Assembly (NCBI GenBank): GCA_029939505.1
Contig: JAOZSV010000008.1
Coordinates: forward strand, 1 to 41,525
Source: Thiotrichaceae bacterium
GTDB lineage: Bacteria; Pseudomonadota; Gammaproteobacteria; Beggiatoales; Beggiatoaceae
Direction: 5' to 3'
DNA length: 41,525 nucleotides
Of the stretch, positions 1 through 41,525 are shown piece by piece. A model generated the notes under the pieces. It did not search any database. It was not told the DNA's origin and saw nothing but the letters and a program-made list of their open reading frames with translations. The translations under genes were made by a program, and so were the position numbers. The stretch's first letter is position 1, and every line of letters begins with the position of its first letter.

Positions 1-54
1 GGAGTCCAAACCTTTAGATTTGGAAGTGGAGTCCAAACCTTTAGATTTGGAAGT
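1..54. repeat. Tandem 27-bp duplication from repeat family E
   Basis: Two identical 27-bp units (1-27 and 28-54) begin GGAGTCCAAACC. Each is an unoccupied version of the hairpin target seen elsewhere, for example 32150-32176. The sequence continues to about 150 as a family E fragment downstream of cca. Confidence 0.8.
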
Positions 55-91
55 GTTTGATATTTAAGCGAAATAATCCAAATCTGAAGGA

Positions 92-132
92 TTCGAGGTT
101 TTAGTTTTTCTTCAAAAAACTAAAACCTCGAA
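92..132. repeat. TTCGAGG hairpin, core TTTTAG
   Basis: Perfect 41-bp palindrome with constant ends TTCGAGG/CCTCGAA, core TTTTAG paired with CTAAAA, then T-run, 4-nt loop and A-run. It lies just beyond the 3' end of cca and could act as a two-way terminator (inference). Confidence 0.85.
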
Positions 133-153
133 TGGATTCCAATAAATATTCCT

Positions 154-1347
154 TTATTGACTTTCATTCACCATTCCAGACAGTGCCAATGCTTGCACTC
201 GCCGCCGCCGTAATTCTTCTCCTATTGTCGCTTTCTGAAATCCATCTGCTAACACGGCAGCAACATCTACTTGACGAGCCATTTCATAAGCGCTGCGAAA
301 TATCTCAAGCGGATAAGGCTGATTGGCGTTACATCCGCATAATTCCATTGTGAACAAAAATTTTTCAAACCGCTGTGGGCGGCGAAAAGCATCAAGCTGT
401 TGTAAAAGTTCAAGCAATTTTTCAGGTGAAAAAGCCTTCGAGGCTAAGAGTTTTTCTTCAAAAAACTTTAGCCTCGAAACCTGTTGATAATTATTGTGAA
501 AATTAGCGACTAATATTGCTAAATCACGATACTGGTTAGGCACAGGGTAGCGTTGACACAATGCTTCAAGGAGTTCAATACCGTCTTTAATTGTCTCTTG
601 AGCCAAATCATAAGTTAATACAGCAAATAAGATTTGAGTATCACTTGTCTTGAGTCGTGCTTGTTGCAAACACCAGAGGGGTTTTGAGCAATATTCAGTT
701 GATTGTTGCACATCAAATAGGCGATCAATTTCAGGAAAAATTCGCGCTAATGCACCGCAACTTCGTAACACTTCAAAGAATTGTTGAGGGTGTCGTTCGC
801 CCAATGCTCGCACGGTTTCCTGCCACACTCGTTCCGCGACTAAGGCATCAACTTCGCCATTTTTGACCATTTTAGCCATTAAGGCTAATGTTTCTTGAGC
901 GATACTAAAATCGAAACGGGCGGTAAATCGGGCGACACGCAATATTCGCACGGGATCTTCCACAAAAGCAGAGGAGACATGCCGCAAAATACCTGCCCGT
1001 AAATCGCTTAAACCATTAAACGGATCCGTCAGTTCTCCGTTACTATCAAGTGCCATCGCGTTAATAGTTAAATCACGCCGTAGTAAATCATCTGTTAAAG
1101 TAACATCGGGTGCTGCATAGACGTTAAAACCAGTATATCCCGGTTTAGTTTTACGCTCAGTGCGAGCCAGCGCGTATTCTTCATGCGTGGTGGGGTGCAA
1201 AAAGACAGGAAAATCTCGTCCAACGGGTGTGTAGCCCAGTTTTAACAGCATATCAGGGTTTGCACCAACAACAACCCAGTCTCTATCTTTGTTGGGATAG
1301 TTAAGTAGTTTATCACGTACAGCACCGCCAACTTGGTATATTTTCAT
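154..1347 (-). CDS. cca: CCA-adding tRNA nucleotidyltransferase, in-frame hairpin insert
   Basis: Adds or repairs the 3' CCA of tRNAs in the cytoplasm. The N-terminal nucleotidyltransferase core is clearly of the E. coli type: GGAVRD at residues 7-12, metal-binding D21-x-D23, the RRDLTINA motif near 90 and EDPVRILRVARF near 130. The HD phosphohydrolase part carried by E. coli-type enzymes has lost its motif: the expected HDLGKG reads YDLAQE, so the hydrolase activities are probably absent. A 42-bp hairpin (437-478) is translated in frame as SRLKFFEEKLLAS, about residues 290-304, just before the conserved RRPQRFEKF stretch; related proteins lack this segment. It starts 12 bp after the dapE stop, so the two are probably one operon. 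The 397-aa length is near normal. Confidence 0.93.
   Translation of the reverse strand: MKIYQVGGAVRDKLLNYPNKDRDWVVVGANPDMLLKLGYTPVGRDFPVFLHPTTHEEYALARTERKTKPGYTGFNVYAAPDVTLTDDLLRRDLTINAMALDSNGELTDPFNGLSDLRAGILRHVSSAFVEDPVRILRVARFTARFDFSIAQETLALMAKMVKNGEVDALVAERVWQETVRALGERHPQQFFEVLRSCGALARIFPEIDRLFDVQQSTEYCSKPLWCLQQARLKTSDTQILFAVLTYDLAQETIKDGIELLEALCQRYPVPNQYRDLAILVANFHNNYQQVSRLKFFEEKLLASKAFSPEKLLELLQQLDAFRRPQRFEKFLFTMELCGCNANQPYPLEIFRSAYEMARQVDVAAVLADGFQKATIGEELRRRRVQALALSGMVNESQ
437..478. repeat. TTCGAGG hairpin inside cca
   Basis: 42 bp instead of the usual 41: the left arm carries one extra base (CTAAGAG against CTAAAG). This makes the insert 14 codons, and cca stays open across it. Confidence 0.85.
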
Positions 1348-1359
1348 TTGATGACCAAT

Positions 1360-2490
1360 TCAATTCGATAATAAATTTTGCATAAGCTGTTGATAAATAA
1401 GGGATAAATTTTCAAGTTCGTTCACGCTGACACATTCATTGACTTTGTGAATGGTGTTATTATTAGGACCAATTTCAATGACTTGTGCGCCTGTAGGCGC
1501 GATAAAGCGTCCATCTGATGTACCTCCCCCTGTCGATAATTTCGCTTCATAGCCACAAACTTCAAAAATGGCTTGTTGAGTGGCGGTGATTAATTGGCAG
1601 GGGGGAGTGAGAAAGGGAGAACCTGAGTGTTTCCATGTTAGTGTGTATTTAAACCCTTGTTTATCTAATAAAGCGGTTACTTTTTCCTGTAATTGATTAT
1701 GAGTCACTTGGGTACTATAGCGAAAATTAAATCGTATTTCCAAGTTTCCAGGGATAACATTGTCTGCACCTGTTCCTGCATTGATATTGGTGATTTGAAA
1801 ATTGGTTGGCGGAAAGAACTCGTTGCCCTGATCCCATTCTATTTCACATAATTCTTTTAAAACGGGTGCAAAGCTGTGAATGGGATTATTGGCGAATTGT
1901 GGATAGGCAACATGCCCTTGTGAACCATGTATAGTCAATAAGCCATTTAATGAGCCACGCCGTCCGTTTTTAATCTCATCACACAGAACTGTTGTGCTAG
2001 AAGGTTCACCCACGAGACACCAGTTGATAGAAATCCCTTTATTTTGTAGGTATTTGACCACTTTAATTGTACCATCAATTGCGGGTCCTTCCTCATCGCT
2101 GGTGATCAGAAAAGCAATACTCCCTTTATGTTGAGGATGTTCAATAATAAAACGCTCGCAGGCTGTTATCATGGCGGCGATGCTACCTTTCATATCGGCT
2201 GCGCCTCGCCCATATAATTTTCCGTCATGTAGGGTGGGCGTAAATGGTGGGAATTGCCAATGATTTTCGGGTCCAGTCGGGACAACATCTGTATGTCCTG
2301 CAAATACAAAAAGGGGCGTTGTTGTTCCACGCTGCGCCCATAAATTTTTTACTTTGCCAAAATGTAAATGTTCAATGGTAAAGCCAATTTTTTGTAAACG
2401 TTTAGCGATTAAAGTTTGGCAGCCAGCGTCGTTAGGCGTGATAGAGTGACGACTGATGAGTTCAATTGCAAGTTCTAAAGTGTTTGACAT
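1360..2490 (-). CDS. dapE: Succinyl-diaminopimelate desuccinylase
   Basis: Hydrolyses N-succinyl-LL-2,6-diaminopimelate in lysine and peptidoglycan-precursor synthesis. It is an M20-family dinuclear zinc enzyme. Visible residues are H66 in AGHTDVVPTG, D99 in GRGAADMKG, the E133-E134 pair in TSDEEGPA, and the VGEPSS motif. At 376 aa it is full length. No clear Shine-Dalgarno sequence precedes the ATG at 2490; instead there are two copies of the heptamer ATTCACC. cca follows after 12 bp. Confidence 0.95.
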   Translation of the reverse strand: MSNTLELAIELISRHSITPNDAGCQTLIAKRLQKIGFTIEHLHFGKVKNLWAQRGTTTPLFVFAGHTDVVPTGPENHWQFPPFTPTLHDGKLYGRGAADMKGSIAAMITACERFIIEHPQHKGSIAFLITSDEEGPAIDGTIKVVKYLQNKGISINWCLVGEPSSTTVLCDEIKNGRRGSLNGLLTIHGSQGHVAYPQFANNPIHSFAPVLKELCEIEWDQGNEFFPPTNFQITNINAGTGADNVIPGNLEIRFNFRYSTQVTHNQLQEKVTALLDKQGFKYTLTWKHSGSPFLTPPCQLITATQQAIFEVCGYEAKLSTGGGTSDGRFIAPTGAQVIEIGPNNNTIHKVNECVSVNELENLSLIYQQLMQNLLSN

Positions 2491-3223
2491 AATGATGGTG
2501 AATGGTGAATTTTTGTAGTGGAGAATGTTCTATAAATAATTGATGTGACGCAAAGCGATTCTATTCGAGCTTAGAAATCCGATTTTTTTTTTAAAAATCG
2601 GATTTCTTAAACCTCGTTTCGCCGCTTAGAAATCCGATTTTTTTGTTCGGAATCAGAATTTCTTAAACATCTTGGAAACATAGTGCGTAACATCAGTAAA
2701 TAATTGATTTTAATCGCTTTCCATTGTTAGAATCAGAATTTTCAGAATTTGAGAATTAACAGAATTTAAAACCTCATTAGTCAATGAAAACTCATTTTAT
2801 TTTGTAACTACTCAGCCTTGAAATCAATTTCAAGGCGTGTTCAAATGACTAGGTGCTGGAGGGCGGAAATCTTCAGTCGAGAAATCCGATTTTTTTCAAA
2901 AATCGGATTTCTTTGCCTTAAAAATGGTTTGGGAATTTCCGCCTTCCAGCACTAGCCACCAAAGCTAAAGCATTCGATATTTCAGTTTTTTTTTCAAAAA
3001 CCTCGAACTCCATCATATCCGATTATGCTTCAATACTTATAGGGGCGAGAGCGAAACCCACCAAGGGGCAGACACACAGCCCCTACAAAACTCTACATAT
3101 TCAGGGGCTGTCGGGGCATTCGAGGCTAAAGTTTTTCTTCAAAAAACTCTTCGCTTTGAATCCTGCGTGTTCGCCCGGCTTAACTTAATGGCATTGAAGC
3201 GAAGTCTTCAGACTATCTGAACG
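2491..3223. other. Gene-free repeat region between Septu and dapE
   Basis: No convincing gene. It holds a family B element (2539-2697), a short family A palindrome near 2802-2834 (GTAACTACTCAG), an AAATCCGAT hairpin near 2880-2911, decayed TTCGAGG hairpins at 2973-3006 and 3119-3160, and the family E end CTTAACTTAATGGCATTG near 3180-3198. Confidence 0.7.
2539..2697. mobile_element. Family B inverted-repeat element (MITE-like)
   Basis: Ends TGATGTGACGCA and TGCGTAACATCAGT. Internal AAATCCGATTTTT hairpins. The direct repeat AAATAA(T) flanks both sides (2534-2540 and 2698-2704), a likely target duplication of about 6 bp. No coding capacity. Confidence 0.7.
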
Positions 3224-3823
3224 TCACTCAAATAAAAAATTAATTGTCGTATAAAAAGGCGGGTATTTTCCATCAACTTTTTTGAGAAATGCAGAGACAA
3301 ATTCCATTAATTCTTCTTCTGTTAATAAGCCATCTATAAATGGTTCTATTGCATCTCTTCTCAGTGCATTGAGCTTAGTGATATCTAAACCCAGTTTTTT
3401 AATTGTTGTTCGTGCTTTTTCGTTAACCGGTTCAATATAACCATCATAAGTATATTTAAAATATTTTTCACAATCTTCATCTAATGGAGAGATTAAAAGT
3501 TTATCATCACCTTTCAAGTTACCACAATGACGTGGTTCTCCTTTCTTTATTTGGTTTTGACATGAACAAAGCATGTTAGAAAAGTCAAGGGCTTTTTCAG
3601 GATAGCACTCCTGTGGAAGAAAATGTTCAATATGACTGTCTGTTGCAATGACTTCTTGTTCACAATAACAGCAGATATAGCCTTGTTCTTCCATTAAAGC
3701 CGTCTTAACAATAGATTTTTCTGGATTTCGTAAGTTGTTATACGAAGGTTGCCAATTGTCATTGGCAAGCCCTTTCCATTCAGTGAATTTTTTAGGTTCA
3801 CTGCCCTTTTTAATCTGCTTCAT
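3224..3823 (-). CDS. ptuB: PtuB-like HNH endonuclease of a Septu-type defence pair
   Basis: Predicted nuclease effector of a two-gene anti-phage system. It matches the TIGR02646/PtuB pattern: C51-x-x-C54 (ICCYCE), H64-I-E-H67, a second metal site around C86-x-C88 with N90, and H99-C100. The 199-aa length is normal for the family. Its ATG overlaps the end of the upstream ATPase by 4 bp (ATGA), so the two are probably translated together. In the known system the ATPase gates the HNH nuclease; function here is inferred from family and gene order. Confidence 0.85.
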   Translation of the reverse strand: MKQIKKGSEPKKFTEWKGLANDNWQPSYNNLRNPEKSIVKTALMEEQGYICCYCEQEVIATDSHIEHFLPQECYPEKALDFSNMLCSCQNQIKKGEPRHCGNLKGDDKLLISPLDEDCEKYFKYTYDGYIEPVNEKARTTIKKLGLDITKLNALRRDAIEPFIDGLLTEEELMEFVSAFLKKVDGKYPPFYTTINFLFE

Positions 3824-5085
3824 TTACCAATAATTTCCATCCGTTTGAGCAAAATCTTTGCTTTAACCAATTCAGAATCCATACCTATCTCGGTTTGCAA
3901 TTCATTGATTAAATCTTTTGCCTCTGCTAATTTTTTAGCTTGAATTAATACGAACAGTTCATGTAACCGTTGCTTTTCTTTTGAAGGGCGTGCATCTGTC
4001 TCCATCAAATCCTCTAAAATACGATCTGTATTCTTACCATAAGACTCTTCTGGATTTGAGTATTCAATGCCTTTTTCGGTTTGTTTGAGTATAAACACAC
4101 TTTCCGGTTTGACATGGCTAATAATCTGTGGAGAATGCGTTGTGATAATAAATTGACAATTTGGGAATATTTTTTGTAAGTTAGGCACAATCGAACTCTG
4201 CCAACTCGGATGAAGATGTAAATCAATTTCATCAATTAAAACAATGCCATCTTGTTGCAATGGATTATCACTTTTGGGATTAGCAATGATTAAGCGGCGT
4301 ACCAAATCAGCAACTAATGCCATCAAGGTTTTTTCACCCGCCGAAAGTTGATTGATATTCAATAAAACCTTGTTTTTTTCTATACATAAATCTCCTTCTG
4401 GATTTTCTCGCCAGTTGATATGTAAATTATCGAACGTATTTTGCTCGTCGCTTATCATCTGATAAATCGCTGTGCGAATCATTTCATATCGTTTATTATT
4501 TCCATCTTGCCTTTGAATGTTTTCCTGCCATTTAAACCAAGCGAAAAAATGGTTGAAATCAAATGGGGCTTCTTTCAATGCTGATATGTAAGCTGCAAGC
4601 GTGTTGGTTTCCAAATCGACACTGGAAAAGTCTATCTCAGCAATCGGCGCATTATGAATGGAATAATAGACAAATAAAGGTAAATGCGCTTTATGTGATT
4701 CCAGCAATTTTTTGAGAAACTGGTTCAGCTCGTTATTATTGGCTGGCACTTTTAAGGAGAATTGGCTATCATCAATTGATATATCAACACTGATATTAAG
4801 CTTGTCGATATTCTTGGTTAAATTTGCTCTAATCTCTTCGCGAATACTATTATTAACCAATAAAGCGGGTAAATGGAATTTTGTAGGGGAAGCAATTTCA
4901 TTATTAAACTGAGTAATTGCGACTTCCAAAGCTCTATCAAATAAGATAGCAATACTTTTTAATATGGTGGTTTTTCCTAAACCGTTTTTTCCGATTAAAA
5001 CAGTCAGTTTTTCATGGAAATTAAGTTCAAAACTTTTAAAACAACCTATATTATTGAGTTTTAATTGGGTTAGTTTGGTTGTCAT
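3820..5085 (-). CDS. ptuA: PtuA-like AAA/ABC-type ATPase of a Septu-type defence pair
   Basis: ABC/RecF-like ATPase of 421 aa. Walker A is GKNGLGKT at residues 32-39, the signature is LSAGEK at 247-252, Walker B is IVLIDE at 281-286 with the following LHLHP, and the H-loop is TTHSP with H317. A helical C-terminal tail of about 70 residues (RLHELFVLIQAKKLAEA...) follows. The HNH partner overlaps its stop codon. No reverse transcriptase or msr/msd-like RNA is adjacent, so this looks like a stand-alone Septu pair and not a retron-borne one. Confidence 0.85.
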   Translation of the reverse strand: MTTKLTQLKLNNIGCFKSFELNFHEKLTVLIGKNGLGKTTILKSIAILFDRALEVAITQFNNEIASPTKFHLPALLVNNSIREEIRANLTKNIDKLNISVDISIDDSQFSLKVPANNNELNQFLKKLLESHKAHLPLFVYYSIHNAPIAEIDFSSVDLETNTLAAYISALKEAPFDFNHFFAWFKWQENIQRQDGNNKRYEMIRTAIYQMISDEQNTFDNLHINWRENPEGDLCIEKNKVLLNINQLSAGEKTLMALVADLVRRLIIANPKSDNPLQQDGIVLIDEIDLHLHPSWQSSIVPNLQKIFPNCQFIITTHSPQIISHVKPESVFILKQTEKGIEYSNPEESYGKNTDRILEDLMETDARPSKEKQRLHELFVLIQAKKLAEAKDLINELQTEIGMDSELVKAKILLKRMEIIGK

Positions 5086-5119
5086 TTTTCTTGTGAATCA
5101 AAAGGCAATTTGTAAGTAA

Positions 5120-5227
5120 CTACTCAGCCTTGAAATCAATTTCAAGGCGAACGGTTGCATTATTAATAATAATGCTCATAGCGACACCGATTAGCACTAG
5201 GCTGAGTTTTGTTATTTTCTTTAACAT
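5120..5227 (-). CDS. Possible 35-aa membrane/secreted peptide, truncated
   Basis: A short frame starts with ATG at 5227, preceded by AGGAGAA at good spacing. The product begins MLKKITKLSLVLIGVAMSII, with basic N-terminus and hydrophobic core like a signal peptide. The last ~12 codons and the stop come from a family A repeat, so the original gene was probably longer. I do not recognise it. Confidence 0.35.
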   Translation of the reverse strand: MLKKITKLSLVLIGVAMSIIINNATVRLEIDFKAE

Positions 5228-5376
5228 GTTGATTCTCCTAAGTATTTTGAATAAAATTTAACGAATTATTGTAACTACTCAGTCTTAAAGCGTTGCACTC
5301 CAAGACGCACATGAAGCGTTGTACTCCAAGACGCACAAAGCTAAAGCGTTGTACTCCGATACGCACATGAAGCGTT

Positions 5377-5412
5377 TTCGAGGTTTTAGTTTTTTTGAAA
5401 ACTAAAACTCGA
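5377..5412. repeat. TTCGAGG hairpin, decayed right arm
   Basis: Core TTTTAG pairs with CTAAAA, but the right end is shortened to CTCGA. Lies inside the family A element 5271-5681. Confidence 0.6.
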
Positions 5413-5539
5413 TCATCAAGTTTTTCGTATTCTAACGCTAACTACAAGGATTGTATATAAGAAGGGATTAAAAACGCTAACGACAAGGATTGTCTCAGAG
5501 CGAAGGGATTAAAAACGAGCATAACCTCGATCCAATCCA

Positions 5540-5580
5540 TTCGAGGCTAAAGTTTTTCTTCAAAAAACTTTAGCCTCGAA
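5540..5580. repeat. TTCGAGG hairpin, core CTAAAG
   Basis: Perfect 41-bp palindrome with a CTTC loop, placed inside the family A element. Confidence 0.85.
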
Positions 5581-5754
5581 TCTTATATACAATCCTTGTA
5601 GTTATTGTTTGGAGTAACGAGAAAACTTGATGATCGAGTAAAACCTCGAACTCCATTCACATTTCAAGGCTGAGTAGTTACAAGTTTTTTTACTAAGAAT
5701 TGGTAACGACTCAGGGCAACCACAAGGGATTGCCCTGAATAGAGATCGGTTCAT

Positions 5755-6246
5755 TTAAGTTTGGACAAATTCTTCAAAAACAGCCTTCACTAATTCCCCT
5801 TCCAATTCCAATAGTTCATCAAACAGTTTCAGTATAAATCTATTTGGAAAAGCCTCTTTGCGTATTGATAAGACATGCTTAATCGAATCTCTAGGTGTTA
5901 ATCCATGCTGACAAAGAACACCGCAAGCCACCGCCGTTGAACGTGAAATACCTGCATGACAATGCACTAATAAATTATCAGTAGGTACTAATGATGCTGT
6001 AAATGCCAAAATCTCTTGAATTTGCTGAGACGTTGCTAATTGAAATTCTGTTCTAAAATAATGATTCCAAGTATCTTCTGGCGTTATATCATGGAAATAA
6101 TAACGCCGTAGTTTCTCATCAGCGACGGGAATGATGAAAAAATTAGTGTTTTCAATCACAGGATCAAGCAAACTAACGGTGTGGGTTGCCCAGGTTTTTG
6201 ATAAATCTACAGCATCGTATAAATTGCAAATCTTTAATTTAAACAT
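5755..6246 (-). CDS. Dual-specificity/tyrosine protein phosphatase family protein
   Basis: Predicted cysteine-based phosphatase of 163 aa. The P-loop is H95-C96-x5-R102 followed by S103 (HCHAGISRS), and D53 in HDITPEDTW is a candidate general acid. The cyanobacterial/proteobacterial DSP-like fold is likely; the substrate is unknown. The frame is open to 6312, but the ATG at 6246 fits better: AGAAG precedes it, and the upstream extension is made of heptamer repeats (ATTCACC/ATTCATC). Confidence 0.75.
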   Translation of the reverse strand: MFKLKICNLYDAVDLSKTWATHTVSLLDPVIENTNFFIIPVADEKLRRYYFHDITPEDTWNHYFRTEFQLATSQQIQEILAFTASLVPTDNLLVHCHAGISRSTAVACGVLCQHGLTPRDSIKHVLSIRKEAFPNRFILKLFDELLELEGELVKAVFEEFVQT

Positions 6247-6315
6247 GATTAACTTCTTTTGTTTTAACCGGAAATATGAATGATGAATGGTGAATGAAGA
6301 AGTTCCATTCAACGA

Positions 6316-7656
6316 TCACAGTGCCATTAATTCTCCTCGCAAAGAATTAGGCAATGCTTCAGTAATTTTAACCGCCACAAATTTTCCTATTAAAGAAGCA
6401 TCAGCTTTAAAGTTCACCACCCGATTATTTTCAGTGCGCCCTGCCATTTCTTGAGGATTTTTACGCGAAGGATGTTCAACCAAAATTTGTTGAACCGTGC
6501 CAACCATAGATTCACTGATGCTCATACTCCCTTCTATAATACGCGCTTGCAACTTAGCGAGCCGCTGTTTTTTAACGGCTATCGGCACATTGTCTGGCAT
6601 ACTCGCTGCTGGTGTACCAGGGCGGGGACTGTAAACAAAGCTAAAAGAGTGATCAAAACCAACCTCTTCGATTAATTGCATCGTCGCCTGAAAATCAGCT
6701 TCCGTTTCTCCAGGAAAGCCAATAATAAAATCAGAAGATAAGCTCAAATTAGGACAAGCTTCTCGTAGCCTACGCACTTTTTGTTTATATTCCAAAGCCG
6801 TATGTCCTCGCTTCATTAAACTTAAAATCCGATCCGAACCACTTTGTACGGGCAAATGTAAATGACTCACTAATTTAGGTACTTCAGCATAGACTTGAAT
6901 TAAATGCGCTGACAATTCTTGAGGATTGGAAGTCGTATAACGAATTCGTCCGATTCTCTCAAATGCAGCAATATAAGTGATTAATAAAGCCAAATCTGCA
7001 ATTTCGCCATTTGCCATTCGCCCCCGATAACCATTCACATTTTGCCCTAACAGCGTAATTTCCCGCACACCTTGCTCAGCCAACACCGCAATTTCACCAA
7101 TGACATCATCAAAAGGACGACTTACTTCCTCGCCGCGTGTATAAGGTACAACACAAAAAGTACAATAATGGCTGCACCCTTCCATAATAGAGACAAAAGC
7201 AGTTACTCCCCTCGCCATCGGCTTTGGCAAACAATCAAATTTTTCAATTTCTGGAAAAGATATATCAATCAAAGACTTATGAGTTTTTTGTGTCTCTGTG
7301 AGCATAGCGGGCAAACGGTGCAAAGTTTGGGGACCAAAAATTAAATCCACATAAGGCGCACGTTGACGAATAGCCCCCCCTTCCTGACTTGCGACACAAC
7401 CACCAACTCCAATCACAATATGAGGCTGTTTCTCTTTCAGTTGTCGCCACATCCCCAAATATGAAAACACTTTCTCTTGAGGCTTTTCGCGCACAGAACA
7501 GGTATTGAGCAACAATACATCCGCTTCCGTCGGATCATCAGTAAATTCTAGCCCATGAGAAACTTGTAGAGCATCTGCCATGCGTGAAGAATCATATTCA
7601 TTCATCTGGCAGCCAAGGGTTTTAATATAAAGTTTTTGTTTCATAGAATCAGTCAT
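6316..7656 (-). CDS. miaB: tRNA-2-methylthio-N6-dimethylallyladenosine synthase
   Basis: Radical-SAM methylthiotransferase that modifies A37 of tRNAs reading UNN codons. Domains in order: UPF0004 domain with cluster cysteines ([30 protein letters not shown]), a radical SAM core with CxxxCxxC (CSHYCTFC), and a C-terminal TRAM domain. Full length. The frame can be read from a TTG at 7662, but the ATG at 7656 gives the usual N-terminus; a further ATG lies at 7644. It ends just before the phosphatase frame. Confidence 0.95.
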
Positions 7657-7709
7657 TATCAATGAGGTGCAAATTTTATCAGTTTGAGTCTGTGTAATCT
7701 ACTTAAAGT

Positions 7710-7885
7710 GTAACTACTCAGCCTTGAAATGCGAATGAATGGAGTACAACGCTTCAGCTTTGTGCGTATTGGAGTACAACGCTTCAGCTTTGTGTATTGG
7801 AGTACAACGCTTCAGCTTTGTGTATTGGAGTACAACGCTTCAGCTTTGTGTATTGGAGTACAACGCTTTAAGACTGAGTAGTTAC
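7710..7885. mobile_element. Family A element carrying a 28-bp tandem array
   Basis: Ends GTAACTACTCAG and CTGAGTAGTTAC. CTTAAA occurs directly outside both ends, a possible target duplication. The interior is mostly the tandem array 7740-7870. Confidence 0.7.
7740..7870. repeat. Tandem array, about five 28-bp units
   Basis: Units start TGGAGTACAACGCTTCAGCT and are separated by no spacer; the first is slightly longer and the last truncated. The same unit occurs at 5287-5376, 33597-33740 and 37032-37240. Confidence 0.85.
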
Positions 7886-7920
7886 CTTAAAGTACGGATT
7901 AAGTTAATTAATAATTAATA

Positions 7921-8069
7921 GAGGTTCTTGCAAAACTCTGAACACACGAGGTTTAAGCGATTTTTGAAACGGATTTCTAATCTCTAAACATATCCCACGC
8001 GAGGTTTAAGAAATCCGATTTTTTCAAAAATCGGATTTCTAAGGCTAAAAACAGTTTTGCAAGAACCTC
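7921..8069. mobile_element. Family F inverted-repeat element (MITE-like)
   Basis: 149 bp with ends GAGGTTCTTGCAAAACT and its complement, containing an AAATCCGATTTTT hairpin. AATAATTAATA lies on both sides, but the element sits in a heptamer run, so this duplication is ambiguous. Confidence 0.7.
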
Positions 8070-8202
8070 AATAATTAATAATTAATAATTAATAATTAAT
8101 AATTAACTCTATTTCTTGCAGCGATAACTATTCCGAAATCCCGCTATGCTATTAGCTTTGATATAAAAGTTAAAAAAAAATTTTAAAAAGTTAAAAAAAG
8201 TC

Positions 8203-8230
8203 TTGCTTTATTTATTTGGTATGGTAGAAT
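8203..8230 (+). promoter_or_regulatory. Sigma-70-like promoter for candidate sRNA
   Basis: TTGCTT (8203-8208), 16-bp spacer, TAGAAT (8225-8230). Predicted start near 8237. Confidence 0.5.
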
Positions 8231-8236
8231 TGGCAC

Positions 8237-8355
8237 GTTGCTTTAAATGAAAGTACCAATCTCATTGTTATTCCTCCTTTATACTTTAAATGACTTTTCA
8301 TTTAAAGCAAAAACTGATGCTATCGCTTGGTGCGATAGTATCGGTCATTTTTTTT
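8237..8355 (+). ncRNA. Candidate ~120-nt small RNA
   Basis: Downstream of a promoter-like pair there is a 17-bp stem (about 8238-8254 with 8293-8310). Its loop carries CCTCC at 8273-8277, complementary to Shine-Dalgarno sequences. An intrinsic terminator follows at once (8313-8355). No open frame of note. Inference from structure only; no known RNA family recognised. Confidence 0.45.
8313..8355 (+). terminator. Intrinsic terminator, possibly bidirectional
   Basis: A 14-bp stem with two G-T pairs (ATGCTATCGC...GCGATAGTAT) is followed by eight T on the plus strand. The opposite strand has a five-T run, so it may also end the aldo/keto reductase transcript. Confidence 0.7.
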
Positions 8356-8405
8356 CATCCCATTATTTATAAACATCCATCAACTTTAAATATCGCCGTT
8401 AAGGC

Positions 8406-9446
8406 TTATGGACAAGGATTAGGATGCTGTTTATGAATCGCTTCGATAGCTTCAAGCACCTCATCCTCCAATTCCAAATCAATACTAGCGATATCCGCTT
8501 TTAATTGTTCCATTGTCGTTGCACCAATAATATTGCTCGTGAGAAAAGAGCGACTGTTTACATAAGCCAAAGCCATTTGCGCTGGTTCGAGTGCATATTT
8601 TTTGGCTAATTGTACATACGCCTCTGTCGCTTTAAGAGCCGCTTCATTTTTTATGTAACGATCAAAACGCTCAAATAAAGTCAATCTCGCACCTACAGGA
8701 TGCGCCCCGCCCTGATATTTACCCGACAATACACCAAACGCTAAAGGCGAGTAAGCCAATAATCCCACTTTTTCACGATGAGAAATTTCCGCTAAACCAA
8801 CTTCATAAGTACGGTTCAAGAAGTTATAGGGATTTTGAATACTCACAATTTTGGGTAAATCGCATTCTGCGGCGAATTTTAAATAACTCATCACACCCCA
8901 AGGGCTCTCATTAGACACACCCACATAACGAATTTTACCCGCCTTGACCAATTCACCTAAAGCATCTAAGGTTTCTTCAATAGCTGTACTTTCCTCACTG
9001 TCATTATGGATATAGCCCAATTGTCCAAAAAAGTTGGTATTCCGATCAGGCCAATGGACTTGGTACAGATCAATATAATCCGTTTGTAGGCGTTGCAAGC
9101 TCCCTTCGACAGCGAGACGGATATTGTCACGATTCAGGCGTGGTCCACCTCGGACATGGCTAGATATCTCTCCTGGACCAGCGACTTTAGTCGCCAAAAT
9201 AATTTTATCCCTATCTTGACGTTTCTTTAACCAACTGCCAATATAAGTCTCAGTGAAGCCATAAGTTTCCATTTTTGGCGGCACGGGATATATTTCTGCT
9301 GTATCAATAAAATTGACACCTTGGCTTAGGGCATAATCCAATTGTTTATGAGCCTCGGCTTCGGTATTTTGTTCGCCCCAAGTCATTGTACCTAAACAGA
9401 TACGACTGACTTTGAGATCAGTGTTTCCTAAAATACTGTATTTCAT
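8406..9446 (-). CDS. tas: Tas-like aldo/keto reductase
   Basis: NAD(P)H-dependent oxidoreductase close to E. coli Tas over its full 346-aa length (LGTMTWGEQN, IDTAEIYPVPP, LYQVHWPDR, IGATTMEQLK). The AKR tetrad is visible as the Asp and Tyr of the IDTAEIYPV segment, Lys in ATKVAGP and His in QVHW. The physiological substrate is uncertain. Two ATGs abut; the second, at 9446, has AAGGAT at better spacing. Convergent with the candidate sRNA. Confidence 0.88.
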   Translation of the reverse strand: MKYSILGNTDLKVSRICLGTMTWGEQNTEAEAHKQLDYALSQGVNFIDTAEIYPVPPKMETYGFTETYIGSWLKKRQDRDKIILATKVAGPGEISSHVRGGPRLNRDNIRLAVEGSLQRLQTDYIDLYQVHWPDRNTNFFGQLGYIHNDSEESTAIEETLDALGELVKAGKIRYVGVSNESPWGVMSYLKFAAECDLPKIVSIQNPYNFLNRTYEVGLAEISHREKVGLLAYSPLAFGVLSGKYQGGAHPVGARLTLFERFDRYIKNEAALKATEAYVQLAKKYALEPAQMALAYVNSRSFLTSNIIGATTMEQLKADIASIDLELEDEVLEAIEAIHKQHPNPCP

Positions 9447-9520
9447 CATTTATCCTTATCAGAGAAAACTAAACCTAACAGGTTTTTAAAACCTGTCAGG
9501 TTTGAAGCAACGTTGTAATC

Positions 9521-9735
9521 GTAACTACTCAGGTAATGCCTCATTAACGTAACTGATGTTACGCAGGGTGCTTCTATTCGATCTTAGAAATCCGATTTTT
9601 TCAAAGATTTCTTAAACCTCGTTTCGCCGCTTGCTTAGAAATCCGATTTTTTTCAAAAATCGGATTTCTTAAACATCTTGGAAACATAGTGCGTAACATC
9701 AGTAACGTAATATTAGATACTACCTGAGTAGTTAC
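9521..9735. mobile_element. Family A element interrupted by family B
   Basis: Ends GTAACTACTCAGGTA and TACCTGAGTAGTTAC. The interior is occupied by the family B element 9552-9703, showing the order of insertion. Confidence 0.75.
9552..9703. mobile_element. Family B element with 6-bp target duplication
   Basis: Ends ACTGATGTTACGCA and TGCGTAACATCAGT, flanked on both sides by AACGTA. Internal AAATCCGATTTTT hairpins. Confidence 0.75.
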
Positions 9736-9904
9736 AGGAAATCAATCAAATCTTCAAAGTGATAGATACGGTAAAATATGTACATTCGTCTGTCATATCG
9801 GGTATTTATCTTGAAAAAGCGATTATTTTTGAATTTCATCCGATTAATAAAAAGCACTTGAAACTTTCTGTATTGAGAATGCGAATTAAGAGTTAAAATA
9901 GGAG

Positions 9905-9985
9905 TTCGAGGTTTAAGTTTTTCTTCAAAAAACTTAATTCGAGGCTAAAGTTTTTTCTTCAAAAAAACTTTAGCCTCGAATCGAA
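9905..9985. repeat. Hairpin inside hairpin (core TTTAAG outer, CTAAAG inner)
   Basis: The outer hairpin's right arm reads CTTAA, then a complete 43-bp hairpin (9938-9980), then TCGAA. The bases ACC expected between CTTAA and TCGAA are missing. Confidence 0.8.
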
Positions 9986-10026
9986 AACGCTTCAGCTTTG
10001 GGCGGAGGACTGATAAAGCTAAAGCA

Positions 10027-10065
10027 TTCGACTTGAGTTTTTTGAAGAAAAACTCAAACCTCGAA
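10027..10065. repeat. TTCGAGG hairpin, decayed left arm
   Basis: The left arm reads TTCGACTTGAG against the intact right arm CTCAAACCTCGAA. Confidence 0.6.
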
Positions 10066-10194
10066 TGTACTCCAAAATACAAAGCTAAAGCATTTTAAAA
10101 AAAATTCAACTCTTAATTCGCAAAGTAGAATGCAGAATTATTTTATGAGGCTTTGCGTTAATGATAACTGTTCAATCGCTTCAACCTGAAATTC

Positions 10195-10440
10195 GGTATA
10201 ACAGAACTAACACCATAAACAACCCCTTAAACAACCCCTTCCTCAAAATCTCATCAAATCATCAACGTTGATATCGCTTCACTCGTGACTTCGTTTCCAG
10301 AAAAAAAAAGCCCCAAGTCAAACGACTTAAGACTTTAAGTTGGTTTGGGGAAGGGGTATTTTGAGGTTTTGCCCTTTTTCCGGTCAGTTATTGGTGCCGT
10401 TGCACCGTCTTTTTGGTGCAACGGCCTACAGGGCTGGTTG
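10195..10440. repeat. Family H repeat, copy 1
   Basis: About 220-245 bp shared with 11369-11610 and 11960-12190. It starts near AACAGAACTAACAC, holds the palindrome-like ATCAACGTTGAT, and a stem-loop GCCCCAAGTC...GACTT. Read on the minus strand, the stem-loop is followed by a run of nine T and would terminate the hicBA-like transcript. Ends near TCAGTTATTGGTGCCGTTGC. Confidence 0.75.
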
Positions 10441-10701
10441 CCGCAATCAATTCAGTCCAAGGCACAATAACAGATTCTTGAACCGTTTGTATGATTTCAA
10501 CAGTAAATAAAACGCCTTGAATGAGTAGGAAAAGTAGGAAAAAACGTATCTTCTCTAAATTCTGTGGAAAAAACCTGACAGGTTCGCTGCACGTTTACCC
10601 ACACTTTTTGAGAAGATACGAAAAAACGTCGCATCGTCGTTATATTTTATTCTTAAATGGTACGTCGGTTAGTTCAATAACAAGTTTTCGCGACAACCCG
10701 T

Positions 10702-10944
10702 TTATAGAGAGTCATAAAATTTCTTTTTCGTCACACCTGCTTGTCTAGCCATTGAACTAATCAGAAATTGACTAAACGGTGCTTTGGGACAATCAACGGT
10801 CACTTTATAACGTCTTCCATCACTATCCTTTATCCATTGTTCGTGTGATGTACCACCTCCTTCCTTAGACCTTTTTTTGAAACCCAGATTTTTAAGGAGA
10901 GTTTTAACCTGTTCACAGGTAAGTGGTGGATAGTGAGAACTCAT
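10702..10944 (-). CDS. HicA-like toxin (mRNA interferase)
   Basis: 80-aa HicA/YcfA-type double-stranded-RNA-binding fold: LTCEQVKTLLKNLGF, then the catalytic-type His in GGGTSHEQW (H34), then VTVDCPKAPFS. Overlaps the upstream antitoxin-like gene by 4 bp. Predicted to cleave mRNA when released. Flanked downstream by family H copy 1. Confidence 0.7.
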   Translation of the reverse strand: MSSHYPPLTCEQVKTLLKNLGFKKRSKEGGGTSHEQWIKDSDGRRYKVTVDCPKAPFSQFLISSMARQAGVTKKKFYDSL

Positions 10945-11279
10945 ATTCTTACCTGACTATATGGTGTTAAAGGCAAGGGTTCTTTGAAGAGATGATATAA
11001 CCCCGTTTTTGCGTGTATAAAACGAGACCTAAATACATAAGAATAATACTTGAGCCACTCCAATAGAGGTGCCTTGCGAGTCAGTAACTGTTCAGCATAT
11101 TCTTTATCTTCCCCAACAAGTGCGTCAAAAACATATTCTTTAATCATGCTTTCAAGTTTTGTCTTAGCCTGTTCAAAGGTATCTGCTTGAGCGGCTAAAT
11201 CAAAATCAAGGCAAAAAGCTATCCATTGTCCTTCATTATGCCTTGCATAACATCTTAATATTAATGTATTTATTTTCAT
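10941..11279 (-). CDS. HicB-like antitoxin
   Basis: 112 aa. The N-terminal half has the HicB partial RNase H-like pattern (CYARHNEGQWIAFCLDFDLAAQADTFEQAKTKLESMIKEYV). The C-terminal half is unlike the usual ribbon-helix-helix or HTH domain and I do not recognise it. Directly precedes the HicA-like gene with ATGA overlap, which supports a toxin-antitoxin pair. Confidence 0.6.
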   Translation of the reverse strand: MKINTLILRCYARHNEGQWIAFCLDFDLAAQADTFEQAKTKLESMIKEYVFDALVGEDKEYAEQLLTRKAPLLEWLKYYSYVFRSRFIHAKTGLYHLFKEPLPLTPYSQVRI

Positions 11280-11368
11280 TATAGCAATCTCGGCACGGGT
11301 TCAATTAACATCCTACGTTGGCTACATTGAATTGAACCATGCCGTTTTTTTTACATTGGTGAGTTTTC

Positions 11369-11610
11369 AGTATAACAGAACTAACACAATAAACAACCAC
11401 TTAAACAACCCCTCCATTGAAATCTTATCAAATCATCAACGTTGATCTCGCTTCGCTCGTATTTCCACAAAAAAAAAGCCCCAAGTCAAACGACTTGAGG
11501 CTTTAAGTTGATTTTGGGAAGGGGCGTTTTGAGGATTTACCTTTTTGTCTGTCAGTTATTGGTGCCGTTGCACCCAAAAAACGTTGCTCACCCGACCTGG
11601 CTTAGAAACA
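11369..11610. repeat. Family H repeat, copy 2
   Basis: Second copy, same orientation as copy 1, separating hicBA from the XRE gene. The minus-strand reading again gives a stem-loop followed by a run of nine T (about 11470-11510). Confidence 0.75.
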
Positions 11611-11616
11611 TAAAAA

Positions 11617-11925
11617 TCACAATAATACCTCTCTGATAACATCAGGACGCTTATCAGCAATTTCGATCAAGCACATGACATTTGCTGGTGGATTGTGACA
11701 TCCTTGTTCCCAATCACATAATGTACCGATTGGTGTACGAATTAGTTGTGCAAAATGAGATTGTGACAATCCTAACTTTTTTCGCGTTGCTCGTACCATT
11801 AATTGCTCAGGTGTATGTATACAGGCTGATTTACCCTCTATCATTTCTTGCAAGGATTCTCGGAGATCAGGCAATGATTCGCCGGCGTCAACTTCTATTG
11901 CTTTAGCTATTTTTTCAATATCCAT
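11617..11925 (-). CDS. XRE-family transcriptional regulator, orphan antitoxin-like
   Basis: 102-aa protein with a C-terminal helix-turn-helix (RKKLGLSQSHFAQLIRTPIGTLCDWEQG, about residues 50-77). The form resembles HigA/NadS-type antitoxins that bind their own promoter. No RelE/HigB-like toxin is next to it: family H copies lie on both sides. AAGGAGG precedes two adjacent ATGs; the second, at 11925, has 7-nt spacing. Confidence 0.75.
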   Translation of the reverse strand: MDIEKIAKAIEVDAGESLPDLRESLQEMIEGKSACIHTPEQLMVRATRKKLGLSQSHFAQLIRTPIGTLCDWEQGCHNPPANVMCLIEIADKRPDVIREVLL

Positions 11926-11959
11926 CATTTAGCCTCCTTAATTTCACGTTGAGAAATAT

Positions 11960-12190
11960 TTTGATGTACACGATTAATACAACAAACAACCCCTTAAACA
12001 ACCCCTTATTCAAAATCTCATCAAATCATCAACGTTGATATCGTTCCACTCGTTACTGCCATAAAAAAAGCCCAAAATCAAACGACTTGAGGTTTTAAGT
12101 TGATTTGGGGAAGGGGTGTTTTGAGATTTTATTGCCTGTCAGTTATTGGTGCCGTTGCAACCAAAAAGACGGTGCAACGGCCTACCGGGC
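11960..12190. repeat. Family H repeat, copy 3
   Basis: Third direct copy, between the XRE gene and the broken PIN gene. More diverged in the stem-loop (AAAGCCCAAAATC). Confidence 0.7.
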
Positions 12191-12199
12191 TTTAAAAGG

Positions 12200-12511
12200 C
12201 TATGCGTACCCCTTCGCTCGCTCAAATTTTTTGATTTGAGCATAAAGCGTTTCAACTGTTTCACCTTCAAATAATTGATCTCGAATGTTCAAGTAATCGC
12301 TGTCGCCTTTCTGCCATGTTGCCAAAAGACGCGCCATTTTTGAGGGTTGTTATTATTCTCAAATGCCAATATAGAAGAAGTGGCCAATACGATTTGCCCC
12401 ATTTCAGTCAGTTGCATAATAGTGACACAAGTTCTCCAAGCAAATTCTTGGTTGAGTTTGGTCATCAAAGGGTCGATTATAGACACTGGTATCTAAATAA
12501 ACGGTGATCAT
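12200..12511 (-). pseudogene. Broken PIN-domain toxin gene
   Basis: From the ATG at 12511 the frame begins MITVYLDTSVYNRPFDD, a typical PIN N-terminus with an acidic metal ligand, then shifts. A second frame gives VTIMQLTEMGQIVLATSSIL, and a third, from about 12337, gives a run ending ETLYAQIKKFERAKGYA. At least two frameshifts separate these parts, so it is not expressed as one protein. Confidence 0.65.
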
Positions 12512-12663
12512 TTTGCTTTCCATAAATAAATCGTATCACTTCGCGAAGATCACTCAGAAAAAATCTGATGAAACGGTGTATCAATAGACATCTTTCCTAA
12601 ATAGCATTTTCAATCCAATTTTGTTAAAATGTTTAATTCACAAAATAATCAAAAGAAAAATCC

Positions 12664-12990
12664 ATGAAAAAATACAAAGAAATAGAAACTGAAACACCTG
12701 AAACATTTAAACGAATGACAGGACTTTCAAAAGCCAACTTTAAATATTTATGTGATAAAACAGATACTTATATTAAAGAGGAAAAGTAATCCGTTAAAAC
12801 AACGGGGTTTAAAAAAATCCAAACTGTCCTTAGAAGATGGTATCTTGTTAACGATTTATTATCTTCGTCATTATCCAACCTTCGAGGTTTCCGTTTTTCT
12901 TCAAAAAACGGAAACCTCGAAATCAATTTGGCTGATGTTTTTGATATCAGTGAATCTTATTGCTATAAGATTTATTCTCGTTTGGGAACT
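12664..12990 (+). pseudogene. Broken IS5/DDE_Tnp_4-type transposase, N-terminal part
   Basis: The pieces read ETPETFKRMTGLSKANFKYL, then after a frameshift near 12782 KSKLSLEDGILLTIYYLRHY, then after the hairpin at 12881-12921 NLADVFDISESYCYKIYSR. This is the helix-turn-helix region found at the N-terminus of IS5-like transposases. No DDE catalytic part follows; the sequence runs into a HEPN remnant. Confidence 0.65.
12881..12921. repeat. TTCGAGG hairpin in transposase remnant, core TTTCCG
   Basis: Perfect 41-bp palindrome. The core TTTCCG is matched by CGGAAA on the other arm and is the only copy with this core. It interrupts the frame between YPTF and INLADVF. Confidence 0.85.
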
Positions 12991-12992
12991 TA

Positions 12993-13596
12993 AAGCATTC
13001 TAAAATAGTTGAAGCATTTAAGCCTTTAGACATTGAATTATCGGCAAAACTTAAAAATAATAATGAATTTTCTGAATTTTTAATGGGAAAATATGGTAAA
13101 AATATTTCAAACAGATGATTTATTTCAAATAATAGATGATCTTGTTCTTCATAGAAATGACATTGCTCATGGGACTCAAACTGACACTATCTTAGGACTT
13201 ACTGAATTTGAGAATTATATTGAATTTTTAGAAAGATACTGCAAGGCGATATTTGAAACTATTGTTGAAAAAGAAATTCAATATGAAGCAAAATATTTAT
13301 ATAAAAAAATTATAAACATAAAAGAGGTTTATAAACAAGGTTCTATTTTATGTTTTGAAATTGAAAACAATACGATAAGGAAAGGTGATTTTATAATTAT
13401 TGAAACACCTGACAACCATTTTTTTAAAAAAGAAATTTTTGAAATTCAAAAAAATAATGCACGATTTGTTGAATTAAATGTCACATCTAAAACTGATATT
13501 GGAGTAAATCTTGGGAATGGAATGACCAAAAAACAGATATTTTATATTAAGAAAAATTGTAACTACTCAGGGCAACCACAAGGGTGTGCAGCATAA
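12993..13596 (+). pseudogene. HEPN-domain protein remnant with C-terminal barrel
   Basis: An open frame of 167 codons runs from 13093. It carries the HEPN ribonuclease motif R-x4-H (RNDIAHG; R21, H26 counted from 13093). The upstream helix (KIVEAFKPLDIELSAKLK) lies in another frame from 12993, so a frameshift near 13100 and a missing 5' end make it a remnant. The part after about residue 65 (IRKGDFIIIE... IGVNLGNGMTKKQIFYI) resembles domain II of translation factors (inference). Without the family A insertion at 13559 the protein would have ended FYIKKN*; the element adds 12 residues. Confidence 0.6.
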
Positions 13597-13668
13597 GAAT
13601 ATTTTCGTCATTCGACATAAGAATATTGTTGTAGGCTGCACACCTTTATGGTTGCCCTGAGTAGTTAC
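13559..13668. mobile_element. Family A element with 10-bp target duplication
   Basis: 110-bp near-perfect palindrome with ends GTAACTACTCAGGGCAACCA and complement. AAGAAAAATT flanks both sides (13549-13558 and 13670-13679). It has landed on the stop codon of the HEPN remnant. Confidence 0.8.
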
Positions 13669-14522
13669 GAAGAAAAATTAAACCAAATATTCTTTGTACA
13701 GAACGTAGGTTTTGCCCACCCTACCCGACTGCATTCCCACGCCAGCGCGCTCATCGTTATACATAAGTCAAAAATCGTCAAAAGTAGGATGGGTAGAGTG
13801 AAACGAAACCCACCATTTGGTTCGGTGGGTTTCGCTCTCGCTCTACCCACCCTACGAAAAAACAATTTAAATCAAATACTTAAATACTTGTGTATAACGA
13901 TGAGCGCCAGCGCGTGGGAACGAGAAACACCCCTTCCCCAAAATCAACTTAAAGCCTCAAGTCGTTTGACTTGGGGCTTATGGAAACGAATCGCGAAGCG
14001 ATATCAACGTTGATGAATTGATGATATTTCAATCTTGCTCAAGTGGTTGGTTATTGCGTTAATCTGTTATACTTAACATAAGATTGAGATTATTGAGTAC
14101 TTTTCGCTCAAACACCTAAATAAACCTCATCTGCATTCGCCCTTTCAGACGGGTGGGCAAGATTGCTGCCCATCGTTAAAACTGATGTGCCGATGCACAC
14201 AACGTTTGCCCACCTGGCTTAGGTGTTTGCTCACGCAAAGACGCTAAGGAATCAAAAATCACCTTAACGAAATGATAAATATGATCATTCAAGTTTTTCT
14301 TCAAAAAACGATTGAGTTCCTTTGCGCCTTTGAAATTTTTTATGAAAATCAATCAGGTTGAGTCGTTACATTTTTTATTAGATCAGTTTGCCCAATTTTT
14401 CGATTCATTATCGATTTTTTATTTAAGATCAATAATTTATAGTAAATTATGCGAAATGTAAATGATAAAATATCAGGACAAATTAACCTGATAAAAGTTA
14501 TACTTTATAGGAGTTCACATAC
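13669..14522. other. Gene-free repeat region
   Basis: No gene seen. Nested inverted repeats at about 13725-13922: outer arms CCCACGCCAGCGCG/CGCGTGGGA with GTATAACGATGAGCG, inner arms around GAAACCCACC/GGTGGGTTTC. An inverted family H copy follows at about 13925-14095, then GTGGGCAA-type repeats and a half hairpin near 14289. Confidence 0.65.
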
Positions 14523-14942
14523 ATGAACGAACAGGAATATGCCGGGTTTTGGATTAGAACTGGAGCAGCAATAATAGATACAATATTAATGTCAATAATA
14601 ATTCTGCCAATACTTACTGCGATATATGGAACAGATTATTGGGTCACTGAGTCTTTTATTCAGGGTTTTTGGGATGCCCTGTTAAATTACATATTACCCG
14701 CCATTGCAATTATTATTTTCTGGCTTTATAAATCTGCTACTCCTGGAAAAATGGTCACAAAACTAACCATAGTCGATGCAAAAACGGGAGGAAAACCCTC
14801 TACAGGTCAATTCATCGGACGCTACTTTGGCTACTATGTTTCAATGATTCCGTTATTTCTTGGGATAATATGGGTTGGTATTGATAAACGAAAACAAGGA
14901 TGGCATGACAAGCTTGCTGGCACAGTAGTCATTAGAAAATAA
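14523..14942 (+). CDS. RDD-family membrane protein
   Basis: 139-aa inner-membrane protein. The name-giving R and D residues sit in the first helix (FWIRTGAAIIDTILM). Three hydrophobic segments lie at about residues 12-36, 53-70 and 105-122, and the conserved tail KRKQGWHDKLAGTVVI is present. AGGAG precedes the ATG by 9 nt. RDD proteins are probable transporters; no substrate can be read from the sequence. Confidence 0.85.
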   Translation: MNEQEYAGFWIRTGAAIIDTILMSIIILPILTAIYGTDYWVTESFIQGFWDALLNYILPAIAIIIFWLYKSATPGKMVTKLTIVDAKTGGKPSTGQFIGRYFGYYVSMIPLFLGIIWVGIDKRKQGWHDKLAGTVVIRK

Positions 14943-14997
14943 TGAGTTTTTTTCTCGTTCCCACGCCGCCAGCGCTCATCGTTATACATAAGTCATG

Positions 14998-15132
14998 TAG
15001 GTCGGGTTAGATGGCGTCGCAAAAAAACGTAACCCGACATTTATCTAAAACATCGAATGCTTTCGCCTCGAATTGAATTTTCAGGAAAATGTCGGGTTAC
15101 GTTTTTTTGCGACGCCAGCTAACCCGACCTAC
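14998..15132. mobile_element. Family G inverted-repeat element
   Basis: Arms of about 46 bp, GTAGGTCGGGTTAG...CCCGACAT and complement, facing each other around a short spacer. A partial extra arm is repeated at 15145-15160. Confidence 0.7.
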
Positions 15133-15192
15133 ATAGCTACATAGCTAACCCGACCTACATAGCTAACTGAAAAACGATACATTAACTGTTTT

Positions 15193-17166
15193 ATGACAAA
15201 AAAACAAAGTAAAGTAGAACCATCTCAAGCAGAGCAATTTAAAGCGTTGACTTGGGTTGAACTCACCAATTGGGCAGGTTCAACTATTGTCTCAAGGGGA
15301 AAAGCTTATCAACAGGGTAAGCGTGTGAGTCAATTGGCTAAAACGTCTGAGGGAAAATTAGTCGCTTGGGTAAAAGGGACAGACATTTATGCGACTCAGG
15401 TAGAGATAAATGCTGATGGTTCGCTTGATTCTAATTGTTCTTGTCCTTATTGGGCGACTTGCAAACATGCGGTTGCCGTTGTGCTTGAATACTTGGAACA
15501 GGTCAAAAAAGGTAAGAATGTCCCCTCTACAGACAATGATGATCAACGTCTTTCGCAATGTCATTCCAGTTGGGATGATGATGATGAGATGGAAGATTCT
15601 GAGGAAAAAATGACGACTTCAAGTATTTTTCGTGAATATTTAGAAGACCAGACAAAAGAGCAACTGATTAACCTGTTGGAGGAATTAGCTGCTAATGACT
15701 CTAAAGTTCACAAAACATTACAAGATAGACGTAATCTGGCGAGTGGTCAGGTAGAAAACATAGTGGATTCAATCAAAGAAGACATTTCTGAACTGGAGGA
15801 TGTTGACGATTACTATGATGATTGGAATGATTATCGTGGACACGATAACGATATTGATTTATCCCAAATGCAACAGCGTTTACAAGATTTATTGGCTCAA
15901 GGATATGCTGATCAAGTACTGAGTTTAGGGGAAGAAATCTTATCAGCCGGGAAGCGTCGAGTAGAAATGGAACACGAAGGGGAATCCATTGAAGAGATCG
16001 CAGACTGCATGACAGTCGTTTTTAAAGCGGTTTCACAATCCGCCCTGTCTGTTGTTGATCAAATGCTTTGGGTAATAGATATAGAATCAGAGAGTGATTA
16101 TGATCTTTGTTCTGGTTCTCATGTATTCTGGGAACAAGAGTTTACCAAGGCGAATTGGAGTGATATTGCTGAGGTATTGAAGAAAGGTTTAAAACCACCT
16201 CCTTCAACTAAAGGAAAAGCGGATTTTCCATTTCGATATCAGCACGACAAAACCGTTAATTTGATTATCGAAGCATTAGAAAAATCGGATCGAAAATCGG
16301 AAGTGATTCCATTCTGTCAAAGCCAAGTTGAGCAGAGTCGCCAAGGTTATACGCGCCTGATAACGCATCTGAGAAAAAAAAGGCGCACTGAAGAAGCCAT
16401 CGAATGGATACACAAAGGTGTTGCAGCGATTCATCAAGAACATCATCTTGTGAATGAACTTCGTCAAGTTTTTCTAGAACTTCAAAGCGAAAGCAGAAAT
16501 TGGCTTCAAGTTGCTGCCTTAGAAGCAGATAATTTTTTTAATCGTCCTTCATTGCACTCTTTTCAAACTTTGGAAAAAGCCGCTAAACGCGCCAAAGTGT
16601 TGCTCACTGTTAGGACTGCGGCTTTACAATATTTGGAAACGGGACAATCTCCACTTACGGTTAAAACCACTGCTAAAACCACTAAAATAGCCAAAACAGC
16701 GAAAGCGGCTCAAAACGCAATTTGGCCTTTACCAAAACCAGAAATCGAATTACCAAAAGAACGTTTTTCGACAAAATTTCCCAACAGGAGCACTTTAATT
16801 GAAATTGCCATCGCGGAAAAACAACCCGATGAAGTGATGCGTTGGTATCAACCACCCAGTACGAAACCTTCCAGATTTGGTGGTAGTCATTTTGATAACG
16901 AAATTGCCAATGCGGTCGCCGATACTTATCCAGACACCGCCATTGTCATCTGGAAAAACAGTGCAGAAAGTTTGATTGCCAATATAACAGTAAAAGCCTA
17001 TCAACAGGCTGCGCCCTATTTACAAAAGGCGCAAACACTGCTGCAAGAAAAGGGCAGAAAAAAAGAATGGGAAGATTATCTTCAGAATTTGCGAATAACT
17101 CATGCACGTAAGAAGCGTTTGTTAGAAGTCCTTGACGGTTTGGGCGGAAAGCGTATTATTGACTAG
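15193..17166 (+). CDS. SWIM zinc-finger protein
   Basis: 657 aa. The SWIM motif C82-x-C84-x5-C90-x-H92 (CSCPYWATCKH) lies in an N-terminal domain of about 100 residues. It is followed by an acidic linker (about 115-140) and a long helical, TPR-like region (RQGYTRLITHLRKKRRTEEAI and similar). SWIM domains bind DNA or protein; the partner is not evident. The last codon and stop (GAC TAG) abut the inverted-repeat element at 17163, so that element may supply the stop. Confidence 0.8.
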   Translation: MTKKQSKVEPSQAEQFKALTWVELTNWAGSTIVSRGKAYQQGKRVSQLAKTSEGKLVAWVKGTDIYATQVEINADGSLDSNCSCPYWATCKHAVAVVLEYLEQVKKGKNVPSTDNDDQRLSQCHSSWDDDDEMEDSEEKMTTSSIFREYLEDQTKEQLINLLEELAANDSKVHKTLQDRRNLASGQVENIVDSIKEDISELEDVDDYYDDWNDYRGHDNDIDLSQMQQRLQDLLAQGYADQVLSLGEEILSAGKRRVEMEHEGESIEEIADCMTVVFKAVSQSALSVVDQMLWVIDIESESDYDLCSGSHVFWEQEFTKANWSDIAEVLKKGLKPPPSTKGKADFPFRYQHDKTVNLIIEALEKSDRKSEVIPFCQSQVEQSRQGYTRLITHLRKKRRTEEAIEWIHKGVAAIHQEHHLVNELRQVFLELQSESRNWLQVAALEADNFFNRPSLHSFQTLEKAAKRAKVLLTVRTAALQYLETGQSPLTVKTTAKTTKIAKTAKAAQNAIWPLPKPEIELPKERFSTKFPNRSTLIEIAIAEKQPDEVMRWYQPPSTKPSRFGGSHFDNEIANAVADTYPDTAIVIWKNSAESLIANITVKAYQQAAPYLQKAQTLLQEKGRKKEWEDYLQNLRITHARKKRLLEVLDGLGGKRIID

Positions 17167-17424
17167 TACACTGTCAATTTGAATTGGTGAGACAAAAAGA
17201 CCTGACAGGTTTCCAAAACCTGTCAGGTCTAAGACTACCCGTACAAAAAGACCTGACAGGTTTCCAAAACCTGTCAGGTCTAAGACTACCCATCAAAATT
17301 AGCTTGACAAGGTACTAGTACATTGTCAATTTTAATTTGTCTGGTGATACAAAAAGACCTGACAGGTTTTGGAAACCTGTCAGGTATAACACTACCCGTC
17401 AAAATTAGCTTGACAGTGTACTAG
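17163..17424. mobile_element. Family C elements, two in tandem
   Basis: Ends CTAGTACACTGTCAA and TTGACAGTGTACTAG, with an internal junction near 17311-17325 (TACTAGTAC). They carry three ACCTGACAGGTTTCCAAAAC palindromes (17201-17229, 17251-17279, 17356-17384). The third has its two halves exchanged, which keeps pairing. Confidence 0.75.
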
Positions 17425-17469
17425 TACAAGAAAGCGAAAATACCCAAACCATCGCTAGATCACCACGAC

Positions 17470-18981
17470 TTATTGGGGTACGACCAAATTTTTTAATCCT
17501 TTTAGATTGTTTAAGGTTTCTTGATGGTTAGGCTCATATTTTAATGCCTCCAAATAACTTGCTTTTGCCAACAGTAGGCGTTTAACATCCCGCTTTTCAT
17601 AGCCCTCTTTGTGGTAAGTCAGTCCGATGCGGAAGAAAATATCGGCATTTTCACGGTTGTACAATAACGCTTTGCGATAATAGTACCTTGCTTCTTCGTA
17701 TTGACCCTTATTTTGAGAATGATAAGCGTGTTTAGAATAGGCCAAGACAATATAATCTCTGAGTTTGTGGATAAATTTTTCTGGTGTCCAGTCTTCTCCT
17801 TTTCTAAAAGGGTACATTTTCGTATGGCGACTTCCGAAAGCGGGGATATATATGAATATTGATGGATAACCAGTCCCCTTGTATTGCTTAAATAATTGCT
17901 TTTCCTCTGCGCTGTTATCTGGAATCATTTTTACTCTGAGTATATTATTCAGAAACTCTTTGAATTGGTCATGACTAAAGTAATTACGTTCCAATTTTTT
18001 ACACCACGGACACCAATCGGCATGAAAGTACAATATAACTGGCTCTTCTAAGGAATGGGCAGTCGTCATTATTGTCTCGTATCCATCAGCACCTTCTTCC
18101 CAAGATGAGAAACTTAAAGAATCAGGTTGTTTTTCCTCTGCCTGAAGTTTTTTTGCTTCTTCCCAAACATTAGGATTGGATACCGGTTGCTTTGTTTCTG
18201 TTTGAAGAACTTCTGGTTCTTCCCGATAGTTGGGGTTAATCGTCGGTTGCACTTCTTCCCGATAGCTGGGGTTAACCGTTGGTTGAACTTCCCGATAGTT
18301 GGGGTTAATCGTCGGTTGAACTTGATAGCTGGGGTTAATCGTCGGTTGAACTTCCCGATAGTTGGGGTTAATCGTCGGTTGAACTCCCCGATAGTTGGAG
18401 TGAATAGTCGGTTGCTCTGTTTGAAATTCTTCCTCAGCAGAGTACGGAACAGATTGATATTGAGTATAGCCAAAATACATTAAGCCGATGACCAACACCG
18501 GCAAAATGAGTTTTATTAGCGAAAAACGACGTGGTGTCTTTTTCATTGCTTGTCGCTGCCGTCTCCTTGTTTCTCGCTGATCTTCTTCCTGAAGTCGGGT
18601 ATTGTCGTAGGCGGCTCTTTTTTGGGTATCGCCAAGAACAGAATACGCTTCTCTTATTTCTGCTATCTTGCTTTTGTATTCCTGCTTGACCGTATTAACC
18701 GTATTTTGAGTCAGTTCCTTGACTAAAGGTTGATTGGTATAGGGAGCAATTCTTAATATTTGGTAAAAATTGGTCTGTGTACTCGACTCCGCTTTCAGTT
18801 TGCGATCATAATCTTGGCGACGTACTGAATTGGCAATGATGGAATAGGCTTTTTTCATTTCCATCAAATGGGTTTCGTACTCTTTTGTTGCTTTATCAAG
18901 AACGTTTTGAGCCTTTTGTTTCATTTGCACCGATTCCGTGTTTTTAGGAATGGCTAATATTTTATAGTAATCTTTTTGCAT
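17470..18981 (-). CDS. Double J-like / thioredoxin / TPR membrane protein
   Basis: 503 aa with an unusual order of parts. Two J-domain-like segments (about 1-65 and 70-130; DYYKILAI, NFYQILRI, each ending in AYSxx...YDxx) both lack the HPD motif that activates DnaK. A basic stretch and one membrane helix (156-171) follow. A low-complexity linker of six VQPTINPNYRE-type repeats (about 198-255) leads to a thioredoxin-like domain with C324-P-W-C327 (ADWCPWCKKLE) and C-terminal TPR-like helices (about 405-500). Predicted topology: J parts in the cytoplasm, thioredoxin and TPR in the periplasm. GGGAGAAA precedes the ATG. Function unknown. Confidence 0.75.
   Translation of the reverse strand: MQKDYYKILAIPKNTESVQMKQKAQNVLDKATKEYETHLMEMKKAYSIIANSVRRQDYDRKLKAESSTQTNFYQILRIAPYTNQPLVKELTQNTVNTVKQEYKSKIAEIREAYSVLGDTQKRAAYDNTRLQEEDQRETRRRQRQAMKKTPRRFSLIKLILPVLVIGLMYFGYTQYQSVPYSAEEEFQTEQPTIHSNYRGVQPTINPNYREVQPTINPSYQVQPTINPNYREVQPTVNPSYREEVQPTINPNYREEPEVLQTETKQPVSNPNVWEEAKKLQAEEKQPDSLSFSSWEEGADGYETIMTTAHSLEEPVILYFHADWCPWCKKLERNYFSHDQFKEFLNNILRVKMIPDNSAEEKQLFKQYKGTGYPSIFIYIPAFGSRHTKMYPFRKGEDWTPEKFIHKLRDYIVLAYSKHAYHSQNKGQYEEARYYYRKALLYNRENADIFFRIGLTYHKEGYEKRDVKRLLLAKASYLEALKYEPNHQETLNNLKGLKNLVVPQ
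18226..18405. repeat. Tandem 27-36-bp repeats coding the PTINPNYRE linker
   Basis: Six units (CGATAGTTGGGGTTAATCGT and variants) within the J-like gene. Unit lengths differ by multiples of three, so the frame is kept. Confidence 0.8.
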
Positions 18982-19009
18982 TGATCATTTCTCCCGTGAT
19001 TGCTCCAAA

Positions 19010-19120
19010 GGCTTCTCTCAACATGGCACAGCATTCTTCAATATCCTTACCTTCTGTGACCACTTCGGGCCATTCAATGAGTTGCCCCATATAGCCTGAG
19101 TCAATTTTGAGATATTTAGC
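19010..19120 (-). pseudogene. hicB fragment, near-copy of 20832-20942
   Basis: Over about 111 bp this differs from the hicB at 20721-20960 at only a few positions. It reads AKYLKIDSGYMGQLIEWPEV... in frame, then loses similarity and runs into the start of the J-like gene in another frame. Confidence 0.75.
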
Positions 19121-19438
19121 GAGGAGTTTTAATTCGTTTATTTCGTCAATTCGTTGTACTCTGCTTAAAAAAGTCAGGTGTGCAACGTGTTTTGGTTGCC
19201 CACCATTTCGTTAAAACCGGAGATTATCCACATATATGAGACGATATGAATGCCGTTGCCCACCACGTTTGCCCACCCCGGCTTGTTAGCACTCATTCAA
19301 GCCGCTATTTTGGTGTTTATAATGCACATTGTTCAAGGGCATGAAGAGCATTCTTTGAATCGTGCTGGACAATATTGTTTAGATAATTTGTAACTACTCA
19401 GCCCTTAATATTTAGTACAACGGATAAGGGGAATGAAC
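19121..19438. other. Repeat I and unexplained sequence
   Basis: 19137-19277 is repeated at about 21775-21925 (TTGCCCACCATTTCGTTAAA within). 19290-19392 is an open stretch that could be a gene remnant, ending at a family A half-element (19390-19402). No gene called. Confidence 0.5.
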
Positions 19439-19481
19439 TTCGAGGCTAAAGTTTTTTCGTTAAAAAAACTTTAGCCTCGAA
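19439..19481. repeat. TTCGAGG hairpin, core CTAAAG, TCGT loop
   Basis: Perfect 43-bp palindrome just upstream of an IR-rich intergenic stretch. Confidence 0.85.
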
Positions 19482-19660
19482 TGGATTGTGAGGCGTTTAC
19501 TCGTTCCCAACGCCTTCGTTGGCATATCGTGACTGCGTCACCATTAAAATTTTTATTTTCCACTAGACGCTGGAGCGTCGTTGTACGCCAGTGTGTCCAT
19601 GAGAAATCCCCCGCACTTTTAATCACCTTAAAAGGGGGAATTTCCATGAGGTTCATCTAT

Positions 19661-20286
19661 TTAAGCCCTTTTCCCACTTTCTCCCGTCATCACCGCTTTC
19701 CCGATTAAATGCGCTAAACGCAACGCTTCTGGTACATGTCCAGTGTGTGTCAGTTGGTGAAGAATTTGACCAACGGTTTCGAGGCTAAAGTTTTTCTTTA
19801 AAAAACTTTAGCCTCGAAAGGATTTTCGCCTGGTGCTTGAAAATAAAAAGGTTCTTGTACCTGAATTGGCCCCGCTTTTTGAATCAAGGAAAGGCGTTTA
19901 GCCGTATTCGGCAAATTTTTAAGGGCCTTTTCAATCGCTATCATATTGGGCAATTTACGCATGACAGAAACACAGGGACGTTTCAAACGGCGAGCTAAAA
20001 AAGGTAAATCAATTAAATTAAAACCGCCGACGGCTAAACCATCAATCAAGATCAAATGGACTTGATCATAAAATTTGCTATTCAATAGCAATTCGCTCAA
20101 TACGGCTGTCGCATCATCACCATCTTTTTGTACCGTTCCCCATAGCATCCCTTCAAAGCGTGTTCCAGCGCAAACCACACCAGCGACATTAACACTCGCC
20201 CCTTGTTGATTTTCAAATGGCGCGTCATCAAAGCCAATAACACGAATAACCCGTTTTTTTTGAAGCAATTGTTCGAGGTTTTTCAT
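19661..20286 (-). pseudogene. DUF99 family protein, split by a hairpin
   Basis: DUF99 (UPF0215) protein. Start ATG at 20286 with AGGAT nearby. The body reads RVIGFDDAPF..., CAGTRFEGMLWG..., LILIDGLAVGGFNLIDL, RPCVSVMRKLP. A 41-bp hairpin at 19778-19818 follows ...FQAPGENP and gives FEAKVF and a stop. Beyond it the true C-terminus resumes in another frame: TVGQILHQLTHTGHVPEALR, then LAHLIGKAVMTGESGKRA, stop at 19661. The separated pieces are well conserved, so the insertion looks recent. The DUF99 function is not firmly known. Confidence 0.85.
19778..19818. repeat. TTCGAGG hairpin inside DUF99 gene, core CTAAAG
   Basis: Perfect 41-bp palindrome; the flanking T and A extend pairing by one. 41 is not a multiple of three, and a stop codon is introduced. 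Confidence 0.9.
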
Positions 20287-20431
20287 TTGATAGTATCCTA
20301 CTGCTGTACTCAATTATTTAAAAACCGCCAAATATTAGAATCAGCCAGGTAGCAACGGCACTTTTTTAATGAGGAAGCCGTTGCACGAAAAGGACTGTGC
20401 AACGGCCTACCTGGCTTCCAAATCTAAAGGA

Positions 20432-20474
20432 TTCGAGGTTTGAGTTTTTTTTTCAAAAAAACTCAAACCTCGAA
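20432..20474. repeat. TTCGAGG hairpin, core TTTGAG
   Basis: Perfect 43-bp palindrome in the family E context AAATCTAAAGGA...TGGACTCC. Upstream, 20340-20420 is another inverted repeat around GCCAGGTAG and AACGGC. Confidence 0.85.
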
Positions 20475-20551
20475 TGGACTCCAAGGCTTAATTTAATGAC
20501 ATTGCGCTGGCGCGTGGGAACCATAAACCAGAAAATTCCGTGTCCAACCTC

Positions 20552-20740
20552 TTAAAATTTCGGTGGTAGCCCGGCTTGTTTACACAATTGGTTAGCGGTG
20601 ATTCTATCAAAAATTCGATGCCTTTTCACCGGAATCGTCTTAATATTGTTGGTATAGATAGAATGGTTCCCACCTTCACGTAACAAATAAAATCCATTGA
20701 CTTCAAAGTACTTAATTAAATTACGCCGCTTGACAGACAT
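20552..20740 (-). CDS. hicA: HicA toxin (mRNA interferase)
   Basis: 62-aa HicA with the RNA-cleaving histidine in REGGNHSIY (H26) and the conserved VKRHRIFDRITANQLCKQAG tail. Overlaps the upstream hicB by 20 bp, as is common for this toxin-antitoxin type. Predicted cytoplasmic ribonuclease held inactive by HicB. Confidence 0.88.
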   Translation of the reverse strand: MSVKRRNLIKYFEVNGFYLLREGGNHSIYTNNIKTIPVKRHRIFDRITANQLCKQAGLPPKF

Positions 20741-20960
20741 TTTGAATCTCCACGGGTAGTTGTTCTATCAAACTATTTCCTAACGGAATTTCCTGATTTT
20801 GCTGATGATAGGCTAAAACCATTTCCTGGAGGGCATCTCTCAACATGGCACGGCATTCTTCAATATCTTTACCTTCTGTGATCACTTCGGGCCATTCAAT
20901 GAGTTGCCCCATATAGCCTGAGTCAATTTTGAGATATTTAGCAGTGTAACTTTGTAACAT
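20721..20960 (-). CDS. hicB: HicB antitoxin
   Basis: 79-aa HicB of the short kind: partial RNase H-like fold (YLKIDSGYMGQLIEWPEVI, then EGKDIEECRAMLRDALQEMV) without an added DNA-binding domain. AAGGTA precedes the ATG. A near-identical 111-bp fragment lies at 19010-19120. Confidence 0.88.
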   Translation of the reverse strand: MLQSYTAKYLKIDSGYMGQLIEWPEVITEGKDIEECRAMLRDALQEMVLAYHQQNQEIPLGNSLIEQLPVEIQNVCQAA

Positions 20961-21114
20961 TGTTTTTACCTTGTGAGACGTATTTAAAAGAGATGTTAAT
21001 AGTAAATAATTGATTTTGCTCGTTTTTTATTGAACAGGTACGAATGAAGAAAAAATCAATTAACCCCATCTTTGGCTCAATCCGTTTATTTCCTCAATCC
21101 GTTGTACTAAACTA

Positions 21115-21384
21115 TTATTCACTCATTGCTGCTTTAAGGGAATCATTGGGTTCATCAGAGGTTTCCAATAAAGCAAAAAAACGATCACGTTCCACATTGG
21201 ATAAAGTTATCGTTTCATGTTCTTGCAGTACACGTTTAGCTTGTTCAAAAGCGGTTTCAAGCAAAAAAGTCGTGATGGATTGGTGATATAATGCTGCCGC
21301 ATGAGCCAATGTATTTTTTATCTCGTATGTTGTTCTTATATTAATAGTTGCTTCTGCAACACTGCTTTGGCTATTGACATTCAT
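21115..21384 (-). CDS. DUF1778 (TacA-like) antitoxin, orphan
   Basis: 89 aa with an N-terminal ribbon-helix-helix part (EATINIRTTYEIKNTLAHAA) and the DUF1778 helix (SITTFLLETAFEQAKRVLQE). Antitoxins of this kind are normally followed by a GNAT toxin (TacT). Here repeat DNA follows, so the toxin is missing. AAGGA precedes the ATG. Repeat copies at about 21043-21112 and 21735-21802 flank it directly. Confidence 0.8.
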   Translation of the reverse strand: MNVNSQSSVAEATINIRTTYEIKNTLAHAAALYHQSITTFLLETAFEQAKRVLQEHETITLSNVERDRFFALLETSDEPNDSLKAAMSE

Positions 21385-21448
21385 AAAATAATATCCTTTT
21401 CAGATATGCTTACTCGTTCCCACGCGCTGGCTTCACTGCCATTAAGTT

Positions 21449-21489
21449 TTCGAGGTTTGAGTTTTTCTTCAAAAAACTCAAACCTCGAA
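21449..21489. repeat. TTCGAGG hairpin, core TTTGAG
   Basis: Perfect 41-bp palindrome near the left end of a family E element. Confidence 0.85.
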
Positions 21490-21566
21490 AGGAATATTTA
21501 TTGGAATCCAAACCTTCAGATTTGGATTATTTCGCTTAAATCTCAAACACTTCCAAATCTAAAGGA

Positions 21567-21608
21567 TTCGAGGTTTGAGTTTTTTTTCAAAAAAACTCAA
21601 ACCTCGAA
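21567..21608. repeat. TTCGAGG hairpin, core TTTGAG
   Basis: 42-bp palindrome in the occupied target AAATCTAAAGGA...TGGACTCC. Confidence 0.85.
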
Positions 21609-21638
21609 TGGACTCCAAGGCTTAACTTAATGGCATTG

Positions 21639-22678
21639 AGGAGGTAGGGTGGGCAAACGTCTTTTTGTTTGCCCACCACTTTTTTAATGAGGAAGGTGGG
21701 CAAGAAAAGGACTTTGCCCACCCTACCTGGCTGGTACGAATTAAGAAAAAATCAATTCACCCCATCTTTGGCTCAATCCGTTTATTTCCTCAATCTGTTG
21801 TACTCAGCCTAAAAAAGTCAGGTAGTCAGGGCAACGTGTTTTGGTTGCCCACCATTTCGTTAAAACCGGAGATTATCCACACATCTGATACGATATGAAT
21901 GCCGTTGCACACCACGTTTGCCCACGGGCGCATTCCCATTTTCACGGTTAAGTACAGCGAATTGACGAAATAAACGAATCGGGCGGAAGATTCTACCCGA
22001 AATGGTTTCGAGGTTTGAGTTTTTTGAAGCGCGGCGAGTACCCGTTGCATGGAATCAACCAGTTTAAGTTGCCCAAGTTGCCCTGCTCATGACGTTTTTC
22101 CACCACCTCCAAAAGACACTTTACATCAATCTGTTCTTGAAGTTCATGAAATTCTCTTTTTCCTCACCGAAAATCCTCTTCAAATTATTGTTTAAACTGA
22201 TATTTTTTTATTCATCACCGACAATATCAACAGGATAGCCACACTAAAAAACTGTCTATTAAGACATCTACTATTCATGCGAGTTTTAGTTTTTACTGAT
22301 GATAAAAACTCAAACCTCGAAATGAATTGGCTTGAAATTCGTTTGGCCATTCATAAGAAATGCGTACTCTTAGAGGAGTTTTAATTCGTTTATTTCGTCA
22401 ATTCGTTGTACTCAATTAACCCTCAAATCGTGAAAATGGGAATGCGCCCTTTGCCCACCTGACCTGGTTTTTCTCCTCTTTTTTAATTACTTATAATCTG
22501 GCGATTCACCCCAATTTCTTCAGCGACAGCATTATCACTTGCTCTGATACGACGCATATATTTAAATAGTAATGTTCCAAATTTATTTTCTTTAGGAATG
22601 AGACTTTAATAACTTCCAAAGCCTTTAAGCCAAACCTGACAGGTTTAGTTTTGTGTTTTATTAAATTTTCATTCCTTA
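21639..22678. other. Gene-free repeat region
   Basis: No gene supported. Repeat I (about 21735-21925) is followed by half a TTCGAGG hairpin (22007-22028), about 280 bp of mixed sequence with short gene-like scraps, and the other hairpin half ending at 22321. CCCATTTTCACG near 21934 pairs with CGTGAAAATGGG near 22430. Confidence 0.55.
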
Positions 22679-22857
22679 TAGGACTTACGCATTGACAAGA
22701 AAGGTATTTTATGAAACTATTTAAATTCAATGTGTTACAAAATTGAGAGGGAGTCATTTTTGACCTTTTCACCAATTTCATTCCGTCATCAATTTTTATA
22801 AGTCCCTGATTTTTATAGAGAACATATTTTATTGTGTTTATCAATGCGTCAGTCCTA
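22679..22857. mobile_element. Family D inverted-repeat element with 5-bp target duplication
   Basis: Ends TAGGACTTACGCATTGA and TCAATGCGTCAGTCCTA, flanked on both sides by CCTTA (22674-22678 and 22858-22862). 179 bp without a transposase frame, hence MITE-like. Confidence 0.8.
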
Positions 22858-23334
22858 CCTTAGAGTTAATCTAAGTGAAAAATTAGCTTTAATAGTCAAT
22901 AGACAAAAATGTTGAGTGATTGATGACAATAATTTACAACACTTAACAAAATTGTCAATTGATGATAATCAATTTTGTTTATCTTGATGAAATAAGATCA
23001 TTTTTTTCAAAAAAAAACGTTATTTTTCAATCACTAACAAGGAAGTAAACATTTTGGATAATTGTCATCTTAATTTTTTCAGGTAGAATGGCGTTAAATT
23101 TCTTTTCAGGTTAAGTTCCTCACTAACGGGATAGTCGAGTATAGAAAATTGTCCTGTAAGAGGGGTTGAAATAAAATAATTGGCCCTCATATAAAGTACA
23201 TCCCCTATTTACTTAAATGATGAGGGGCAGGCGTATAGTTTAGATCGTTGACGCTGTCATGCGACCCAACTATATAAAATACACACATAACTGTTAGAAG
23301 ATATAGTAGGTGGGCAAGGTTTTTTACTCTATCC
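22858..23334. other. AT-rich structured stretch, possible ncRNA region
   Basis: TGAGTGATTGA (near 22914) pairs with TCAATCACTAA (near 23026) and encloses AAAATTG...CAATTTT. A promoter-like pair follows, TTGTCA (23062-23067) and TAGAAT (23084-23089), spacer 16. Downstream stems include TGGCCCTCAT/ATGAGGGGCA (about 23180-23230) and TATAGTT/AACTATA. No terminator and no gene seen. Confidence 0.35.
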
Positions 23335-23375
23335 ACCCTACGCTCCAATGTCATTAAGTTAAGCCTTGGAGTCCA

Positions 23376-23418
23376 TTCGAGGTTTGAGTTTTTTTTTCAA
23401 AAAAACTCAAACCTCGAA
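23376..23418. repeat. TTCGAGG hairpin, core TTTGAG
   Basis: Perfect 43-bp palindrome within the family E element. Confidence 0.85.
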
Positions 23419-23495
23419 TCCTTTAGATTTGGAAGTGTTTGATATTTAAGCGAAATCATCCAAATCTGACGGTTTGGATTCCAATAAATATTCCT

Positions 23496-23579
23496 TTCGA
23501 GGTTTGAGTTTTTTTTTCAAAAAAACTCAAGTCGAGGCTAACGTTTTTTTTAAAGAAAAAACGTTAGCCTCGACTCGAA
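23496..23579. repeat. Hairpin inside hairpin (core TTTGAG outer, CTAACG inner)
   Basis: The outer right arm CTCAA is followed by an inner 44-bp hairpin (23531-23574) and then TCGAA, with ACC missing. The inner copy has changed ends, GTCGAGG and CCTCGAC, both arms together. Confidence 0.85.
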
Positions 23580-23700
23580 AACTTAATGGCATTGACCCTA
23601 CGCTCGTTAGAGTCTAAATGAAAAGGCGTGAATTGCAATGCAAGGGCAAGTTTTGCTGCACTCACCCTACTTCGTATACCAATAATTAAGGAGTCACACA

Positions 23701-24240
23701 ATGAATGATATAATAAAGGGGCTGATTATTACTGTTTTTGGCGGGATTATTGTAGTTGGTTTTGAATACGGCTATATACCTTTACCATTTAAAGTTAGCC
23801 AACCTAACCCACCTATTTATCAGCCCACTGATACAACACAACCTCCCATAGGGACTGGTACTAATATTTCTACTCCTCAACCACCACTTCCTAAAGGCAA
23901 TGCAGTACAAACTGCTGATGAGAAACGTCTTCGACAAGCAGCAGTTAATGTAGTTCATAGTTATTATGAAGCTCTGAACCGTAACGATGCTGACTCAGCC
24001 CTTAGTAAAAGGATTGGCGTAAAAAAACCGCAAAAAGTACGTAATTTGATTAGATATATTGATTGGTTTAGAATTAATAAAGTCAGTCTTAACTCTTTTT
24101 CTTCAAATTATGCCACAGTATCGATAGATGTTACAGGCAAGCAGAAAACTCGCCGCCCGGAAAGGTGGGTAGGTACGATTGACTTGGAAAAGGTAGGAGG
24201 TGAATGGAAAATCACTAAGTTAAAGTTAAGCAGGTATTAA
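23701..24240 (+). CDS. Membrane-anchored NTF2-like protein
   Basis: 179 aa. An N-terminal membrane helix (about 5-22) is followed by a proline-rich linker (30-65) and a domain of about 105 residues resembling NTF2/SnoaL-like folds (AAVNVVHSYYEALNRNDADS... WVGTIDLEKVGGEWKITKLK). The fold is inferred. Strong AAGGAG 8 nt before the ATG. The next gene starts 4 bp after its stop and carries a similar domain, so the two form an operon and probably arose by duplication. Confidence 0.65.
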   Translation: MNDIIKGLIITVFGGIIVVGFEYGYIPLPFKVSQPNPPIYQPTDTTQPPIGTGTNISTPQPPLPKGNAVQTADEKRLRQAAVNVVHSYYEALNRNDADSALSKRIGVKKPQKVRNLIRYIDWFRINKVSLNSFSSNYATVSIDVTGKQKTRRPERWVGTIDLEKVGGEWKITKLKLSRY

Positions 24241-24244
24241 GACA

Positions 24245-25804
24245 ATGAGGAGAAAAATTCTTTTCTTGTTAGTGGTTATTATAGTGATTTCAACACTGAG
24301 TTGTTCACAAGAGGCCACTGACAGCGACAATTCTTCCGTTGACACCACGGAAGAGTCTTCTATACCATCGCAACCGAAACCAACATCAAAACGGTTCACG
24401 TATGAGAGAGTAATCAAAGGGCCTATTGAGCAAGTTATCCTATATTTCTATCAGGCTCTTGCTGAAAAAAATTGTGCGAAAGCTATCCAACTGAGACCAG
24501 GATATACTGAAAAACGTTGTCTTAAATTACAAAATGTGGATGTTAAAAACATTATCAAGCTTAGGGAAACAACTCATATATCGGTGGTTTACTTAGATAT
24601 AAGTTATCAACAAGATGGAAAGGAAAAATCCTTCTTTGGGTATGTTAAGCTCGAAAAGATAAATGAACAGTGGTTGATCGTCAACGATTCTTATGCACAA
24701 AAATTAGATTTAAAACAATATTTAAAAAAGCATAAGATACCAGCGGCTGTCATACCCACTGTTCAACCTGACACGTCTCCCCAAAAGGTGAAAAAAACTG
24801 ACTTAGAAAAACCTATTATCCCTATAGAGAAAGGAAGTAGTCCTATACAAATGTCATGTGATTTTTCTTTTGGTTCAGAAGCTATCCTAGAGAGTTGTTG
24901 GACAGAGGCAGAACTTGCTGGCAGCCCGCGAGATAAAAAGGTACGCCGTCCCATAAAAAATCCATACCGTCAACCACCCCGGATAACAACGCCTTATGAT
25001 TTCAAACCACAGGTTGAGTCAAGATTACGCAATTCAATTCGCCGTGTTAAGCCTGATCAGAACAAAAAAATCGTTGCACTCACATTTGACTTGTGCGAAC
25101 GCACTAAAGAAAAGACGGGATATGACGCGGCCATTGTGAATTATTTAAGAAAGCATCGCGTTAAAGCCACTTTTTATGCAGGCGGTAAATGGATGCACTC
25201 CCATCCAGAAAAAGCGATGCAATTGATGGCTGATCCACAGTTTGAAATTGGCAACCATGCTTGGACACATGGCAACATGCGTGTGCTTAAAGGCGAAGAA
25301 ATGGAAAATCAAATTTTATGGACACAGGGACAATATCAAGTTTTACGGAATCAATTGCTATTAAAGTTAGAAAACGGGCAATGTCCAGTGCCGAACACAG
25401 AAATGAATAAGATTCCTCTTATTCCCTTAACTTTTCGGTTTCCTTATGGAACGTGCAATGCGAAATCCTTACAAGCCCTTGCCAACTACGGCTTACTGGC
25501 GGTGCAATGGGATGTAGTCACAGCCGATCCGTCACGTAAACAAAGCGCAAAGGCTATCGCCAGAACGGTTTTACGCAACGTAAAACCCGGCTCAATTGTT
25601 ATTGCCCATGCTAACGGGCGTGGTTACAACACCGCTAAAGCACTACCTCTATTCATTCCTGAATTGAGAAAGCGCGGTTATCAATTTGTGACTGTATCGG
25701 AGTTATTAAATTCAGGAAAAGTCGTCACCACTGAAACCTGCTATGAATTGAAACCGGGTGACAATAAAAGATATGATCGGCTATTTGGCAAAGGCACAGA
25801 GTGA
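24245..25804 (+). CDS. Secreted polysaccharide deacetylase with NTF2-like domain
   Basis: 519 aa. Hydrophobic N-terminus ending LSCSQ at Cys20: a possible lipoprotein signal, though the lipobox is imperfect. An NTF2-like region (about 55-160) resembles the product of the gene upstream. The C-terminal NodB-homology domain (about 275-490) has TFDLCER (motif 1, with LC in place of the common DG), GNHAWTHGN, FRFPYGTCN, VQWDVVTADPS and IVIAHANGRG. Likely removes acetyl groups from an envelope or extracellular polysaccharide; substrate not known. Confidence 0.82.
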   Translation: MRRKILFLLVVIIVISTLSCSQEATDSDNSSVDTTEESSIPSQPKPTSKRFTYERVIKGPIEQVILYFYQALAEKNCAKAIQLRPGYTEKRCLKLQNVDVKNIIKLRETTHISVVYLDISYQQDGKEKSFFGYVKLEKINEQWLIVNDSYAQKLDLKQYLKKHKIPAAVIPTVQPDTSPQKVKKTDLEKPIIPIEKGSSPIQMSCDFSFGSEAILESCWTEAELAGSPRDKKVRRPIKNPYRQPPRITTPYDFKPQVESRLRNSIRRVKPDQNKKIVALTFDLCERTKEKTGYDAAIVNYLRKHRVKATFYAGGKWMHSHPEKAMQLMADPQFEIGNHAWTHGNMRVLKGEEMENQILWTQGQYQVLRNQLLLKLENGQCPVPNTEMNKIPLIPLTFRFPYGTCNAKSLQALANYGLLAVQWDVVTADPSRKQSAKAIARTVLRNVKPGSIVIAHANGRGYNTAKALPLFIPELRKRGYQFVTVSELLNSGKVVTTETCYELKPGDNKRYDRLFGKGTE

Positions 25805-25835
25805 ATGAAGTTAATGTTTTAGCAAGAGGTTTTTT

Positions 25836-26362
25836 ATGTCTCAAGTCCCTTTTAAACGCTCTAATTATACGCTTAGTGCATGTGACTTACGCGAATTAAC
25901 CCAAGAAGAAATGGTCAAAGTCAGTCAATCCCTCGTACAAATGGAGCCTTGGCGTACATTAGGCTATTCTGCGGAATCTCTATCAAACTATTTACATCGC
26001 CCTGATCCATTACTTTATAAATATGCTTTCGAGGCTAAAGTTTTTTCGTTAAAAAAACTTTAGCCTCGAAAGTTGTTCATAACAAAATCGTCGGGGTTAT
26101 GTGTGTGCGCTATCCTTGGTTACGAGGTGCGTGTTTAAAATTATTGGCTATTTATCCCTCACAACAGGGACAAGGATTAGGGCGTGATATAATACAATGG
26201 CTCGAATTACACCATTTACGCAATCTCTGGACTTTAGTTTCCTCATTTAACCATGATGCACGTCATTTTTATCAAAAAATGGGGTTTGTGGAAATTGGTC
26301 AATTGGACGATTTTATTGTAGCGGGTTATGATGAAATCTTATTGCGTAAAGTCAGTATATAG
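25836..26362 (+). pseudogene. GNAT acetyltransferase (RimI-like), split by a hairpin
   Basis: AAGAGG precedes the ATG at 25836. The first part (TLSACDLRELTQEEMVKVSQ... PDPLLYKYA) ends in FEAKVFSLKKL and a stop caused by the 43-bp hairpin at 26028-26070. The acetyl-CoA-binding part continues in another frame (VVHNKIVGVMCVRYPWLRG, then QGQGLGRDIIQWLE, FYQKMGFVEIG). Both parts are otherwise well kept, suggesting recent disruption. Confidence 0.85.
26028..26070. repeat. TTCGAGG hairpin inside GNAT gene, core CTAAAG
   Basis: Perfect 43-bp palindrome; the flanking T and A extend pairing. 43 bp shifts the frame. Confidence 0.9.
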
Positions 26363-26381
26363 ACTTTCAGAAAAAAGTCAA

Positions 26382-26481
26382 TACCAGACCTGGCAGGTTC
26401 AAAAGAAAACCTGCCAGGTCAAAATCAAGTTGTGCCTTTGACCTGCCAGGTTTGGTTTTAACCTGGCAGGTCTGGTTTTAA
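26382..26481. repeat. ACCTGGCAGGT palindromes
   Basis: Two facing pairs of ACCTGGCAGGTT-type arms, related to the ACCTGACAGGT palindromes at 17201-17384 and 9476-9503. May terminate transcripts. Confidence 0.7.
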
Positions 26482-26547
26482 AGTTGACTCAATTATTTTT
26501 CTGAATTTCGCAGCCCACACGAATATAAAATCAACAAAAACACAGGA

Positions 26548-26679
26548 ATGGTGAAACATAGGAATGGCATCTCGGTATTCGATAATCCAGATAGCCTAAA
26601 GGATAAAGGATTTATTCCAAATTGGTTAGATTCAGAAAGTCTTCCGAAAACACTTCAAATCAAACAAAGGGGTAATTAA
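26548..26679 (+). CDS. Possible 43-aa peptide or gene remnant
   Basis: Open frame MVKHRNGISVFDNPDSLKDK... SLPKTLQIKQRGN with protein-like composition but no recognised family. It may be the end of a lost gene. Followed by about 80 AT-rich bases and a promoter-like site. Confidence 0.25.
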   Translation: MVKHRNGISVFDNPDSLKDKGFIPNWLDSESLPKTLQIKQRGN

Positions 26680-26767
26680 CAGTTCTTGATAATTTGCACA
26701 TATTTGTATAAATTTATGCCATTATAAATAGATTAATGAAGGTCAAAAATATTAATTGCTAATAAAT

Positions 26768-26796
26768 TTGACATGATAATTATATATCTGTAGTAT
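26768..26796 (+). promoter_or_regulatory. Sigma-70-like promoter upstream of ATPase module
   Basis: TTGACA (26768-26773), 17-bp spacer, TAGTAT (26791-26796). Family E2 has since landed between this site and the ATPase start. Confidence 0.4.
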
Positions 26797-26883
26797 GCAG
26801 ATTATAGGTGAAATGTTTTAATCTGTGATTGAAAGTGATTAAAATTTGGTCACAAAGGTATCTAAGTATCAGCCGGGTCGGGT

Positions 26884-26986
26884 CAATGCCATTAAGTTAA
26901 GGGCAACCATAAAGGATTGCCTCTACATAAAATGCGGTCCTCTGTAGGGGCAATCCCTTGTGATTGCCCTTAACTTAATGGCATTG
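26884..26986. mobile_element. Short family E element with 11-bp target duplication
   Basis: 103-bp palindrome with ends CAATGCCATTAAGTTAAG and complement. Flanks CCGGGTCGGGT and CCAGGTCGGGT (26873-26883, 26987-26997) agree in 10 of 11 bases. Confidence 0.8.
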
Positions 26987-27112
26987 CCAGGTCGGGTGGG
27001 CAACTTTGGTGCAACGGCACATTTTCCAATAAACGAATTAATGGTCTGAATCCGCTAAGTGGACATTGTTTGCGGCTTTGTTAGCACAATAAGAGGCGTT
27101 CTGGGTTTTAAT

Positions 27113-28135
27113 ATGCGATTTATATTTACTGTTAAGAATTTTGGCCAAATTAAAGAAGCAAAGGTTCAAGTTAAAAATTTGACGGTATTAGCTGGGCAGA
27201 ATAACTCTGGAAAAACCTATGTTTCTAAGGCGTTATATTCATTTTTTAATACGATGAATACTTCAGGTATTCGTGACATATTATCTGATGAAAATACACA
27301 ACAAATTGTTGGAACGTTATTGAAAAAGGGATTAAAAATCAATTTTCAAGTTGCTAAGTTAAAAGAATTAACTTCAAATGAGACGATTTTTACTCTCAGT
27401 CATTTGGGTCAGATTAAAATGTCGGGAGAAGATGTTTCCTTCTCTATAAAGCAAGAGCATTCTCTTGATATTCTGCTAAACCTCTCTCACGTTATTTATC
27501 TTGAATCACCCATTTATTTAAAGCTTAAACCAGCATTGAGTTCTAGTCGTTTATCTGTCTATAAAGAAGAGTATATAACAGGAGTGCCAGGCTATTTTTA
27601 CGCACTAATTGATTTGCTTACTCTTCAATCAATGAATGAACCGCAATTTATTAATATACTTAATAAAATAGAAGCATCCATTGGCGGAAAACTCAAACTT
27701 TCTGATAATGGTACTTTCTTGTTTACAGATGAAAATGGAACTTATCCGATAACGACAACTGCATTGGGCATTGCTAATTTAGGATTGTTAGCTTTATTGT
27801 TGGAAAAAAATCTACTTAATTCCAATTCTTTTCTGTTTATTGACGAGCCAGAAGCACATTTACATCCACAATGGCAAGTTGTTCTTATCGAAATCTTGTA
27901 TGATCTGGCTAAAGCCGGAGTCAATATTATGATAGCAACTCATAGTATTGATATGATCAAATATATTGAGGTGATTTGGAAAAAAGAGGAACAGGCGGAA
28001 TCATTAATTGCTTTAAATTGTCTAACCACCGAAGGCAAAACCATCCATGAAGAGGCTGATTTTGATACCCGGTTAAATGCCATCAAGCAGGAATTATCTG
28101 AACCTTTTTACAATCTCTATTTGGAAGCATTATGA
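27113..28135 (+). CDS. OLD/AAA-type ATPase of an unrecognised two-gene module
   Basis: 340-aa ABC-like ATPase: Walker A GQNNSGKT (28-35), a degenerate signature region (TTTALGIANLG, about 214-224), Walker B FLFIDEPEAHLHP (240-252) and H-loop ATHS (H277). No TOPRIM domain follows, unlike full OLD nucleases. The frame is open from 27059, but the ATG at 27113 gives the standard MRFIFTVKNFGQI start. The partner gene overlaps by 4 bp (ATGA). This architecture is typical of anti-phage modules in which the ATPase controls an effector (inference). Confidence 0.8.
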   Translation: MRFIFTVKNFGQIKEAKVQVKNLTVLAGQNNSGKTYVSKALYSFFNTMNTSGIRDILSDENTQQIVGTLLKKGLKINFQVAKLKELTSNETIFTLSHLGQIKMSGEDVSFSIKQEHSLDILLNLSHVIYLESPIYLKLKPALSSSRLSVYKEEYITGVPGYFYALIDLLTLQSMNEPQFINILNKIEASIGGKLKLSDNGTFLFTDENGTYPITTTALGIANLGLLALLLEKNLLNSNSFLFIDEPEAHLHPQWQVVLIEILYDLAKAGVNIMIATHSIDMIKYIEVIWKKEEQAESLIALNCLTTEGKTIHEEADFDTRLNAIKQELSEPFYNLYLEAL

Positions 28136-28755
28136 AGAAACGCCTGTTACGTTCTTTGGTTGCGATTGATTTGGAATGTCATCGGTTTCCGAATGAAAGC
28201 ATCAATAAAAAAGCCTTACGAATGGACGGTGAATTGGGTATTCGCAAACAACTGGGTTTAGAAAATTACAACTGCTGTGATTATCTATTCGCTAAAAAAG
28301 ATAACTTATATCTTATTGAAATATCTGATTTTATTACTCAACGTAATGAATTGCAAAAGAATAACCCCATTGAAAAAATTGATAAGATAATTAGTCAGGA
28401 AAAGAATCAGAATCACTCCATCAAAGAAATTAAAAAGATAATTCGTCAGGAAAAGAAAAAGAATCCCATCAAATTAAAAAAGATAATTCGTCAGGAAATA
28501 CGCCTAAAAATAATGGGCAGTTTGATTATCCTATTTAAAATTCCGACCCAATTTTCTATAAGTTATGAAAAAATACAGGCGGGTAAAATACGAGTTATTC
28601 TCGTATTATGCAGTGATGATAGTTCTGATGTTCTTGCATTTAATTACTTGCAGGCTGATTTAAAAACGGCTCTTTCACCACTAATAACAGAAGTGAAAGT
28701 AATGGATATTCCCGGGTTCAAACATTTTCTAAATCAAAATGATACGACAATCTAA
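28132..28755 (+). CDS. Unknown partner of OLD/AAA-type ATPase
   Basis: 207 aa, no family recognised. The N-terminal third (LECHRFPNES..., LRMDGELGIRKQLGLENYNC, CDYLFAKKDNLYLIEISDF) has D-x(n)-E-I-S-D spacing that could fit a diverged PD-(D/E)XK fold; this is a guess. The middle (nt about 28376-28500) is a charged helical repeat of three KKIIRQEKK-type units. The C-terminal part returns to a sheet-like pattern (IRVILVLCSDDS). No membrane segment. ATGA overlap with the ATPase implies joint function. Confidence 0.6.
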   Translation: MKKRLLRSLVAIDLECHRFPNESINKKALRMDGELGIRKQLGLENYNCCDYLFAKKDNLYLIEISDFITQRNELQKNNPIEKIDKIISQEKNQNHSIKEIKKIIRQEKKKNPIKLKKIIRQEIRLKIMGSLIILFKIPTQFSISYEKIQAGKIRVILVLCSDDSSDVLAFNYLQADLKTALSPLITEVKVMDIPGFKHFLNQNDTTI

Positions 28756-29199
28756 CTCAATTTCAAACTCAACCGTGTAACACGTCGTTTGATCACTAGA
28801 TAGCCTCGAATGCTTTCGCTTTGTAAAGAATGGAGTACAAAGCTAAAGCGTTGTCAGTCGTCCGCCCAAAGCTGAAGCGTTTTCGAGGTTTAAGTTTTTT
28901 GAAGAAAAACTTAAACCTCGAACTCCTATTTTAACTCTTAATTCGCATGACCAATAGGATTTTTGTGTTGCTATCCCGTTTTTGCGCGAAAACTAAACCA
29001 CAATTATTTTTCTCGTTCCCAACGTCCTCGTTGGGAATGCCTTCCCCCGACACTTCAGTGTCAGGATATGGTGAGCGACAGCGCAACTTCTGTGCGAAAG
29101 CACCTTTAAAGCCGGAAGCCCATAATTTGCCTTTCAAAACACACCCTCATCATAACCTTATTCCATAACCTTATTCTGTAACACTAAAAGATTAATTCT
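28756..29199. other. Gene-free repeat region
   Basis: No gene. AAGCGTTGT/CTTTG repeat pieces around 28800-28880, hairpin 28882-28922, and an inverted repeat around ACACTTCAGTGTC and CGTTGGGAA near 29016-29062. Confidence 0.6.
28882..28922. repeat. TTCGAGG hairpin, core TTTAAG
   Basis: Perfect 41-bp palindrome with a GAAG loop (opposite orientation of the CTTC loop). Confidence 0.85.
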
Positions 29200-30567
29200 A
29201 TGAAAATCACTCAAATTAACATTAAAGACTATAACCAATTCCAAAACCTGACTCTTGATCTGACTTATCCCAAAGGGCACGAAAAAGAAGATCAAGCCTT
29301 GGAGAAAATTTGTTTTATTGGGCAAAGTGGTACCGGAAAAACGAGTTTGTTGAATGTGCTTAGGGCTATGTTGACAACTCCTTTTTTGCAAACGGCCCTT
29401 TCAGAAAAGTACCAAAATTCTAATATGAACCATATCGTTATTACCTCTTATTTTAAAGAGGTAAAAAGCGTGACAGAAATTAGAGAGGGAAAAATCTCAT
29501 TTCGAGACTTGAAAACGGATGTGAACCCCACAAAATTTATGGAAGATTTTTATCTCGGTAAAAATATTCTTATCTGTTTTCCGGCTGAAATTATCAATAA
29601 TATTAATCAAATTTTAGCCGAAAAATCACCGCATCCCAGTTCAATTTTAAAGACGGTTACAGAAATGAAACAGCAAAAACGGGCGAAACCCCGATCCGTT
29701 TTTGATTTTGAAACCGATAATGTCTTAGAAATATGGAATGAAATTTTACAAGACATAAATGCTTATAAAATTGAAGAGCTCAAATACAGTCAGCAAATTA
29801 CCAAAGCACTTGGAATCAATGCCCAAAATGCGGATCGTGCTTTTGAAAATTATAAGCGGTGGAAACAAAAAAATCCCAACCCAATTGAACAATTAGCGCA
29901 ACAACTCAATCCCATTTTGAATAAATTTTCATTAGCCGTCAAAACGTCATTTGACTTTGAAAGTATTGAAGATTTGAAATTTATTCAAATTCAATCCAAG
30001 GGTGGCACTGAAATTCCATACAGCGGCTGGAGTACTGGCACCAAGCAAGTGATTTTAACGATGACTCCGCTGTTTAAATTGAACACGGATGAGAGTATTA
30101 TTTTGGTAGATGAGCCAGAAAGATCATTATATCCTGATATTCAAACTGAAATTATCAACAACTACAAAAGTGCAGCGCCTAGGGCGCAATTCTTTTTCGC
30201 CACCCACTCGCCGATTATCGCATCGGCATTTGAGCCTTGGGAAATTGTTGAATTAAAATTTAACGATCAAGGTACCGTTTATCAAGAAAAATACTACAAG
30301 GGTGAACGACATGTCGATAATTATTTCATTGATCCGCGTTATTTACGTTGGGATGTGATATTAATGCGTGTATTTGATTTAGGCATAGAAGGTAACGAAA
30401 AATTCAGGAATAGAGCACTGACTAAGGCGGCTCGATTAGAAACGGTTCTTTCAAAACTCAGGGCAGAAAATAAAATGGATACAGAAGAAGCTCAAAAAAT
30501 ATGGGCAGACTATTTAAAACTGGCAACCAAATTAGCTTGGAGATTAGATGGGTATGAGGAAGATTGA
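29200..30567 (+). CDS. PtuA-like AAA/ABC-type ATPase, second Septu-like pair
   Basis: 455 aa. Walker A GQSGTGKT (41-48), signature-like YSGWSTGTKQ (274-283), Walker B SIILVDE (299-305) followed by PERSLYPD, and H-loop ATHSP (H336). A central helical insertion (about 140-250) and a C-terminal tail (about 400-455) are present. It overlaps an HNH-related partner, the same order as the pair at 3224-5085, but sequence similarity between the two ATPases is limited to the motifs. Probable defence ATPase. Confidence 0.78.
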   Translation: MKITQINIKDYNQFQNLTLDLTYPKGHEKEDQALEKICFIGQSGTGKTSLLNVLRAMLTTPFLQTALSEKYQNSNMNHIVITSYFKEVKSVTEIREGKISFRDLKTDVNPTKFMEDFYLGKNILICFPAEIINNINQILAEKSPHPSSILKTVTEMKQQKRAKPRSVFDFETDNVLEIWNEILQDINAYKIEELKYSQQITKALGINAQNADRAFENYKRWKQKNPNPIEQLAQQLNPILNKFSLAVKTSFDFESIEDLKFIQIQSKGGTEIPYSGWSTGTKQVILTMTPLFKLNTDESIILVDEPERSLYPDIQTEIINNYKSAAPRAQFFFATHSPIIASAFEPWEIVELKFNDQGTVYQEKYYKGERHVDNYFIDPRYLRWDVILMRVFDLGIEGNEKFRNRALTKAARLETVLSKLRAENKMDTEEAQKIWADYLKLATKLAWRLDGYEED

Positions 30568-31204
30568 TAAAACTCAAATTCTAGCCACCGAATATCAATT
30601 GTGGATAAAGCAATTAAAAGGGCAAACACATCCTAAATATTCTTCCTCACATAAATATTATAAAGATGTGTTGATCAGTTTACTTTATTGTCAACAAGGT
30701 TTATGTGCTTATACAGAAATTCTGATTGCCGAAGAAGAAAGATATCGTCCAGAAAATTTTGATAAAAAAGGGAGATATATTGATAAAGGAAAACCAGAAT
30801 CCAGCTTTTCAGCCCAGTTAGATCATTTTAACAGCCACCTTAAAGAAAAATATGGGTGGGGCTGGAATAATTTTTTTGCGATTTCCGATAAAATCAATAT
30901 TGAAAAAGGCACGCAAACGGTGGATGATATTTTGAAACCAGATTCTCCAGAATATGATCCTCATAAACTGCTAGGCTATAATGAAAAAAGGCATATTTTT
31001 CATGTCCACCCTGATATTGAAGATGAAAGCCTACAGATCAGAATTGAAAATATGATCCTGGTATTAGGGCTTAACCAAGGTACAATCAAAGATAATAGAA
31101 GAGCGTACTTAGAACCCAAGAAAAAAAGCCTTGCTTTAGGTAAAGAAATAGAACCCGTTTATCAATTTTTCACGGCTTTTGAAATGATTGAAGAAAAATT
31201 ATAA
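30554..31204 (+). CDS. PtuB-related HNH protein lacking zinc cysteines
   Basis: 216 aa. It aligns by pattern to PtuB/TIGR02646: QGLCAYTE replaces the CxxC motif (C51, T54), QLDHFNSHLKEKYGWGWNNF (D90-H91, W104-N105) matches the usual DHF...W-N core, and SDKIN replaces the second Cys pair. The catalytic His-Asn arrangement may be kept while the structural zinc is lost. Two starts (30548, 30554) are possible; MRKID at 30554 is the usual N-terminus of the family. Overlaps the ATPase by 14 bp. Confidence 0.65.
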   Translation: MRKIDKTQILATEYQLWIKQLKGQTHPKYSSSHKYYKDVLISLLYCQQGLCAYTEILIAEEERYRPENFDKKGRYIDKGKPESSFSAQLDHFNSHLKEKYGWGWNNFFAISDKINIEKGTQTVDDILKPDSPEYDPHKLLGYNEKRHIFHVHPDIEDESLQIRIENMILVLGLNQGTIKDNRRAYLEPKKKSLALGKEIEPVYQFFTAFEMIEEKL

Positions 31205-31482
31205 ACCACCGTCAATAAGTACCTGTGCATAAATAATCGGGTATTTAGCCCTGTAGGGCGTTGCACCGTCTTTTTGGTGCAGCGAAAGGTAAAACCTCAA
31301 AACACCCCTTCTTCAAATCAACTTAAAGCCTCAAGTCGTTTGACTTGGGGCTTTGATAAACAAAATTAATGGTTTTTATTTGCACTGTCTAACAGGGTTT
31401 GAAATTCCACTATCGTCTAACACTGAACGGTTATCAATAGTAGAGGGTAGAAAAATGGTGGGTTCCTACCCACCCTACTTTA
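31205..31482. other. Inverted partial family H copy
   Basis: 31240-31370 repeats family H in the opposite orientation (GCCTCAAGTCGTTTGACTTG stem-loop near 31329). It may terminate the Septu-like transcript. No gene. Confidence 0.6.
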
Positions 31483-31737
31483 CTACGCTTGTTGGTTCCC
31501 TACGTCAGCTAACAACGGCATTTTAGGGCGATGAAAAGGGGTAACGGCATATTTCATTTCCATTGCGTAAGGTTCATTAATTTGTTGAGAGGCATCCAGT
31601 ATTTCCATGCCAACCAGTTTGCCTTGTTTGTCATAATCAAAAATGATTCCTTCCCTTTCCTCATCACTCTCTTCAACTGGGCTATCATTAAATAGGATGC
31701 GTAGTATATCAACTTCAATATCGTAAATGACTTTCAT
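31483..31737 (-). CDS. DUF2283 family protein
   Basis: 84 aa. The DUF2283 pattern is clear: MKVIYDIEVDILRILFNDSPVEESD..., GIIFDYDKQGKLVGMEILDAS. The C-terminal 25 residues (KYAVTPFHRPKMPLLADVGN) are extra. Function of the family unknown. The frame opens at 31749, but ATG 31737 has GGAAAA 8 nt before it and gives the normal start. Confidence 0.8.
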   Translation of the reverse strand: MKVIYDIEVDILRILFNDSPVEESDEEREGIIFDYDKQGKLVGMEILDASQQINEPYAMEMKYAVTPFHRPKMPLLADVGNQQA

Positions 31738-31825
31738 AATATTTTCCAATATTTTTTGATTTTACGGGTTTTGACTCGTTCCCACGCGCTGGTGTCACTG
31801 CCATTAAGTTAAGTCTTGGAGTCCA

Positions 31826-31868
31826 TTCGAGGTTTGAGTTTTTTTGAAAAAAAAACTCAAACCTCGAA
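31826..31868. repeat. TTCGAGG hairpin, core TTTGAG
   Basis: Perfect 43-bp palindrome. Confidence 0.85.
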
Positions 31869-32070
31869 TCCTTTAGATTTGGAAGTATTTGATTTTAAAC
31901 GACATAATCAAAATCTGACGGTTTTCTCGTTCCCACGCGCTGGCGTGGGAATGCAGTGACGACGCGCCAGCGTCGAGGTTTACACAGGACGCTGGCGCGT
32001 CCAAACTCGGTTCCCACGCCGGCGCGTGGGAACCAGAAAAAACCTCGAAAGGAATATTTATTGGAATCCA

Positions 32071-32111
32071 TTCGAGGTTTTAGTTTTTTAAAGAAAAACT
32101 AAAACCTCGAA
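32071..32111. repeat. TTCGAGG hairpin, core TTTTAG
   Basis: Perfect 41-bp palindrome in the second target, GGAATCCA...AATCCTTCAGA. Confidence 0.85.
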
Positions 32112-32188
32112 TCCTTCAGATTTGGATGATTTCGCTTAAATCTCAAACACGTCCAAATCTAAAGGTTTGGACTCCCAAATCTAAAGGA

Positions 32189-32231
32189 TTCGAGGTTTTC
32201 GTTTTTTTTTCAAAAAAACGAAAACCTCGAA
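32189..32231. repeat. TTCGAGG hairpin, core TTTTCG
   Basis: Perfect 43-bp palindrome, CGAAAA on the other arm; the only copy with this core. Confidence 0.85.
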
Positions 32232-32294
32232 TGGACTCCAAGGCTTCACTTTTAGTAGGAGATTTACTGAAACTTCTCACGTTACTCCAAAGCG

Positions 32295-33383
32295 TTATTT
32301 GAGAAAAACTTTCACTGCTTCAATGACCGACGCACTATCTAACTCTTCTAAACAGCGACTATAACTTTGTTTATGTTGTTCACAGCCCTCTTGATGACAA
32401 GGAACACATGCACATTTTCCTTGTACGATGAAGACATTACCCACTTTTTGACTCTCATTTTCTCTCACTCTTTGCTTAAACGGCGTTTTATTCTCAGAAT
32501 ATCCGAAGGGCCAAGGTGCCCATTTTAAGGGATTTGTTGGTCCATACAACGCAATAGTCGGCACACCGGTTGCCGCCGCCAAATGGGTAACGGCGGTATC
32601 AGGACCAATATATATCGTACTCGCACGGAGAAGCTGGGCGACATCACAAAAACGCAATTGCCCTGCCAAATTAATAACCGTATTTGGTAGTTTTGATAAA
32701 ACTTCCCGGAGATAAGCCATTTCTTCTTGACTATTCCCACCAGTCAATACGACGCGCAACCCAGCTTCTATTAAATAATGGACTAATTGCTCCCATCCCT
32801 TTAATCTCCAACGTTTATAATGCCACATCGGTAACAGGTGCAAAACAGCAAAAGGTTGTTTCTGCCAGGCAAAGGGCAGCACCTGATCTAATTTATCAAA
32901 ATGATCAAGTGGTTGGGGAATAACGAACTCATAACAACGTTCAATTCCTAATAAATCTGCGAGCCTAAGATTTTGGATAACAGTATGCGTATTTTGATTA
33001 TCTAATTCTGTCCAAGCCTGTACGAAAAACCGTTTCCAGGCATCCTGCCAACGTTTTGGTGGAACAACGGCAACTCGTTTAGGTGCAGCGAATAGGGCAT
33101 AAATTAAAGGTCTATCACCAGAAAGGGTAGAAATAGCTAAATCATAGCGGCGAAAAATCTGTTTGAATAACATTTTATATTCACCAAAGCTGGGATGTTC
33201 TGCAACAGAAATTAAGGTATTATAATCAGGATTACCCTCTAACATACCGCCATTGTTCTCATAGACTAACACATCTATCACCGCATCAGGATAGGCACGG
33301 CGAAGTGAACGTAATAATGGTGTTATCAACAACACGTCACCAATTTGTCGGGTTGCAATCAGTAAAATGGCAGAATATTTCAC
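32295..33383 (-). CDS. Glycosyltransferase family 9 (heptosyltransferase-like)
   Basis: About 362 aa. Transfers a sugar, probably heptose, to lipopolysaccharide core or a related glycan. N-terminal Rossmann part with IGDVLLITPLLRSLRRAYP; C-terminal donor-binding part with GPDTAVTHLAAATGVPTIAL and YGPTNPLKWAPW. A C-terminal Cys-rich patch (CACVPCHQEGCEQH) is seen in many RfaQ-like proteins. No ATG is available: the frame runs back to a TTG (33428) lying inside a hairpin, whereas GTG at 33383 gives the normal start VKYSAILLIATRQIGD. The hairpin pair at 33412-33492 has replaced the leader. Confidence 0.82.
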   Translation of the reverse strand: MKYSAILLIATRQIGDVLLITPLLRSLRRAYPDAVIDVLVYENNGGMLEGNPDYNTLISVAEHPSFGEYKMLFKQIFRRYDLAISTLSGDRPLIYALFAAPKRVAVVPPKRWQDAWKRFFVQAWTELDNQNTHTVIQNLRLADLLGIERCYEFVIPQPLDHFDKLDQVLPFAWQKQPFAVLHLLPMWHYKRWRLKGWEQLVHYLIEAGLRVVLTGGNSQEEMAYLREVLSKLPNTVINLAGQLRFCDVAQLLRASTIYIGPDTAVTHLAAATGVPTIALYGPTNPLKWAPWPFGYSENKTPFKQRVRENESQKVGNVFIVQGKCACVPCHQEGCEQHKQSYSRCLEELDSASVIEAVKVFLK

Positions 33384-33411
33384 GTTATTAATCGTTTTAG
33401 ACTGGAATGGT

Positions 33412-33492
33412 TTCGATTCGAGGTTCAAGTTTTTTTACCGAAAAAACTTGAACCTCGAATTGAGTTTTTCTTCAAAAAACTCAAACCTCGAA
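33412..33492. repeat. Hairpin inside hairpin at glycosyltransferase start
   Basis: Outer left arm TTCGA, inner 43-bp hairpin with core TTCAAG (33417-33459), then TTGAG and the rest of the outer copy. GGT is missing from the left arm, the mirror image of 9905-9985 and 23496-23579. Confidence 0.85.
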
Positions 33493-33596
33493 ATGATGAA
33501 TTAAAAAAAGTAAATGAATGTAAGTTATTGGTTTTTATAAAAAATATTTTCGTCATAGAATGAGGGCTCAACTTGTTGTTAAATTTTCACCATCAA

Positions 33597-33771
33597 ATGG
33601 AGTACAACGCTTTAGCTTTGTTCTTTGGAGTACAACGCTTTAGCCTTGTTGTTTGGAGTACAACATTAACTTTGTTGTTTGGAGTACAACATTAACTTTG
33701 TTGTTTGGAATACAACATTAACTTTGGGCAGCTTTTTTTGGAATACAACTAAGACTGAGTAGTTACCCCAG
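33597..33771. repeat. GGAGTACAACGCTTTAGC repeat array and family A end
   Basis: About five diverging units, three of them shortened to TACAACATTAACTTTG, ending in CTGAGTAGTTAC (near 33760). ACCTGGCAGGT-type palindrome at about 33788-33813. No gene between 33493 and 33857. Confidence 0.75.
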
Positions 33772-33857
33772 TTTTAGTTATACTGGCCAGGTTTTAAAAA
33801 CCTGGCAGGTTTGGATAAAGTGAGCTTTTTTTGTTTTGGCTAGAAGATTTAAAATAT

Positions 33858-34730
33858 CTATTTTTTGATGGGATGAGATGATGTACTAACAAGCCGAAAA
33901 CCCACTGTAAAATCGCGGTAATTTAGCTTATTCTTGAAATGGGCATAAACACGCAGATATTTAGGAAGACTGTACCATGAGCCGCCACGAAGTACACGAA
34001 GAGAATCAATATTATGTTTGCTTAGACAATGTTGCTCTTTACCAGTATATTTTTCTTCATATTCTGAACAAGTCCACTCATAAACATTTCCCAACATATC
34101 ATGCAGACTAAATGGATTAGCCGCAAAAGAACCCACAGGAGCCGTTCTTTTATTATCCCAGCGACTTCCGCAACTATCACAGTTAGCATGATTCAAACCA
34201 ATTTCGTCCCCCCACCAATATTGACTATTCGTTTTTGCTCTGGCAGCATATTCCCATTCGGCTTCAGTGGGCAAACGATATTGACGGTTTGTTTGTTGCA
34301 CATTTAACCATTCTGCGTAAGTGGTTGCCTCTTCCAGCGATACATTAATCACGGGACGATTGCCCCGTCCCCAACCTTGATCATCTGGTTTTTTTACACC
34401 TGTCGCTATTGCAAAACGGTCATATTCTGCAAAAGTTATTTCATAACGCCCTATTGCAAAACTCTCCATAGAAATTATAAGTTGTTGATTAGCATCAACT
34501 TCTTTCTGAATATGGCCCATATTAAATTGACCCGCAGGAATGAGCACCATTTCAGGACCGAAACCACCATCTTGTAAGTAATCACGAAATGCTTTATTGA
34601 AGGTACAACTGCTTGATGCAGGTACAGATAGGTTTTCAAAGGCAGGGATAAAATAACGGTATTCGATCCAGAGTAGAAAAATACCGACAAGAGTGCCTCC
34701 AATAAGGGTAGCGATAATGGGTTTTACCAA
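33858..34730 (-). CDS. FGE-sulfatase (SUMF1-like) domain membrane protein
   Basis: 290 aa. An N-terminal membrane helix (about 4-24) precedes a periplasmic formylglycine-generating-enzyme-type domain (about 58-280): MVLIPAGQFNMG, YRLPTEAEWEYAARAK, NPFSLHDMLGNVYEWTCSEY, LRVLRGGSWYS, VGFRLVS. The two active-site cysteines of true formylglycine enzymes are not evident in the expected place, so a structural or ligand-binding role is as likely. Start is TTG at 34730 with GGAG 9 nt upstream. Degenerate TAACTGA heptamers precede that. Confidence 0.82.
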   Translation of the reverse strand: MVKPIIATLIGGTLVGIFLLWIEYRYFIPAFENLSVPASSSCTFNKAFRDYLQDGGFGPEMVLIPAGQFNMGHIQKEVDANQQLIISMESFAIGRYEITFAEYDRFAIATGVKKPDDQGWGRGNRPVINVSLEEATTYAEWLNVQQTNRQYRLPTEAEWEYAARAKTNSQYWWGDEIGLNHANCDSCGSRWDNKRTAPVGSFAANPFSLHDMLGNVYEWTCSEYEEKYTGKEQHCLSKHNIDSLRVLRGGSWYSLPKYLRVYAHFKNKLNYRDFTVGFRLVSTSSHPIKK

Positions 34731-34764
34731 CTTCTTCTGCTCCGTTATCAGTTAAAATTTGGAG

Positions 34765-34806
34765 TTCGAGGTTTAAAGTTTTTCTTCAAAAAACTCAAAC
34801 CTCAAA
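34765..34806. repeat. TTCGAGG hairpin, decayed
   Basis: The arms differ (TTTAAAG against CTCAAAC) and the right end is CCTCAAAA. Between the FGE-like gene and pnp. Confidence 0.6.
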
Positions 34807-34850
34807 AATGCTTTCGCTTTGGAATTCAACGCTTTCGCTTTGGACACCAA

Positions 34851-36920
34851 TTATGTATTAATCGCCTTCATACTTAAACGAATTCGCCCTTGTTTATCTA
34901 TTTCAAGCACTTTAACTTTGACGGTTTCACCCTCCCTCAATTTATCGGTGACTTTTTCAACCCGCTCATTACAAATTTGCGAAATATGAACTAAGCCATC
35001 TCTTCCAGGAAGAATAGTTACAAAGGCACCAAATTCCATTAATTTGACCACTTTACCCTCATAAATCTTACCCACTTCAACATCAGCAGTAATCATTTCA
35101 ATCTGGCGACGAGCTTCCTGCCCTGCTATTAAATCAACTGAGGCAATTTTTATCACTCCGTCATCGTTGATGTCTATACTCACACCCGTTTCTTCAGTAA
35201 TGGTGCGAATAGTGGAGCCACCTTTACCGATCACTTCGCGGATTTTTTCGGGTTTAATTTGGAAAGTGATTATGCGCGGCGCATATTTTGACATTTCAGG
35301 GCGAGGGGTTGCCAGTGCTTTACACATCACCTCTAAAATATGCAAACGACCTTTTTTGGCTTGCTCCAGTGCAATTTCCATGATCTCACTGGTAATACCG
35401 TCAATCTTAATGTCCATTTGCAAAGCGGTTATACCGTGAGTGGTCCCCGCCACTTTAAAATCCATATCGCCAAGATGATCCTCATCACCCATAATATCGG
35501 AAAGAACGACAAATTGTTCCCCTTCTTTGATCAATCCCATCGCAATCCCGGCAACAGGTGCTTTAATGGGTACAGCAGCATCCATCATAGCAAGACTGGC
35601 ACCGCAAACGCTCGCCATAGAACTAGAACCATTGGATTCCGTAATTTCTGAGACTAAACGCATTGAATAAGGAAAATCTTCAAGCGTAGGCATCACCGCC
35701 TGAACACTGCGCCGTGCCAAACGTCCATGTCCCACTTCACGACGCTTAGGTGTGCCTATTCGTCCCACTTCACCAACACAGTAGGGAGGGAAGTTATAAT
35801 GTAACATAAAACCTTCTTTATACTCCCCTTCCAGCGCGTCAACAATTTGGGCATCGCGCTCCGTGCCTAAAGTAGCCACAACCAAGGCTTGCGTTTCGCC
35901 GCGTGTAAATAGGGCGGAACCATGTGTGCGTGGTAATATTCCAGTGCGAATCGTAATGGGACGCACCGATTGACTATCTCGTCCATCAATGCGATTTTTT
36001 CCAGCGACAATATCGCCTCGCACAATGTTTTTTTCAAGTTTTTCTAAAACGGGAATGATTTGACTTTCTGTCCATTCATCACATTCTAAAGACAACTCAG
36101 CCATAATTTCTTTCTGACTTATTTCCAAAGCATCACGGCGAACCAGTTTATCCTGAATTTGATAACCTTCACGTAAACGCGGTTCTGCTAACTCATTCAC
36201 TCGTTGAATGAGTTTTTCATCAATGACTTTGGGTTCTAAATTCCAAGGTTCTGAGGTGGGTATCAATTCATTGATGGCATTAATGACCGTTTGCATTTGT
36301 TGGTGTCCATACAACACCGCGCCTAACATGGTTTCTTCACTCAACTCCTTTGCTTCGGATTCCACCATTAATACGGCATTTTTAGTTCCTGCAACAACGA
36401 GGTCTAAATCGGATTCTTCCCGTTTTTGAAAACTGGGATTGAGTACATATTCTCCATTAATATAACCCACTCGCGCCGCGCCTAATGGGCCATTAAAAGG
36501 TAAACCAGAAATAGCCAGGGCGGCAGACGTTCCAATCAAGGCAACAATATCAGGATCAACTTCCGGATCAAAGGACAGAACGGTGGCAACGACTTGTACT
36601 TCATTGTTAAAACCGTTTGGAAAGAGTGGGCGCACCGGACGATCAATCAGTCGTGATGTCAACGTTTCTTTCTCAGTCGGACGACCCTCACGTTTAAAAA
36701 AGCTGCCTGGAATTCGACCAGCGGCATAAGTACGTTCCTGATAATCTACAGTCAGAGGGAAAAAATCTTTTTCAGAATTGGCATTCTTGCGGCCAACTAC
36801 AGTGACTAATAGCACGGTTTCACCCATACTAATCATGACAGCACCGTCAGCTTGACGTGCAATTTCACCTGTTTCAATGGTGATGCTATGTGAACCGTAT
36901 TGAAATGTCTTTTTATTCAT
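34851..36920 (-). CDS. pnp: Polynucleotide phosphorylase
   Basis: 3'-5' phosphorolytic exoribonuclease and degradosome subunit; 689 aa, full length. Two RNase PH-like domains joined by a helical domain ([52 protein letters not shown]), then KH ([20 protein letters not shown], about 560-580) and S1 ([20 protein letters not shown]). The ATG at 36920 has no Shine-Dalgarno sequence; TAACTGATAACTGA runs directly into it. Downstream of rpsO, as in other gammaproteobacteria, but the intergenic space is filled with repeats. Confidence 0.97.
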
Positions 36921-37335
36921 TCAGTTATCAGTTATCAGTGTTCAATTAGAGGCTAAGAAATTTTAGCCTCAAAATCAGTTATTAATTATCAGTCAAGAGT
37001 GATACCCAGTTTTCAACATATTTAACCATTTTCTGGAGTCCAACGCTTCCGCTTTGGGCGTTTTGGAGTCCAACGCTTCCGCTTTGGGCGTTTTGGAGTC
37101 CAACGCTTCCGCTTTGGAACCGTAATATTAAGTCGCCAAAGCTAAAGCGTTGGACTCCAATAGCAACAAAGCTAAAGCGTTGTACTCCAATAGCAACAAA
37201 GCTAAAGCGTTGGACTCCAGAAAATGCCAAAGCGGAAGCATTCGAGGCTAAAGTTTTTCTTCAAAAAACTTTAGCCTCGAATGGACTCCAGAAAAAAACT
37301 AACGGGTCACTAATAACTGATAACTAAATAACTAA
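36921..37335. repeat. Inverted arrays of GGAGTCCAACGCTT units plus heptamers
   Basis: Three 31-bp units starting TGGAGTCCAACGCTTCCGCT (37033-37125) face three complementary units (37135-37219), a potential long hairpin between rpsO and pnp. TAACTGA-type heptamers lie at both edges (36921-36940 and about 37307-37335). Confidence 0.8.
37241..37281. repeat. TTCGAGG hairpin, core CTAAAG
   Basis: Perfect 41-bp palindrome just downstream of rpsO; could end or slow the rpsO transcript before pnp. Confidence 0.85.
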
Positions 37336-37605
37336 TTAATGGCGTAATCCCAGTCTGGCAATCAAATTTTGATACCGTCCCACATCCTTTCTTTTCAAAT
37401 AAGAAAGCAAACTCCGTCGTTTGTTCACCATTCTAATCAAACCGCGACGGGAATGATGATCTTTTTTGTGAACTTTAAAATGTTCAGAAAGACTGGTGAT
37501 ATTCGCGCTTAATAGGGAAACTTGTACTTCACTTGAACCCGTATCGCTAGGGGAAAGTTGATATTCTTTAATCTGTTTAGCTGTTGTTTCAGTACTCAAA
37601 GACAT
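37336..37605 (-). CDS. rpsO: 30S ribosomal protein S15
   Basis: 89 aa, full length. Conserved [35 protein letters not shown] and the [12 protein letters not shown] tail that contact 16S rRNA helices. AGGAAT precedes the ATG. Lies 18 bp after truB in the infB-rbfA-truB-rpsO-pnp cluster. Confidence 0.97.
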
Positions 37606-37623
37606 ATAAAATTCCTAATCTCT

Positions 37624-38556
37624 TCATTTATCATTAATAAGCCGCCGAGGGGCAACACGACCATCGTCTAACACTTGACCAATTCCGATAAACTGATCGG
37701 AACTCGTCTCTGTTGAATGGGGATTGATGACGAACAATTTTACCCAACCATTTGCAGGTGCTTTTGAGACCTGTACAGGCTGTCCTTGTCGTACATAATA
37801 GGCCAAATCGCTTTCCAATCTCACTGTTGGCCAGTGGCCAAGTGCCGTGTGCATGGGTATAAGCAATTGATCTAAAACATCAAATCCTTGCACAGCGTCA
37901 CGTTCCAACGTTTCAAAATCAAGCATTTTACGATAATCACCTACGCCTATACGACGTAAAGCACTCAGATGGGCACCACATCCCAGTGCCTCTCCAATAT
38001 CTTCAGCCAAAGTACGAATATAAGTCCCCTTAGAACAATGCACATCTAAAGAAATACAATTGTTCACAAAATTCAACACAGTCAGTTTATAAATCATAAT
38101 TGAACGTGGTTTACGTTCCACCACTTTACCTTGACGCGCTAATTTATAAAGGGCTTGCCCCTGATGTTTAATTGCCGAATACATTGGGGGTATTTGTTGA
38201 ATGGGACCAATAAACGACTTGATGACTTGATCAATTCGTTTTCTATCAATGGAGACCAACGGACGGGTTAGCAAAACTTCGCCATCTGCATCTCCAGTCG
38301 TTGTTGTCACACCAAGGCGACATTCTGCCTGATAATATTTATCGGCTTCCAATAAAAAACCTGATAATTTAGTTGCTTCACCTAAACATAAGGGCAATAA
38401 GCCAGTCGCAAGGTTATCTAAACTACCCGTATGTCCCGCTTTGCGTGCCTGAAACAATCGTTTTACGCGCTGCAAAGCGGCATTTGAACTTATGCCAACA
38501 GGTTTATCTAACAATAATATACCATGTACATCGCGTCCAGTTCGTCGCTTAGCCAT
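37624..38556 (-). CDS. truB: tRNA pseudouridine-55 synthase
   Basis: 310 aa from ATG 38556 (MAKRRTGRDVHGILLLDKPV). Makes pseudouridine 55 in the T-loop of tRNAs. The catalytic Asp lies in AGHTGSLDNLATGLL, where most homologues have GTLDPLATG. KGTYIRTLAEDIGEALG and a C-terminal PUA-like part are present. The start overlaps the rbfA stop by 8 bp. The frame is open to 38592, but that start would lie deeper in rbfA. Confidence 0.95.
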   Translation of the reverse strand: MAKRRTGRDVHGILLLDKPVGISSNAALQRVKRLFQARKAGHTGSLDNLATGLLPLCLGEATKLSGFLLEADKYYQAECRLGVTTTTGDADGEVLLTRPLVSIDRKRIDQVIKSFIGPIQQIPPMYSAIKHQGQALYKLARQGKVVERKPRSIMIYKLTVLNFVNNCISLDVHCSKGTYIRTLAEDIGEALGCGAHLSALRRIGVGDYRKMLDFETLERDAVQGFDVLDQLLIPMHTALGHWPTVRLESDLAYYVRQGQPVQVSKAPANGWVKLFVINPHSTETSSDQFIGIGQVLDDGRVAPRRLINDK

Positions 38557-38926
38557 AATCGTCTCGTTTTTCTGAAGTTTGCACAGAATCAATTAACGCT
38601 GATAAGCGACTTCCTTCTTCAATTGAACTATCATGCACAAATTGCAATTGTGGCGTTGTACGTGTACTGAGGCGTTGAGATAAATGATACCGCAATCGCC
38701 CTGCGATATTGTTAAGATACTGCACTGCTTCTTTAACATCCTTGTTATTGTCAAGAACAGTGATATAGATACGTGCATATTTCAAATCAGGCGAAACATC
38801 TACTCCAGAAATAGTGAGCAGACCTAAACTCTGATCATCTATTTCTCGACGAAAGATATCAGCTAATTCGCGCCTGATTTGTTCACCGACACGTCGAACA
38901 CGACTAAATTCTGGTGAGTATTTCAT
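38549..38926 (-). CDS. rbfA: Ribosome-binding factor A
   Basis: 125-aa KH-like cold-shock factor needed for 16S rRNA 5' end maturation (RVRRVGEQIRRELADIFRRE, YARIYITVL, LRYHLSQRLSTRTTPQLQF). Its start ATG is embedded in the last of four TTAATGG heptamers; no Shine-Dalgarno sequence is seen. Separated from infB by nested elements at 38957-39293. Confidence 0.95.
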   Translation of the reverse strand: MKYSPEFSRVRRVGEQIRRELADIFRREIDDQSLGLLTISGVDVSPDLKYARIYITVLDNNKDVKEAVQYLNNIAGRLRYHLSQRLSTRTTPQLQFVHDSSIEEGSRLSALIDSVQTSEKRDDYG

Positions 38927-38959
38927 TAACCATTAACCATTAACCATTAACCATTAGTA

Positions 38960-39148
38960 ACTGATGTTACGCACTATGTTTAAGCGATTTCTGAAAAAAA
39001 ATCGGATTTCTAAGCGGCGAAACGATGTTTAAGAAATCCGATTTCTGAAAAAAAATCGGATTTCTAAGCGGCGAAACGATGTTTAAGCGATTTCTGAAAA
39101 AAAATCGGATTTCTCAGATCGAATAGAATAGCTTTGCGTAACATCAGT
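38960..39148. mobile_element. Family B element inserted in a family A element
   Basis: Ends ACTGATGTTACGCA and TGCGTAACATCAGT, three AAATCCGAT-type arms inside. TAGTA on both sides (38955-38959 and 39149-39153). Confidence 0.75.
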
Positions 39149-39150
39149 TA

Positions 39151-39293
39151 GTAACTACTCAGCGGTTAGGTTAGCCTTGAAATTGATTTCAAGGCTAAAA
39201 GCTAAAGTCTGCTAAAGCAGACTGAGTTGTTTAGCTGGCTTTAGCCTGCTTTGGCTTTTAGCCTTGAAATTGATTTCAAGGCGGAGTAGTTAC
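39151..39293. mobile_element. Family A element in the infB-rbfA gap
   Basis: Begins GTAACTACTCAG, ends GGAGTAGTTAC. Contains CCTTGAAATTGATTTCAAGG twice. AACCATTA on the right (39294-39301) matches the left flank of the whole composite and overlaps the infB stop codon. Confidence 0.75.
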
Positions 39294-39298
39294 AACCA

Positions 39299-41525
39299 TT
39301 AAAGTGTACGAGCCACCGTTTTCCTTTCGTAAACCTCAATCTGATCACCGACTTTAACATCCAAGTAATCCTTTACCCCAATACCACATTCTATCCCCGA
39401 TTTGACCTCAGTGACATCATCTTTAAAGCGGCGCAAAGACTCCAATTCTCCTTTATAAATAACGACATTGTCGCGTAAAACACGGATTGGATTTTGACGT
39501 TTGACTAAACCATCCACTACAAGACAGCCGGCAATTAAACCAAATTTTGGCGAGCGGAACACGTCACGAACTTCTGCCAAACCAACAATTGATTCGATAA
39601 TTTCAGGTGCGAGCATACCACTTAAAGCATGTTTAACCTCATCAATGGCCTCATAAATCACACTATAATAATGTAAATCAACATCCTCCACCTTAATCAG
39701 ACGTTTAGCACTCGGATCGGCTCGCACGTTAAAGCCGATTACAATGGCACCGGAGGCGACTGCTAAGTTCACGTCCGATTCATTAATGCCACCAACTCCA
39801 CTGGCAATAATATTAACCTTAACTTCATCGTTAGACAGCTTAACCATCGCATCATGTAACGCCTCTACCGAGCCATTCACATCAGCTTTAAGTACAATTT
39901 TGAGCGTGTTGAGCTGCCCCATTTTTAACTGTGAAAACATATTTTCCAGTTTAGCCGCTTGTTGACGAGCCAACTTGACTTCACGGTATTTACCTTGTCT
40001 AAATAAAGCAACCTCCCGTGCCTTGCGTTCATTTGGCACGACAATCGCTTCATCTCCTGCGTTGGGGGTATTTGACAAACCGAGCACCTCAACAGGAATC
40101 GAAGGACCGGCTTTATCTATCAGCTTACCATTTTCATCTAGCATTGCCCGTACACGACCAAACTCTTTGCCAGCTAAAAGAACGTTGCCTTTCAGCAAAG
40201 TGCCGCTTTGGATAAGCATAGTTGCTACCGCACCCCGTCCCTTATCTAAGCGTGATTCCACAATAACACCCGTTGCCAAACCTTCAGCAACCGTGGTCAA
40301 TTCCAATATCTCGGCTTGCAGAAGAATTGAATCCAGTAAATCATCAATTCCTTCCCCTGTTTTCGCAGAAACAGGCACAAACATGGTATCGCCGCCCCAT
40401 TCTTCAGGAACAACTTCTTTGGCCACTAATTCCTGTTTAACTCGCTCTAGATCGGCATCGGGCTTGTCAATTTTGTTGATAGCAACCACTATTGGCACAT
40501 TTGCCGCCTTAGCATGTTGTATCGCTTCGATAGTCTGTGGCATAACACCATCATCAGCAGCGACCACCAAAACGACTATATCTGTCACTTTTGCCCCTCT
40601 CGCTCGCATCGCGGTAAAGGCGGAATGTCCAGGAGTATCTAAAAAGCTGATAATTCCTTTGGATGTCTCTACATGGTAAGCACCAATATGTTGGGTAATT
40701 CCACCAGCTTCATCCGCAGCAACCTTCGTCACGCGAATATAGTCAAGTAATGACGTTTTACCATGATCAACATGACCCATAATCGTGACAACAGGGGCAC
40801 GAGAAACCCGTTCGCCAATTTGATGACCAACCTGAATTAAGCCATCTTCAATTTCATTTTCTTTCAATAATTTTGAAGTATGCCCCATTTCTTCAACAAC
40901 AATAGCAGCGGTTTCTTGGTCAATCACTTGATTAATGGTGACCATTGTTCCCATATTCATCATTTTCCTGATGACATCAGCGGCTTTGACGGACATTTTC
41001 TGTGCTAATTCAGCAACCGTAATCGTTTCTGGCAACTTGACCGTATAAACTATCGGAGTGGTTGGTATTTGAAAACTGCCATGTTGCGATTCCTGATGCA
41101 CGGATACCCGTTTACCTTTCCTTGCTGCCCTCCTTGATTCACCTTCACCTTGTAACAAGGCTTGCCGTCCACGCTTGTTAGACCGAGAATCGTAACCTTG
41201 TGTTGATGTTTTGTTGCCTCTATTCGGTGATCTATCATTTCTTTGAGGACGTTGAGCCGTTCTTTTATTACGTGTTTGAGTCGATTTCGCTCTATCCCCC
41301 CTCTGTTCGACTTTCTTCACTCCTCCAGTCACTGAGGAACGTTTTTTATCTTGTCGATCGGGTTGACCTTGTCGATCGGGTTGACCTTGTCGAGCAGGTT
41401 GACCTTGTCGAGCAGGTTGAGCTTGTCGAGCGGTTTGACCTTGTCGAGCAGGTTGACCTTGTCGAGCGGTTTGACCTTGTCGAGCAGGTTGACCTTGTCG
41501 AGCAGGTTGAGCTTGTCGAGCGGTT
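39299..41525 (-). CDS. infB: Translation initiation factor IF-2 (5' end outside window)
   Basis: Brings initiator tRNA to the 30S subunit. The C-terminal ~740 residues are in the window. IF2_N-like motif [21 protein letters not shown] domain [35 protein letters not shown]; then the domain II-IV region to VAR-TL at the end. The frame stays open to the right edge, so the N-terminus lies beyond it; a GTG at 41332 is internal and not the start. The linker before the IF2_N part holds a run of six-residue repeats (RQGQPA) coded by an 18-bp tandem repeat. The stop codon lies in the flank of a family A element. Confidence 0.96.
41351..41525. repeat. 18-bp tandem repeat in infB
   Basis: About ten units of TTGTCGAGCAGGTTGACC with small changes, coding [24 protein letters not shown]. 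Continues past the window edge. Confidence 0.9.

Follow-up and report, generated by a model that had tools for sequence, protein, structure and literature searches.

A conserved branch of Septu type I-like gene pairs whose HNH protein lacks the zinc cysteines

Two Septu-like gene pairs in one window

The window, by which we mean the whole stretch of 41,525 nucleotides that was analysed, carries two pairs of adjacent genes for a PtuA-type ATPase and a PtuB-type HNH protein (Table 1). The original prediction held that there is a second Septu-like pair at 29200-31204 with an HNH protein devoid of zinc cysteines; the open reading frames and the matches to PADLOC PtuA1 and PtuB1 models bear this out, and the only cysteines in the HNH protein are C48 and C53 (218-aa numbering, used below unless stated otherwise). 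In the 218-aa reading of the HNH gene the two open reading frames share 20 nt. Since homologues begin at MRKIDK, the gene probably starts at 30554, which would give a protein of 216 aa and a 14-nt overlap.

The ATPase is matched by PADLOC PtuA1 PDLC00274 (257 bits, E=8.7e-77, residues 1-361) and also by Pfam AAA_15/AAA_21, and its residues K47, D304, E305 and H336 are kept among aligned homologues. The HNH protein (E=2e-12) matches the PADLOC models HNH_I-A (45.7 bits) and PtuB1 (42 bits), and lies below the curated NCBIfam cut-offs (33 against 150 bits for PtuB NF041761; 25.5 against 52 for TIGR02646). Given these E-values for the two proteins, and conservation in more than 12 genomes, chance similarity is excluded. 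The other pair, 24 kb away on the same contig, is canonical, as had been predicted: both of its proteins match the Septu models strongly, and its PtuB has four cysteines (C51, C54, C88 and C100).

Directly upstream of the zinc-free pair, at 27059-28755, lies an overlapping pair of genes that code for a HEC-02A-like ATPase (PADLOC, 138 bits) and for a 207-aa protein without a family match; this is possibly another defence module.

Table 1. Features of the two Septu-like pairs in the window
Feature	Coordinates	Strand	Evidence
Canonical Cys4 PtuB (comparison)	3224..3823	-	PADLOC PtuB1 PDLC00320, 257 bits
PtuA of canonical pair	3820..5085	-	PADLOC PtuA1 PDLC00271, 386 bits
PtuA-type ABC/AAA_15 ATPase, 455 aa	29200..30567	+	PADLOC PtuA1 PDLC00274, Pfam AAA_15/AAA_21, Foldseek
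ATPase motifs: Walker A G41QSGTGKTS (K47), signature S278TGTK, Walker B D304EPE, H-switch H336			Aligned homologues
PtuB-type HNH protein without zinc Cys4 site, 218 aa	30548..31204	+	PADLOC, hhalign, VIA-align
C53-A-Y-T56-E57, first zinc knuckle, Thr replacing second Cys	30704..30718	+	Invariant in 13 homologues; aligns with CxxC of canonical PtuB
D92-H93-F94, HNH general-base His motif	30821..30829	+	H93 invariant in all aligned PtuB-like proteins
W104-x-W-x-N108 ... N117-x2-K120, HNH Asn, third position, Lys	30857..30907	+	Alignments; S113 and I116 at the Cys3 and Cys4 places

Fate of the zinc site

The HNH core reads LD92H93F and W104GWNN108F, and both the sequence and the alignment agree with the prediction of a DHF...WGWNNF core in which CAYT stands in place of CxxC and no second pair of cysteines is present. 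An hhalign comparison of the window branch with ten Cys4 PtuB-like proteins (probability 99%, 186 columns) pairs C53 and T56 with the first CxxC, and H93 and N108 with the HNH residues. Cysteine states were read from a column table built on 43 PtuB-like proteins. In the Cys-bearing forms the third cysteine stands five residues and the fourth eight residues after the HNH Asn, followed by Asn, two further residues and Lys. The equivalents of the four cysteines in the window protein are C53 (kept), T56, S113 and I116, and H93, N108, N117 and K120 are all retained; within the main branch position 113 varies (S, Q, D, G, H or L), and position 116 is I, V or T. We read this as a structural zinc site that has most likely been replaced in place, Cys2 by Thr, Cys3 by variable residues and Cys4 by Ile, Val or Thr, a reading taken from the sequence since the model of the HNH core lacks confidence (mean pLDDT 50).

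That AlphaFold2 model, built from seven homologues, is good only at about residues 140-200. Its top Foldseek hit is 8EEA_G, a chain of PtuAB from E. coli Septu, at a probability of 0.96 although E is 0.08. VIA-align gives 12 matches that reach a Z of 2, every one of them to a PtuB-containing entry (the top one at Z 5.7, with an rmsd of 3.1 across 90 residues); the Z values are modest, and the weight of the comparison lies in nothing but PtuB entries matching the model. The leading Foldseek matches of the ATPase model (pLDDT 59) are to PtuA of retron I-A and of Septu (E 3e-10).

The same state is found elsewhere in PtuB. A sister group that resembles PADLOC PtuB1 PDLC00347 (one member, L021, scores 182 bits against this model) has CAYT or CAYS, lacks a second Cys pair and has no insertion separating CAYTE from the His motif. 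Further zinc-less proteins (L036, L041 and L034) match additional PtuB1 models, their partners belonging to other PtuA groups. There are also intermediates: L044 has three cysteines, with Cys3 and Cys4 retained and CCYTE at the first knuckle, and L043 has two, with CAFSE plus one later Cys. Two explanations of the missing site were rejected, namely that the insertion after CAYTE substitutes for zinc, since the PDLC00347-like group is without both insertion and zinc site, and that the change is an adaptation to sulfide-rich, zinc-poor habitats, since a Cys4 PtuB is coded in the same window and the branch is found mainly in Bacteroidota.

Distribution and conservation of the branch

The CAYTE motif occurs together with the same ATPase subfamily in about a dozen homologues from Thiotrichales and Bacteroidota. 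The closest HNH relative, from Candidatus Marithrix, is 79% identical, others in the same family are 67% and 59% identical, and those in Bacteroidota (Runella, Emticicia and several MAGs) are 34-47% identical. CAYTE, [DE]H[FY] and WxWxN...N..K are conserved in 13 homologues from the two phyla, the invariant residues being Y38, D40, Q49, C53, A54, Y55, T56, E57, H93, W104, W106, N108, N117 and K120. Where complete in the available stretch, the neighbouring gene codes for an ATPase with LTYPxxHxKxGxPLDKVCFIGQSGTGKT or a close variant, and the two genes overlap in most homologues.

These data bear on the residues that had been singled out for conservation (D90, H91 and N105 in 216-aa numbering). 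The His stands (H93 here) and the Asp position is either D or E; N105 is variable, and it is the next Asn, N106 (N108 here), that is invariant. The expected absence of cysteines from homologues is also seen, all 13 having the same CAYTE and no second Cys pair. Homologues with intact cysteines would have marked the window gene as a merely decayed copy, but none was found inside the branch, the Cys-bearing relatives lying outside it. A separate zinc-free branch of PtuB, as had been proposed, is therefore supported by the homologues and, as set out below, by the PtuA tree.

The pair has no match in 72,556 plasmids or in 50,697 phages, and viral contigs scanned to deepen the alignment yielded no confirmed relative. 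A class-wide PtuA search scored four candidates per genome, so the frequency it gives is an underestimate. A related pair at L019:2369-5124 has an ATPase with about 240 extra N-terminal residues (685 aa in total). In Runella, a Cytophagaceae MAG and an Emticicia MAG (the last judged by its downstream genes) the zinc-free pair sits inside a trp gene cluster, right behind trpB (L004:1014-5666, L007:258-6899 and L006:133-1500), a placement that is unusual for a defence module; the trp genes in these clusters were named from their sequences.

History of the cysteine loss

The history of the trait was examined on an unrooted tree of 39 partner ATPases, that is, of the protein other than the one that carries the trait. 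A single clade (100/99) unites sixteen zinc-free pairs; L036 lies next to this clade at the end of a long branch, and L041 joins the canonical PtuA of the window (99/96). The tree has several long end branches, and the positions of L034 and L036 are uncertain. The two window ATPases are widely separated. The zinc-free label needs three changes on this tree, at least two of them forced by well-supported branches, and a single origin of all zinc-free proteins is rejected (p-AU 0.0096; 0.031 when the long-branched L034 is left out). On the strength of the tree and of the rejected single origin we conclude that the main branch lost its cysteines long ago and that PtuB has lost them repeatedly, with at least one separate loss beyond the large clade, a recurrence that goes further than the original prediction. 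The direction of change would be loss, not gain; it is taken from the wider HNH superfamily since the tree is unrooted.

Selection and decay

Comparison of the window pair with L003, the pair from Marithrix, gives a dN/dS (NG86) of 0.16 in the HNH gene and 0.15 in the ATPase gene; dS is saturated for the other pairs, which makes their dN/dS less reliable. Three genomes of the same family have decayed ATPase copies, and the HNH gene there is missing or cut: in L010 an interrupted ATPase gene stands with an HNH gene truncated at 36 codons, and the two other genomes hold fragments. Among these decayed copies no intact HNH gene of the branch was found beside a decayed ATPase, which suggests that the two genes work together.

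The PtuA gene of L010 (Ca. Parabeggiatoa sp. 1) carries a clean, in-frame insertion of some 42 nt that forms a perfect palindrome and for which the window represents the empty site (29571/29572); the palindromes in this gene lie at 2685-2728 and, as a related second copy, at 3065-3108. Similar palindromes are present in the window at 26027-26071 and 19777-19819, and one of the window palindromes splits the two halves of an apparently broken GNAT-type ORF (25836-26362). There are six more palindromes in the genome, compared with none in the control. These palindromes look like a mobile element.

Proposed function and alternatives

As a variant of a known defence system the pair is unusual, but it is no broken copy, and its branch is old and conserved. 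We consider it likely that it forms a Septu type I-like defence module of a distinct branch, with an HNH nuclease that has had its zinc site replaced, has kept its catalytic residues and would be active. Immunity by Septu EcB88 depends on the PtuA Walker motifs as well as on the His and Asn of the PtuB HNH motif, of which the His H75 is essential, and cleavage of tRNA-Tyr takes place within the variable loop (PMC13096335). Retron-Eco7 PtuAB depletes tRNA-Tyr, while Septu PtuAB has been described as DNA-degrading (PMC11555353). Because the window pair keeps the equivalents of the residues needed in EcB88, its PtuB is most likely an HNH effector that is active without zinc and answers to its ATPase. 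By analogy with the solved Septu and retron complexes, PtuA, an ABC-type ATPase, would bind and restrain PtuB and sense infection. PtuB most likely cuts nucleic acid, either DNA or a tRNA, using a single catalytic metal ion, and the packing of side chains would stabilise its fold in place of zinc. Structural zinc is also absent from HNH proteins elsewhere, as in colicins and Cas9. The analysis establishes homology and conservation of the pair, its pairing, the purifying selection and the tree, whereas nuclease activity, the absence of bound zinc, the target, the trigger and an anti-phage function are inferences.

A bolder reading, which we regard as unlikely, is that the loss of zinc is itself functional, yielding a zinc-independent effector with a target or activation mode unlike that of canonical PtuB, so that one cell would have two Septu nucleases with different metal needs. 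It is improbable that a structural metal is still bound through a rearranged site in which C48 and C53 act together with ligands other than cysteine: C53 never varies and 12 of the 13 main-branch members have C48, but C48 is Val in L027 and is absent from the sister PDLC00347-like group that keeps CAYT/S, no other Cys is invariant, and the sole invariant His is the catalytic H93. The original prediction also offered an inactive regulator, and a catalytically dead PtuB paralogue kept as regulator or structural partner of PtuA might be entertained because loss of a structural site could accompany loss of activity and because the same contig carries a canonical pair 24 kb away. The invariance of H93, N108, N117 and K120, the purifying selection, and the fact that the HNH gene is gone or cut where the ATPase has decayed, however, make this quite improbable; moreover, CAYTE proteins each come with an ATPase of their own subfamily, and the tree sets the two window ATPases far apart, so the HNH protein is no accessory of the canonical pair. 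That it is a decayed, inactive PtuB with recently lost cysteines is hardly credible, for although the locus has truly decayed in relatives (L010 and the fragments in two other genomes), the same cysteine-free motif is found in two phyla and in homologues with as little as about 40% identity, dN/dS is about 0.16 and every catalytic residue is kept.

Comparison with known systems

The system is known in kind, given that HNH proteins free of structural zinc occur elsewhere and that PADLOC PtuB1 models match zinc-less proteins. To our knowledge, the Cys4 zinc site is typical of canonical PtuB but is not in the definition of Septu type I. An ATPase with intact Walker motifs is followed directly downstream by an HNH gene with the catalytic His and Asn, as in Septu type I; a Cys is found at one of the four Cys4 positions (C53), and the Cys4 feature is likewise missing in other proteins with strong matches to PADLOC PtuB1 models. 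The pair is a Septu type I variant; that zinc-less proteins match PADLOC PtuB1 models well was not part of the original prediction. Open-licence papers yielded no account of a PtuB branch without zinc. Within one defence family the PtuB proteins grade from four cysteines through three (L044) and two (L043) to one, the state of a large conserved clade, and the catalytic residues are kept throughout. This is a natural experiment on what zinc does for PtuB, whether it serves stability, control or docking to PtuA, and a search that relied on CxxC would overlook a real Septu branch.

The effectors of Retron I-A (Ec78/Eco7 and Ec83 PtuAB) have homologous PtuA and PtuB and are among the best structural matches, but their cysteines differ, and no reverse transcriptase (RVT) match was found among the window ORFs scanned with Pfam. 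Pairs that match PADLOC PtuA1 PDLC00274 and PtuB1 PDLC00347 have the same ATPase subfamily and include Bacteroidota members with CAYT/S and no second Cys pair; the PDLC00347 PtuBs, however, are without the insertion and the QFFTAFEM tail, and the window PtuB matches this model weakly (42 bits). The window PtuB, 10-20% identical to solved PtuBs, differs from Septu type I (E. coli PtuAB, PDB 8EEA; EcB88) in being without the zinc Cys4 site, and its branch is about 20-25 residues longer than canonical PtuB between CAYTE and DHF, but it shares with Septu type I the adjacent ATPase and HNH genes, the ABC ATPase motifs, the HNH His and Asn, and the C-terminal half of PtuB.
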